From: Pelagophyceae sp. CCMP2097
Lineage: Eukaryota > Sar > Pelagophyceae
Assembly: GCA_026770575.1 (NCBI GenBank)
Contig: MU657169.1
Coordinates: 647,442-711,441 of the forward strand
DNA length: 64,000 nt
Reading direction: 5' to 3'
A program made the translations under genes and the position numbers. Positions 1-64,000 of this stretch are shown here, piece by piece; the first letter of the stretch is position 1, and every line of letters starts with the position of its first letter. The notes beneath the pieces were generated by a model. It was not told the DNA's origin. It was given only the letters and a program-made list of their open reading frames with translations, and searched no databases.

Positions 1-1460
1 ACGTCGAGCGGCGCGGCTCCAGGCATGCGGACGAAGACGTCCAATTCTGCCAACTCGGCCAGCACCTTGCGCGCAAACCCGGCGTCGCGGCCGCAGTCGA
101 TGGAAACGAAGTTGGTGGCGGACGGCAGACATTTCAACCCTTGCCCCGCCGCAATCTTCTCCAGTCGAGCGCGGCCGGCCCGAACACCGGCGCGCACGCG
201 GTCCAGGTGCGCGTCGTCGCGCAAAGCCGCGAGCGCCCCGGCCTAAGCGAAGAGGTGAAGAGGTGGTGGCACAGACGGGAACACTCACCTGCGCCAGCTT
301 GTTGACCCCAAAGTGGTTCCGCAGCTTGCAAAACTGCGCAATCACGCCCGGCGACGCAATCGCGTAGCCGATTCTGGCGCCGGCGAGGCCGTAGCCCTTG
401 CTAAAGGTGCGCAGCCGGAGGGCGCGGAGGTCGTCTACCGCGACGTGGGGAGGTGGCGCCTCGCACAGCTCGACGTAGGCTTCGTCCAAAACGAAGAGGC
501 ACCCCTGTGGGAGGTCTTCGAGGCACGCCTCGATGGCAGCCGCCGACCGCCAGGTGCCGGAAGGGTTGTCGGGGTTGACGACATAAAGAATCTTAGCGTC
601 GACCTCGTGGGCTTTTGCGCACAGCGCCTTCAAGTCCACGTGACCGTCCGGCGTGTACGGCACCGTGTGAAGCACCTACACTCCTGGGTGTGCATCTCCT
701 CGCACGACTCTCGCAGTCGACCGGTGGTCCCCGACGCGGCCGCGCACGCCGCCGCGGCCGGCGACGAAGAAGTTGAGCGTCGGGTACGTGCCGTGGCTCG
801 AGACGACTGCGTCGCCAGGGGCGACGACGAGGCCCGCGAGGATGGAGAGGAGGCCGTCGATGCCCTCGCCAACGACGATATTGTCCATCGAGCACCCGTG
901 CCGCGCCGCAAGCTCCGTGCGCAGCTCGAAAGACTTCGGGTCGCCGTACTTCCAGCCTAGGCGGTGTCGATGAAAGCCGGCGGCGTCGCCTTTTGGCAAT
1001 TTCGGGACGCCGGCTTCTCACTCTCCGTGGCGGCGGCCTGAATGGCCTCGACGGCCTTGGGCGACGGCCCGAACGTGCTCTCGTTGGCGCCGAGGCGCAC
1101 GGCGAAGGGCCGGCCGCGCACGCGCTCCTGCTCCTCCGGGGCGATAAAAGGGACCTGCAGGGCGCGGCATTGCAATAGGCGGGTGCTTCCGGATTCGCCG
1201 GATCCTGGGATCCGACGGCCGCCCTCTGGGATCCAACAGCCGACTATAGAAGCTCGCGGGAGCCTCTGCAGGCGCGACTCCGCCGGCCGCCGTCTCGAGG
1301 CGCCCCGAGGCGCGACGGATCACGCCGCGCGTGGAGTGGGGCGCACCATGGCCGGGAGCTGCTGCACGATGGGCGTGAATCGGGGACCCGTAATGATCGT
1401 GCGCGCGGCGAGCGCGCGGCGCCGCGCGCAGCGCTGGAGCATGGAGGAAAGGAGCATCAT
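1..1460 (-). CDS. HisC-like class I/II PLP aminotransferase, 3' end cut by window edge
   Basis: Fold-type I pyridoxal-phosphate aminotransferase, closest in pattern to histidinol-phosphate aminotransferases and their bacterial relatives. Five exons fit in phase: 1347-1460, 1022-1154, 748-956, 289-675 and 1-242 (continuing off the window). Visible motifs are RLGANESTFGPSPKAV near the N-terminus, the cofactor stretch VVNPDNPSGTW, LDEAYVE with the Asp that pairs with the pyridine nitrogen, and TFSKGYGLAGARIGYAI with the Schiff-base Lys. The start was chosen at the ATG at 1460 because only this exon supplies FTPIVQQLPAM, which leads in frame into VPFIAPEEQER as in bacterial homologues; the first 25 residues are Arg/Ala-rich and could be an organelle presequence. 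Histidine synthesis is the likeliest role, but substrate cannot be read from sequence and no his genes are nearby. Confidence 0.9.
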
Positions 1461-1854
1461 CCCGACGCGGCTTCCGAAAGCGGGACCTTTTCTTGGCGGG
1501 GCGCGCGAGGCCGGCGACGGGGGAGGGGGCCTTCCGCGCCGCGCCTGCCCGCCCTGCCGACGCGCCCGGGGTGTTCACGCGACTCGGTGCAACAGGACTC
1601 GGCCGGAGGGCTGTTCTTTCAAAGATCCCGTCGTGTCGCCAAGAAAGGTCGTGTCGAAAGTTAAATCTTTAAAAAAAAAGTGCGGAGACGGCCGGCGCCC
1701 GGCCTTCAAACGGCCCGACGCGCAGGCCAGAGCACAGTATAGATGTCGACGGGGCGTTCGGGGCGTTTACTGTCGACGCCTCGACGCCGCGCCGGTGCCC
1801 TCGGATGCCCCAGATACAAGTTCCAGAAAGTGCCGGGCCTTTTTTATATATTCG
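1461..1854. other. Intergenic, no gene seen
   Basis: Lies between the 5' end of the aminotransferase and the 3' end of the sulfotransferase. It holds a short A-run near 1670-1680 and otherwise GC-rich sequence. The open frames here lack recognisable protein character. Confidence 0.5.
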
Positions 1855-4055
1855 TCAGACCTCGGCGCAGGGCCAGGGCAGCGCGCGCCCGAGGAGTTTC
1901 GCGAGCTGCGCGTTGGGCTCGCAGTAGAAGCCGTCGAGCGTGGCCTTGGTGTCTGCGCGCATGGGCGCGTACCTTGGAGGCGAAGCTTCGGTCGAGGCCG
2001 ATTCGCGGCACTTATGCGACAGTACAGCGAGACACTTATGCGACGCGCGCGTGGAGAACAAGACGCAAAGGAAGAGGCCGCCTCACGTTTGTCTTGACGG
2101 CACGGCCTATAGATTGTCTCCGGTCCGGTGCCAAACTAGGGCGTCGGGGCGGCTTTGCAAGAGTAGCACGCACTGCGTAAATCTGCTCCACGAGCGATAC
2201 GCGCCTGCGCGGGCGTGTGCGGGCGCTCCCCGGCTCCGAAAGGCGCACCGCGAGTTGGCGTAGTCGTAGTGCGGGATGCCCAAATGGTCCTCGACGGCGG
2301 CGACGGCGCGCAGCGTCGCCTCGCGGCCTAACGCAATTCTGGCCATGAGGAGCGTCCCCTCGGGGAGAAGGACGCAGTAGGCGACTCGAGAGGAACTCCT
2401 CGAAGACGAGCGCGAGGAGCTTGGCCGGGCTCGGGTACAGCGCGAGCCTGCCGCGGAGCCCTCGGAGCGGCCCTCGGAGCGGCCAGTCGGCGGGTGCCCG
2501 CGTAAGACGCACCATTTGCTGAGCTGGCAGGCGTACAAGCCGCGCGGGATGACGTTGGAGTCGCCCAGGCCGTCGCCGAGGCTCCACGCGCACGTCCACG
2601 GCTCCGCGGCGCGCCTACGAGTCCGCTGTGCTCCCGAGCCGTTTCCGAGCGCGAGGGACGCACGCCGTGGTCGCGGTGTCGTTTCGTTTGTGTTTCGCCG
2701 AATTGACACGCAGCTCCCAATTGACCATGTCCTATACGAGGCGTCGTCTCGAGGCGTGCGAGGCGGCATGGAGAGATGCTGACATCAAAGTGCTCCGGCT
2801 GGCACGGCGAGGCGAGGCGCGTCGCGCGGCACCTACGTAAACGCATGCCGAGAAGGCGCGACGAGCGCAAGCGATGCCACCGCGTGCGACGAGCGTCGCT
2901 AGACGCGGCCCCGTGCGTCTCGCTGAGCCTTCTGGCGTGTTTCGCCTTGGCGCCGCACGTGCCGCGGAACGTGCCTACGTCGACGTCGCGGGCGGCCCGC
3001 GCGGCCCGGGAACGGACGCTTCGTCTGGGCGTCGCGGAGCATGCGGCCGTTGCGGCACTCGTGCTGGAAGTGAGAGTACGCGCGCCGCGTCGGGTCCCGC
3101 AACATGACCTAGCGGCAGTCGCGGCGTCCATTACGACCCTTGCTACGACGGCCACGATGCACGCCTTCCCCGGCGACCCCTCCCCAGTCATCACCGCCCT
3201 GACGATTCGGTTTCCCGGAGGCGCGGCGGTATACGAGGAGCTTGATCGACGGCGCGAGGCGGTGCAGGACGCGCGGCACGTTCGGGTTGACGAGGTAGTT
3301 TGGGCTCTTGTCGAACCTGCGGTGGCGGCTCGCAAAGGGCGCCGAAACGATCCAGGCGTCTGGCGACTCGCGTGAGCAGCCCGGCCTCTAGCGGCGCCGC
3401 CGGGTATCTCGCGATGTAGCCGCGCCAGTCGTTTGCGGCGGCGGCGGACGTTGCTTGCCTGGCGTGCGACGCTTTCCGAGAGGATGCTTGGACGCGGTCC
3501 CTCGACGCGGGCATCCCCGGACGCGGCTGCTTTACGAGAAGAAGCGCGTCTCGATGGGCCAGCCTAGCGCGTTCTCCGACGTGCGCAGTTTCGGGTGCAG
3601 CGAAAGGTAGAGCATGATGTTCGTCGTGCCCGATTTCATCGCGCCGATGACCTGCGCAGACGCACCGTTGCCGCAGGGACCGGATGACGCCATGCCTGCC
3701 GCTTTCGAGGGCCTCACCGCGAGCGAGGGGATGCACCGCGCCTTGCGCGTCCAGGCGCCGGCGACTTCGACGCAGACCCCCGCGTCGAGATTGGACACGT
3801 TGGCGCACGCCGCGCTCACGACGGAACCCGCATGGAGGCGCCCCGCCGCGTGCGTGCACCTAACGGCCGCATTCGACCGGCCACGGCCTTCCAACATCTG
3901 GACGCGGCTCGAAACTTTTGACCCGCGGCCTCGGACGCCTCGCCTCGCAGCAGAGCGTGCTCGCGGCCCACGCGCAGCGCCAGCGACGCCGCCGCGACGA
4001 CGCCGATGACCACGCACGACACCGACACCGCCGACCGCCGCCGCGCCGCCGCCAT
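1855..4055 (-). CDS. Golgi-type membrane sulfotransferase
   Basis: Predicted PAPS-dependent carbohydrate sulfotransferase, type II membrane protein. The start at 4055 gives a short basic N-terminus followed by a hydrophobic signal anchor (VVIGVVAAASLAL). The 5'-phosphosulfate loop is clear as VIGAMKSGTTNIMLYL (around 3640), followed by KSPNYLVNP (around 3290) and the 3'-phosphate motif RDPTRRAYSHFQHE (around 3090). RGLYACQLSKW, LYPSPAKLLALVFEEF and VEDHLGIPHYDYAN follow in order, and the C-terminus ATLDGFYCEPNAQLAKLLG ends at 1855; this is the normal order for the Sulfotransfer_1 fold. At least seven short introns are needed. The joins at TG|G of SKW and at LSS|REATLR are exact in phase; those around 3300-3480 are approximate. 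Acceptor sugar unknown. Confidence 0.85.
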
Positions 4056-4211
4056 GCCGAAAACCCGCGGTCGCTAAAATTTCAGTAAAACTTTCTTTAA
4101 AAGTCCTTCTTCCTCGAGAGTCGTCGATCGATCGGAAGGTTCTCCCCCGAGGCGCCCGCGCACCGACGGACGCCACCGGGCCTGCACAAGAGATAGCCCC
4201 CAGCTGCTACC

Positions 4212-4852
4212 ATGCTCCGCGCCTCGAAGCGCGTGCTCGCGGCGACGCCGCGGCGGATCTTGCAGGTGCGTCGTCTTGCCGAGAGGTCTGCGTGGGGAGC
4301 CTCTGCGACGCCTCTTCTGGGCGGTCCGACCGCACCCCACGCATCCGAGAGCCCGTCCCGGCCCCAGAGCGATGTCGGGACACGACCGCGGCCAAAATGT
4401 ACTCGCCTTGCTTCGAAGCGTTTCCCCCGCAGGCGCGAGAGGCGCGGAAGCGCACGGCGACCGCTCCGTCGATGAAGCCGCCGCCGGGCGGCGCGCCACC
4501 GCCACCGCCGATGTTCGCGCAACGACCGCCGCCCAAGCCGCCCACGCCGGCGGCGTCGCAGTTCCCGCCGCCCAAGCCGCCTTCCGCGCCGGCGGCGGCG
4601 CAGCACGCGACGCAGGCGGCGGCGCCGCCGCCGCCGCAGGCCTGGCGGCCGCCGCCTGCGGCGTACGTGCCTCCGGCGCCGCAGGTCTACGAGGCGCCTC
4701 CGCCGCAGGCGTACCAGCCGCCTCGGCCGCCGCAGCAGTTGCAGGCGCCGCAGACGTTCGGCCAGTCGCTCCTCATCTACGCGGGCATCGGCGCCGGCAT
4801 GACGCTCGGCATGACGCTCATAGGAGTTTTCTTCAAGATGATTGGGTTCTAG
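4212..4852 (+). CDS. Proline-rich protein with C-terminal membrane segment
   Basis: Two exons, 4212-4265 and 4433-4852, joined in phase 0 across a GT-AG intron, giving about 157 residues. The N-terminus MLRASKRVLAATPRRILQ is basic and hydroxylated with no acids, like a mitochondrial targeting helix. The middle is a low-complexity Pro/Ala/Gln tract with repeated PPPQA and PPKPP. The last 30 residues (LLIYAGIGAGMTLGMTLIG) form one hydrophobic segment ending FFKMIGF just before the stop, as in tail-anchored proteins. No family recognised; a mitochondrial or plastid membrane tether is a guess from the two ends. It diverges from the sulfotransferase, start codons 157 bp apart. Confidence 0.75.
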
Positions 4853-5474
4853 CTCCGTCACGACGCTTCCTGTAAAAGATGCCTCGCGGCCTCTCTCTCC
4901 GACGCCTCCGTAAAGGACGCGTTCGGCCTATTTCCTCGACGCTTCTGGCTCGTGGGGACCGTCGTATCGATCCGTCGAAACTATGCCGGTCCGAACCGCT
5001 CTAGGCGGCCGACTTGTTCAGAGACAAGGCTCGCGTGTCTTTCGATGGAAACGACTCGAGCCGATTCGAGACCATTTCTCGAGATCTGAACAAGATGACG
5101 TCACATCTTGTGGAGTCTCTGTGGCCCCTCTCGGCACGGCGAGACTGATAAGGACGCAGTGGCAACGATGTCGACGCCTTTCCGATGTTTTGTTTTCCAG
5201 AGCGCTGCTGTCGATTCAGTGCTCTCAGCACCGAGCTCGCCTGCGTTTAACTGCGTCCTCGTGCAACCAAACCGCAAGTCGGCCCATTACGGAGCCGTTG
5301 TCGTGTAAATACCCTCGAATACCGCAAACATACCAAGATTTTACTTGGCCCGAATTTCATTTAGCGATCGCGGCCTCTCGACTCGGAGGTCCGCGTCCCC
5401 GCACCAGAGGCCAGAGCTCCCTGCCCCCGAGTCCCGCCGGCCTCGAGGTCCGCGGCCCCGCACCAGAGGCCAGG
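4853..5474. other. Intergenic, upstream of FG-GAP gene
   Basis: No convincing coding sequence. The proximal part, just before the ATG of the FG-GAP gene, holds a direct repeat (see 5386-5473). The distal part contains AT-richer stretches around 5270-5370, the most probable place for promoter elements, but no motif can be named. Confidence 0.5.
5386..5473. repeat. 29-bp direct repeat ending at a start codon
   Basis: GAGGTCCGCG followed by CCCCGCACCAGAGGCCAG occurs at 5386-5414 and again at 5445-5473 with one mismatch. The second copy ends one base before the ATG at 5475. Confidence 0.9.
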
Positions 5475-7271
5475 ATGCGCTGGCCGGCGCCGCTAACGTG
5501 GCTGTCTGCGCTCGCGTGCCTGTTTCTGCGCCTGGATTTTTGCGGCGCCGATGCGCCGCGGTGCGTCTCTTCCTACGCTTCGGCGGCAGAGCTGGCGAAG
5601 TTGATCCACGCCGGCGACCAGTTCGGCAGTTCTGTAGTAGACGTCGGCGACTTGGACGGCGATGGCGTTTCGGAGTTGGCCGTCGGGGCGCCTGGGGACG
5701 ACCACGGCGACAAGGGGAAATCGTACGCGGGTTCCGTCCACATCCTCTTCTACGACCAGGTACGACGACGGGGAAGCCCAGCAAGGGGTGCTCCGGGCAT
5801 GTCCACCACGTCTCTCCGGTAGGCGGGCAAGCTACGAAACGCGACGCGCCTCGCCATCAAGGACGGCAAACACAACGACCGCTTCGGTGCGAGCCTTTCG
5901 CAAATGGGCGACGTCGACGGCGACGGCGTTTCGGATTTGGTCGTTGGGGCGCCTGGTTTGGATTCTGGCCGAGTGGACGCGGGCGGGTTCTACGTCGTCT
6001 ACCTGAAAAGAGACGGCTCTTTAAAGCTGGCAAGGCCCGTCGACGCAAAGACGTTTCCGGCTCTAAGGCTGCAGGCGGGCGACGCGTTTGGGTCGAGCTT
6101 GGCCAACGCGGGCGACGTCGACGGCGACGGCACGGACGACGTGGCCGTCTCGGCGCGGCAGTGCGACCACGGCGCAATCGCGCAACGCGTCGAAACCGGC
6201 TGCGCCTACGTCTGCTTCATGATATCGGAAAAAGGGGAGCCGCGCGGCTGCACCAGGCTCGCGGGGCCGGGCATGCCCAAGCTGGCGGCGCACGACTTCT
6301 TCGGCGACTCGCTTGCCGTGCCCCACGCGGCGTCTGTGCCGTCTTGCGTGCCCGGGGAGCGTCCGACTAGGCGGTCGGCGACCTCGACGGCGACGGCATC
6401 CGCGAATTGGCCGTCGGCGCCACGGGCGACGCCGACAGCGGCGCGGGTGCCGTCTACGTCCTCTTCCTCACAAAAGATGCGGCGGTCTCGAAGCACGCCA
6501 AGATCTCAAAGGCACACGAACCCTGGCTGCCCGTCTCTAAAGGCGACCACTTCGGCTCGGCGTGCGTCCCTTTGTTGTCCAGCCGAGGCCAGACGAGGCC
6601 TTTGTTGCGTCGAGTCGACGTGCAGGCTGGCGTACTCGGCTTCTGGCGTCCTGGCCGTGGGCGCGGAGAACGCGCGCGGCGTCGGCGGCGCGGCGGGCTA
6701 CGGCGCGGTCGTGCTCGTCTCGGGCCTCGGGCCCGACGGGCCGCCGGATAAAGCTCTGGATCCGACGTATTCGCGCATCGACGGCCTCGGTCCGCTCGCC
6801 GGCGCGCTGCACGCAAACGACCGCTTTGGCCACGCCTTGGCCTTTGACGCCCGCTCTTCAGAGCGTGCGGGACGAGACGTGCTCATCGTCGGGGCGAAAT
6901 TCGACGACGTTGGAGGCGCGAATTCGGGCGGCCTCTGGTCGCTCCACCTCGCGACCGACGCCGCAGACTGCCTCGCCGAACCGTCGTGGCGCACGGCCGC
7001 CGCGGCGGTGGTTCACCGGCCCTTTCGCTCCGCATCGAGCCGCGTCGCTTTGTCGCTCTCGTCCTTCTTCGTCGTCGGGCTGGTGGCGTTGACTCTCGTC
7101 TTCTTCAAACGCAACCGGCCACCGGCGGCGGCGGCGCTCTTCAGGCCAAAGACGACGACGGCGCCGCTGCGCGACACGGACTCGACGAGTTGTGGCCTCG
7201 ACCAAGGCCTCGACGAAGACGAGGAAAAGGACGCGGGCAACGTCGAGATGAAGGACCGCTTCCTCGTATAG
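5475..7271 (+). CDS. FG-GAP / integrin-alpha-like surface protein
   Basis: Single-pass surface protein with a beta-propeller of FG-GAP repeats. Exons 5475-5759, 5823-6317, 6371-6561 and 6626-7271 join exactly in phase; the last intron splits GC|G and restores GSALAYSASGVLAVGAEN. A signal peptide (MRWPAPLTWLSALACLFL) is followed by repeats with the calcium-loop pattern DLDGDG/DVDGDG and VGAPG: at least six blades, the first four with complete Asp-rich loops, the last two weaker. Near the C-terminus a hydrophobic helix (VALSLSSFFVVGLVALTLVF) precedes a basic stop-transfer (FKRN) and an acidic tail of about 55 residues. Architecture resembles integrin alpha chains or T-cell immunomodulatory-type proteins without leg domains. 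Probably adhesion or ligand binding at the cell surface; ligand unknown. Confidence 0.9.
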
Positions 7272-7477
7272 CCTCGCCGGCACGCCGGTGGCTGAACTCT
7301 CATTTAAATCATACCATCATGCATCCGCGCGCGTATCGGCGTCTGAGGCCTCTCCAAATCGACGCGGACCCGGCCGGCGGCTCGCCGGCACCCTCGTGCC
7401 TCTCAGAAATGCTCCTCGAGATATGCCCATCCCGCAAGTGTTCGCTCGAAAGTTGTCAGCTTAGGAGTTTATATCGC

Positions 7478-8346
7478 TCAGAAAAAAACCGACCACACCG
7501 GCCGGAAGAAGGCGGCAGAGTGCTCGACGACGGGCGACCCGAGGATAAACTCCTCGGCGGCGTAGCCCGAGATTGCCATCATGGCGATTCGGCCATGCTT
7601 GAGCTCGGCGAGGCACATGCGGCGGCGGCGGAGGCGCTCCGTGGGGAAGAAGCCTAAAGGGTCAAAGGCAAGGTCCCCGGGCTCCGTCGACGCCTCGACG
7701 AACTTGTACTCCTTGAGCTTCGACGACTCCTTGGGCACCGACGAGGACATGATCATCCCCTTGAGAGCGTAGAGCTCGAAAGCGCCCGCCGTGCCCAGAG
7801 CGAAGCCCCAGAACAACGGGTTGATACACGTCAGCCCGCCGTTTAAAAGCGACGGCGCCAAGCCGCGGTCGAGCACGGATTGGGCCAAGCCGTGCTGCAG
7901 CTTCGGCGCGACGTGGAAGAGGTCGGCGATGGGTTGATCCAGTAGCTCGGAGACGGGCCAGCCGATGGCGGCGAGCATCGCAAGACGCGAATGTTTCATT
8001 TCGGCTTCCCTATAATAAGAAAGCAGCGCCGGCGACGACGCCAGTCCGAGCGGGTCGAAACCAAAGTCGCCGACCGCGGAACCGTCGAGCCACGGCGCTG
8101 ACGGGGCGTCGATCCACCTACAAAAGAGAGCGTGACCCGGGTCGCTTTTAGAAAGGCTGCAAGGACGCGGGCTTTGCACGGGAGCGCGTCGCTGCGCCGC
8201 CGCGACCGCGTCTCCGTCGCGACGCTACCGGCTTGCTGGATGCCGGCGAAGCAGGCGAGAAGCAACGCTTTCCGCCCCACGCCGCCGCGGGCCGCCGCCG
8301 CGATGCCGCGCTGCGACGTGCCCGTCACTTCCGTCGGCGAGGCCAT
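7478..8346 (-). CDS. Chlorophyll a/c light-harvesting protein
   Basis: Thylakoid antenna protein of the LHC superfamily. Exon 1 is 8180-8346 and exon 2 is 7478-8117; the GTGCAAAG donor splits CC|G and restores DALPWIDAPSAPWLDGS, the usual N-terminal consensus of fucoxanthin-chlorophyll proteins. Helix B carries EAEMKHSRLAMLAAIGW and helix C carries ELKHGRIAMMAISGY: the Glu/His chlorophyll ligands and the Arg salt-bridge partners are all present. A middle hydrophobic helix (FALGTAGAFELYALKG) lies between. FDPLG occurs twice, after each N-terminal and inter-helix loop. The leader (RKALLLACFAGIQQAGS) looks like an ER signal, but the Phe of a canonical AFAP junction is not obvious. Confidence 0.9.
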
Positions 8347-8438
8347 GGGTGATCGACGCGCGCGCGGGGGCAACCTGAGCTGGTGTTGACGCAACAAATT
8401 CCCCAAAGAAACGCACGCACAAACCCTTCTCTAAAAGA

Positions 8439-8802
8439 ATGGAACAAAGCCCGGCGCGCGCCGAGGCGGTCGGTGCGCCCGCCGCCGACGCAGAGGGCGC
8501 TGCCGCGGCCGCGGACGACGACGACGACGACGACGCGTATTGGGGTTCGATGATCGAGGCGAATACCGCGGCATCAATTTTCGACGCCGACCCCGAGCAC
8601 AAAACGGCGCCGACACCAAGCAAAACGCCCGCGGTGCGCCCCCTGTTCCACTTTCAAAGTGCCCATCGTCGAGCCGCAGGCCGCCGAGATCGACGACAGC
8701 TGGGAGGCGCGAATGGTCGCGGCCAACTCCGCGGCCACGGCGTTTTCCGACGACGACTCGAGGGCAAAAGAACTCCTAGAGGCCATCGGCTTCACGCGAT
8801 AA
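8439..8802 (+). CDS. Small acidic protein with an internal duplication
   Basis: Exons 8439-8633 and 8680-8802 join in phase across a GT-AG intron of only 46 nt, giving about 105 residues. An Asp run (seven in a row) follows an Ala/Glu-rich start. Two related segments, SMIEANTAASIFDAD and ARMVAANSAATAFSDDD, suggest a duplicated helix of about 17 residues. The gene diverges from the light-harvesting gene, with start codons 92 bp apart, so they may share a promoter. No family recognised. An acceptor six bases upstream (before CCGCAG) would also keep the frame. Confidence 0.6.
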
Positions 8803-9511
8803 CGACCGGCGCGCGCGGCGGCCGGCGCGAGCAGGGTCGCCGCGAAGGATGCAGGACTCGCGCAGCGGACTTCAGGGCGGCCGCGCCTCGCGGCCAGCGA
8901 GGCGGCGCTCCCGCACGGTTTCCCGCAGGGAGAACGTGGCAGCGGGATGCTGTGCGAGGTCTCCGAGACGCTCCGGGTTCCGATACTTGAGTAATTTTTC
9001 GACGCGCAACGGAGAATCTGCTACGGCAGCAGGAGCCTGTGCCCTGCTGCGTTCACTGCGAGAGGCACGAGGGTTTGAGTTTAGATCGACAGGAATCCCT
9101 ATCATCAGGCTTGTACCAGTCGGATGCAGCGAGCGCCACGCGCAGGCGGGTGCGCCCTCAAGAGAGAGCGTTCTCGAGAGTGCCAATAAGGGCGCAGACC
9201 GTCCTGTAGGGATCCCGCTGAAGAGCGATCCGTAGGGCGGCGCAAGGACGGGCGGAGCGCCGCTCGCGACGGATTGAAGCGGCGCTATTTTTGGCGAAGG
9301 CTGCAGAAAGGGACCGCTCAAGGGCTGCGCGAGTGGAGGTCGCTCGCCGGGGGGCGGCGGCGGCCCGCCTGTCCCGGTCCTTCTATTAAAAACTTTGCGG
9401 AACCGTACAATTGTATCTTGGCCTACGGTTAACTACGGGAGGATTTCTTTAAGACATTGAACTTCCTTGCCCGATCCTTTTGCACGACACGATAGATATC
9501 CACCTTTGAAG
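8803..9511. other. Intergenic, no gene seen
   Basis: About 700 bp before the second light-harvesting gene. The longest open frames lack family character and have no plausible splice partners. An AT-richer block at 9380-9510 precedes the ATG at 9512 and is the probable promoter. Confidence 0.5.
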
Positions 9512-10599
9512 ATGTTTTCCAAGGTGCGGCGGCGGCGACGGCGTGGCGCGGGGAGGGGAGGGCCGCAGGGCGTGGCCGACGCCGCGCCGGACGCGGAGCC
9601 GCGCTTTCGCTCTGGGGCGCTCGGGGAACGCGCCGTGGGCAAGGCTCCTAAGTCGCGGCTCAGATCGTCGGCTTTCGTAGGTCGTCGTCGCGCTGTGCCT
9701 CGCCTCGACGGCGGCGTTCACCGCCCCCGTCGCGCAGCGCGCCGCCACCTCCGCCGCCGCCCAGGGCGCGCCCGTCGACGAGACGGTGCGCATTTTCTCG
9801 AGCGCGCCCGTTCCGTTATCCGTCGACCGGAATCGCCGACCGCGCGCGCCCAGGCCATCGGCGTGCTCGCGCCGGCGGGTTTCTGGGACCCGCTCGGCTA
9901 CTCGACGACGCAGCCGGAGGGTGCGTCTTTGCGATCGATGGTTCGACACAGTGTGCAGCCCGGCCGCACGGCGCATCGAGGCGGGCCGTGCGGCGCGCCT
10001 TGCCGGGGCGTCGCTGCGCGGGCCGCGCGCCTCTCGCGCGCGCGGCGCACGCGTGTTGCTCTCCCTCGATGGTTCAAACGTAGGCTTTGAGCGCCGCCGC
10101 GCCGTGGAGCGCAAGCACGGCCGCATCGCCATGGTCGCCATGCTCGGCTGCATCTTCCACAACGCGGACATCGAGTTCCCGGGCTACCTGTCGCTGTCGC
10201 AGCAGCTCAAGTTCAGCGACGTGCCCAACGGCTTTGCGGGCATCTTCAAGGTCCCCGCTGCCGGTATTGCCCAGATCCTCCTCTTCACCGGCTTGATCGA
10301 GATGGCCTGGTGGCCGGCGTCCAAGTACGACGGCGACTACGGCGTCGGGTTCTTCGGCGCCAAGTTCGACTCGGAGAAGAAGGCGGTCAAGCTCCAGGCG
10401 GAGATGGCCAACGGCCGCTTGGCCATGTAAGATGCGCTCGGAATGGAAGAGTCCTTGCCACCCCGCTCGCAATGCAAGCCGGCCGCCTTGCGACGCCCCG
10501 CTCCCTAGGCTCGGCATCATCGGCAACATGGTCGCCGAGGGCCAGACGGGCCAGACGATGGCGGAGCAGTGGGGCGCCAACAACATGACGCCCTTCTAA
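9512..10599 (+). CDS. Fucoxanthin-chlorophyll a/c light-harvesting protein
   Basis: Second antenna protein, about 190 residues, five exons that all agree in phase: 9512-9523, 9681-9785, 9854-9920, 10084-10426 and 10509-10599. The first exon is only four codons (MFSK), and the next supplies VVVALCLASTAAFTAPVAQ, a textbook bipartite leader with an AFTAP junction for import into a secondary plastid. Mature features are GVLAPAGFWDPLGYS, helix B with ERKHGRIAMVAMLGC, a middle helix (AGIAQILLFTGLIEMAWW) and helix C with AEMANGRLAMLGIIGNM; the Asn replacing His in helix C is normal in this family. The C-terminus GANNMTPF is also typical. It belongs to the FCP group; it is not close to the 7478 protein. 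Confidence 0.93.
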
Positions 10600-11144
10600 A
10601 CCCGGGTCTAGAAGGAGACCCCGAGGACGCGGCGCTCAGAGGCGCCCTCTCCCGTAAACATTTAAGTATACGACCCATGCGTGCCGCCGGATGCGCGTCA
10701 ACCCGGTGGACCGAGCCCACACGTCAGAGTCCCGTCTGACGTCGTGACGCGCTGTGACTGTGGATCTCCATGCAGATGCAGAGCTTGAGACCAGAGCGAA
10801 GCGGCGTAAGCTCTCGACGAGAACTGGGGCATTCGATGCAAGCGTCGCAGCCCGCTGCCGCCGAGGCCAGGAAAGCACCTGCCCTGTAAAACGTCGTCGT
10901 CCGGCACTCTGCAGCCGGTGGTGCCATCTATTGAAACGCCCTAGCCGACGAGACGCCCGAGCCGCATCGTAGAGAGCGCCTGCCCGCCCACGGGAATGAC
11001 GACGGCGCGAGGGCAGTCTAAACAGGGCCCGCTCAACCGCACTCGCTTGCCGTCGTCACCGTCGGCCTCGCCGGGCGCGGCGTCGCTGGGGCGCCCCCCG
11101 AGGCGGCAGCGTGCGGCGGCGGATACAACGTGATTAAGGGCTTG
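10600..11144. other. Intergenic, no gene seen
   Basis: Follows the stop of the light-harvesting gene and precedes the 3' end of a minus-strand small gene (convergent). A slightly AT-rich stretch at 10650-10680 could carry the 3' end signals. No recognisable coding. Confidence 0.5.
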
Positions 11145-11523
11145 CTAAGGTTCGTTGTGCGCGTCGTCTTCGTCGCTCGAGTTGCCCTCGGCCTCCGTCT
11201 TCAGAAACTCTTCGAGGACGCGGATCTCGCGCTGCAGCTTTGCGACGTCGGCGAGGCAGGCCTGGCGAGACCGGTCCGTGCCGTCCGCGTTGGACCTACG
11301 TTTTTTTGCGTATGGCGGCGGCCGCAACGCCTATTTCTTTGCCGCCTCGGGGTAGCGGCGCCGGTCCTCGCTCGAGCTGGTCGAGCCTGTACTTTTTTAC
11401 CATTAAAGTTTGGAAAGTCCGAGGCTCCGCAGTCGAAGGCTTCTTCAGGTCGACGGTCCTCTCCCACCAGTCCCCAGAGCCCAGCGCCGCCGTCCCGCTC
11501 CGCGAAGCGGCCAAAGGGGCCAT
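11145..11523 (-). CDS. Small protein with C-terminal coiled coil
   Basis: Tentative two-exon gene. The ATG at 11523 begins MAPLAASRSGTAALGSGDWW and runs to FQTLM; a GTAAAA donor and a CTCGCCAG acceptor, both in phase 0, join it to ACLADVAKLQREIRVLEEFL and an acidic tail ending DDAHNEP at 11145. The heptad spacing of Leu/Ile in the last exon suggests a short coiled coil. Total about 80 residues. No family recognised. An alternative acceptor near 11300 would add residues but breaks frame with the first exon. Confidence 0.5.
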
Positions 11524-11723
11524 GGCCGCAAAGGCCGCGGAGAGGACCGACCGACCGCGCGCCGCCGCGGCCTGATCAGCTGAGATCAGCTGATCGGGTG
11601 CGGTTCCTTTCGTTAATATTTTAGCGATGGTGTGAGTGTCGGGGCCTGCCGAAGAGACCGACGACCAAAGGCACCTTTCGAGTCCACGCGGTCAGAACCA
11701 AGCTTCACAATGGATTTTCCACA

Positions 11724-14700
11724 TTAGTACATGGGAGGGGGGTAGGGGTACATGCCCGGCGGCGGCGGCATTCCGGGCGGGTACGTGCCGTCGGGCTGGA
11801 AGCCGGGCGGCGGCATGCCGGGCGGCGGCATGCCCGGCGGGTACGTGCCGTCGGGCGGGAAGGGCGGCGCAAAGACGCCCTCTGGCGGGAACGGGGCCTG
11901 GAAGCCGTCGTGCTCGTGCACGTGGTCTGAAGGCTGCTGCGAGATGACGGTCACCGTCGACGCCTTTGGCCGCTGCGTCCCGGGCGTCCAGGCCTTGACG
12001 TACTCGATCTCGTCGCCCTTCGCCAGCGGCTGGCCCGTGACGACGTCCAAAGCGTGGACGAAGACGTCCTCGGACCCGTCGTGCGGCGAGACAAAGCCGA
12101 ACTTCTTGTCGTAATCGAAGAACTTGACCTGTCCGCGCACGCGCGTGTACTTGGGCAGCGCCTTTGCCTTTGCCGGCGGCGGCACAAAGCCGGGAGGCAG
12201 CGGCTCGGCCGCCTTCGGCGCTTGCGGTGCGGGCGCCGTTTGCAAAGCGTAAGCCGGAGGCGGCGCGCGGTACGTGCCCGGCGGCAGCGCCGCGTCCTCC
12301 GCGCCGACGGCGCCGCTGCGCTCGTCGGGGCCCGTCTTCATTGCGCCTTCCGCGTGGGCCGGGCAGACGCGCGTCGCCTTGCAGCGGCCCTGCATGTCGC
12401 CGCCCCGAGTAAAGTGCACGCTGTCGCCCTTCTTGATCGGGCCGATAGCAATGTCGAGGCCTAGGGGACACGGCGTCAGAGGAGTCGAGGCATTGGAAGT
12501 GTGACTCGGAAGAGGGGGGCGTGTCTCGGATCAGTCCATCTAGTAATGAGGTCGTCTCCATTATTTGCGACGAGACTAATCATCTGTCAGAGTAGCTGGT
12601 TCGTTGTCGTCACTTCCGGTTCGCCCCTCTTCGTGCATCGAAATCACAAAGAAACGCACCGTGGAGGAACATGTTCTCGCCGCCGACGTCGGGCGTGATG
12701 AAGCCAAAGTTCTTCTCGATGTCGAACCAGAGGCACAAGCCGGCGAAGCGGCCAGGCGGCGGCGGTAGCACGGGGCCCATCTGCGCCTGCTTGAAGGCCA
12801 GCTCGTGCGCCGTCGGGAGCGCGGGGCCCTTGCCGTAGGCGCGCTTACGGTTCGGCGGCGGAGGACCGTTCGGGTAACGAGAAGTCGGGCGAGGGTCGTA
12901 GTCGTCCTGCTGCTGCGGCGGGCCATGGCCGTAGTCCTGGGGCGGGCCGCGGCCGTAGTCCTGGCCGCGGCCGTACTGGTCCGGCGGCGGCCCTCTGCCG
13001 TACATGTCCGGCGGCGGCCCGCGGCCGTCGTACATGGGCTGCTGCATGCCGCCGCCGTACATCTGCTGCTGGTTGCCGTACATGTCCGGCGGCGGGCCGC
13101 CGTACATCGGCGGCTGGTTGCCGTACATTTGCGCGTTGCCGTACATGTCCATGGGAGGCTGCGCGTTGCCGTACATGTCCGGCGGGCCCGGCGGGGCGCC
13201 GTACATCTGCGGCGGCGGGCCGCTGCCGTACATGGGCGGCGGCTGCGCGTTGCCGTACATGTCCGGCGGCTGCGCGTTGCCGTACATGTCCGGCGGGCCC
13301 GGCATGCCGTTGAACATGGGCGGTGGGGCGTTGCCGTACATCTGTGGCTGCGCGTTGCCGTACTGGTCCGGGGACGGGCCGTTGGGAAAGCTGGACGGCG
13401 GCTGCATGTTGCCGCTCAAGTCCATGGCTTGGCTCATGTCCGGCGGCGCGGCGCCAAACGCCGGCTGCTGCGGCGGCGAGTTGTTGTACGACTGCGGCAC
13501 GCCGTGCCGAGACGACTGCGCCGCGCCGCGCTGCATCGGCGCGTCGTCTTCGTCGGCGGCGGCCGTCGGGTCGTACTCGGCGTCGCCGTCGTCGCCGCTC
13601 TGCTGGCGCGCGACGTCTGCGAGGACCTTTGCTGCGATCTCGGCGTCGTCCACGACTTGGATCTGGCTCGCCAGCAACTGCACCGTGCGCCGGCGCTGCG
13701 GCAGCAGCACGGCGTAGCGCGACGTGCCGGCATCCCATGACTGCGCGATGCCGAGCTGGTCGCGGAGTTCTTCGGACGGGACCATGACGCGCACCGCGCG
13801 CCCAACAGACGCACCGGGCGCCGCGGGGCCGGCGTCGCGCGGTGCGGGCGCGGCAGACGCGCTATCCTGCCGCGCACTTGACGCCGCCTTGTCGCGCGTG
13901 CCACCGTCGCCGTCGGCCTCGGCGCGGCGCGTCGCGGCGAGGAACTGCTCTTGCGTGATTTCGCCCGCCTTGAACGCCGCCTCGTAGCGCCGGAGCTTAA
14001 GCGATTTGGCGCCCGACTGCCGCCCAGACGCGTCGGGCGCCGCCGGCGCCCCGCGCTGCGCGTCGTCGCGCCGCCGGGTTTCTTCGCCGCGCCGAGACGC
14101 CTCGTCCTCGCGGCGCCGCAAGTCGTCCTCGCGGCGGCGGGACTCGTCGTCGCGGCGCCGTGTCACGTCGTCGCGGCGGCCGCGGTCGGCGCCCTCGTCG
14201 CGGTCGCTGCGCGCAGAAGAGCGCGGCGCCCGGCGTTCGTCCGCGTCGGCGTCGTGCAGAGACGACCGCGGCGCGTCGTCGGGCCGCGAAGTCGGGCTCG
14301 GCGCCGCGGCGAAGGGCGCGCTCCTAAGGTTTGCGAAAGTCGAAGCAGACAAGCAAACGTGTCACTCGACTCTCGAAAGGCTTTTCGAGGCTCAGAAAAA
14401 GTTGTTCGATTCCGGTTAAGCCGTTGTCTTCACGCATGCGGTCGGAAGAGGGAGCTGTTTTACATCACTGCCGTCGCACTCTCCAGTAAGAGCCCCCAAC
14501 AAGCAAGGGGACGCACTGCGCGGCAGTGAGCGTCTGTTGCGGGCACTCGTGGACGTAGTGCCCGCCGCCGCCGCACTTGTGGCAGGCGTAGCCCGCCGGC
14601 GGCGGGCCCGTCATGGCACCGAGGAGCACCGAGGGGCAGTCCTGCACGTAGTGGCCTCCGACGCCGCAGCGGTGGCAGACGTACGACGGCGGTGGCGCGT

Positions 14701-15921
14701 TACTCCGCTGCTGCTGCTGCAGCTGCGCGAGGAGCGCCTGCTGGTCCGACGCCGATGGCGCCTCGCTTGTGAACGCGTCGGCTTCGACGCCCAGCGCTGA
14801 TAGCACCTCCAAGGGCACTTGGACTATCGCGCGGTCGCCGCCCGCGGGCGCCACGTAGCCCTTCGGTCGCGAGATGCGCAGGCCTTTGCCGCCCGCCGCC
14901 AGGCCCTCTGCGGGGATACCTATTCGGTGGGGTCACGCCGCGAAGGGGTCGGGAAAAGGCCTCCTTGCTCTTTAAAGGTAAGGATCAGTCCATCTAGTAA
15001 TGAGGTCGTCTCCATTATTTGCGACGAGACTAATCATCTGTCAGAGTAGCTGGTTCGTTGTCGTCACTTCCATACCCGCAGGGTATCTCAACGCTTCGAG
15101 AAACGCACCGGAGAAGAGGAGGAGCGTCGAGGAGACTTGGGCTGAGCGGCACTCGAGGAAGGCATGATCCGTGCGCGTGCGCTGGTCGTCGAGGCCAGTG
15201 GGCCCCTGCGCTCGGCCACGCACGATGGCGGTGCCGCCGCGCGCAAGCAAAGCGGCGTCGGCGTTGCCCGGCAGCGCCTCGCCGAGGGCGGCGAGGAGGC
15301 CCGCCAAGAAGCCTGCGAGCGTCTCGTAGGACGTGCCCGGCTGCAGGTTGCCCACGTAGAGCTCGGCGTGCCGCTGCTGCTTGGCCAGCGCCTGCGCGTC
15401 GACGCCGGCGGGCGGCTGCGCGTCGACGGCGTCCGGCGCGCCGGCCTCGGGTGCGTTGTCCCACTTGGACGAGCCAGTTTTTGAAGTCGCGATTGAACTT
15501 GAAGGCTTGGATCTCCTCGAGTCCGCAGCGCGCTCGGGCTTGTACTCCTTGGACCCATCCTTCGAGGACGCACCGCGGTCGCGCCGCTTCCGCTTCGCGC
15601 GAGCCTGAAACGGCGAGGTGAAGAATGAAACAGTCAAAGGGGGCCATCAGACGAGGGCCGCCCCGGGCGCGCCGCTCCTTTTAAAAGTGTGGGTGGACTC
15701 ACATCGTCCTCGGAGTTTTCCGCCGACGAGGCGTCCTTGCGCCGCCGCCGGCTGTGGGCGTGGTCGGGCGATGCATCGCGCTTGTCGCGCGGCGCCTCGG
15801 GCGAACGCGACTGCGACGACCGCCGCCGCGACTTGGGCGGGACGCGGTCGCCGCCTCGCGCCGACGAAGCGTCCGGCGACGGCGACCGGCGCCGGCCCCG
15901 TCGGCGAGCGTCGTCCGCCAT
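11724..15921 (-). CDS. RS-RRM-zinc knuckle-cold shock RNA-binding protein
   Basis: Large RNA-binding protein, about 1100 residues. Exons 15704-15921 (boundary within a base), 15109-15604, 14517-14907, 12660-14323 and 11724-12460 agree in phase. Order: Arg/Ser-rich domain; SSKWDNAPEAG as in U2AF65; one RRM with RNP2 ELYVGNL and RNP1 DHAFLECR; GLRISRPKGY; two CCHC knuckles (CHRCGVGGHYVQDC and CHKCGGGGHYVHEC); an Arg/Asp/Glu-rich helix; a long tract of MYGN-type repeats (PPDMYGNAQ); cold-shock domain 1 (LWFDIEKNFGFITP); cold-shock domain 2 (KFFDYDKKFGFVSP); a Pro/Gly tail. U2AF-like pieces suggest 3' splice-site recognition or mRNP packaging. The part from 14323 down has no in-frame ATG, and a GTGCGT donor at 14516 joins it to the knuckle exon in phase 2, hence one gene; two genes remain possible. 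A 42-nt in-frame intron may lie within the RRM (about 15180-15225). Confidence 0.78.
12528..12617 (-). repeat. 90-bp intronic element, copy A
   Basis: Identical over 90 bp to 14982-15071. It sits inside the intron 12461-12659, beginning about 42 nt after the donor. Both host introns start GTGCGTTTC and are about 200 nt, longer than most introns here. Confidence 0.95.
14982..15071 (-). repeat. 90-bp intronic element, copy B
   Basis: Identical to 12528-12617, in the same orientation relative to transcription, within the intron 14908-15108. Immediately beside it on the donor side is the short palindrome ATACCCGCAGGGTAT. Confidence 0.95.
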
Positions 15922-16018
15922 CGACTTCGCTAGCGATTTTCGGGCTATCGCAACATCCGTGCCGCCCCCGGGAATGATTCCAAACTTTTGAAACTTGTTG
16001 AAGACAGAAGGCCGAGGC

Positions 16019-17221
16019 ATGGACGGCGGCGGGCGCGCACCGCTGCCGGGCGGTCGCTCGCCGGCCCTCTGCGTCTTCGAGCAGAGCGACTTGCTCTTTT
16101 TAATCGTCCGCCTCGCGGCAACTTTAGACGCGCTCCTCGTCACGCCGCGTCTCGCCCGCGGCGCGCGGGCCGCGGAACCGGCTCTGCGCAGAATAATCTG
16201 GCACGACCGCATCGATAAGGGCACCGCCATCCTCAAGGGACACACCGGCAACGTCGCGGCCTGCGCATACTCGCCCGACGGCAAGCGCATCCTGACGGCG
16301 AGCGAGGACAAGACGGCGCGGCTCTGGGACGCCGAGACAGGCGCGCTCTTGATGGCGCTCGAGAAGCACACCGGGCGTGTCAGCAGCTGCGTGTTCTCGC
16401 CCGACGGCAAGCGCTTCGCGACGGCGAGCGACGGCACGGCGCGAATCTGGGACGCCGAGACGGGCGCGCTGCTGACGACGCTCGAGGGGCACACCGATGA
16501 TGCCAATAGCTGCGCGTTCTCGCCCGACGGCAAGCGCTTCGCGACGGCGAGCGGCGACGACACGGCGCATATCTGGGACGCCGAGACGGGCGCGCTGCAG
16601 ACCGCGCTCGAGGGGCACACCGGCTGCATCAACAGCTCCTCGTTCTCGCCCGACGGCAAGCGCATCGCGACTGCGAGCAACGACGGCACGGCGCGGCTCT
16701 GGGACGCCGAGACGGGCGAGCTGCAGGCGACGCTCGGGGGCCACGCTGGTGAAGTCTGGACCTGCGCGTTCTCGCCCGACGGCACGCGCGTCGTGACGGC
16801 GAGCGACGACGGCGCGGCGCGGCTCTGGGACGCCAAGACGAGCGCGCTGCAGGCGACGCTCGTTGGGCACATCGGCCATTACTGGACCTGTGTGTTCTCG
16901 CCCAACGGCAAGCGCATCGCGACCGCGAACGGCGACGGCACGGCGCGGCTCTGGGACGCCGAGACGGGCGTGCTGCTGCTGACGCTCGAGGGGCACGACG
17001 ATGACGTTGTGTGTTCCAAGTTCTCGCCCGACGGCAAGCGCATCCTCACGGCGAGCACCGACGGCACGGCGCGGCTCTGGGACGCCGAGACGGGCGCGCT
17101 GCTGAAGACGCTCAAGGGGCACTCCAACTGGGTCAACAGCTGCGCGTTCTCGCCCGACGGTGAGTTCGTCGTGACGGCGAGCGGCGACTGCACGGCGCGG
17201 CTCTGGAATGCCGCTCTCTAA
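16019..17221 (+). CDS. WD40-repeat protein (eight blades)
   Basis: Single-exon gene of 400 residues. After about 70 residues with a hydrophobic stretch (LLFLIVRLAATLDALL), eight WD40 repeats follow in tandem, each close to H-T-G-x-V-x-S-C-x-FSPDGKRIATAS and ARLWDAETGALL; the eighth ends at ARLWNAAL, just short of a full unit. The start was placed at the ATG at 16019, the first ATG of the frame. Repeats are unusually alike at protein and DNA level, and the intronless structure differs from neighbours, a pattern seen in WD40 proteins of bacterial type. It diverges from the RS-RRM gene with start codons about 98 bp apart. Probably a protein-interaction scaffold; partner unknown. Confidence 0.92.
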   Translation: MDGGGRAPLPGGRSPALCVFEQSDLLFLIVRLAATLDALLVTPRLARGARAAEPALRRIIWHDRIDKGTAILKGHTGNVAACAYSPDGKRILTASEDKTARLWDAETGALLMALEKHTGRVSSCVFSPDGKRFATASDGTARIWDAETGALLTTLEGHTDDANSCAFSPDGKRFATASGDDTAHIWDAETGALQTALEGHTGCINSSSFSPDGKRIATASNDGTARLWDAETGELQATLGGHAGEVWTCAFSPDGTRVVTASDDGAARLWDAKTSALQATLVGHIGHYWTCVFSPNGKRIATANGDGTARLWDAETGVLLLTLEGHDDDVVCSKFSPDGKRILTASTDGTARLWDAETGALLKTLKGHSNWVNSCAFSPDGEFVVTASGDCTARLWNAAL

Positions 17222-17453
17222 TTCGACTTTCTCGACTCGGAGCCTCCGTGATCTACCGGGCTGTCCGGTCCCAGCGGGTGGTCGGGAGGTGCGACATGAT
17301 TCGGAGCGCGATGCGATGGAAGGACGTGTGGACACCTTTGAGCTTCATAAAGGCCTCGCGCCATTCGCCGCGGGGCTTGGGAAACACTACAGCATTACAT
17401 ATGAATGGGCCTCACTCGAGAGCGGCCCGGTACAGTCGGCGGCACACCGCGGC

Positions 17454-20400
17454 TCACTTCCTCGCGGCGCCCGGCTTTGCGTCTTCGGCCGAGCCGGGCG
17501 GCTTCTTGCCGCGGAAGCGGGCAAAGGCGCGGGCCTAGCGTGCAAAGATCGACTCCCGGCGTACGTCCGTCGACGGGGATTTGGACGCGGGTACAAACGG
17601 CTTTGTCTCCGAGCGAGGGTTCGAAGACGTGGTCCATCGTCTCTTCGATCCCAAGCTTCTTTTGCATTTTCACCGCCTCCTTCGCCATCTTCGTCATCTG
17701 CGCCTGCGTGTACTCGCGGCCGGCGTCGAAGCCGACGTGCTGCTCGACGTCCTCGCGGCTCACCTCGACGGTGGAGCGCGGAAGCACCACGGCATCCAGC
17801 AGGCCGAGGACGCCGCCGCGCTGCTGCGCAGTACCCTTCTTCGGGTGGAAGACCATCTTGCGGCGCATGGCCGCGCGCTCAAGGGCCGCCAGCCGCTCGA
17901 TCTCCTGTTTCGAAGATCGGACGTCTTCAGGGACCAAGGCGAGTTGCGCGTGGTCCGGGTCAAAGGCGTCGGGCTCGAGGTTCATCAGCGCGTCGGCGCG
18001 CACCGCCGACGGCAGGTTCGCCGCGTCGGCGTCCCACTCGAGGAGTTTTGGGTCGTCGCTTTCCACGCTGAGACCGCCGTCGTCAGACTCAGAGTCGTTT
18101 CCGTTTCGCAGCTCCTGCATCGAGTCATCCATTTCGTCCACCAACACCAAAGCGCCTTCGTCGTCCACCTCCTCCGCGTCCGACTCTGCGTCGTCTTCCG
18201 ACGCTTCCTCCTCCATGAACGAGAGCTGGTCGGATTCCGCTTGGACAGATTCCAAGTCCTTTTCGTCGACCTGGAGCCCGCGCACGGCTTCCACCTGCTC
18301 CGCCAAAACGCGGTCCTGCTCCACAACGTCGTGCCGGAGCGAGGCGGGGACGATCATGCCCGCGGGGAGCATCTCCTCAAACGTCGGCTCCGACCAGACC
18401 TACGGTTGCGACGGTTCATCCATTGTTCATCCATTGTACGCCTCTGAATCAAAGGGTCCTTACCACGGCACCGGTGACGTTGTGCACCCACTGGTCTTGG
18501 TCTGACCACTGATCCACCGAATACTCAAACTTTTCCAGATGCCACCTCGCCAGCCTCACGGCCGCCGCGCAGTCCGCCGCGTGCTGCAGCTCGTCTCGCT
18601 TCGAAGACCATCTGTCTCTATTCCTCCGGCGGATCTCTCTTCGCGCGTATCTCTTCCACGCGACAAAGACATCATGAGCTTTGAGACCATGCCACGCCGC
18701 GGCAATCTTCCGCATCTTAAAGTGCTCCAGCCGCACCGCCGCCTCCGCCTTGGCCATCTCCTTTTCGCCTAGAGTGTCGTTTCAACGACTCTTCAACGAC
18801 CCGCTCATCGACACTTCAACGACCCTATAGCGTCTGTACCCCGGCGCGCATAGCCGCTCGTGACTCTGACGACTCTGGGATCACCCCACTCTGGGGTCAA
18901 GACGGTGGTTTGTTGACCAGACGCGGCCCTGGACAGTAGCGGTTCACCAAATCGATTTCGAGCTCGGCGGTCAAGTCGCGCTCCTGCGCGAGCCACTCGC
19001 GCTCCAGCACAGTGCGCTGCACGGCGTTCATGGCCGAATAGGGTTTTCCCTTGATCTTTTGCTCTGCGGCGGCAAGGTCGGCAGTCTTCTCCTCAAACGC
19101 TTTTGCAACGGCTCTATCCTCTGGCATGTCGCCGAGCATTTCCAAGACGGCGTCGATCTGCGCCGTCACCTTGTCCCGCGCGTAGCCTTGGAGCTCTGCC
19201 TCGTTGGGCTGGAGCTCTTCACGCAAGACGCGGTACAGGTCCAATTCATGCAAATCTCGCTTCTTTTTCTCCTCGTCTTTAAACTTGGCAAACACCGCCT
19301 CCGCTCTTGCCGCGACGGCGCCGTACTTGGCCGCCTGCGCCGCGACGAACTTCGCCTTGCGACGAGACTCGATCTCACGAGATGCCTGGCGAAAGGCTCG
19401 CAACTGAAAGATTTCTTGGCCGTCGATGGACCGCGCGTATTTTAAAGCCGACAAGCGCGCGTAGTCGATGCCCGCCTGGATCGAGAGCCTCTCTCTCTCC
19501 AGCCTTTCGCGCTCGACCTTCTCGCGGGTGAGGACGACGTGCATTTTGATCAAAGAAGCGTTTCGCTCGCACATCCAGCCCGGCGCCGGGGGCACGCAGA
19601 CTCGGCGGGCGCCGTCGGGCCCGACGCAGCCGCAGCGCTTGAAACGGCATCTGACTGTCTCGTGAAAGATCGGGGACTCTGCATCTTCGTACTTGGATAA
19701 AACCCGCTCCACTTCCTCCCGCGTGTAAGGCAGCGTGGTGACGCGGCCTTTGCGCCCGCGCTTCTCCTCCCACCTGTCCTGCAGAGACGGGAGCACGGTG
19801 CTCCAAAAGTCATCCAAGACGATGGCGTACCACTCGTCGCCTTCGTGTTCCACGCCCGCTTCGAAGAACGAGGGCGCCGCGACGCGCGGCGCCGCCTCCG
19901 CGACCTGCTCGAAGACGTCCTGCATCGTCGTGACGATTCGGTGCTTTCGCATAAATAAAGCGCGTTTCTGCCTCCTTCGAAACCAGTCGCGCACCACCGC
20001 GGCCCCTTGCATCAGCTTGGCCTGCGTCGGGTAGACCATGCCCGTGCAGCCCTCCGTTTTCAGCTCGACGAGAGACGTGAGGAGGAAGAAGTTCCAGGGC
20101 AGGGCCGACAACGGGAGGTTGTGGTCGAGCCAGAGCGCCCGGAGGCCACGCAATTCCGCCAAAGTTTCGGGCAGGTCCTGCAGCTGGTTCGCGCAGACGT
20201 GCACCGTCTGCAGGCTCCGGGAGCGACCGAGTTCGTTTGGCAGCGACTTTAAAGAATTGTCGTTGGCGCTCAGCGCGGTTAAAGCGGTCAGGTTGCAGAG
20301 GCATTTCGGCAACGTGACCAGGCAATTCGCATTGAGCGTCATCGTGTGGCAATTCAGCTTGGACAGCGTCTCCGGGAGGCGGACGAGGCGGTTGCAATCT

Positions 20401-21511
20401 AGCACGACGCGCTCCAGCCTCGTCAGGTTGCCGAACGTGATGGGAATCGCCGCGAGTCGGTTCGTCGCAAGGTGCAAGTCGTCGAGGCGCGTCAGGTCGC
20501 CGAACCTGTTCGTGGCGTCGAGGGTCCGGAGAGGCCTGGACTGCCTCTCGGACCGTGGGTCCGTCAAAAAGCGACGAGGTCATTGCCCGGACAGAGGCAG
20601 GCGCACCTTTCTGGGAGGCTTGTGAGTTGGTTGCGGAGGACGTTTAGGGACCGGAGCTGGACGAGGTCGCAAATGGACTCAGGGAGCTGCGAAAGACGGT
20701 TCGAGCTCAGAGAGAGGCACGTCAGCGCCGTGCACGTTCTGCCCACTCTTTGAGGCAGCTCGACCATGTCGTGGTTCACGAGGCGCAGAGCGACGAGCTT
20801 TCTGCCGTAAACTTTGAAAAAGTCGTAGACGCTCGTGTGAATCGCGGCCGAACGCTTGTTCAACATGTTCACCTCGCCAGACTTGCGCCCAAATTCAAAA
20901 GCGCTCGCCCAGAGACGATCAAAGTCGTCTTTGACCTGCTGCTGCGCGGCGTAGCCGCGTTTCCGCGCCTCTTCCGCGTGCTTCCCGCGTATCATGTCGA
21001 TGAGCTTCTGCCGCTCGTAGCGCTGCTCCGACCGCCGCGAGTCGACGTCGGCCTTTGCGGCCTCGATCATGGCGCGCGCGCCGTACGTCGGCGCCTGGAG
21101 CGGGAGGCCGCCCTCGGGCACGTTCCAGGTGGTGTAAGCCGCGTCGTCTCGTTTGACATAATAGTAAAAGCCCGACTTTGGGTCGAGGTACTTGACAAAG
21201 GCGTGCTCCTAAAGGGCGCATTCTGCAGAGACTCTCTCCTGCGGACTCTCTCCTGCGAGCGGCGCCGCCCTCTGCAAAGGGATGTTCCCCGACGGACGTC
21301 GGAAGCCTCGCGGCCCTCTCTCCGTCTGCATCACGGCCCGGAAAGGCGAGTCGGTTGGATGATTGGTGGCGCGGCTTGCGACGTCGTGGAGTCGGCGGTA
21401 GCGCTCGTTGCGCCAGAAGTGCTGGATTCGTGTGATGGCCCAGGCCTCCCTCGCGACGCCCCACGACTCCTGGCCGAGCGATACCAACGCGCTCGGCGGC
21501 ATTGCGTCCAT
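17454..21511 (-). CDS. WW / IQ / leucine-rich-repeat protein
   Basis: One long gene pieced together from at least six exons. From the ATG at 21511: an IQ-like motif (ITRIQHFWRNERYRRL), a WW domain (KYLDPKSGFYYYVKR...TTWNVP, about 21180), a basic helix, then roughly nine leucine-rich repeats (LSLSSNRLSQLPESI and similar, 20900-20050), a charged coiled-coil region, a second IQ/Sfi1-like helix (AAWHGLKAHDVFVAWKRYAR, about 18700), a WW-like stretch (SDQDQWVHNVTGAVVWSEP) split by the intron ending near 18398, an acidic linker and a basic tail ending at 17454. The join NRYC|EKEMAKAE (donor GTCCAG, phase 1) ties the LRR part to the 18.7-kb exon. Probably a calmodulin-binding scaffold; cytoskeletal or ciliary roles are guesses. 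The last exon boundary (about 17550) is approximate, and an exon upstream of 21511 carrying another IQ (ARIQRFRRLY) is possible. Confidence 0.75.
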
Positions 21512-21802
21512 CGCAAAGACGCCGGGGGCCGGCGCGAGAGGCCTCTCGAGACCACGGCGGCGCCGTGGTGCCCGACCGGGCCGAACGCTATAGAGTCGCC
21601 GAAAGCGCTGGATTCGGGCCGTTGCGGTCCGTTGCGGCGCGTTCAAAATCCTTCCCTACTTTTCGCCAAGAAGCCCCGGCAGAAGTCTGCGCGACGACGG
21701 CGGAACAGCGTCGGCGGGCTCTTGATCCCGATCGGCCCTCTCGCGGCGCACCCGAACGAGCCGCGTTGCCTCTGAGTGGCGAGCGCGGGCGTGGTTGAAA
21801 AG

Positions 21803-24564
21803 ATGGGCAAGGCCCAGGACAAACGCGACGCAGCCGAAAAGGCCTTGCTGAAGAAGGTGCGACCGCGACGCGCGCGCGACGAACCACACCGCGCAACACT
21901 GCAAACTAGGCTGAAAAGGACGCGAAGAAAGCGGCGCTCAAGGTCGCCCGCGAGACCAAGAAGGCCGCGCGCGCCGCCGGCGCCGCCGCGGGAGACGACG
22001 ACGACGACGAAGAGGTGCGTCTTGAGGAGGCGTGGGCGCCGCTCGTGCACTGCGCCGAGACGTGACGCGTAGGACGAGGAACCCGAGCCCCTGAACGTAT
22101 CGGACTGGTCGGACGAGGCCCAGTCGCGCCTCGACGCCTCTTTAGCCGCGTTCCCGCCGTCGATGCCTTTGAAGGAACGGTGGAAGGCCATCTCCGACGC
22201 CGTTTCAGAGGGCGTCGCGGAGGGCGAGGAGCGGTCTTCGAAGGACTGCGCTGCTCGCTTTAAAGAAGTTCGGGCGAACATGCTCCGTCAAAAGGAGTAC
22301 GAAGAGGCCAAAGCTACCAAAGCGGCGGCGAAGCTCGAGGCGAAAGAGGAGGCCAAGGCCGAAGTGGCCGCTGCGACGAAAGCAGCTTACGATTCCGCTT
22401 TGTCGAACTTTGGCAAGGAACGGCCCGCCGCCGAGGAGGAGGACGCCTTCGCCGAGGGCGCGGGCGGCGTGCGTTCAAAAGGCGGCGACGCCGGGGTGCA
22501 GGCGGACAAGCTTGCGGAGCAGGGCGTGATTGCGACTTTTGCGGCGCCTCCCGTGAAGAAGCATCGAAACGCCAAGGACATCAACGTCTCCAACCTCAGC
22601 GTCTCGTTCCACGGGCACACCGTCTTGGAAGCGACGGACTTTACCATGAACTGGGGCAACCGCTACGGCTTCATTGGGCGGAACGGGTCTGGCAAATCGA
22701 CGGTGATGCGCGTGATCGGCGCCCGGGCCATCCCCATACCAGAATCGATTGATATTTTCCATTTAACAACAGAGTACCCGGCCACGGAGGAGACGGCGTT
22801 ATTCGCGGTGATGAAGGTCGACGACGAAAAGGCGCAGACGGAGAAGGAGATTGAAGAGTTGAACGATTTGATCGCGGACATGACGGTCGACGCCGCGGCC
22901 GACGACGGCAACACCGAAGAGGCCGACGACCTCACCGACCGCTTGAACTTTTTGTACGAGCGGCTCGAGGAGCTGGATTCGGCGACGGCGGAAGCCCGGG
23001 CGATCGGCATCCTGACGGGTCTGGGATTCTCGAGCGCCATGCAACAAAAGTGCACTAAAGAGTTCTCTGGAGGGTGGCGCATGCGCGTCGCTTTAGCACG
23101 AGCTCTGTTTATTGCGCCGGCGCTGCTTTTATTAGATGAACCGACGAACCACCTTGACATGGAGGCAGTGGTGTGGTTGGAAGACTACCTTTCCAGGTGG
23201 ACCAAAATGCTCTTCATGGTCTGCCACTCCCAGGATTTCTTAAACGGCGTCTGCACCCACATCTGCCACTTGGACCACCACCACCAGAGGCTTTCGTACT
23301 ACCGCGGCAACTACGACACGTTTGTCGACGTGCGTCGCCGCTGATGTTGAAATATCGGCCGTATCGACCGAAACCGCCGCACCTCTAGGCCCGCGACGAC
23401 GTGCACAAAGAGCAGCTCAAACGGTACGACGCGGAGCAGGCGGACATCAAGCACATGAAGAGGTACGTCGACCGGTTCGGACACGGTACAGCGTCGAACG
23501 CTCGGCAAGGCAAGTCCAAAGAAAAGCTCCTGAACAAAAAGCTCGCCTCTGGCTTGACGGAAAAGCCCTTTGTCGAGGAGCTCGTCAAGTTCCGGTTCGG
23601 GGACCCGGGCAAGCTGCCGCCGCCGGTGCTCCAGGTGAATTCGCTGACATTTGGGTATCCCGGGGGCCCAGACTTGTACTCGGGGGTCGACTTTGGCTTG
23701 GATCTCGACTCCAGAGTCGCTCTGGTCGGCCCCAACGGCGCGGGCAAGTCGACGCTGGTGAAGATCATCAACGGCGAGCTTGCGCCGAGGGCGGGTCAAG
23801 TCCGGCCGCATTCGCATTTGAAGATGTCGAAATTCACTCAGCACTTTGAGGACGTGCTCGACTTTGCCATGACGCCACTTGAATGGATTATGGTCAAGTA
23901 CGTCGACCTCACGCGCGAGGACGCGCGCAAGTGGCTCGGGAGATACGGGACGTCTGGGCCCGTGCAGCAACAAGTCATGTCGCAGCTCTCGGAAGGGCAA
24001 AAGGCCAAGGTCGTGTTTTGTGCCATGGCCAAGGAAAACGCGCACCTTTTACTGCTCGACGAGCCGACGAACGCGTTGGACATGGAGATGATCGACTCGT
24101 TGGCCATGGCCATTAACGACTTTGAAGGTGGGGTCCTATTGGTGTCGCACGACATGCGTCTCATCTCTCAAGTCGCCAAAGAAATCTGGATTATTGACAA
24201 GGGCGTCAAGGTCTACCGCGGCGACATTTCGCGCTTCAAGATGGACCTGCGCAAGCAGATGAAGCTCGGGGATTCAGCCAAGGAGACTTCATCGAAAAAG
24301 GACAAGAAAGCCTCGCCGCCGCCGCCGCCCGAGCAGACCGGCTTCCGCCTCGGCGCGCCCGCCGCGACCAGCTTCCGCCTCGACGCCCCGCCGGTGCCGT
24401 CGCCGGGATCGGCGTCGGCGGCGTACGCGACTCGGGCAGATTCTTTGAAGGACTCGTGGGACGCGCCCGCGAGCCGCGGAGCCCCGCCAAAGTACGTCCC
24501 GCCAGCCGGCAGACGGCTCGAGGACCTGGCAGGGCCGCCGACGAGGGGCGACGGCGCCTGGTGA
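21803..24564 (+). CDS. ABCF2: ABCF2/ARB1-type ABC-F ATPase with N-terminal SANT-like domain
   Basis: Cytosolic ATPase of the ABC-F family, 863 residues; exons 21803-21856, 21910-22014, 22073-23329 and 23389-24564 are all in phase. Domain 1 has Walker A GRNGSGKST, signature FSGGWRMRVALARAL and Walker B LLLLDEPTNHLD. Domain 2 has GPNGAGKST, a variant signature LSEGQKAKV and LLLLDEPTNALDME. YLSRWTKML, CHSQDFLNGVCTHICH and EGGVLLVSHDMRLISQVAKE match ABCF2/ARB1, which acts in ribosome biogenesis and export. Before domain 1, about residues 57-105 read SDWSDEAQSRLDASLAAFPP and later ERWKAIS with a C..RF pattern: a SANT/Myb-like fold as in zuotin, not normal for ABCF2. The last 95 residues are low-complexity Pro/Ser/Ala. 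It diverges from the WW/LRR gene. Confidence 0.93.
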
Positions 24565-24639
24565 AACGACCAAGGCCGCGCACCGAGGGCCTCTATCGAT
24601 GGCGCTCCGGTGAGTAAGAAAGTCATTTAAAAGAGGCCT

Positions 24640-25629
24640 TTAAGCGTCGTGGAAAGATAGCGTGGCGGCGAGGATGCCGTCCGGGACGGCGAAGAGTTTT
24701 GTCAACAGGGTGTGCAACTTCTCGATCGGAGTCGCTTGTGGCGCGGAGGGAGTCGTTTGTGGGCCGGGGCTTTCTCCGGGCCCGTCTCGTCGCCATAAGG
24801 CTCGAAGGAGCGCGAACTGGAAGCGCTCCTCGCGCGCAAACATTCGCCAGCTGCCGGCGAGTCTCGCGCAGCGCGAGAGCGATAGAGCGCGCGCGTGGCG
24901 GGCCCACATGTCATCATTCACGCGGCCGTTGTGGATCATCTCGCGAACCACGTGGTGATTATAAGCCTCTTCGTTCTCCGTCAGCGCGTCGGCGCCGCGG
25001 CGCAGGAGGCATCGCGCCACGTTGCGGTGGCCGCTCGCGATGGCGACTGCCAAGGGCGTCGTGCCTTGTATGGCTCCCATGCTCTTTGTGGTGTGGTGCA
25101 CGCTCGCGCCGCGGGCGACCAACACCTCGATTGCTGAAACGTGGCCCCGGCGCGCCGCGAGGAAGACCGGCGTCCAGTCGCTGTCCCGGTGCTCGACGGG
25201 CAGATTGACGGCCGCGCCTCTGTCGAGGAGCAATCGTAAAACAGCCACGTCGCCGCGGTCCGCCGCGACGGACAACGCCGTTTCCGTCGTAAACATGCGC
25301 TGCGTCGGGGACGCCTCGTTGACCAGAGCGCCCCGGTCGAGGAGGAGTTGGAGCATGGGAATGTCGCCGTCGCGCGCGGTCGAGACCAAAGCGTCGCCGA
25401 TGCGTGCGCCCCTGTCGAGGAGCAGCCGCACTATTTCGACGTGGCCCTGCTTCGCCGCGTAGAGCAGCGGCGCCGTCGGGCGCGCGGCGCCCTTTTTGGG
25501 TTCGGCCATTGGGGAGTTGACGTCGATACCGCCGTCCAAGAGCTGCTTGATGCGCCCGACGTCGCCGCGGCGCAGCGCGTCGACGTGCTTGTTCCACGAA
25601 ATCGTGCTCGCAGACTCGCGGGCCACCAT
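24640..25629 (-). CDS. Ankyrin-repeat protein
   Basis: Single exon, about 329 residues. The ATG at 25629 is the first in frame. Six to seven ankyrin repeats are visible, with units such as APLLYAAKQGHVEIVRLLLD, ALSVAADRGDVAVLRLLLD and TPLAVAIASGHRNVARCLL. The last 100 residues lack repeats and are Arg/Leu-rich. Typical of the many ankyrin proteins of algae; the target is not predictable. It converges on the ABC-F gene, with 75 bp between stops. Confidence 0.9.
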   Translation of the reverse strand: MVARESASTISWNKHVDALRRGDVGRIKQLLDGGIDVNSPMAEPKKGAARPTAPLLYAAKQGHVEIVRLLLDRGARIGDALVSTARDGDIPMLQLLLDRGALVNEASPTQRMFTTETALSVAADRGDVAVLRLLLDRGAAVNLPVEHRDSDWTPVFLAARRGHVSAIEVLVARGASVHHTTKSMGAIQGTTPLAVAIASGHRNVARCLLRRGADALTENEEAYNHHVVREMIHNGRVNDDMWARHARALSLSRCARLAGSWRMFAREERFQFALLRALWRRDGPGESPGPQTTPSAPQATPIEKLHTLLTKLFAVPDGILAATLSFHDA

Positions 25630-25747
25630 CGCGAGGGCCCTGGATCGAATGTCTGTAGTTTGCGCCACAAAAGTGCGAGGTCACTTTTAGCGACAATCGG
25701 ACCCAAACCGTGAGTCGCGTCGCGGCCGAACTCCGCCCGGGGACGGC

Positions 25748-27158
25748 ATGCGAGCGCTCGTCGTCGCCGCGTGGTGCTCCGGCGCGGCCCGCGCGCTCGC
25801 GCCCTTCGCCGGGCCGCGATGGTTCGACCCTGCGGTGGAATTTGACCTCGAGGAGGCCGTCGCGCGCGACCCCCTCGCGCCGGTCCTCTTGGTGCTGCCC
25901 GGGCTCGACGGGTGCGGCCGGAGATGGATAGGAGGCTGGGCCCGACGGATGCGCTCGGGTGGTATGCTTCTACGGGCCTTGGGAGTGGCATCACGGCGAG
26001 GCCGTCGTTTCGAAATCGTAGGAGCGGCATCACGGATGGGAGGCTACCTGAGCCCGACGGGTGCGCCGCATCACGATTGGGCCGTCGTAGGAGCGGCATC
26101 ACTGCAATGACGCAGTTCGCCGAGCTCGCGCGCGAATTCCAAGTCGAGGCGATGCAGGTCCCGCCCGAGGATCGGTCGTCCTTTGAATCCCTCGTCGAAT
26201 TCGTCGACCGCCGAGTCGCGGCCATCGAGGCCACAACACGCAAAGTCTTCGTGCGTAAACTCTGCAAGCGTCGGCTTACGCCCTGCGCGCGACCGCCGAG
26301 GGATGATGCGCAGGTCCTGGGCGAATCGATGGGCGCCGGCGTCGCGCTCCGAGTCGCGCGCAACGCGGCGCGCGGCCCGCGCCGACGTTCGCCGCGGGTG
26401 CACGGCGGCCGCTCGAGGCACGGCTACGTAGGAGGCACGGGGCGCGCCGCTGCGTGGCGTCGTCGTCGTCTCGCCGGCGACGGGCTGGGACCGCTCGTGG
26501 CTCGGTACGCAACCTGAGAGAGCTTGTATGGCTCTGTAGGAAGACACCGGGACGCTCCTTTTATGGTCCGTCGCGGCTGCGGCACATCTGGGTTCGTCCC
26601 AGCCGGAGGTTCGCTAGGCGCCCGCCGTAAGCAGCTCGTGCGGTTGCCCGACTCGCTCTTCGGCCTCGTCCTCGCTCTCTCGGCGTACCAGATTTTCGAC
26701 GCGGGCCAGCTCCGCAACGCGCTCGAGCGCACGCTGACGCGAGAATGGTACGCCTGCCACCCAAGTGTCTCGTGCATCGCTCTGTCAGCCATACCCATAG
26801 GCCGCCGCTGCTGGCGACGAAGGCGCGGCAGGATTTCCTGCTGCGCATGCTCGCCGACCTCCCGCGCCTGCTCTCTGCGCCGCCCGCGACGGTGCGCCAC
26901 CGCCTGGAAGAGTGGGTCGAAGCAACCATCGACGAGCGCGCACGGCTCGGCGACCTCGCGCAGACGCCGGTCCTCGTGGTCGCGGGCACGTCCGACGCGC
27001 GCGTCCCCGCCTCCGAAGAGGCCGCGTTCTTCCAACGGACGCTCGGCGACCGCTGCACCGTCGTGCTCGTCGAGGGCGCGGGGCACGCGGGCGCCCTCGA
27101 CGAACGCATCGACCTCAGGCGAGTCATGCGCGACTGGCAGGCGGCGATGCAGATTTAA
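25748..27158 (+). CDS. Alpha/beta hydrolase, phytyl-ester-synthase-like
   Basis: Predicted serine hydrolase or acyltransferase. Exon 1 (25748-25911) ends VLLVLPGLDG and joins in phase 2 to exon 2 (26091-26250), giving LDGSGITAMTQFAELAREF; exon 3 (from 26314) supplies the nucleophile elbow VLGESMGAGVALRVA. Later exons give VVVVSPATGWDRSW (about 26460), a lid-like region around SLFGLVLALSAYQIFDA and, in the last exon, TPVLVVAGTSDARVP (Asp) and VEGAGHAGALDE (His). The order Ser-Asp-His and the PGLDGSG motif match the plant PES1/PES2 family that esterifies phytol and diacylglycerol in plastids. The N-terminus (MRALVVAAWCSGAARALAPF) resembles a signal followed by an APF junction. Joins between 26390 and 26640 are approximate. 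The first intron has duplicated splice sites. Confidence 0.82.
25912..26102 (+). repeat. Intron built of degenerate duplications of its own splice sites
   Basis: Donor-like GCCCGACGGGTGCG or close variants occur at 25901-25916 (the real site), 25938-25953 and 26052-26065. Acceptor-like GAGCGGCATCAC or close variants occur at 25983, 26022 and 26091 (the real site); the last two follow CGTAG. Confidence 0.8.
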
Positions 27159-27310
27159 TGACTCAACACTGTGTGCCGTCTCGACAGGTCGTTCGCCTTT
27201 CCTTCAGATCCGGCGTCGATCGAGACGTGACGCGCGAATGGGGGGGTTTTAGAGTCGGCACGCGAGCGTGCCTCATCCATGAGTATTTGGGGGGGGGTTT
27301 AAGGCTGCGT

Positions 27311-28115
27311 CTAGAAGAAGAAGCGCGAGAGGAAGGTCGGGACGTCAGGCGTCTCGACGCCGGAGTAGTTGAGGAAGCTCGGCATGTCGACCGAGTCGCC
27401 GTAGTACTCCATCGCGTCGAATTCCACCTCATCCTCCTCGACCGCGGCGCCAGTCCAGGCTGCCAGCAGGAGCGGGTGGTCCAGCTCCTCGGTCGACTCG
27501 GCGTAGTGCCGGAGGAGCGATGCCGGGGCGTCGGCGACCTCGTCAAATGCCACGTCCTCGTACTCAAATGCCACGTCCTCGTACTCCAGGACCACGTCGC
27601 CGTAGTCCGCCTCGTCCTCGTCCTCGTCGCCAATGTCGTCAAAGTCCTCGACGGCGTCGGCGTAGATGTCCATCGCGATGCACGCGGCGTGCGGGTCGAA
27701 CGCGTCGTCCAAATGGTCCTCCTCAAGATCGTCGTCCCAGAAGCGGAGAGCCGTCTGCATGCCCTTTTCGATCTCCGCCTCGTGCGCCGCCGCCGCAAAG
27801 TACGCGCTCCGCTTCGAAGGGGAGCCGATTTTGCCCAGCGCCAGCGCCGGCGTCAGCGCCAGCGCCGCCAGAGGCGCGCGCTCCTAAGAGGGCGGAGTCA
27901 AGACAGTACGAGGGATGCTTCCAGAGAGGCCTCAGAGTCTTCCGAGGGGCCCCACAGCCCTCCAAGGGGGCGTTGGTGGGACTTACGTGCTCCTCGCGGA
28001 CTTTGCGTAAAGCCTTCAACGCAGTGAGCGCCGCATGCTGCGAGCCCTTCGCCTCGACGACGCCCACGGCCGGTTCGCGCTGCTTCGAGAACAGCGCCGC
28101 CACCGAGTAGCCCAT
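27311..28115 (-). CDS. Acidic protein of unknown function
   Basis: Exons 27987-28115 and 27311-27883 join in phase 0 across a canonical GTAAGT...TTAG intron, giving about 233 residues. It starts MGYSVAALFSKQREPAVGVV, has a helical, Ala-rich stretch before residue 80 (ALALTPALALGKIG) and an acidic second half with an imperfect repeat (EDVAFEYEDVAFDE). It ends in an aromatic FLSRFFF. The acidity resembles proteins that dock to basic partners, but no family is recognised. It diverges from the 28232 gene with 116 bp between start codons. Confidence 0.75.
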
Positions 28116-28231
28116 GGCCCTCGGCCCTCGCCGCGGAGGGCGGCACTCAGAGGGCGGCAAACTATCAACGTGATTGTCCGTTGACTCTGAGAGTCCGTTG
28201 AAAACATTCTTCGTTGGAATCGCGCCGCGCA

Positions 28232-29073
28232 ATGTCGTGGTTCTGGCGCGAGGACGCGCCTCGCGCCAAGCCCGCGGCGCGGCCGATGGGCGCCTCCAAG
28301 GTCGCGCTGGACGCGCGTCTGGTTTTAAGACTGGAGACGCCCAACGAGCCGCGGTTCAGGCACTACCTCTATTTCGACTCCTGGCGCGCCCTCAGCGACG
28401 ACCAGCGCGCCGCCCACCACGCCGCCGCCAAGGCCGCGCAGGCGCTCAAAAGCGCCGACGGCGCCAAGAGGCGGCAAAAGTAAGTGCGCCGGATGCAGCC
28501 GCCTCGACTGCCCCGCGCCCGCGCCGCGGCGTCGTCCGGCCTCGAGCGGCCGACGCTCAGGAGCGCCGAGGCGTACGCTGCGTGGCTCGAGGCGAAGAAT
28601 GTACGCACGGACGACGCGCCCGCCGGCAAGGGCCGCTTCGTGGCGGACGTCGACGGGGCCACGACCGCCAAGCACGCGAGGCTGCGGGCCGAGCCCGAAC
28701 GCTTGAAATGGAAGTCCAAGCGATGGCGGTCCGAGCTCATCGAAAAGGGCGCGTGCGTCGCGACGACGGCGCGCTGCCGAGCGATGGGCGTGTGTGCTGC
28801 AGCGTTTCGCAGCGTTTTCCTGCAGCGTTTTCTCCCCAGGTTCGCGACCCCGTATCCCGACAAGTCGGGCGCCGACGCGCGCGCGGCGCGCGCGGCCATC
28901 GTGAGCTGCCGGCTCCACAGCCAAAAGTACCACTTCGTCGCGAGGTGCGCGATTGGGCGTCTGAGACTCGTCAAAGCACTCGGATCGAGAGCTTTTTGCG
29001 ACCGCGTAGGTGGTGCTTCGCGACGCTGCGGCGATACGCGTCGCTCCGCGCGTGGGCCAAGCGCAAGAAGTGA
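28232..29073 (+). CDS. Uncharacterised basic protein
   Basis: Four exons in exact phase (28232-28479, 28561-28752, 28840-28944, 29010-29073), about 202 residues. Donors GTAAGT, GTGCGT and GTGCGC and pyrimidine-rich acceptors are convincing. It begins MSWFWREDAPRAKPAARPMG and has a helical, Lys/Ala-rich centre (AAKAAQALKSADGAKRRQK) and a Trp-rich end (WCFATLRRYASLRAWAKRKK). Two YxxW-like elements (YLYFDSWRAL and YAAWLEAK) recur. No domain recognised; conserved hypothetical at best. Confidence 0.7.
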
Positions 29074-29103
29074 GCCGCGCGCGACGGCGTTCGGGGCGCG
29101 ACG

Positions 29104-29471
29104 ATGTCGCACCGCAGGCGCGAGCGGCTGGCCGTGGCGTCGGACAACGTCGAGAACGCGCGCTACGCCCGCGACGCGGACGCGACCAAGCGCGGTATCC
29201 ATGGTCCGTCCTTCTTCATGGAGCGCTTCTTTGGGACGGTTGTTGTGTAGCCCAAACCGACTGTCGTGTAGCTGCAAACGACCGCGAAAAATGGGCCATG
29301 GCCAGTTGGCGCTACGTGCAGAAACTCGAGCTGCGGCCGGCGGTGACGCAAAAGGAGCGCGCGGCGGCGCTCGCCGACGCCGCCGAATCAGCGCGGAGGC
29401 AGCGGCGCCACGAGCGAAAGCTCGAGAAGAATTGGCGCAACACCTTCGAAGCCGCGCTCCCGCAACGTTAA
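29104..29471 (+). CDS. Small charged helical protein
   Basis: Starts 30 bp after the preceding stop. Exons 29104-29194 and 29272-29471 join in phase 1 (KRAANDREKWAM), giving about 96 residues rich in Arg, Glu and Ala and predicted almost wholly helical (ERKLEKNWRNTF near the end). An acceptor at 29250 is an alternative. The close spacing suggests overlapping transcription units or a shared transcript with the upstream gene, but there is no other sign of a link. No family recognised. Confidence 0.6.
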
Positions 29472-29722
29472 CAAAGATTGTCTGTGAATGCGAGCGCGGT
29501 CATCGCACGACGAGAGAGGACCGCCAAAAGGACGGGCCACGAGGACAACGTGGATGATGGGAGCAGGGAACCGTCGTCGGCTCCGCGATTCCAGAGGCGG
29601 GTAGTCTGCATCATCATAGACAAGTTAAGCTATTATCAGGAGGCGCGCTCGGGTCGCGCGCCGGTCCTCTGCCCACGGGCGCCGTTCGCGGTCCCGCGGT
29701 CCCCGCGGGCGCTTCCGGTCGT

Positions 29723-31008
29723 TTACTTGGACTTGACGAACTGGACGCCCTTGTCGGCCTGGGCGATGAGGTCCGGGAGCATGGCGTCGAGGCCGGCCTG
29801 CTCGGCGGTGCTGAGCTTGCCAAAGCCGTGGATCTTCTCGATGCCGTTCTTGCCGAGCGTCACGGGCGACGAGAAGAACGGCGCCGCCGTCACCGACGAC
29901 TCGACGAAGGTGCACTCGGTGATCGACTCGCCCTGCATGGCGCGCAGCAGCTTGAACGTAAAGTCCGCGCCCGCGTACGCCATGGACAGCGTGGCCGAAC
30001 CTGCGCGGCGCAATCGAGCGGGGGTCCACGACGCACTCTACGGTCGATCGGCTCTGGAGACGGCACTCCTCCACATGCGGCGCTCAAAAACGCACCGGCG
30101 CCGTCCTTGGCCTTTACGACCTCGTCGCCGCCGAACTGGATGCGGTGCGTCAGGGCGGCAATCTTCTCGTCCGACCACTTGGCGCCCTTGACCTGCGACA
30201 GCAGCGGCAGGATCGTCGTGCCGGCGTGGCCGCCGATGACGTCGACGTGCGTCTCCAGGACGTTGAAGCCCTGGTCCTCGGCCACAAACGTCTTGGCGCG
30301 CACCACATCCAAAGTCGTCACGCCAAAGAGCTTGTTCGGGTTGTACACACCATGCTTCTTCATCACCTCTGCGAAGATGGGCACGGTGGAGTTGACCGGG
30401 TTGGAGATGATGAGGAAGCACGCGTTGGGGCACGCCTTGGCGCACGCCTCGGCCAGCGACATGACCTGCGGCGGAGACGCTTCACGGGCGAGACGAGGCG
30501 AATTCTCTCAAAACACTTGAGGAAGACCGGAGGGCTCGCTCGCACGATGGATGCGTTGGTGTTGAAAAGATCGTCGCGAGTCATGCCCGGCTTGCGCGGC
30601 ACGCCCGCAGGGATGACGACAATGTCCATGCCCTCGAGCGCGGCGGCGGCGTTGCCCATGCCCACGGTCGCGCGGACCTTTGCCGGGGTGGAGCAGTGCG
30701 ACAGGTCTGCAGCCACGCCGGGCGTGTTCACCACGTCGTACCTGCAGTCAGAGTCGCTTGCGAAACCTCTCAAGAGACGGCATGCCGCAGACGCACAGCG
30801 AGAGCTCGGTGACGAGCGGCGACTGCTTGATGAGGAGCGAGAGCGGCTGGCCGATGCCGCCCGCGGCGCCAAGGACCTGTGTTTTTCAATCGGGCGGCTC
30901 CATGAAAAAGCATTTGGGCCTCCGGGGTGGCGTTTGGCGCACCGCCACGGACGCCATCTGGCGCTGCGCCAGCTTCCGCGCCGCGGCGCGCAGGGACGGG
31001 GCGAACAT
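29723..31008 (-). CDS. MDH: NAD-dependent malate dehydrogenase
   Basis: Interconverts malate and oxaloacetate. Five exons agree in phase: 30943-31008, about 30787-30876, 30546-30741, about 30089-30465 and 29723-30000. The order is [20 protein letters not shown] (NAD loop), [20 protein letters not shown] (substrate Args), [28 protein letters not shown] with the catalytic His, and [14 protein letters not shown]. The length, about 320 residues, is normal. The presequence [20 protein letters not shown] is basic without acids, favouring mitochondria; plastid or peroxisome cannot be excluded. The exon 1/2 junction lies exactly before the NAD loop, so the targeting peptide has its own exon. Confidence 0.95.
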
Positions 31009-31838
31009 GGTGCGAAGCGGATTGGGACGATTTCCGGGATAGCCTTGACAGGAACTTTCTGGCGAGTCCGACCCTTCGCGAGGGGGTTGAAGCCGCGTTG
31101 ACACGGCATCCGTCCGGCGCGGCCTGTCGAGGGCGCCGGCGGTGCCGACCAGTCGAGACTGCGAGGCTTCCTCGAGAGTATTCGAAGATTCCAAACCGCT
31201 AAACCCCAAGACGTTCAAGCCCCGGACACGACTCGGAGCCGGGCACTTTTACTCGTGTTTCAGAAGACTTCTTCGGCGTCGTGCCAGGCGCCGTGCGTGC
31301 GTCTTCGGCGGCGGGGCTTCCGAGACGAAACGGGCGCTGCAAGGCGGTCGCACCACAGAAGACGTGGTCCGCGAGCGTTTGCGGACACCGTCGGACCCCA
31401 TGTTCGGGGCCGTCGCGAGTCTGCGCGGCGGCGTCCTCGTAGCAGCACGTGGGTCTTCGATGACACATGAGGCCGAGAGGATGCCCGTCGCGCCGGGGCC
31501 CTCGCCGACGCGGCCCGCGCTCGGGTCCTCGCCGGGCAAGACGACCTTGACCAGACAGGACGACCATCATCGTGCTGCCGCCGAGCCTGCTCAAGAGGCC
31601 CTGACAGAAGGCAGCGCGCAGCGACGCACGCAAGGGCGGGACCTCGAGCGACGTGGCCGGCGCGCCTCCCCGTTCGCTCGTACGTGACCCACGTCCAAAG
31701 GCTAGTTATGCTCCCTGGTGTCTCACGAAGGACGCGAGTGCTTGGGGCTCTCCGAGAGCCCGCGAGGGCCGACGACGGATGCGAGTGCATGGGTCTATTA
31801 TAAAGCAATGGATGACCGGGGCGGGGCGCGGCCTTTCG
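31009..31838. other. Mostly non-coding; possible CSL4-like remnant
   Basis: Between MDH and a small membrane-protein gene. No intact gene is visible. On the minus strand at about 31290-31560, fragments LPGEDPSAG, GPGATGILSASC and ADHVFCGATALQRPF with EDAR following faintly recall the exosome cap subunit CSL4 (N-terminal PGPGT motif, then the S1-domain strand and EDVRAT). A phase-0 GT-AG join at the SASC codon links the first two, but the C-terminal half of the S1 domain is absent. Either a remnant or coincidence. Confidence 0.25.
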
Positions 31839-32219
31839 TCAGATCTCCTCCTCCTTGGGCTGCCTGGCCTCTGTTTTGCCGGCCTCGGCGTTGCGTCTGT
31901 CCGCGTCGGCCTCGATTTTGCGCATCCGGTCCTCTGCATTTTGGAGTCTGTGTCCGTCCTCGTTCAACGTTTTCCCGAAGACGCCCGCAGCGCTTCGGAT
32001 CACGTTTCCGCACTTCTCGTTCAGTTGGACGTAGGCCGGGTAGACCCAGGGCGCCTCGCCGTCCCAGTCGTGGAAGAGTATCGAAAAGTTCGGGTCGTAC
32101 CTTTGACCGACCAGAAAAACACCCCCCGCGCAGAGGAAGCCGGCAAGGTAGGAAGCCTGGTCCCAGTCGATCGCGCGCTCGAAGCGATGCCGCAGCCCCG
32201 CCCACAGCTTCGCCCACAT
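31839..32219 (-). CDS. Small single-pass membrane protein
   Basis: Single-exon frame of 126 residues from the ATG at 32219. An amphipathic start (MWAKLWAGLRHRFERAIDW) is followed by a hydrophobic segment (SYLAGFLCAGGVFLVG), a middle with many aromatics (LFHDWDGEAPWVYPAYVQ) and an acidic, helical tail ending KEEEI. The topology and size recall small subunits of respiratory complexes, but no specific match is recognised. It lies 200 bp downstream of the ABC1-kinase stop on the same strand. Confidence 0.65.
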   Translation of the reverse strand: MWAKLWAGLRHRFERAIDWDQASYLAGFLCAGGVFLVGQRYDPNFSILFHDWDGEAPWVYPAYVQLNEKCGNVIRSAAGVFGKTLNEDGHRLQNAEDRMRKIEADADRRNAEAGKTEARQPKEEEI

Positions 32220-32421
32220 CGTGCGGGCGGCGGAACTGCCGAGCGAGAAGCTTTTTCCGACCGCGATCTATTTCGGCGAATGGATCGGCACGCGCCTGGA
32301 AAATTCCTGGAACCCCCCATGCGACAACGGCTCGACATCGCACGCAAGGCACCGCCGGTTCCGCAGCGCCGCGGCGTGCGGTCCCAAATGCGGACAGGCC
32401 CCCTCGTCCTGAAAACCTGCT

Positions 32422-34381
32422 TTATACCGCCCCTTGGTGCGCCGGGCGGTACCGTTTCCAGATTCGGATGGCGAAGAGCCGTGCGCGGATTCGGAGCTCG
32501 ATGTAGGCGAAGGAGCACGCGAACTGCGTTAAGTTTTTAATGACACCTACAAAGGGGCGATCAAGATATGCAATCGCCCGGGAAGTATCCGGCTTCCCGA
32601 CGGCCTTCCGCGCGCCATCTGCTGCCGCTCGACTCTGTCTCACGCGACGCGGACGCGGCTTTCGAACTGAGGCGGTACTTTGTCCGCGAGAGCATAGTGG
32701 ACTGCTGCATGAACAGCTCTGCGTCGACCTCGCGGTTGATGTGCGCGTTGGGCCGCTGGACGCGCGACCGCGCCGCCAAACGTAGCCGCCGGCGCTCCTC
32801 CTCGGCGTTTTCGCCCGCGTCGCACAAGTCGGCCGTGTAGTCTGCGGCGTGGGGCAATGCAGTGCCGCGCGTCGCGGCGAGCGCGAAGCCAATGTAGCGC
32901 TCTCGCGACGTCAGGCCCAAGTCGCGCGAGACGGACCGCAGCAGCGACACCGACCGAAGGACGAAGAGGAGGTCGCGCGGGAGCGAGGCCATGTACTCGC
33001 TGACTGCGTCGAGGGTCGGGATGCGTCTCATGATATCCGCCTTCATCGCCTCGATGTCCGGCGGCGTCCCGATGGGCGCGTTCTTGTTCGCCGATGCGAA
33101 GAGGATCGAGGCGTCGTGCCTATGCGGCAAAGTCTAAAGGGGCTCCAAGCCTGAGAGCAAATCAGAGAGGTTTGGATTCCGTCGGATAGTGGTGCATGTT
33201 TCTCTCTGCATTTGGCGCATGTTCCGGCGCGGTAAGAACAGGTCTGTAATGGATGTGTCCTCGTCACTCGGGGCTCTCTATGGAAGTGTAAAAGGACGCA
33301 GGTCGACAAACGCGTCGATGCCCAAAGCTAATGCATGTTTGTTGATGCCGTCGTCGTCCCTCGTCGCCAGCGCGCGCCACATGCCGCAGAGCCCCCTTCT
33401 AAACCCGGGCTCCAAACGCCTGCAGAGGCCAAAGTCGATGATGTACAAGTCCCAGTCGCCGTTTGCCTTGTCCGCGATCATGGCGTTGGCGCCGTGCGGG
33501 TCCGCGTGCACCAAGCCGCACTGCAGCGAGAGAAAGGCGTGCGCGGCGACCAACTCCGCCGCCACGGCCCGCCGCGTCTCCGGCGGCGCCTCGTCGACGC
33601 GCCGGGCGTCGAGGACCAGCTCCGAAGTCAAAACGTTGGTCGTCGTCAAATCCCACCGCACTTTGGGCACCTTGATGCGCCGGCCCGAGACGTGCAGCTC
33701 CTCGAGCAGCGTGCCGCACCTCGCCATCGTCGACGCCTCCTGCACGAGATCGAGCTCATTTGATAAAGCTTCTTCAAAGTCCGGCAGGACCCAGCCGTAG
33801 ACCTCCTTTCGCGAGAAGACGGCCTCGGAAACGCGCATCGCCGCTTTAATCGTCATCAAATCCAAGCGCACGCGCCGCGCCAGGCCCGGGTGCACGACCT
33901 TGACCGCGACGCGGTACCCGTCCAGCGTCGTGGCGGCGTGCACTTGGGCTATGGACGCGGACGCTAAAGGTTCCCTTTCCCAAGTCAAGAAGGGCCAGCT
34001 GCCGCCGAGCTCTTGCTGGACTAAAGCCCGCACGCGGTCCGGGTCCGAGGCGCGCGCGGAATCGCGCAGGCCGCTGAGGTGGTCGATGAACGGCTGCGGG
34101 ACTGCCTTGGTCAAGGACGCGACGTGCTGGCCCAGCTTGACGAAGATGCCGCCGTGGGCGTCTGCGAGACCCCGGAACCGCAGCGCGGCGCGCTCGTGGG
34201 CGGCGCCGATGTCGGCGTCGTTGACCATGCGGTAGTCGGCGATGGTTGCCACGGCGCATCGCGCGACGTTTGCGGCGCGGCTGCTGCACTCCAAAGCATC
34301 ACGGACGTCCTCGCGCCGGTCGAAGGCAAAGTACGCAGTCGCCGACGACGCCGCGGCGGCCGCCGCGACGCGCAGTGACAT
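32422..34381 (-). CDS. ABC1/UbiB atypical kinase-like protein
   Basis: Member of the ABC1 (ADCK/UbiB) family that supports quinone or isoprenoid lipid metabolism in mitochondria and plastids. Exons 33308-34381, 32644-33133 and 32422-32546 join in exact phase; the last uses a consensus GTGAGA donor. Family signatures: GGIFVKLGQHVAS (KxGQ), RVAVKVVHPGL (ATP-binding Lys), ELDLVQEAS (ExD), CGLVHADPHGANAM (catalytic Asp/Asn) and YIIDFGLCRRL (DFG). The C-terminal exon, ACSFAYIELRIRARLFAIR, is a membrane-active helix as in the family. The start at 34381 leaves an Ala-rich N-terminus (SLRVAAAAAASSATAYF). About 562 residues. It diverges from the 34565 gene. Confidence 0.93.
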
Positions 34382-34564
34382 GTCGCAACCGCAGCCGCCG
34401 AGCGCGCGGCGCGGGCTGACAAGGTCCCGAACTCGAGCTCGACTTCTGGCGACGCGGAACGTTTTCGTAAAAAAACAAATCCCCAAAACGAGACAAAGAA
34501 AACCCGCGCATGTATTTATTTGGCAATTGACCACGCACCCGGCAGCGGCGGCCGCGGCCGCGCG

Positions 34565-35074
34565 ATGGTGCGCCGGGGCCTGCTCCTATTATGCCTCGTC
34601 GCTGTCGCTAAGGGCTTCGCGCCACACCAGGGGCTCCGCGGCCCTCGGCGGCTGCCGCGGCTCTCTGAGTCCAACGACTCCAACCGCGCCGTCTCTTTGG
34701 AGATCCGGCTCGACGCCACCGTGCTGTGGTGCCACTCGCTGGCGCGCGAGCTGGTGCGGCAGCTCACTTCGAACCCGTTGAAGCAGCACCCGGGCTTTAC
34801 GGGCAAGGATCTCCACGACCTCGCATCAATGATAGCGTCGGCGTCGTGTTTGAGCGTCGTCTGGGTCGCCGTCGGCATCGCGACGAAGCAGTTTGAGGAC
34901 GCGGCGTCAACGGGCCAAGCTCTGCGGCGCACGGCGGCGACGACGGCGGCCGCCGCGCCCGTCTGGCTCGCGTTCGAGCACCTCGCCGCGCCGGCGACGT
35001 CGCTCCAGGCGCAGTGGCCCAGCGCCGCCGGCCTCCTCTTCACGATGCTCGTCGTCCGCTACTGCAGGTACTAG
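34565..35074 (+). CDS. Predicted plastid membrane protein
   Basis: Single exon, 169 residues. The leader MVRRGLLLLCLVAVAKGFAP is a signal peptide ending at a Phe-Ala-Pro junction, as in secondary-plastid preproteins; the ATG at 34565 was chosen over 34520 for this reason. Three hydrophobic segments follow (about 34830-34890, 34940-34985 and 35030-35070; the second holds APVWLAFEHLAAP). A soluble stretch (SNPLKQHPGFTGKDLHDLA) precedes them. Reminiscent of DUF3082-type plastid envelope proteins of algae and plants; that link is weak. Confidence 0.75.
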   Translation: MVRRGLLLLCLVAVAKGFAPHQGLRGPRRLPRLSESNDSNRAVSLEIRLDATVLWCHSLARELVRQLTSNPLKQHPGFTGKDLHDLASMIASASCLSVVWVAVGIATKQFEDAASTGQALRRTAATTAAAAPVWLAFEHLAAPATSLQAQWPSAAGLLFTMLVVRYCRY

Positions 35075-35179
35075 CCCGCCTCTTTAAAAGGACACACGAC
35101 GCCTCTTTGGAAAGGGCAACTAGCCCGCCTCCTCACAAGGGCACACGTTAAGTCCCTGCTGTCCTTTACCACCACTGGG

Positions 35180-38100
35180 CTAATCTTCGGGGTGGGCGAT
35201 GCTGAGCTGCGACGTGAACAAACTCCGCGATGGCGGGCGCCGCTGCAGCGCCTCTGGCTTTGCGTTGTCGTGCGCCCGGCCCGCCGAGTTGGCGTCGGGG
35301 TGAGCTACTGTGACTTGCGAGACGAACATGCTCCGCGCGGGCGGCCGCTGCCGCAGCGCCTCGGGCTTGGCGCGGCGGTGGGCCTGGCCGATGTCCGCCG
35401 ACGTGGCGTTTGGCGTGCGCGTGAGGCGGCGCTCCGCAGCGGCGAGGTCCGAATCGCGTTTTTGCTTTTTCATGTTGTCGGAAGGTATCGCGTCAGTCCG
35501 CAGCGCCTGGTCGCGCGCCGTCGCGCCGTCGCGCTGCCTTAAGACGTCGACGCGCTCCAGAGCGATGGCCAGCGCCGCCTCGTCCAACCGGCGCAGCTTG
35601 ACCTCGAGGGCGCCTTCGTAAGCTTTGGGAGACGACTGCATGCGCGCAATGGCCGCCGCGCGGTCCGCGTCCGCGCCCGTCGCCCACTCGCGGTCCGCAT
35701 CGGCGCGCCAGGGCGGCTCGCCCGCGGTCCGCGGCGCGTCGCCGAGGCGGCGGGACTCCTTGTCGGCGGCGAAGAAGGGCTTAATTCCCTTGTCCGCCTC
35801 GTCGTCCGCTTGCCTCGCCAACGCGATCTCACGCATCACCGCTTCCACGCTCGGCTTTGGCCGGCGGAGCAGCGCCTCGCGCGCGACTCGTGTGGCGGAC
35901 GAGTCGACCCAGGACTTGGCCGCCCCGACGGGCCACCGCTTCCGAGTGGCAACGTTCCAACCGCCGGCTCTTTCGTGCTCGCAGGCCAGCGCGTGCGCCG
36001 GCGCGTCGACGGCCGCGCACGTGTGGTCGCAGTAGTAGACCTTGCCGCACTGCACGCACGGGCGCATCGGCTGCCCGTCCGCCCCATAAAAAGCTCGCAG
36101 GCCGCAGGCGGCGCACGAGGCGATGGCCAGCGTCGCGGGCACGTCGTGGACCGTCTCCTCCTTCGGCGCGCCGCGCTGCTGCCTGCGCCGCAATAATGCC
36201 TCCTCGTCGAGCGGGCCGGACCACGCCGCCCGTGGCTTTTCCGGTTTGAACGGCGCTTCGTTGGCTTGATCGTAAAGGGCAGTCCTTTGCGCAAACTTGG
36301 CGGAAACGTCTACAGCCTTGATGCCGCGCTTGTGCTCGCGCGGGTCGCGGTAAATGTCGCCTAAAGCTCGTTGGAGTTTCGCGTTGTCGCGCCGGCGCTC
36401 CTCGTCGCCGCGTTTCCGAGCGCCCGTGGCGTGGCAGTGCTTCGGCCGTTGATTCGTCTCATTCGTCGAAAAGGTGGCCTTTTGGCCGCGCAGCTTGGCC
36501 GCCAAAGCGAAGTTGCGCCTGTCCAGCAATTCAGCCTTGTCGCGCCGTTGTAGAGTCGACTTGAGCACGATTTTCGACGGGGCGTCGTACTCGTCGGGTT
36601 CCTTGTACGCAGTAGAGGCTTGGCGCCGCATCAAGGCGTCGCCGAGCAAAGAAACAAAGGGCTTGTCCGCCTTGGCCTCGTCGACGACGCCCGGCCGTCT
36701 TTTTGCCGCGAGCAAATGGACGCGAGAGAAGAGCTCCGACGACCCGTCGGGAACTTGGAGCTGCCGAGGCTCGTGGAGGCCGCGAAAAGTCAGCGACGCG
36801 TTGAGGTGCGCGCCGAAGACGCCGCCGCGCAGGCGCACGGCGCGTTCCGAGTTTGCGACGACGACGTATTCGAATCGGACGCCCAACAGGCCGGCCGCGC
36901 GGACGCCCAACAGCTGCCCGCCCCCCCTCGCTCCGGGGTTTCCCGAAGCCTTGCTCAGGCTCAGCACCAGCGCTTTGAGAGCGGCGTCGCAGGCCTCGCT
37001 GAGCGCGAAAGAGTCGGCGAGGCGGAGGAGGCATTTTGACGCCGTGGTGGCCATGGTGAGGTCCAGGACCCACTCAACACTTGCGCAGTTCTGGTGGTGC
37101 TTCAGCAGCCGCGGGCCGTCGTCGAACTTGCGGTCGCAAAAGGTGCAGGCCGGCCGGGCGTCGTGGTAGATTTGCGCAGCTTGTGCGGAGTAACTTTGGA
37201 CGTCAAACGTCGAAGCGCCGCGGCCCGGCACTTTCAACAGAGGCCTCTGCAAAACGCGCCACTCCAGCTGTGTCACTTCCGCGGGCACCGTGCGGTCCGT
37301 CTTGGCTTCGTTAAACTTGACCTCGCACCGGGTGATGTGCATCTTTGCTGAAGAGAGGAGGCATCGACGACCGCAGACGTAGCAGACCACCGACTTCACA
37401 ACGCTCTCGTCCTTGTAGTCGTACGGCAAAACTTCTTCAGTTTCTTCCGGAGAACCGCAGGCGTGCCGCCGCAGGTCGGCCTCGCCGACGTCGCCTTTTG
37501 CGAAACGTTTTCCACACTCTTCGCACTTTGGCTCTCGTAAACACGACGTCTGGTGCGCCTGCAGCTTGCCGTCGTCGCTAAACGTGCGGCCGCAGCGGTC
37601 GCACTTCTTGTCCCGCAGCGGCGCCGCCGCGAGGACGGCGGCGTTCCACTGCGTGACGAAGTCAAAGCTCGCGTTTGGGGCGGGTAGGAGAGCGTACAAA
37701 TTCCGAGGCAATCTCCGCCTCCACGCCGCGGGCCGCAAGCGCTCGCGCGCCCTCCAGCGCTTGCGGCAGCCGTCGGTGTGGAAGTGGATGCGCGCTGCCG
37801 GCTCGCGCGTCGTGCCGCACGTGTAGCACAGCGGGAGCGTCTCTGTGGCCGTCGGAGGGTCGTCGTCCTCAAAGTCGCCATCCCCGCCGTAGTCGTCGTC
37901 CTCGCCGGCGTCGTCGGCCGGCACGTCCACGGCGTCATCAACAATGCCGTAGCCCGGCTCTCGCGAAGGATCTGGTACGTCGCCCGTCTCGGCGTCGCCG
38001 ACCTTGAGCTTGGGCACCGGCGGCAGGAGGCGCTGGTCCGCTGCGGGCCGCTCGTCCTCGTAGGCGCGCCACTTGGCCAGGCAGGCCTTGTAGTGGAAAG

Positions 38101-41029
38101 GTAGGGAGGCGTTGGAGACGACTCTGCGGCCGCACAAATGGCAAGAGACGCCGACCCGTTGGTCCTTTTGTGACGCCTGCCTTTCCAAACCGAGGTCCGC
38201 CTCAAAGTCCGCAATTCTTTCAGAGTCGATCTTGCGCGCGAGTTCGAGCGGGCAGCATGCGGCCATGTGCTTCTTCAGCCTTTTCTCGTCGGGAAACCTG
38301 CGCGGGCAGCGGTCCGCCGGGCAGGGCAGCAGCCGCTTCTGATAAGCTGCCGTCGCCGCCGCGTTCCACAAGTCGACGGCTGCTTTGTCTGAAGACGCGT
38401 CTGGCACCTCAGCGAAAACCTTGCGTCTCTTGGGTCGGCGGTGTTTGGGCAGCAGCGCCGAGTCTGCGAGCCATCTCTTCGCACAAGCGTCGCGGTGCCA
38501 GGCGAATGAGGCCACCGTTCTAACGCGGCAGCCGCAGACGTCGCAGACGACGCCGCCCGTGTCGCCCGCCTCGCCGTCGGGGAGTTCGCCCTTTTCTGCC
38601 TCGCCAATGAAAGTAAAAAGCCTTCGATTCGGGCAGCAGTGGGCCATGTGCTTCTCGCAGGGCCCGTGCGAGTCAAACGTGCGCGCGCACTTCGGGCACG
38701 TCGACTGGTTCAGCTCTTTGTATATGGCGACAGCTTCTTCGTTGTAAAAGACGAGTTGCGAGGCGCCGTCCGGCACCGCCTCAGAGTCCGGCGGCGGCCA
38801 AATCTCCGGGTACCGCAGCGCTCGTTGCGCGCCCGGCGGCAGAATCGCGTTCTCGCGATTCCACTTTGTTTCGCAGGCGCGGACGTGAGGTAAGATGGAC
38901 GCCGAGCCGTAGCGCCGGCCGCAGAGGAAGCAAACGCACGTCGGGTCCGCTTTAGATGGCCTTGGAGGCGACAACGCGACGACCTCGTCGTCGTCCGTGT
39001 CGACCTCCTCGGCGAGGCCTACAACACTTGTGAGGGCCGACTTTTCACTCAAGAGGGACGGGACGGACACTCAAGAGGGACGGGACGGACCTGCGAGCTT
39101 GTCCGGGCAGCACCGCTTGACGTGCGCTTTCAGCTTGGCGCTGCGCTCGAAGCCGCGGTCGCACGTTGGGCAGCGGTTCCAAGTGCGGCGCTCGGCCGTC
39201 ACGGCCGCGTTCCACGCCTCCAACTCCGGACCACGCTCGAACGGCAGCGCCACGTCGGGCCACGGCGGCTGGGGCCTCTTGTGCCGCGCACGCTCCCACT
39301 TGTGAGAACACTCGTCGAGGTGGAGGAGGAGCGAGCCGAGGAGCGCGTGCTTGCCGCAGATGGGGCACAGAGCCGTCGTGGCCGCCGCGGGCCGGCCGTC
39401 GCCCGCGGGGAAGTCGCCTCTTCGGTCGTTCGAAAGGCACCGCAGCTGGTGCGAATCGCGCTTCAGCTTGTCGTCGAAGCTGCGGCCGCAGTTTTTGCAG
39501 GAGCACTGAGAGAGCTTCAAGTAGATGATGCGAGCTTCGTCGTTGTACGTCCGCAGCCACTCGGCAGCGGCAGCGTCCGCCGCAGCGGCGGCGGCGGAAG
39601 CCTCGGCGTCCGGCGGCCTAGGCATGCACGATCATGTATGCCCCGGGCACAATGGAAACTGACGCTTCGATTTTGCGTCTGGAAAAGTACGTGTGCGTCG
39701 CCGGCGGCTCCGGCGTCCGCGGCGCATCGGGCCGCTGGCGGAACGGCTCGGACTTGGACCGCGCCTGCTCGAAGAGGCCGAATCGAGTCTTGCACCGGGC
39801 GATGTGGCGGTCTAAAGACCAGACCAGACAATGGTTGCCACAGAGGTAGCAAACGGCGCCGAGCGGCTCGTCCGCCGGTCGATGCACGACGATGACGCCC
39901 TTGGCGTCCGACGGCGTCGCGTCGCCGAGGAACCGCGGTTCAGCGTCGGAGCCAAACGGTCGCGGCTCTTTGGACTTCCTCGACGAGAGGCATCTCGCTT
40001 CGTGCTTCGCGAGAGTTTCGGCGTCGGCAAAGGTGCGGCCGCAGCCGGCGCAGCCGCAGGTTGGCCCGCGCACGGCGAATACGTACGCGCGCGCGGCGGC
40101 GCGGTTGTACGCCTCCAGGGCCGCAAAGTACCTATTCGGGCAAGTCTCTGGAATCACGCGTCTCTTCAAACAGGAAACGCCGACGCTGCAAAGTGCGCGT
40201 CGCCGCGGTCGTCGTCGAACTTTGGCGGCTCCAAGTCGAGCTGCGGCTTGTCCGCGCCGGGCCTCGAGCGCTCCCAGCGCTGCTCGCAGGCCGCGGCGTG
40301 CCTCGGCAGCGACGAGACGAGGGCCGCGAGGCCGCAAAAGTGACACACCGCGCCGCCGTTCGTCTCGTTGGCCCGGCTCAGAATCTTCGCTACCGCCGGG
40401 TCCGCGTCGCCGACGCCCAGCGGGAGCGACGGCCGGAAATCGCGCGGCTCCCACTCTCCGCCCGCGACGCCCGACCGCGTCTTCGTCTCCAACGATGCCG
40501 GCGGCCTCGCGCGGTGACGGTGCTCGCAGCGCTCGGCGTGCTGCATCAACAGTCTCGTCGAGACGAACTGCCTGCCGCAGCCGCCGCATTTGGGCAGCGA
40601 ATCCTCAAAGGCGGCTCGAGCGGCGACGTTCCAGGCGTTGATGCCGACAACGTCGCCGCGCGCCGTCGGCATCGGCACAGAGGGCTTCAGAGCCAGCGGC
40701 GCGTCCTCCATGCCCAGCGCCGCGCAGGACCGCGCCATGTCCTCGCACTTCTTCACGTGCGGCGCCAGGGAGGCCACGGAGACGATGCGGCCTGAACGGT
40801 CGCGTCATTCGCTATTCCCGCCGAGAGTGTCGGAGGACGCAGCTTTCGCGCGGCCGCAGACGTAGCAGATGACGCGGCCGCGCTCGTCGCCGCGCGTGTC
40901 CTCGACGCGGCCCACAGCGGGTGCCGGCATCCTCTTGGCCTTCGAAAGACAAAAGTCCAAATGCGCCCCGAGCGCCACCTCGCCGACCACGGCCAGGCCG
41001 CAGACGGGGCACGACACCTCATCTGCCAT
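35180..41029 (-). CDS. Giant C2HC zinc-finger array protein with MYND domain
   Basis: About 1850 residues in five exons. Joins at 40793-40851, 40140-40190, 39605-39680 and 39025-39092 restore frame exactly; the final exon, about 35180-39026, is long. About 19 zinc fingers alternate between two forms: CYVCGRRIVSVASLAPHVKKC (C2HC of the ZC2HC1/ZNF474 type) and CxxCxRxF...LxxHxxxC. Each pair is separated by a WN-containing linker. A MYND finger (CAACGLRAFYGADG...CVQCGKVYYCDHTC) lies near 36030-36100, followed by a Lys/Arg/Asp-rich tail with repeats SRSLFTSQLSIAHPED. The 40793-40851 intron would need a GC-AG pair. The start is the ATG at 41029; an exon further upstream is possible. Tandem C2HC arrays usually bind zinc or nucleic acids; here the function is unknown. 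Confidence 0.82.
39047..39090. repeat. 22-bp tandem duplication starting at a splice donor
   Basis: A 22-bp unit (on the minus strand GTCCGTCCCGTCCCTCTTGA followed by GT) occurs twice in tandem. Its first base is the G of the 5' splice site of the zinc-finger gene intron, so the second copy offers a second GT donor. Confidence 0.9.
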
Positions 41030-41201
41030 GGGCCGGCCGGGCCCGACGGAGGCCCGCGCCGTTCGAACGGCGCGCGGAGGCAGTTCGGCCGGACTTTCGC
41101 CGAAAATAGCGATCGCCGCTGTGTTCTCGAAGGTGCATCCGACCGAGCAAGTGTGCAGCCGCGAGTCGAGCCTGAGCTTCGAATGAGCACTCCCAGGATC
41201 G

Positions 41202-42224
41202 ATGGAGTCGCCGGCCACCCCGAAGCCCTGCTGCGTCTGCGCCGCACCGAACGGCAAGCACTGCGCCAAGTGCAAATCCCGGCATTATTGCGGCAAGGCG
41301 TGCCAGCTCTTAGACTGGAAACGAGGGCACAACAAGGCGTGCAAGCAGATGGCCGCGGAGTTTCAGGACCACCTCTTGGATACGCTCATGCCGGAGAAGA
41401 AGCCCAAGGAGGCGCCGCCCATCGTCGAGGGCGTTTCGCCGGTGGACGGCGCCAAGGCGCGCTTATCGGCGGTTCGGACGGCAAAGCCGGCAGATGCTGG
41501 CGCGCCGAACGACGACGTGCCGTCCTGGCGCGGCATTTGCCCAATCTGTCTGGACGCGCTTCCACTCCAAGGTGATAGAAAAACATTCTACGAGTGCTGC
41601 TGCAAGACGATTTGCAAGGCATGCCACAAAAAGTGCCTGCAGCACGACGACCGCTGCCCACTCTGCCGCGCGCCGGCCCCCGAGTCGGACGCCGAGTGGC
41701 TGCGCCAGATGCAGAAGCACGTGGACAAGGGCAACGCCGATGCCCAGATCATGCTCGGGAATGAGTAACGCACTGGTGGCCCGGGCCTCCAGCAAAGCTT
41801 TCAGCGGGCGGTCCAGTTATACGAGCGCGCTGCGGCGCAAGGCCATGCAGAAGCACAGAATAATCTGGGGTCTTCTTACTTTCGAGGGGATGGCGTCGAG
41901 CTCGACTACAAGATCGCCGCGCAGTGGTTCCGACGCGCAGCCGAGCAAGGATATTCTTCCGCGCAATGCAATTTCGGCATGGCGAATTACATCGGAAGGG
42001 GCGTGGCGCAGTCGTACGACGAAGCTGTGAAGTGGTTCCGGCTCGCCGCGGCGCAAGGCAATCCAGACGCGCATTTCAACCTCGGCGCGTGTTACGCAAC
42101 CGGCCAAGGCGTGCCGCAGGACTTTGGCGAGGGGCTGCGCCTCTGCAAGGGCGCCGCGGCCAAGGGGCACGCCAGCGCTGCGGCGACGGTCGACCAGCTC
42201 TCGGCCGCGGCGCGCGCCGCGTGA
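41202..42224 (+). CDS. MYND-RING-Sel1 paralogue 1, interrupted by an in-frame stop
   Basis: Continuous frame of 340 codons interrupted once, by TAA at 41766-41768. Before it: a MYND finger (CCVCAAPNGKHCAKC...HYCGKACQ), a variant RING (CPICLDALP...CCCKTICKAC...CPLCRAP) and a first Sel1-like helix (QKHVDKGNADAQIMLG). After it, in the same frame, three Sel1 repeats (QLYERAAAQGHAEAQNNLG, then EAVKWFRLAAAQG) to 42224. The paralogue at 47378 encodes Tyr where this gene has TAA. Either it makes a truncated MYND-RING protein or is decaying, or a 33-nt GT-AG intron (41765-41797) removes the stop and keeps frame. It is divergent from the zinc-finger gene. Probable role as an E3-like adapter. Confidence 0.8.
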
Positions 42225-42759
42225 CACGGAAGAGCGCTTGGTTCCATAACGGATGGGTCCGACGTTTCGACGCCTCGACTGTCAGGGCCTCGAGCGGGCG
42301 CGCGTGCCGGGTTGGCGTCCGCGCGGCGGCGATGATGATGCACGAGCATCAGGCGGGGGGCGGTGCGTCATGGCCGGATCACTCGGGCAGATTTTGCGGT
42401 CAAAAGGAGCTCGACGAGGTCCTGCGTCCCGCCCTCACCGGGCGGCGCGGGTGGGGGCATCATAGGTTGGGTCCTCGGGGTGGGCTGCAGAGCTCAGCAC
42501 CGTCGGAGGTCGCTCTCGACGTTGGCCTCTGGAGGTCGGCCGTGCGAGCAGTGTCGAACCGCCCCCCCTGGCGGTGTTGCAGCGGCTCCGAGGAGCGCGC
42601 GAACGCCCACGTGACCGCCCCAGGTGTGCGCGAGCCCGAGTGACAGCCTCACTGCTCGAGGGAGCTCTCGGCAGGGCCTCCACGGTAACCTCCGGACTTC
42701 CGGAGTGCGGCAGCCTCGCTCTTGCGAGGCCGACACGGGAGGTTCCTTTCGGCACGTTG
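42225..42759. other. Intergenic, no gene seen
   Basis: Lies between convergent genes (MYND paralogue 1 and the SET gene). Low-complexity GC-rich sequence; open frames lack family character. Confidence 0.5.
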
Positions 42760-44132
42760 TTACTGCGGGCAGAGCTTCCAGAATTGCGCAGCGTCGACGC
42801 TGTCGCCCAGGTCGAGCGCCACGTCGGGCGCGTGGCGGTGCCTGTACAGCGCCGCGCCGCCGCCGAAGATGACGTCGTGTTGCTTTGCGCTCCGTTTGAG
42901 AAGCCGCCGCGCGAGGCCAAAGTCGCCGTGCGCAAACGCGGCGCCTACGCAAAAGTCGTATCATCGACGGCAACACGGCCAACGAGGGACGCACGCGCGT
43001 GAGACGTGCGGTAGACGACGAGGCGTTCGTCGTTGCTGGGCAGCGTTTTCGTCGCTAATTTGACGACGGCGGCCCACGCCTCTGCGGCTTTGTCCGCCTG
43101 GCCCATCTCCGTGCGCGTATGCGCGAGGACGACGCCGAGCTGGACGCAATCGCATTTCAAGACCATCTGCGGCGCGAGGCGCTTCATCGTCTTTAGACGC
43201 TTGCGCCCGGTGAAGCACGTCCGCAGCTCCGACTCCACCTCGTCGTCCAAAAGCCGCGTGAGGAATTCCGACGAGTCGCTGGCGCCTTCGAACTCAAAGT
43301 GGCGAAGCTGCCGTCGGACGAGCGGCGATGCTGTAGCGTCATTTAAGAGGTCAGATTCGACGTAGCTGATCGCGAGCTCTTCTCCCGCGGCAACGTCTTG
43401 GTTGGTCCTCCAGATTCCGACGTCGCCGCAGTGCCACCGGTGTACATTTGCTTGATCGGAGTGGTTGAACAAAGACGGCCCCGCGTACAAAGCGAGGCCG
43501 CCGAGGCGCTGGAGGTTTGACATCGGATGCGAGAAGAGCTCGCCGCCCGTGCGCACGTCCAGCGCGTTGTGCCGGACGACTAGAGGCAGCAGCGCCCTAG
43601 CGCGCTTCGAGGAGAGGCCCGCGAGCGCCTTGGAGACCTGTTTTCCGAGCTTCGCGTCGGAGCACGTCCAGGGTTTGAGCTTGGAGGTGTCCTCGGGGGT
43701 GCGGGGGTGCAGCCTGGCCAAAGCGCCCGTCCACGACTCCGCCTTGGAAGACGCCTCGGCTTTTTTGAGCCGCCGCGCGATGAGCAGGATCAGGCGCGCG
43801 CCATCGCGGTTGTCCTCCGCGGCGTCGTCGTCTTCGTCTTCTTCGTCGTCGTCCTCGTCGCCGTCGTCGTCGTCGTCTCTCACCATTGCAATAGGCTTCT
43901 CGCGAAACAGCGTCGTGCCCGCGGGCAGGTCGCGCGCCGAGACGAGGCCGAGGCCCTTGCCGGGGATTTTGGCCATGGTGAAGGCCGTGGCGTCGGGTCG
44001 GAGGTCGTCGTCGTTCGGAAGAGGCAGAAAACGCTGAAGATCGCGGTCGAACTCGTCCGCGTCGTCTCGCGAGTCCAGCCAGCCGCCGGCTAGGTCCTCC
44101 GCAGCCTGGAACAGCTCCAGGATGGACACCAT
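42760..44132 (-). CDS. SET-domain protein (SETD/SMYD-like)
   Basis: Probable protein-lysine methyltransferase, about 440 residues. Exons 42995-44132 and 42760-42944 join in phase (HARAAFAHGDF). The N-terminal half has the SET start (GLGLVSARDLPAGTTLF), a long acidic insertion of Asp/Glu (about 43810-43870), then PSLFNHSDQANVHRW (NHS motif) and AAGEELAISYVESDLL (GEEL.ISY), all in the expected order. The NHxCxPN Cys is replaced, as in SETD3/rubisco-type enzymes. A helical, TPR-like C-terminus (QLGVVLAHTRTEMGQADKAA) and a His-rich end follow, as in SMYD. Histone or non-histone substrate cannot be decided. Confidence 0.9.
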
Positions 44133-44259
44133 GGACGCTCTTCAAGGCCGTCGAAGGCGAAGGCGGCGTCGCGCTTCGCCAGAATATTCATGCGGATATC
44201 GCCAAAAATGGCTTTCTTGAAAGCCCCGCGCCGTCAGTTGCCCGGCGCCGGTTCGAACG

Positions 44260-45480
44260 ATGGAGTCGGGCCCCGCGCCGTCGGGGTTCTACATCGTCGT
44301 CAACGGACAGATCGAATCCGCAGAGGTGCCGAAACAGCGCCGCGGACGTGCATCGCCGGAGGGTGCTGCCAGAGGGGCCGCTTCCTCCCCGAGAGAGCCT
44401 GTACTCTAGAGAGCCTATACGCTCGGTGGACGACGCGATCGCATCTCCGGATCGCACCGCGCACACGGTCCCACCGAGCGACGAGCGTTTGCTCGAGTGC
44501 TCTCGTCGTCCGGTGGCGACGCCGTTGCCGCGGTGACGCCGTCGGCGCGGAGACGTCCGGCGACGTCGGGCGAGGCCCTCGCACACGCCCGACGCTCGAG
44601 AGTGGACGCGCGCGCCATCGAGAGGGTGGACACACGTGGCACCGAGCTCAAAGTGCACGCATCGATGTGCCAGAGGCCCCAAAGTACGCGGGCGCCCCCG
44701 CCCTTGCGACGGTGCGAGACTCTGGCGTGCTTAGTTCGCGGAGGACGACTTGTACGTGCGCTACGGCTTTTCCTTCGGCGCCGACTGGACCATCGTCGAC
44801 GGCGTCGAGACGGGCCTCTCGCAGTCCGTTTTTTCGGCGTCCTCCGGAGCCTGCGAAAAGGAAGAGGCGTGGCGTGTGAATGCCGCGTCCGCGCAGGATC
44901 GCGCGGAAGAACACGGGCGCGGACCAGACGGTGGTGTGGAACTTTCCTATCGACATTGCTTTCAAATCCACAAACGCGTTCGGCTGGCCTCGAATGAGCA
45001 TCTCCGTCTACGGAGTCGACCAGTTCGGCAGAGACGTCGTGCGCGGCTACGGCTCGGTAAGACGCAGAATCGAAAAGCGGCCGGATTTTGTTTGGTCGCG
45101 AAGATGCGCCCTTCGAAACAGGATTGGACATCCTGTGATTTTTATTACATTACATTACATTACATTACATTACATTACATTACAGCCGAGGAAGCTCCTA
45201 TCAACCTCCCTAGGTCTTGATCCCGACGTACCCCGGCGCGTACGTGCGATACGCCCACGTCTACACGCCCGTGCCGAGCTCGTTGTGGCAGCGGCTCTCG
45301 TCGTGGTTCAGCGGGTCTCACGCGGAATTCTACGACTCCAAGTTTGTCACTCGGGGCGAGCACCGAGACGTCACGCGCGTCCAATTCACCGGCGTCGTCA
45401 AGGTCAAGCTCGACGTCGTCACGCGCGGCATGGGCGCCATTGGGTTCTCGCCTGCAAGCGCGACGACGCACGACGACTAG
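44260..45480 (+). CDS. B9D1: B9 domain-containing protein 1, ciliary transition zone
   Basis: Component of the MKS/B9 complex at the ciliary transition zone. Exons 44260-44325, 44735-44823, 44897-45056 and 45214-45480 agree in phase. Matches to B9D1 run end to end: [66 protein letters not shown], then [19 protein letters not shown]. About 193 residues, the normal family length. Its presence means the organism makes, or recently made, a flagellum. Intron 1 is long (409 nt) and intron 3 contains a pentanucleotide microsatellite. Confidence 0.93.
45144..45183. repeat. (ATTAC)8 microsatellite
   Basis: Eight perfect copies of ATTAC lie in intron 3 of B9D1, starting 87 nt after the donor. The last copy plus AG makes an acceptor-like TTACAG 28 nt upstream of the acceptor used. 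Confidence 0.95.
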
Positions 45481-45611
45481 GCCTGTCTGGCGCCAAAACC
45501 CTGTGTAACACTTATTTCCAAACTCGCCGGCCTCTACTGACGGCTCCTGCGTGCCGGCCAGAGAGGCCTCTCTAGGGCGCTTTGCGATGGAACAGTTTTG
45601 CGATGGAACAG

Positions 45612-46048
45612 TTAGTCGTCGTCGTCGTCATCGTCTTTGCCTCCCCCCTTTTTCTTTTTTCGGAGCGTCACGACGCCTCCGCCGCCGGGCTTGGCCTTTG
45701 CGGCGGCGGCGTCGGTGCGCTTCTTCTGCGTCTCCTTTTGCTTGTCCCGGATGTCCGACTTTTTCTTCTCGCGGTCGACGCGTTCACTGTCCAACTTCTT
45801 CTTTTGGTCGTCCGATTTCACCTTCGCAACCGGCGCGTCGAACTTGGACGAACGCGCCGCGCTCCCCTTGCTCGAGACGTTCGGCTTGTCCTTATAAAGC
45901 GCCGGAGTCGAGTGCAGCAGGCGCCGCGGGAAAGTAGACGGAGACGCCTATATATGGCCTCGTCAACGCTCCACATAGGCATCAAAGGGGCACGGCATCG
46001 GGCACGGCGACGGACCTGCTTGGCGCCGCGCAGCGCGAGGCGCAGCAT
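45612..46048 (-). CDS. Small lysine-rich protein
   Basis: A short first exon (MLRLALRGAKQ, ATG at 46048) joins in phase 0 to a second exon ending at 45612, about 102 residues in all. The protein is rich in Lys, Asp and Ser, with a helical stretch (ERVDREKKKSDIRDKQKE) and a C-terminus of Gly/Lys then Asp (GGGKDDDDDDD). The N-terminal 10 residues look like the start of a targeting helix. No family recognised; SERF-like chaperone modulators have a similar composition, but no motif match was found. Confidence 0.65.
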
Positions 46049-46295
46049 TTCAAGAGACGCACGATGTGCGGTCGCCCAAAAAATCTCTTCTCGCGCCGCC
46101 GAACATTTTCGTCGCAGCGCGCTCTACTAACCGTCCCGACGGGTCGGTTCTCTATGCGACGACTTCTATAGTATCAACATCGAGGAACGCCCACTCGCGC
46201 AGACGCGCTGCGCCGCTCCCCGCCTCGCAGCCGGAAGCACGGGAGGCGGTCACTTAAAAACAAACACGGGCGCCATGGCGCGGCCTTTCGAGGCG

Positions 46296-46953
46296 TCAGC
46301 GGAGCGTGGCGTAGGCCTTGCCGTTGTAGTACTTGCCGTTGTGATACTGGCCCGCCCAGTTTACGGCCTCTGCGTCGGTGTAGCACCCTTTGCCGTGGAA
46401 TTTGCCGTCGCGCCAGCTGCCCACGTACCGCGCGCCGTCGGGCCACGAGTACGAACCCTCGCCGGCGAAGCGGCCCTGGGAAAACGCGCCTTCGTACACA
46501 GCGCCCGTCGCGAACGTCACCTTGCCTAGCACGTTGAAGGCGTCAAGAACGACCGCACCCGCGCGCGACGACCGTCAAGGCGACCGCGAGCCTCCTGACG
46601 ACCGCGCGGCGACCGCGGGAGCAGGAGACCGCGCCGGCCGCCGGGGACGCCCCCGGCGACGACCATGGGCTCGGGCGACTAACCGGGGCCGTGGAGCGCG
46701 TCGTCGAGCCAAGTGCCCTCGGACACCTGCGGGCGGCGCGTGCTCCCCAAGCCCCGCATCTCTCCGCCTTTCGACGGCCCGTTCTCACCTCGGGCCCCTG
46801 GACGAGCGTGCCCTGGCCGCAGCGCGTGCGGGCGCCGTCGCCGTCGACCTTGTATGAGCCTTTGTACGATGACGCGTCGACAAAGGTAAACGTCCCTTCC
46901 TTCATAACCGCCTTGGGCTTCGCCGCCACCACGACCGGGGCCTCCTCCTCCAT
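46296..46953 (-). CDS. MORN-repeat protein
   Basis: Three exons: from 46953 (MEEEAPVVVAAKPKA) to about 46800, a short middle exon (VSEGTWLDDALHGPG, about 46690-46733), and 46296-46530. MORN units are visible: EGTFTFVDASSYKGSY (weak), EGTWLDDALHGPG, YEGAFSQGRFAGEGSYSW, YVGSWRDGKFHGKG and WAGQYHNGKYYNGKA. MORN proteins bind membranes or scaffold the cytoskeleton, often at the flagellum. About 140 residues. It is divergent from MYND paralogue 2. Confidence 0.85.
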
Positions 46954-47377
46954 CGAGACGACGACGCCGACAAACGCAGAGGGTGCGCGGGTCCAACGCG
47001 TGTGAACTCCGGAGTGGACTCGGACTTAAGTACTTCCGCAACGCGTTTCGGCGAAGTTCACTTTTCTGCAAAAGTCAAGACTTCCCGATCCGACCGACCA
47101 TGTTCAGCGCGACGTCACCGCGGCGGGACCGAGCCCCGATTCGATCCATTCCGGGATCGATCCGCGTCCGCCGAAATACCCCCTTTTGTGAACGAATTCG
47201 ACGATCGGGGCCCGATATCGGGATCGGAAATCAAAAAAATTCATAACACTGGCAGTCGGCGCGGCTTCGAAGCGGCGGGGAGCGAGGGGCAGAAAAGCGA
47301 CGCGGCACCGAGCACCGAGGAGTCGACGCGACGCGTCGCCCAGCTTTCCACGAGAGGCGCAGAGCAAGCGCATCACG
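46954..47377. other. Divergent intergenic region
   Basis: Upstream of both the MORN gene and MYND paralogue 2. It contains a near-palindromic block around 47200-47225 (CGATCGGGGCCCGATATCGG) and several related GATC/CCGAT motifs at 47090-47170. No coding character. Confidence 0.5.
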
Positions 47378-48436
47378 ATGGACGACCCGCCATCAGCCCC
47401 CGCTCGAAAGCTCTGCTGCGTCTGCGACGCACCGGGCGGCCTGCACTGCACCAAGTGCAAATCCCGGCATTATTGCAGCAAGGCGTGTCAGCTCGTTCAC
47501 TGGTACGAGCGCGGGCACAAGGCGCAGTGCAGGCAGCTGGCCGCCGACTTCCAGGACCGCATGCTCGACGCGCTCACGCCGGAGAAGCTGAAGATCAAGG
47601 AGGAGCCGGCCATTATCGAGGACGTCACGTCGGCAGCTGGTTCCAGGGCGGCGCCGCGCTTACCGGCTGCTCGGACGACTGCGACGGCCAAGGCCACCGC
47701 GCTGAACGGCGACAGGCCGAGCTGGCGCGGCACGTGTGCCATCTGCCTGGACTTGCTGCCAGTCGAAGCTGACAAAGTAATATTCTACCCTTGCTGTTGC
47801 AAGGAAATTTGCGCGGGTTGCTCCAGCAAGTGCGAGGAGTACGACACGCGCTGCCCGTTCTGCCGAGCACCGCACCACAAGTCAGATGCCGAGTGGCTGC
47901 GCCGACTGCAGAAGCACGTGGACGAGGGAAACGCCGATGCGCAGGCGCAGCTCGGAGACAGGTACCGTGATGGTCTTGATGGCCTCAAGCAGAGCCCGAA
48001 GCGCGCGATTCAGTTGTACGCGCTCGCTGTGGCGCAAGGGCACGCTGGCGCTCAGGGTGCATTAGCATATTGTTATTATGTAGGATTCGGCGTCACGATC
48101 AACTACAAGACCGCCACGATGTGGTTTCGATGTGCAGCAGACCAAGGAGATGCTTATGCACAATTCTTTCTCGGCAAGATGTTCCTCAAGGGCGAGGGCG
48201 TGGCGCAGTCGTCCGCCGAAGCCGTGCGGTGGTACCGCCTCGCCGCGGCGCAGGGCGACGCGGACGCGATCTACATGCTCGGCGCGTTTTACGCAAACGG
48301 CGTAGCCGTACCGCAGGACCTCGACGAGGCGCTGCGCCTCTACAAGCGCGCCGCGGCCAAGGGTCACGCCGTATCTGCAGTGGCCGTCGATGACCTCAAG
48401 GCGCGCCTCGCGGCCGACTCCGGTTGTCCGAATTGA
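47378..48436 (+). CDS. MYND-RING-Sel1 paralogue 2, intact
   Basis: Single exon, 352 residues. MYND zinc finger at about 13-50 (CCVCDAPGGLHCTKC...HYCSKACQ), variant RING at about 112-150 (CAICLDLLP...CCCKEICAGC...CPFCRAP), then four Sel1 repeats (AIQLYALAVAQGHAGAQGAL, FLGKMFLKGEGVAQSSAEAV, AVRWYRLAAAQGDADAIYML, EALRLYKRAAAKGHAVSA). The intact copy of a pair; similarity to the 41202 protein runs the whole length, and DNA similarity is evident in the MYND part (CCCGGCATTATTGC). A combination of MYND, RING and Sel1 is common in pelagophytes and diatoms; the RING may confer ubiquitin ligase activity. Confidence 0.93.
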   Translation: MDDPPSAPARKLCCVCDAPGGLHCTKCKSRHYCSKACQLVHWYERGHKAQCRQLAADFQDRMLDALTPEKLKIKEEPAIIEDVTSAAGSRAAPRLPAARTTATAKATALNGDRPSWRGTCAICLDLLPVEADKVIFYPCCCKEICAGCSSKCEEYDTRCPFCRAPHHKSDAEWLRRLQKHVDEGNADAQAQLGDRYRDGLDGLKQSPKRAIQLYALAVAQGHAGAQGALAYCYYVGFGVTINYKTATMWFRCAADQGDAYAQFFLGKMFLKGEGVAQSSAEAVRWYRLAAAQGDADAIYMLGAFYANGVAVPQDLDEALRLYKRAAAKGHAVSAVAVDDLKARLAADSGCPN

Positions 48437-48608
48437 TGCTTCTCGGAGCGCCCCCAGCACCGCGACTCGAGTTAAGGTATTGGAAGAAGACCATCTCTGG
48501 GCTCTCAAAGACGGGTCGTACCCCTTTGGGCTCGCCCCGCCCAGGAGGGTGGATCTTCAGCAGCCAAGGGTCCTTCCGCACTTCTTCAGGCGGTGTTGAG
48601 GCAACTTG

Positions 48609-51600
48609 TTACTCCGCCGCATTCCTCCGTGGCCGGATGTTCACCCAAGGAGCCAGAGGTTCGCCTGCTGCCGCGCCAAATCGACCTAGAGCGGTCGGTT
48701 GCCAAAGTGACCCATCCATCGCGCGAAGTGACCCATCCATCGCGCGTCGTCGCGGCGGTTTCGGGGCGCGGCAGCTCGCCGCGAGGATGTGCGCGGCGAC
48801 GCGCACGCCCGGCTCGAGCGATGCGACCTGGGAAAGCGGCGGTGTTCGCTTCAGCGCCTTGTACCGTTGTACGACGGACTCGCGAGGGACCAGCGAGACT
48901 CGCGCCGCCGAAAGGAGGAGCACTGACCGGCACGAAGGTCATCGCGGGCGCGTGCGCCGACGGGTCGGCCAGGAGCTACGCGCGTCGAGTAGGGTCGATG
49001 TTGCAATGCGGCCGCGACTCACTTTGCTCAGCGCGGGCCCGAGCGCCGCGCAGAGCACGGGCTTCGCGAAGATGCGGACCCGCGCCCAGTGCCTACGTCG
49101 ACGACTCGCCCGTGTGACGGTGCAGGAACCCCGACCTCGGAACAGTCCCTTTTGAAAAGCTTGCGGAGCAACGCACTCGTAGCGCAGGTGGCCGCCCCGG
49201 AGCATCTCGGTGCAAGCGTCCCGCAGGAGCGCCGCCAGCGCGTCGGCCGACGCCGCCGCGCCTGGCACGTCGCGTGGGGCGGTGCCCTCGCACGGTTGCG
49301 GCCTCACCGTCGCCTTTGAAGACTCGGACGACTCCCGCGACGAACGAATGGGCCACGACCGTCGCGCGCGCCTCCCACGCCGCAGCCGAGAAGACGGCGC
49401 GCCGCGCGCGGCCGTGCGCGCTGTGCGTCAGCGCGACGACCTACGGCGGTCGCGCGGTCGCGGACGCCACGTGCCTCTTTTGACGCGCCTCGAGCTCGGC
49501 GCGCGTGGCCATGGGCAGCGCCGGCACTCGGACGACGACGACGGGCACGTCCGCGGCCACGGCGCGCTCGACGTGCGCGCGGACCGCCCGCCAAGGGACG
49601 GCGCCGTCGCCCGAAACGTACACGACCTGCGGCGCTGCGTCGAGCTTTCAACAGTCGACCCGCGCCGATTCGCAGACGACGCAAGACGCACGGCCGACGC
49701 GGCGTGCGCGAGGCACGAGTCGCACGGCGTCGCGCGGAGGACCTGCGACGACGCGTCGACCGCGCGCGCCGTGGAATCACGCCATTAGACGACGGGCAGC
49801 GTCTTGCTCCCAGCATTGAGGCTCTGACCGCTCGCGACTCGGTCATCGCGCCGTTTGCCACCTTCACCGGCGCGGTTTTGGACGGCGTCTGCGTGCTTCG
49901 CGGCGAGGCGGAGCTCGGCGCGCAGGCCGCCCGGTGCGACCGTCATCGTCGCTGGGTCGAGGCCGATCTGCCCCGAGGTGAAGACAAACGCGCCACCAAT
50001 GATGTTGGCCTGGCAGTACGGCCCGATGCAGACGGGCGCCCACGTCGAGAGCGACCGCACCTGCGTTTCAAGCGTGAGATTACGCGAGTAGGCGCTTCTT
50101 GCGCCACCGCGTCCCAGGATCGCGCGTCCGAGCGTCGGACGCGGGCTCTCGCGTAGAGCACGTCCCTTTGCGAATCTGGGCCGACGAATTCGCAATCGAT
50201 GAGGGCGGCGCAGCCCGGCGGCAGCGCGGCCGTGACGCAGGACCTCGACGGCGGCCGCGCGGCGGCTGAAGCGTCGCCGGATGTGGCATCTGCAAACTCC
50301 GAAATGTACGCCGCGTTCGCCGCCGCAAAGTGCGATATGTCCGCAACAAACAAGTGCGCAAAGACGACGGCACCGAGGTCGAGGCCCCACGGCGCCAGCA
50401 AAGAGCGGATTTTGCGGAGGCACGCGGTGACCTGCGCCGCCGTCTCCACCGCGCCAGGCGGAGACGACGTCGGGCACGCCACGCCGGAGACCGAGGCGAG
50501 GCCGCCGGCGCCGGACCAGACCACGCGCGCTTCCAAAACCGGCGCCGGCGATGATAAAGCGCCGTCGTCGTCGACGTCGTCGACGTCGTCCTCGAGTGAT
50601 ATGTCATCCACGGCGATTTCGTCTTCGTCTTCGTCGTCGTCATCGTCTTCTTCATCGTCTGCCGCCGCGTCGTCCTTTGGCTCGGTGTGCCATTTAAGGA
50701 CGCTTAGGACGCCGACGGCGCCGCAATCGCGGGGCGCGTTGTCGAGCCTGGCCCAACCATCGAGGGGCGTCGAGGAGAGGGGCGTATAGTAGGGGCTTAC
50801 CTCAGCACCTCGGTCTCGTCGAGCACGAGCCTGCGCGTTTTTCCAGGAACGAGTGCTTTGCATCAAGGTCGCACCTCCGCTTGAACCGTGCGCAGTCGAG
50901 GACGAGCGACTCGTACTCGCCGCCCTCGCCGCACTCGTGGAAGCCGAAGCGGTCGTGGAGTCTGCGGAACTTGGCCCGCGTCGACGCGAGGTCGAGGCGC
51001 AGCCTGAGGCCTCTTTGTGCGACTCGCACAAAAAAATGACAACGTTTCATGAAAGGCCGAGATCGCCATTGCATTCTCAAGAGTCGGTGAGGTCCACGAA
51101 ACGGCAGACTGACCCGAGGTCCGTCTCCGGCTCGAGGCCGAGGCTTGCTGTCTTGACGACGATGGCGCGGACCTGCCCAAGGGCGTCGGTGCGGCCTTTC
51201 CGTTTACGAGGAAGCACCTTGCGCATCTCGCGGAGCAGCGCGCGCTGCGGCCGCATCCAGAGGTAGCTCAGCGACCGCAGGCCGAGGCGAGAGCAGACGT
51301 CCTCGACGCGCGTGCGCTGGTACCTAGTGGGAGGGTGAGGCGCGGCCTGGAGCGGGGGCCACGAACGGCGCTTCAAGGGTGGGGAGCATGGGGCGACGAC
51401 CGGCCTTCCACGGGTGGCAAGGACGGGGCGACTCGCGTCGAGAGGATGGCGCCGCTGGCGACGGCGGCGACTTCGGGGTGCGCTTTTTTTACGTCTGCGA
51501 GGAGGTCATAGAGGTCCTCGACCTCGTCGCCGGCCGCCGCGCCCGCGTAGACGAGGCTCTGGCACGCCGCCGTCCCGCGCAGCGCCCGGCGCACCTGCGC

Positions 51601-51951
51601 AGGGCAGTTCGGCTCGGATCCGGCCCGGGTGGCGTTCGAGTGGTCTTCGACTGGTCTTCGGCGGGGGACTCACCAAGGGCACGCCGAGGCATTCCGCGAC
51701 GCCCGGGACGACGGAGGAGCAGACGCTCTGGAACGTGTGCGAGTCGATCTCCTCGACGGCCTCGTACGGGTGCAGGTTCGCCGCGCAGACGCACTCGTGG
51801 CCGTACCGCTCGCACTCGACGACGCTGAAGACGCTGTCCTTGCCTAGACAGAATGGAAGACTCAAATGGAACACTTGGCAATAAACGACCTCGGCAGCGA
51901 AGCACAAGGCTTAAAAGGCGCACCTCCGGACAGCAGCACGACGAACTTCAT
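48609..51951 (-). CDS. DPH6: Diphthine-ammonia ligase with RidA-like C-terminal domains
   Basis: Last step of diphthamide synthesis on eEF2. The start MKFVVLLSGG (51951) joins in phase to KDSVFSVVECERYGHECVC: an SGGKDS PP-loop. Family signatures follow: NLHPYEAVEEIDSHTFQSV, DEVEDLYDLL, YQRTRVEDVCSRLGL, SYLWMRPQRALLREM, GFHECGEGGEYESLVLDC. After an acidic linker come two RidA/YjgF-like domains (APVCIGPYCQANIIGGAFVF and later QVVYVSGDGAVPWRA...VPALPMATRAELEA), as in fungal and plant DPH6. About ten short introns. Boundaries after 49870 are approximate, and the C-terminus (VASLEPGVRVAAHILAASC onwards) is uncertain; it includes an in-frame 21-bp duplication. Confidence 0.88.
48705..48746. repeat. 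21-bp tandem duplication
   Basis: AAGTGACCCATCCATCGCGCG occurs twice in tandem. Within the predicted DPH6 C-terminus this duplicates a heptapeptide (RAMDGSL) in frame. Confidence 0.85.
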
Positions 51952-52629
51952 CGGCCCGCCGTCCAGAACCGGTCCCAACGACGCGCAGCCCCGCAGCAGA
52001 GGCGCAGCTTGCTCAAGGCGCGCGCGCAATCCTTCGCCGACTTCGAGTCTGTTCACAATAAGCCTGACTTCTTCGGCGAGCGCTGGAACCGAACGGGAGT
52101 CGAACCCGTCCACTGGGCGTACGCGACGTGTCGTAGACTTTGCACGGCGCTGACGAACAGAGTCAGATAAGGAGCCACAAAGATGGAGCGGTTTTCAAGG
52201 GCAAAGGACGGGGCGGTGCCCAGGTGCCCATGCGCATATATGCATGCCCGTCGAGTCCGTAGCTTGGGATTTGTTTTGGACTTGCATTATGCGAACGCGG
52301 GTCGACTGAGGTCGTCGTCCTTCTGGTGTTCTCCGTCGTTCGACGGAGAGCTCCGTCGTACGACGGAGCGGGTCTCCGTCCTAAGACGGAACGGGTCTCC
52401 GTCCTAAGACGGAGAGTGTGGTTGTGTGGTTTCGCCGGCGCGGCCCGGCGGGCGTCGCACTCGTGGGGTGGGGTTTAAGGGCGAGGTTGCTTGGTTGCGG
52501 CGCTGTCCGTCTTCCGGAGAGCGCACCGCTGGGGTCGGGCGATTTAAAAGTTGTAAAAGTGGGGCACAGCTGCTAAAAGTGGGGCACCAACATGTCGCGC
52601 AGGTACACGTGCGAGCCTACGCCGCGCGG
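51952..52629. other. Intergenic, upstream of DPH6; holds a hairpin cluster
   Basis: No convincing gene. It holds four consecutive inverted repeats at 52331-52415, and a possible tRNA-like T-arm at about 52090 that was rejected. The part nearest 52629 carries GC-rich sequence with short direct repeats (AAAAGTGGGGCAC twice, 52554-52588). Confidence 0.5.
52331..52415. repeat. Four tandem perfect hairpins
   Basis: Inverted repeats at 52331-52348 (8-bp stem, centre TT), 52351-52368 (8-bp stem, centre TA, a perfect 18-bp palindrome), 52373-52390 (stem TCCGTC/GACGGA) and 52396-52415 (8-bp stem, loop CTAA). All share CTCCGTC...GACGGAG. Confidence 0.9.
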
Positions 52630-55433
52630 TCAGATGCGCGAGAGGGCGACAGGGTTCTGGGGCGGCTCTCGCTTTGGCGCCAAAAGAAGCGTACCGTCTA
52701 GGACGAAGTGGTGCGCGTAGGCGGTGAGGAAGGCTCGGAGCGGGACAGACTTGACAGAGCGGTTGAGGTTATGGCGCTGCTTGAGCGAGGACCGCAGCTT
52801 GTTTAAAGTAGCGCAGCCCCGCAGCTGCCGCAGCTGGTCGACGACGGTGGCGACGAGCGGCCCGTCGTCGGCCTCGGACGCGGGCCAGCGCTGCGTCGGG
52901 ACGTACTCGTCCGACATTAAATGTTCCAGCGCGCGGCCGGGCCGGCCGTGCAGCGGCGCGTGCTCGCGGCCATCTAAAAGCGGCGGCGGCCGAGCCATGA
53001 GGGCCGCCTCGAGCGACGCGCCCACAATGTCGTCGGGCGCGCGCTGCGGCCACGGCGAATGGCCGTCCCAGCGCCGCACCGCCAACTGCTGCGCCGGCGC
53101 GCGGGCCACGGGCGACGGCGCGTACGCCGAATTCCGCGCGTCCGCGGGCCGCGCGTCGAACGGCCGCGGACTCTCAAAGGGCCGCGCGTCGAACGGCCGG
53201 GGCTCGTCGAATTGCCGCGGCTCGTCGAAGGGCCGCTGCTCGAACGGCCGCGGTTCGTCGAACGGCCGCTGCTCGTCAAAGGGCCGCTGGTCGTCGAATG
53301 GCATTTCCTGCGCCGCGTTCATGTCCATGCCACCGGCGAAGGCGGTCCACAACGACTCGACGCCGGTCTGCGGGGCGCCGGGCATCAACGGCGGCCCGCG
53401 GCTCGTCGCGGAATGCGACCTGCGCAATGGCTGCGGCGGCGGCGGCGGCATGCGATGAGCGAGCGAGGTCTGGTGCGCAAGCTGCTGAAAGATCAAGCCG
53501 TCGAGCGACCCGTCGGGCGAGACGCGCGAGGTGCCGTCGGGCGAGAGGCGTATGACGCTGCCGTCGGGTGAGACTCTTGCCATGTCGGGCGTGCCGGGGT
53601 AGTCGTCGTCGCCGTAGGGGAAGGGCGGCCGCTGCTCCCAGATATCGGCCATGGCATCGGGCACCCTGGCCTCTGGCTGGGGCGCGCGGAGGCCGGAGTA
53701 AGGCGGCAGCGGCATTGTCATGCGCGTCTCGGGCGGCGTTTGCGCAGTCGGCGACTCTGGCCCGATGATGCGCCGAATCACCAGCGGCGAAATCGTGGGC
53801 CACTGCGCCTGCTGCTGCATCTGGTGGATGCGCTGCTGCGGCGCCGGCTGGCGAGGCGGCGGCGGCGCGTGCATGGGCCCGTGCATCGGCTGCTGCATGT
53901 GCATCGGCGCGCGGTTCGGCTCAAAGGGCGCGTCGGGCCGGCGCCGGACGAGGCTGACGAGGTCGTGCTTGGGCACTCTGCGGACTCGTACGACGTCCGG
54001 GTAGCGCTCCAACAAAGCGAGGAGGCCGCCGTACGTCTCTCGGATGCGCGCCAGAGTGTCGACTCCGACGCGCGACCGTAAAGCATTGGCCAGGTCGACG
54101 GCTTTTAAAGCGTGCTCCGAGGCGACTTCCAGAATCTCGCGGCAATGGCGGATGACCTCCATCTCGTCGTGCTTGGTGCAGTCGGCGTACTGCATCTGCT
54201 GCTGCGCCCGGTCGCCCTCGTAATGCAAACCGCCGCCGTCGTGGTGGTGCGCCGAAGCGTGGTGGTGGTGCGCCAGGGGCTGCTGCAGCCGCGTCCGCCG
54301 ACGCCTACGTAGCGCGTGAGCGCTTTGGCCCAAGAACAAAAAGGACAAATATGAGAACGCACGAGACGGGGTTCGACTGCGCGGCGCCGGCGGGGCTCCA
54401 CTCGGGCGTGTTGGGCTCCATGCCGCCGCCAAAGTTGGGCCGCAGGCCAGGTTGATAGTAGTGGCCGCCCGGCCTGCGGCGAGCGCTCGGGGCGAACCGC
54501 GGGGAGCGTCCTTCGAGGATGCCTTTCTGTGCATTTGACTCACGGTCGTCGGTCCTGGGCGCCGTCGCCGCGTGGGACTCGGTGGTTGATGACCTTTTGA
54601 GGCGCGGTCAGCGCGGGCCGCGGCGAGGCGAGGCGCAAAGGTGCGCACCGCGACGTGGTTCGAGGGCTGGTTGTTCACGAGGACGAAGCGGTTCGGGTAC
54701 GAAGTGAGCAGGCCGCAGAGCCTATTGCGCGGGTGCGAGGCCATCATCTCTCGAACAAAGGCGGACGCACCCTCCAAAGGCGGCTTTGATCGTCGCGTAG
54801 CGACAGGCGTCGTCGGCGACGAGGTACGAGCCGAGGTTGGCCGATCTAAGGGTGCTTTGGGTCGCGCCGAGGGGTCGCAGGGCCTTAGCTCAGGGGGGCC
54901 GTGGAGGAAGTGGTGCGGGGCGCCGGTTGGTGCGTCATCATGCCGCCGTGGCTGGCGATGACGTCTGCGACCCAGTCGACGTATTCGTGGGCGCTGTCCT
55001 CTGCGAATCTGGGCTCGCTGTGCTGCGCGCCTTCGCGGGCGCCGCCGGAAAACAGCGAGTACGACTGCGCCGCATAGCCCGGCGCATTTGCGGGGCCCGC
55101 CGAGACGGGACCCGCGGGGCACGCCGCAACGGGGCCCGCCGGGCCGGGGCCCTCGTCGGGGAGGCCCATCATGGTTCCATGGCGCGGCGCGGGCGCGTTC
55201 GCCGGCGGGCCCGGCGGCGCCTCGCCGCAATTCCAATCCACCGCGATGCGGCTGTGCGGGGCCTCTTCCGAAAGGCCCGGGCCGGGGGGAGCGTCGGCGA
55301 GCCTGCGCGGCGAGGCGTATAGGCGCGCGCAAAAGGCAGACGGCGCTTGGGGAGCACGGTCCCAGCGCCTGCGGGCTTCTGCGGGGCGGCGCTTTCGAGG
55401 GCCCCTCCGCCGCGTCCCGGATCGTCCGAGCAT
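52630..55433 (-). CDS. LOTUS (OST-HTH) domain RNA-binding protein
   Basis: Large protein, probably over 800 residues, in several exons; the last, from about 54580 down to 52630, is nearly continuous. Three LOTUS-like winged helices are visible: one split around 54680-55010 (EYVDWVADVIASH, then TLRSANLGSYLVADDACRYA, then HPRNRLCGLLTSYPNRF); one at 53940-54160 (EVIRHCREILEVAS, GGLLALLERYPDVVRV); one at the C-terminus (TVVDQLRQLRGCATLNKL, SVPLRAFLTAYAHHFVL). LOTUS domains bind G-rich RNA or Vasa-type helicases. Between them lie Pro/Gln/Met-rich linkers and a tandem RPFDE(Q/P) block at 53160-53310. The start at 55433 is the first ATG upstream, not certain. Confidence 0.75.
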
Positions 55434-56178
55434 GGACCGGGCCGCATCCCCCCCGTGTACGCCGCGCCGCCTCACCCTCGTAAGCTTCTCAGCGATATGA
55501 ACTCACCGAGATCGAAATGCGGTAGTTTTCCAAGGCCAAAATTTCGTCAAAGAGAAAATTAATTTCAAGTCGCGTTGCTAAATAACTGGCGAATTCCGAA
55601 AACGACGTTTACGCGACGGAGGAGAAGTGGCAATCGTCGACGCGGCCTCTTCGGGTCACCCGATGCCCCAGCCGAGGGGAGACCCCGAGGCATCGACTGG
55701 TTTTTGAGAAGAAGGCATGCACAAATGCGATGCAACTTGACGTGCCCAAAACTTTAGGTGAGTTATAGACTGCACTTTGACTTCACGAACTTTATAAATC
55801 GAACTTGAGACTAGTTCTGACGAGCTGGCATGAACCGCTAGTTCTGACGAGAATTCCAAGACGTTACTTGGCGTTCCGACCACGTACGCTTTGTGATCTC
55901 GCCGAGAGGGCCCGCCGCCCTCCCCAGCAGCGGTGCCCCGAGCCGCACCCCCGACCTTCGCGATTTGTTGCCTCGAATCGCCAGAGGCTGCCCGCGGCCG
56001 CGAGCCGAGGCGCCGCTTGGGGCCCCGGCACCCCTGCGGAGTCGCCGCGTCGCCGGCGTGTGCACAAAAAGGCAAAAAAAAGGCTTCGTTGCGGAGATTC
56101 TGACGCGGCCTCGCCGAAAAATTGCTCGAAAGTGTTGAGAGGCCGGGAAAGGTCCCGATCCGGGCGCTGTGCGGTGCA
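55434..56178. other. Intergenic, AT-richer segment
   Basis: The divergent region between the LOTUS gene and the coiled-coil gene. 55500-55870 is AT-richer than most of the window and holds a direct repeat CTAGTTCTGACGAG (55811 and 55839 areas); 55880-56150 is GC-rich. No gene recognised. Confidence 0.5.
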
Positions 56179-58669
56179 ATGCGCCGCGTCAGCTACGGCA
56201 CGGCGGAGGATTCGGATGAGGACTCGGGGGGGTCGTACTTCGGCTTGCTGTCCTGCGGGGCCTTTGGGCAGTCGCGCGGCGGCGGCTCCAACTGTCTCGG
56301 CACATCTTTCTGCATGGACGCCCCGCCGGCAAACGCAAACGCCTACGACGTCGTCCTCGCCGTCGAGGCCGTCGAGGAGCTCAAAGCCGTCGCTTTGGCC
56401 GAGGAGCGCGCCCGAGACGCAGAGGCCAGGGCCCACGCCGCGTTACAACGCGCGTCGTCCGTCGAGGAGGTGCGCCCTCTTCAACCCCGCCGGTCGAGCT
56501 GAATCGTTTCCTAGATTGCGCTGAAGCGCTTCCTCGAGGCCGAGCAGCTCGCGAAGAAAGCAGAGGCCGAAGCGGTGAGCCCCCTGCAGATCCTCGTTGC
56601 TTGTTTGAACGTTCTGACTGCACCTTTGCACGCACGCTCGCCCGCAGGAGCGGCGCGTGGCCGGCGCGGCCGAGGCGGAGCGCCTGGCGCTGCTGCGCGC
56701 CGCGGAAGCGGAGCAGCAGGCGGAGAAGCGGGCCCTGGACGCCGAACGTATGGCAAAGGTCCGTCTCCAGAGGCGCCGCGCTCCAGGGGCCTTTGGCCGC
56801 CGCCGCCACCCGCGGTCTTCATCGCCGCATCCCGTAGGCGGCCGAGGCGCGGGCTGCGGCCGAGGTGGAGGCTTCCCAGGCGAGGCACCGCATGGCCGAA
56901 GTCGTCGCGGCCGAGGCGGCGGCGCGGCAGGCCGAGGCGGAGCGCATCTTCGCGGCCGCGGCGGCGGTGCGCGAGGAGGAGATGGGGCGCCTGGCGCTGG
57001 CGGCGGCAGCCGAACGTGAGGCGTACGAACAAGAGCGCGCCACCGCCGCCTTGGCAAAGGAGGAGGAATTCGCGCGCATGGCTCTCACGGCACTCGCGGA
57101 GCGCGACACGTTCGAGCGCGAGCGCGCCGCCGCCATCGCGGCCAAGGAGGCGGAGATGCAGCGCACGCACGAGGAGCGCGAGGCGGCAGCGCGCGCAAAG
57201 GAGGAGGAATTCGCGCGCCTCGCGCTGGAGGCGCAGGCGGAGCGCGTGGCGTACGAGCAGGAGCGCGTGGCGGTGGCGTTGGCCAAGGAGGAGGAGTTTG
57301 CGCGCATGGCTCTGACGGCGCTGGCGGAGCGCGACACGTTCGAGCGCGAGCGCGCGGCGGCCATTGCTGCAAAGGAGCTGGAGATGCAGCGGACGCACGA
57401 GGAGCGCGAGGCGGCGGCGCGGGCTAAGGAGGAGGAATTCGCGCACCTGGCTCTGGCCGCGCAGGCGGAGCGCGAAGTCTTTGAACAGGAGCGCACTGCC
57501 ACCATCATGGCAAAGGAGGCGGAACTCGAGCGCCTCGGCCTCCTCCACGCCGCCGAGCGCGACAAAGCCGAGCTCAACCTCGCAGAGGCGCGCAGGTGCG
57601 CCGGCTCGTGACGGCAAAGGCCCGTTTTGCTGAGGAGCATGACGCCCACTCTAGGTTGGCGACTGCGGCCGAGGCGGAGCGCCTTGTGGAGGCGGAGCGC
57701 CTAAAGGTCGAGGCAGCGAACGAGAAGAGTCGCGCTCTGGAGGCTGAAAAGAAGCGTTTGGAAGACGCGGACGCGGAGCGCCAGCGCCTCGCCGCCGCGA
57801 CGGCAGCGGCCGAGGCGGCGCGCGCCGCGGAAGTCGCGGCGCAGCTGGCGCGCACGGACGCGGAGAAGCAAGCCGAACTCGCCGAGCGCGGGGCTGCGGA
57901 GAAGCGCGCTTCGGTTCTGGCAGAGGAAGCCGTGCGCAACGAGCAGGAGCTCAAACGCACGCAGGCCGAGGCGGCCTCGGCGGGCGTGCGCGCGACGACG
58001 GCGGAGCAGCGCGCCAAGTTCATCTCGCGCGAGTCTCTTCGCCTGCTGGAGGAGGCGCGGTCAGCGCCGGTGACCCGGGCGCAGTTGGACAAGTTCAAGG
58101 CCCACCTGCTCGCAGGCATGGCCGTCACGAAGCACTGCCGCGACGGCACGTCGCGCTCGCGCCTGCTGTACAGCGACGCGTCGTACACGAAGATTGGGTG
58201 GAAGAACATGAACGGCGAGAAATCGAGGACGACGTCGATGTTTAACCTCAAGGACGTCATCAATGTCCGCGCGGCCACCGACGTCGACCCGGACCACGTC
58301 GGCTCCAAAGGCGCGTGCTCTTGGGACCGCCCCCGAGCGAATTGGGCCCCCGAGAAACGCGGGGACCGACGAGCGACCGGCGGCGCTCTAGGCCAGCGGC
58401 TCGCGGGCACGGAGACGCTGCGCAAGTGCGTCACCGGCCTCAGCTATAACAGGACCTTTTCCATGATCTTCAAGTACGTCTTTCGGCACCGAATTGATGC
58501 CGTCGGGAGTGGCCGGCGGGATGCGACGCCTCTCGCTAGGTCGCGCACCATCGACGTCGAGCTCTCCACCGAGCACGCGCGCATCTTCGCCGTCAAGTAC
58601 TTGGAGCACCTCATCGCCACCGCCAAGGGGCAGCCGCTGGCCTTAATGTCCGACACGCTCGAGTACTGA
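56179..58669 (+). CDS. Coiled-coil protein with C-terminal PH-like domain
   Basis: Seven exons: 56179-56469, 56515-56574, 56648-56758, 56838-57595, 57655-58310, about 58392-58463 and the last from about 58550 to 58669. All phases agree if the intron 58311-58391 uses GC-AG. The body is a long Ala/Glu/Arg coiled coil of tandem repeats: a 78-residue unit with ERDTFERERAAAIAAKE and RTHEEREAAARAKEEEFA occurs twice, near-identical in DNA (about 57050-57200 and 57290-57440). The last 130 residues (CRDGTSRSRLLYSDAS, MFNLKDVINVRAATD, RTIDVELSTEHARIF, VKYLEHL) have the pattern of PH-like domains with a C-terminal helix. Stramenopile proteins of this layout may bind phosphoinositides; the exact role is unknown. 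Confidence 0.85.
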
Positions 58670-58710
58670 CCGACACGCTCGAGTACTGAACGACGCGCTC
58701 GAGCACTGAA
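58651..58710. repeat. Three 20-bp tandem repeats at a stop codon
   Basis: CGACACGCTCGAGTACTGAC and near copies at 58651-58670, 58671-58690 and 58691-58710. The first contains the last codons and stop (DTLEY-stop) of the coiled-coil gene; the others repeat them after the stop. Confidence 0.9.
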
Positions 58711-58985
58711 CGACGCCAAGAGGGCCCCCGGACTCTCGGGAGGGCCCTCGTGAAGTTTCCCGAGCCGCCGGCGCTCCGAACACGCACCATCCCTGCTCTT
58801 AAAGAGCTCAGCGACACCCCCGTCGACGAACATTTCCGAGGTTGCAAAGGGCCGCCATCGACGCACGCGGGGTGTCGCATCGATCTTCGTAACGACTCTG
58901 TGACCCGCCCCCTTTTCCGCGGCGGGAGAGCCCCTTTGACAAGGGCCCTTGGACGAAAGCCCTTTAGTGTTAAGGGGAGCGCGGA
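58711..58985. other. Intergenic between convergent genes
   Basis: Mostly GC-rich sequence with a poly-purine/pyrimidine block and the 3' ends of both flanking genes. No gene recognised. Confidence 0.4.
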
Positions 58986-61565
58986 TCAGGAAACCAGATC
59001 GCGAATGTCGAAGATTTCGTCATTGGCGTCGTCCGTCTTCTGGACCATGTCGCTCCGCACGACGACGCACCGAAGCGCGGAGACGTCAAGCTCGCGCTGC
59101 GAACCTTCGGGGGCGAGGCGGTACTGCGTGCGGCCCTCGCGCTTGCCGCTCGCCCAAGTCCCCGCGGCCACGAGCGGGCAGAGGTGGCACCACTGGCAGT
59201 CGGGGACGAACTGCAGCACGAACCAGAACGTGGCCGCGTAGAGCGGCGGCGCGTCGTCTACGACGACGACTGCGTTGTACATCTTCGGCGCTTCCCCCGT
59301 CGCGGCGAAAACCCGCGCCGCCGCAGACCGCGCGGCGGCCACGACGCCGGCGTTGGCCCGCGCGCGCACCGAGAACTCGGCCTCGTGCGCCAGCCGCCGG
59401 CCCAAAACGCGCGGCGCCTCTGCCACTTCGAGTGTTTGACGCCTTGAAACTAAAGAAGCGAGCCAGACCGCGCCGTCGATGGGCCGTTGCGGCTCGAGCT
59501 GCGTCGGGGCGCCCGCTGCAAATTCGTACTTGCGCGCGGCTTCGGCGTAGGCCTCTTGGGCCGCGTCGCGGGACTCGTAAAACCCGAGGTAGTCGGAATT
59601 GCCTCCCGCGGTCAACTTCGCGGTAAAGCCAGACCCGCGAGGCGTGACGCCGCGCGGGAACGCCGGCAGCCAGCCCTCGGCGGCGTTGAAGCGTTTCGGC
59701 TTCTCCTCGGCGGCGTCGACTGTAGAAGGTCGTCGCTTGAGTCTCTTGGCCATCATGTAACAAGGGTACATGTCCTGTACTGGAGAGTTGGAAAACGACC
59801 ACGCACACAGACCCATCACGTCCGGGTCCGCGTCCGCCGCGCGGCCGTAGTCCGACGCTGAAACGGTGCGCGCCAAAGCAGCGCCGTCGATCTGCGCGAG
59901 GTCCGCGTACCGCTGCCGCCAAGCGGAAACCTTCTTCGCGCCGTGCCGCCGCAGCCGCGCGCCGGCGTCGTGCCACGGGTTGCCCGGCGGGTTGTACGTC
60001 GTGCAGTTGCGCCAGACCTGGTCAAAGTCGCGCTCTAAAGAGGCGAGCGAAGAGTATTCGTCTGCGACAAGTTTCCGACGCATCAGGCCAAAGTCCATGG
60101 GCCTCGAGATGACATCCAAGTAGTCTGAAACCAGCGCCGGGTCCACGGCCTCTTGGAATATGGCCGCGTCCTTGACGTCGAGAGCGGAGAGGTCCCAGAG
60201 TAAGACTCTTAAAGCCGTGCGCAGAGCGTACAACTGCGCCGCGGCGTCGTCGGTTCGCAAAGGCGCCGCCTCGAACCTCTTCCTAGACTTGCGCGCCGCC
60301 GCCTGCTCCTCTGCCGTCCTCGCGCGCGGCGTGGAGGCGTGCTGGGCGACGCAGCCTACTCGGACGAAGCCCATGGCCTCGTAGAAAGGAATCGCCATGT
60401 CTGTCGCCTGCAGAACGACGTAGTTATAAACACCCTTTTCTTCAAGGTCCGCCAACGCTAAAGCTAAAAGCGCGGCGCCGCAGCCGAGGCCCCCGAGGAG
60501 CGAAACTTCGGCAATCGTCGGGAAAATGACGCCCTCCGTCTCCGGGTCGCCGCCGCGCGGCTGCGCCTCGAGCTCGGCGGCGAGGTCGTTAGCGACGTCC
60601 ACCGCGCGGTCGCGCACGTCGTCGGCGGTGATGCCCGACGCCTGTGCTCTCGAATCCCAGCGGAGGTACGGGGCCCACGTCGTGTACGTCGTTAGCGCAA
60701 TAAACCCTTGAAGCCAGCCCTCGTCGCGCCTGCGCAGCTGCCAGCCGAAGAGCGGGTCGTCGACGGAGACGCGGTCCGCGCAGTACTCGAGCATGAGAGG
60801 TTTTGCGTCGTGCGGCGCCGCCGGCTGCAGCGGCACGCCGTCGCGCCGGCACTTCTCCGCGCGGCGCCACGCCGCCTCGCCCGTCAGCGAGAGCATCTCG
60901 CTCAGGTCGCGGTTCCAGGCGCCGCGGTCCGTGATGCATAGGAGCACGGACCCGTCGAGGTCCTTTGACGCCGCAGGGACCAGCTCCACGTCGTACGGCA
61001 TCGCGCGCATGGCGCCGCGCACCTTGCGCGCGGCCATCATACCCAGATCGTCCGAGTCCAGCGCGCGCGGCGCCGACGCCTGGGGCGCGTCGTCGCGGCG
61101 GGACCGCTTGGACACGCGGGCACCGTCGCGCCGCGGCCGCCGGGTCGCGCCGTCGCCGTCGTCGTCATCGTACGAGTCGTCGTCGTCGTCGACGACGGGC
61201 TTCTTCTTCCGCTTCCGCGCCGAGCCGCCGACGTCCGAAGAAGACGCCGGCGCCTCGGCACCGCCGCTCGCCTCGGCGGCGTCCTCCGCGCCGTCCTCCT
61301 CCGACGACGACGCGGGCGCCTCGGCCGCGGCGCTCGTCGTCGCGGTGCTCGTCGTCACGCCCGTGGTTGCTGCCGCCTCGGCCGGCTGCGCGGGCGGCCG
61401 GCTCTTGCCGTCCGTGGCGTCTGGACTTTGGGTGTCCGGCGCGGTGGGGCGCGGTGGGGCAACCTCGGTCTTGTTCAGCTCCGTCGGCTGGAGCGGGCCC
61501 TTGGCCTTGCCGAAGCTGAAAAAGTCGTACAAAGTTCGCTGCTTGGCCGGAGCTGCCGCCGACAT
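58986..61565 (-). CDS. PIP-box / GNAT / bromodomain / AP2-like chromatin protein
   Basis: Single exon, 859 residues. Residues 9-16 are QRTLYDFF, an exact PCNA-interacting (PIP) box. A low-complexity acidic/basic stretch (about 60-170, with RKRKKK) follows. At about 275-410 there is a GNAT acetyltransferase fold: WQLRRRDEGWLQGFIAL, the acetyl-CoA loop GGLGCGAALLALALADLEE and IPFYEAMGFVRVG. At about 450-545 there is a bromodomain (ISRPMDFGLMRRKL, WRNCTTYNPPGNPWH with the conserved Asn about 525). About 640-682 resembles an AP2/ERF fold (GFTAKLTAGGNSDYLGFYES). The layout suggests a chromatin acetyltransferase delivered to replication sites; this is inference. Confidence 0.85.
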   Translation of the reverse strand: MSAAAPAKQRTLYDFFSFGKAKGPLQPTELNKTEVAPPRPTAPDTQSPDATDGKSRPPAQPAEAAATTGVTTSTATTSAAAEAPASSSEEDGAEDAAEASGGAEAPASSSDVGGSARKRKKKPVVDDDDDSYDDDDGDGATRRPRRDGARVSKRSRRDDAPQASAPRALDSDDLGMMAARKVRGAMRAMPYDVELVPAASKDLDGSVLLCITDRGAWNRDLSEMLSLTGEAAWRRAEKCRRDGVPLQPAAPHDAKPLMLEYCADRVSVDDPLFGWQLRRRDEGWLQGFIALTTYTTWAPYLRWDSRAQASGITADDVRDRAVDVANDLAAELEAQPRGGDPETEGVIFPTIAEVSLLGGLGCGAALLALALADLEEKGVYNYVVLQATDMAIPFYEAMGFVRVGCVAQHASTPRARTAEEQAAARKSRKRFEAAPLRTDDAAAQLYALRTALRVLLWDLSALDVKDAAIFQEAVDPALVSDYLDVISRPMDFGLMRRKLVADEYSSLASLERDFDQVWRNCTTYNPPGNPWHDAGARLRRHGAKKVSAWRQRYADLAQIDGAALARTVSASDYGRAADADPDVMGLCAWSFSNSPVQDMYPCYMMAKRLKRRPSTVDAAEEKPKRFNAAEGWLPAFPRGVTPRGSGFTAKLTAGGNSDYLGFYESRDAAQEAYAEAARKYEFAAGAPTQLEPQRPIDGAVWLASLVSRRQTLEVAEAPRVLGRRLAHEAEFSVRARANAGVVAAARSAAARVFAATGEAPKMYNAVVVVDDAPPLYAATFWFVLQFVPDCQWCHLCPLVAAGTWASGKREGRTQYRLAPEGSQRELDVSALRCVVVRSDMVQKTDDANDEIFDIRDLVS

Positions 61566-62170
61566 TGCCACCCGCGCGGGGAAAGTTATCTCCAAATGCT
61601 CCGAGGTTTGTAATTTGAAAATTTTGAACGCGTTGCGAACAACGGTCCTGGATGTTCTGGCTGCGCTCGTCGCCCCGGCTCGAGGCTTGCGGGTGCGCTT
61701 TGGAAATAGCATCTTGTTACATGGAATCGTATCTCGCTCGGCAGCGCGCGCGTATCTCGCTCGGCAGCGCGCGAGCGAATGCACTCGTCGGCTGCGCACG
61801 TCTCGGAGACCGAGCCTCGGCGACGACGGCCGCAGCCGCGGGCTCGGCGCGGCGGGCTCAGGCAACCTTTGGGCGGCACATGTTGACCATGGGGATGGGG
61901 AACCTAGTGGGGCGATGGCGACGGGCGTTGGGGCACGTTCCCCGGGAGTGGCGGCGACGACGTCACTCAGGCGTGCGTCGAGCCTCGATGATGCCGCTCA
62001 CGACTCTGCCATCCCGCCGTTTCTGCCTCGGTGTTTCCCGGCATCCCCTGCGCGGTCTCTTCACCCGCCGCCGAGCGGGGACATCATGACGCAGTCGAGG
62101 TCGAGGGAGCCGACGGGCCTAATCCGCGCGTGAGACGGCTGCGCGGCCCCCGTTAGAGCGCTCAAAAAGT
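61566..62170. other. Intergenic with 23-bp tandem duplication
   Basis: Upstream of the chromatin gene. A 23-bp unit beginning CGTATCTCGCTCGGCAGC occurs twice in perfect tandem at 61728-61750 and 61751-61773. No gene recognised on either strand. Confidence 0.5.
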
Positions 62171-63124
62171 TTAAATGGCGCCGTCTGGACCACAGCTTGA
62201 GCACGCCGTACGAGTAGCACGGCAACCTATTCGATCGCAGTCGCGGTTGATTAACGGCAGCAAAAGCGCTTTTCGCAAGGCGCGCTTCTCTCGCAAAGGC
62301 GGAGGTTTTGCGCACTCGGGCTTGTCCTTTTTCCGGCGGAGCTCGGCGACGGCGTCCAAGGCGATGGCGAGGAGCATTGAGGGACGGAGATCGTTCAGGA
62401 CGTACTTGGCCGTGATGTTCACGGCCCCAAACGGCGGCGCCGTAAACGCCCCAATCTCCTGGTAGCCCGCCTCGTACCTGCGCCCAAAGCGTACCGCGCC
62501 AGCGGCGGCGGCTTTTGGCCACGCCGTCGTATGTGTTCGATTCCCACACGTAGTAATTTTAAGGCGCGGTCCGCCGCCGCGTCAACGTACATTTTTTCGC
62601 CGCCGGCCGCGCGGAACGCCGCCGTCATGTTCATGCCCCGCCTGGCGCGAACGCATCCTTGCAGGTCCGCACGTCTCAGCGAGGGACGGTCCCGTAAAAG
62701 TCCCTCCGGTGGCCTCACACGACGAGGGGCGCGGCGAGCTTGTTGCTCATGCGCATGGCCAGCGAGAGCTGGATGTCCAAACCGCCGTCGCGCTTGATGG
62801 CGAACTTGAGCAGTTTGGGCTTGCCGAGCAATTCAAGGTACGACGCGATCGCAGGGCCCCGCAGCTTCGCCCTACGCAGACGCATTTTGAAGACGTCGAG
62901 GGCCCGTCGTCAAGGACGCGGCGGCGCGCGAGTCTGGTTTGCGCTCGGCGCAGACGTGTTTGCGTGCCTACGACCCTTCATGTCGCAGAAGCCTCGTTTT
63001 GGTATTTATCCGCTGCAGACCACCGCCCGCTCACGGGTTGGAAGTAGACTGCGGCGAGGCAGACGAAGATGAGGGTGTAGAGCCGTCTGGCGGCGACGGC
63101 CGGGTGAGGATCATCCACCGCCAT
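62171..63124 (-). CDS. Signal-anchored protein of unknown function
   Basis: Starts at the ATG at 63124; exon 1 (63035-63124) encodes a signal anchor, ARRLYTLIFVCLAAVYFQP. A consensus GTGAGC donor leads in phase 0 to exon 2 (62719-62864, LRGPAIASYLELLGKPKL, LSLAMRMSNKLAAPLVV), then phase 2 to exon 3 (from 62641, GMNMTAAFRAAGGEKMYVDA). The exon 3 end near 62560-62480 could not be fixed; the last exon has YEAGYQEIGAFTAPPFGAV and KYVLNDLRPSMLLAIALDAV, then a basic, Cys-containing tail. No family recognised. Confidence 0.6.
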
Positions 63125-63544
63125 CTTCAGCTTGGCAGACGTCCCCGACGACGGCGCGATGGGCATGATGGAACCGGACGGCGCGCCGCGCCGCGCAGAG
63201 GCAAAAGGGGCGGAGAGCGTGCGGAGAGCGTGCGGAGATTGCCCGACCTCAAGTTGCCACCGACCGATATATTTTAGCGACTGGTCTGGCAGGGTGGCGG
63301 GTCGTGGCACACTCGGGCAAGCATGGGAGGACCAGAGGTCCGTCGCAATCATTGAGTCGTAATCAGCCATCCTGAAGACCAGTTTCCGGCGCCTCGCGTC
63401 ACACGCAGTCGGGGCGCACCAAAGCGCCCAAGAGGTCCGCGCAGCGCATAGGCCCCGCGACCGAGCCCAACCACTCAAAAAAAAGGTCGGGTCTTCAAGA
63501 AGCGTTAGTTGTTGGCACGCCGGGTGGCACGCTGACAGGGTGCG
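63125..63544. other. Intergenic with duplicated stop-codon segment
   Basis: Between two minus-strand genes. GCGTTAGTTGTTGGC occurs at 63502-63516 and 63542-63556; the second contains the stop and last codons of the right-hand gene. GGAGAGCGTGC repeats in tandem near 63211-63236. No gene recognised. Confidence 0.5.
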
Positions 63545-64000
63545 TTAGTTGTTGGCGCGGTCGACGACGACCCAGTGAGCACATGATACTGACTTTGGCT
63601 CCTTCTTGTTCGAGATGTTGTAGATCAAAACTTGCCCAGGCAGTTTGTTCTCGCTGGGCTTCGTCTCCCAGAGTAAATGGGTTGGGAGGGCGGTTTCTTT
63701 TTTCGCGTAACATCGTACGTTGACCTCGAAGGCGACAAGGACGCCACCTTTACGTCCGTTGCCGTCGATCTGCTTCAGGGTTTGCAGGTGTATCGTCTGG
63801 CCGGGGCCGCTTTCCGCGGCCCGCCGGTTGGCGTGAGCAACCACAGCTGCTTCTGCTTTCGCGGGAGTACCTAAAGAAAGCAGCGTTCGGACAGGAGGGC
63901 GCTGTTGGGGCGTCAGAGAGGCGCGCCTCCCCTCTTTCGCGCTTGCTGAAAGACGGGGTCGAGTCGCGGCGGAAGCTGCTGGGACGCACTCTTTTGGCCT
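63545..64000 (-). CDS. Partial gene at right edge, unknown function
   Basis: The last exon, 63545-63870, is complete; upstream exons lie at least partly beyond the window. The exon begins after a TTTCTTTAG acceptor with TPAKAEAAVVAHANRRAAES and continues QTLKQIDGNGRKGGVLVAFE and KLPGQVLIYNISNKKEP to SVSCAHWVVVDRANN. A beta-rich, soluble domain is likely. No family recognised. The final codons and stop are also found duplicated 40 bp downstream. Confidence 0.6.
   Translation of the reverse strand, partial: RPKECVPAASAATRPRLSASAKEGRRASLTPQQRPPVRTLLSLGTPAKAEAAVVAHANRRAAESGPGQTIHLQTLKQIDGNGRKGGVLVAFEVNVRCYAKKETALPTHLLWETKPSENKLPGQVLIYNISNKKEPKSVSCAHWVVVDRANN

Follow-up and report, generated by a model that had tools for sequence, protein, structure and literature searches.

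The identical 90-bp sequences in two introns of one gene of Pelagophyceae sp. CCMP2097 are very probably copies of an intronic C/D snoRNA gene, which we found three times in the genome, each time within an ordinary intron, and not an intron-creating mobile element. The 90-mer would thereby belong to a known class, the C/D snoRNAs, as a member not described before. The pair lies in a window of 64,000 nucleotides (GCA_026770575.1, contig MU657169.1, positions 647,442 to 711,441 of the forward strand; unprefixed positions below are those of the window), in which a first-pass annotation had read it as an introner-like element, with a young mobile element or a recent copying event spreading an intron within the gene.

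The host gene was modelled on the minus strand as follows:

11724..15921, minus strand: host gene model, 1172 aa, five exons, spliced open frame
15921-15703, 15604-15109, 14919-14517, 14323-12660 and 12460-11724, minus strand: host exons
15605..15702, minus strand: intron 1, 98 nt, GT-AG, without a C/D candidate in the scan described below
14920..15108, minus strand: intron 2, 189 nt, GT-AG, carries copy 2 of the 90-mer
14324..14516, minus strand: intron 3, 193 nt, GT-AG, carries a different C/D snoRNA candidate
12461..12659, minus strand: intron 4, 199 nt, GT-AG, carries copy 1 of the 90-mer

Both 90-mers thus lie inside modelled introns (199 and 189 nt) of this one minus-strand gene, in agreement with the introns of about 200 nt given before, and the exon lengths of the predicted model place both introns in phase 1. 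The predicted protein contains cold-shock domains (CSD) and CCHC zinc knuckles by Pfam, and the CSD alignment spans the junction of the intron with copy 1. No relatives of the protein were found at E 0.001 among 7984 candidates scored. A U2AF65-like RRM suspected in exons 2-3 was discarded, there being only a weak PDB match (E 0.15) and no Pfam domain. The annotation had also pointed to the donor sequence GTGCGTTTC at both 90-mer introns, which is correct, but uninformative, since it is the usual donor of this gene: GTGCGT starts three of the four host introns, including intron 3, which begins GTGCGTCCC and is without the 90-mer. The 9-mer occurs three times in the window against 1.25 expected, a count reached by 14 of 100 shuffles, and is not clearly enriched; the donor was rejected as a part of the repeat.

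As had been noted, the sequences at 12528-12617 and 14982-15071 agree letter for letter over exactly 90 bp in the same orientation, with zero extension on either side. When the window was compared with itself by BLAST (E up to 1e-3, with the low-complexity filter), no other pair reached 30 nt at 90% identity or more. The proposed genome-wide check for further copies (66 Mb, E up to 10, all three candidates scored) gave three places, each 100% identical over 90 bp, one of them on contig C37 and unseen by the first-pass annotation; a 210-bp intron query returned itself and two further places, matched by its 90-bp part only. There are at least three copies, since stretches of the assembly are given as N (84,307 of 264,000 bases in the part of C6 to which the window belongs). 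The copies and their predicted elements are:

12528..12617, minus strand: copy 1, C/D snoRNA, 90 nt, in intron 4
12607-12613 (C), 12587-12590 (D'), 12577-12583 (C') and 12531-12534 (D), minus strand: boxes of copy 1
12591-12602 (D' guide) and 12536-12545 (D guide), minus strand: guides of copy 1
14982..15071, minus strand: copy 2, C/D snoRNA, in intron 2
15061-15067 (C), 15041-15044 (D'), 15031-15037 (C') and 14985-14988 (D), minus strand: boxes of copy 2
15045-15056 (D' guide) and 14990-14999 (D guide), minus strand: guides of copy 2
C37:308685-308774, sense to the host gene: copy 3, within an intron modelled in a DEAD-box helicase gene

All three copies are intronic and sense-oriented. The modelled intron of copy 3 (262 nt) requires a GC-AG boundary, and the spliced C37 helicase protein aligns gap-free with a solved helicase at the intron junction. 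We consider it scarcely credible that the identity arose by chance or as an assembly artefact: the E-value of 2.3e-40 for the window pair excludes the one, and the other is opposed by the position of the copies at three loci, spread over two contigs and two host genes and differing in their flanks.

On the coding strand of the host gene the 90-mer reads GGAA-GTGACGA-...-GAACCAGCTACT-CTGA-CAG-ATGATTA-GTCT...-TACTAGATGG-A-CTGA-TCC, in the order C box, D' guide, D' box, C' box, D guide and D box, and the predicted 90-nt RNA has the ends GGAAGTGACG and CTGATCC. Sequence features of a box C/D snoRNA are present: a C box (GTGACGA at nt 5, one mismatch to RTGATGA) and a D box (CTGA at nt 84) with a short GGA/TCC terminal stem, internal D' (CTGA at nt 28) and C' (ATGATTA at nt 35, one mismatch) boxes, and a guide of about 10 nt or more. 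The intronic copies also have a similar spacing to the 3' splice site (62, 67 and 79 nt in the three copies, 65 nt for the RNA candidate of intron 3).

A scan for C and D boxes with a stem of at least 3 bp and an rRNA guide of at least 9 nt, covered 312,001 bases, 91,117 of which are N. Its six hits were the three copies, the RNA of intron 3 and two unrelated places, compared with two hits in the reversed control. Both guides were present in the three copies only; one of the two unrelated hits likewise has a 12-nt guide, so guide length alone is not decisive. When a stem of at least 4 bp was required, the scan of the window gave four matches, copy 1 included and copy 2 missed. The folding energies of the 90-mer did not differ from those of its shuffles, Rfam gave no match in the window at gathering score and none on the 90-mer at relaxed E-values, and the 29-nt end of the 90-mer was not found in viral contigs. 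External stems formed by the intron flanks were equalled in stability by 48, 721, 9 and 720 of 1000 shuffles for copies 1, 2 and 3 and the intron-3 RNA, respectively; this is suggestive in two introns and absent in the other two, and was left out of the argument.

Pairing with rRNA was examined on four proxies for the organism's own 28S, partial LSU sequences that occur in prokaryote assemblies and are eukaryotic by Rfam typing; they reach at most model position 2671 of 3401, so that the last part of the LSU is missing. In all four the longest perfect complementarities of the 90-mer were 12, 10 and 9 nt, within one 30-nt stretch, and the D' guide accounted for 12 nt and the D guide, one base from the D box, for 10 nt; a fifth LSU proxy carries the same target. 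The proxies had been fetched with a 26-nt 28S core which includes most of the target, and agreement from proxy to proxy is therefore not independent evidence. None of 20,000 mononucleotide shuffles had three runs of at least 9 nt within 40 nt of LSU, and 67 had two. In 20,000 dinucleotide shuffles of both guides the D' length was reached by 9, the D length by 231 and both by none; in 8 shuffles each guide paired over at least 8 nt, the two inside 40 nt of LSU. With SSU proxies the longest run was 9 nt, away from any box. A search of the genome with the 28S core pattern (up to two mismatches) returned only a stray C57 fragment with no rRNA by Rfam and no other core word in 20 kb, and a second rRNA core pattern had no match. 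A viral contig with the 28S pattern (L013), in which the same 12-nt match tops the duplex listing, was dropped since it looks chimeric.

By the +5 rule the D' guide would point to the G adjoining the conserved A of snR60/U80, as placed by the site spacing of a published table; this A is Am815 in the table and is also numbered 817. Under strict application of the rule neither guide falls, to our knowledge, on a described methylation site; the U that the D guide would then mark is not known as one. Expression, methylation and the exact sites of the 90-nt RNA are inferred. The excised intron would be debranched and then trimmed to a 90-nt RNA protected by C/D proteins, and this RNA would guide 2'-O-methylation of the conserved 28S segment AGACTAATCGAACCATCTAGTAGCTGGTTC, its D' guide marking the G beside the conserved A, or the A itself if the register slips by one. 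It is conceivable, if rather improbable, that the three antisense segments (two overlapping guides and a C' piece), which would nearly cover the 30-nt 28S stretch, let the RNA serve both in chaperoning the folding of 28S and in guiding methylation at undescribed positions, a snoRNA outside Rfam that would now be spreading through introns of this lineage by copying of an intron-processing intermediate.

An introner, here a transposon-derived element whose insertion created these introns, is a very unlikely explanation of the repeat. In its favour, an identical sequence lies in two introns of one gene and in a third intron elsewhere, introners are known in Aureococcus, and some families take both splice sites from the target (PMC9860276). 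Families carrying neither splice site are also described in that paper, where evidence of target-site duplication is given for 49 of 130 families and terminal inverted repeats for 72 of 177, signs that are common and not universal. The target-site duplication check proposed with the introner reading found no direct repeat abutting any of the three copies, and by eye the repeat ends are complementary over 3 bp only; because many introners are without them, the lack of these signs is weak evidence. What weighs more is the copy number, the unshared intron remainder and the snoRNA anatomy. Three copies were found, against 41 matches in a similar search for a dispersed repeat of the same genome (40 of 202 candidates scored). 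No splice site lies inside the repeat, the donor-side and acceptor-side parts of the introns are not common to the copies, and the flanks are unrelated except beside copies 2 and 3. Removal of the 90-mer leaves 99 and 109 nt of intron in the window and 172 nt on C37, none of it shared, and an introner would leave the snoRNA anatomy unexplained. Of the first interpretation the copying stands, with three identical copies in three introns, two genes and two contigs, while the spread of an intron by an introner does not.

The dispersed repeat itself looks to be mainly an ordinary repeat. Of seven copies examined, a single one, on C37, has GT and AG as its exact limits and leaves frames open across the join. 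The other six have no joined open frame around them, by a crude test in which several copies extend past the removed stretch. Its variable (ATTAC)n end and varied lengths would be LINE-like in our own reading.

Intron 3 of the host gene carries its own candidate, so that the gene has snoRNA candidates in three consecutive introns:

14390..14471, minus strand: snoR30/U36-like C/D snoRNA candidate, based on Rfam matches below gathering score, genome copies and alignment
C15:540448-540529: paralogue of the intron-3 RNA, 93% over 82 nt
C176:63214-63281: paralogue of the intron-3 RNA, 87% over 68 nt

The Rfam scores were 22.2 bits for snoR30 (gathering 60) and 18.9 for snoU36a (gathering 45), and both BLAST matches, on C15 and C176, fall inside the predicted RNA. 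In the three-copy alignment, read by eye, no change is seen in the D' guide or in the D', C' and D boxes, and other positions vary. The C box differs at its last base, where only the window copy departs from RTGATGA, and one G-C pair of the terminal stem has become A-T in both paralogues, with both sides changed (by eye). The flanks of the window copy are unlike those of the paralogues, and C15 and C176 are alike over some ten bases upstream. If the GC-AG intron model there is right, the C176 paralogue lies 52 nt before the acceptor. No convincing rRNA target of the intron-3 RNA was found in the proxies. With this second set of related loci, snoRNA copying in this genome appears to extend beyond one family.

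The snoRNA genes were probably copied between existing introns. Copies 1 and 2, the flanks of which had been described as different, have no similarity adjoining the 90-mer, and the same is true of copies 1 and 3. Between copies 2 and 3 the alignment extends to 105 nt at 98%, an addition of 12-13 nt downstream and 2 nt upstream that was matched as well in 1 of 3000 shuffles downstream and in 372 of 3000 upstream. Because these two copies share 12-13 nt past the predicted mature 3' end, on at least one occasion more than the mature RNA was copied. The window introns without the 90-mer are close in length to the snoRNA-free intron of the same gene (98 nt), and these leftover lengths, together with the unshared flanks, fit transfer of a snoRNA segment into existing introns. 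Such a segment would have been copied recently into introns already present, via RNA-mediated copying or short gene conversion.

Two other histories of the same snoRNA copies were weighed. That they are old paralogues, held identical by gene conversion or extreme constraint and not recent at all, is possible though doubtful. It would suit flanks which are dissimilar except where they adjoin copies 2 and 3, and the intron-3 paralogues at 93% and 87% indicate that snoRNA families persist here. The intron-3 family, however, varies outside its boxes and D' guide, and constraint alone is for that reason not expected to hold 90 positions in three copies. We are similarly hesitant about retroposition of the mature snoRNA into introns, in the snoRT-like manner proposed for animal snoRNAs. 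That snoRNAs can move in this way is recognised (PMC3412847), the identity of copy 1 with the others stops exactly at the predicted mature ends, and the LINE-like end and lengths of the dispersed repeat are in keeping with it. The copies, however, have no abutting target-site duplication and, by eye, no A-tail, and the 3' flank common to copies 2 and 3 is not expected on a mature RNA.

The result removes one false introner and exposes a general trap, in that a repeat scan can mistake intronic snoRNA copies for introners. It contributes a C/D snoRNA family without a counterpart recognised in Rfam, as well as a host gene in which three introns in a row hold snoRNA candidates, and it offers a clean case of snoRNA copying, apparently recent, for which close strains could reveal empty sites and hence the copying mechanism.

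In the literature on snoRNAs, stramenopiles and introners, no title among the matches listed was evidently on the 90-mer family. Like the introners of Aureococcus and Micromonas, the 90-mer is a short repeated sequence inside introns, but it differs from them in having no splice sites, no target-site duplication, three copies found and the anatomy of an RNA gene. The nearest counterpart among snoRNAs is U80/snR60, to which yeast LSU Am815 is assigned (PMC3511168), with Neurospora CD48 carrying a D' guide for Am797 and being intronic (PMC2780460). The D' guide of the 90-mer meets the same conserved 28S stretch, the C/D anatomy is shared and the location is intronic as in Neurospora; unlike U80/snR60, the 90-mer has its strict +5 position one base off, at the G, its D guide pairs with an overlapping stretch of the same region and not with the Gm906 site, and it is without an Rfam match. 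Introns house 45 of the 55 C/D snoRNAs of N. crassa, for the most part at 41-60 nt from the 5' splice site (PMC2780460), compared with 37, 42 and 93 nt from the donor for the three copies here and 44 nt for the intron-3 RNA. Mobility of intronic snoRNAs is known from primates, where they migrate between host introns (PMC3511168); their duplication into neighbouring introns is known from sponges (PMC3412847), and multigene snoRNA families from plants and Chlamydomonas (PMC7671301). As in these cases, the same snoRNA occurs here in introns of one gene and of unrelated hosts; the sponge pair is of the H/ACA class and 94% identical, whereas the three C/D copies found in the present genome are 100% identical.

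The dispersed repeat that was used as a copy-number contrast to the 90-nt snoRNA candidate in the introner test gave at least 41 matches in the genome (40 of 202 candidates scored), and was read by us as resembling the 3' end of a LINE. GT and AG form the exact limits of one copy and the frames are open across the join, and this copy looks like a repeat serving as an intron. The repeat ends in a variable (ATTAC)n and its length differs among copies.

C37:314037-314129, copy of the dispersed repeat
Window 45121-45171, minus strand, truncated copy

Sequences resembling structured RNAs were as follows.

Window 50498-50593, plus strand, sub-threshold Rfam match to mir-598
C16:27178-27330 (L007), 5.8S rRNA match, 55 bits
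C57:9982-10007 (L010), minus strand, short 28S-like fragment

The mir-598 match (27.7 bits vs 69, E 0.14) is probably due to chance. By eye, the 5.8S match has a recognisable core of about 75 nt with other sequence around it, and none of the eight rRNA core words searched for was found in the surrounding 15 kb. Judged by eye, the 28S-like fragment spans about 45 nt, and it includes most of the predicted target stretch of the 90-nt candidate; other rRNA core words and Rfam matches were absent in 20 kb, of which 6,810 bases are N.

On C15, ARAGORN gave no tRNA calls in L045 (540048-540929) at the default threshold and three at a lowered one, including a possible tRNA-Leu(CAG).

L045, 231-333, tRNA-Leu(CAG) candidate containing an intron of 25 nt
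L045, 399 onwards, same strand, snoR30-like paralogue

The paralogue lies 65 nt downstream of the possible tRNA, an arrangement which brings to mind the tRNA-snoRNA pairs of plants.
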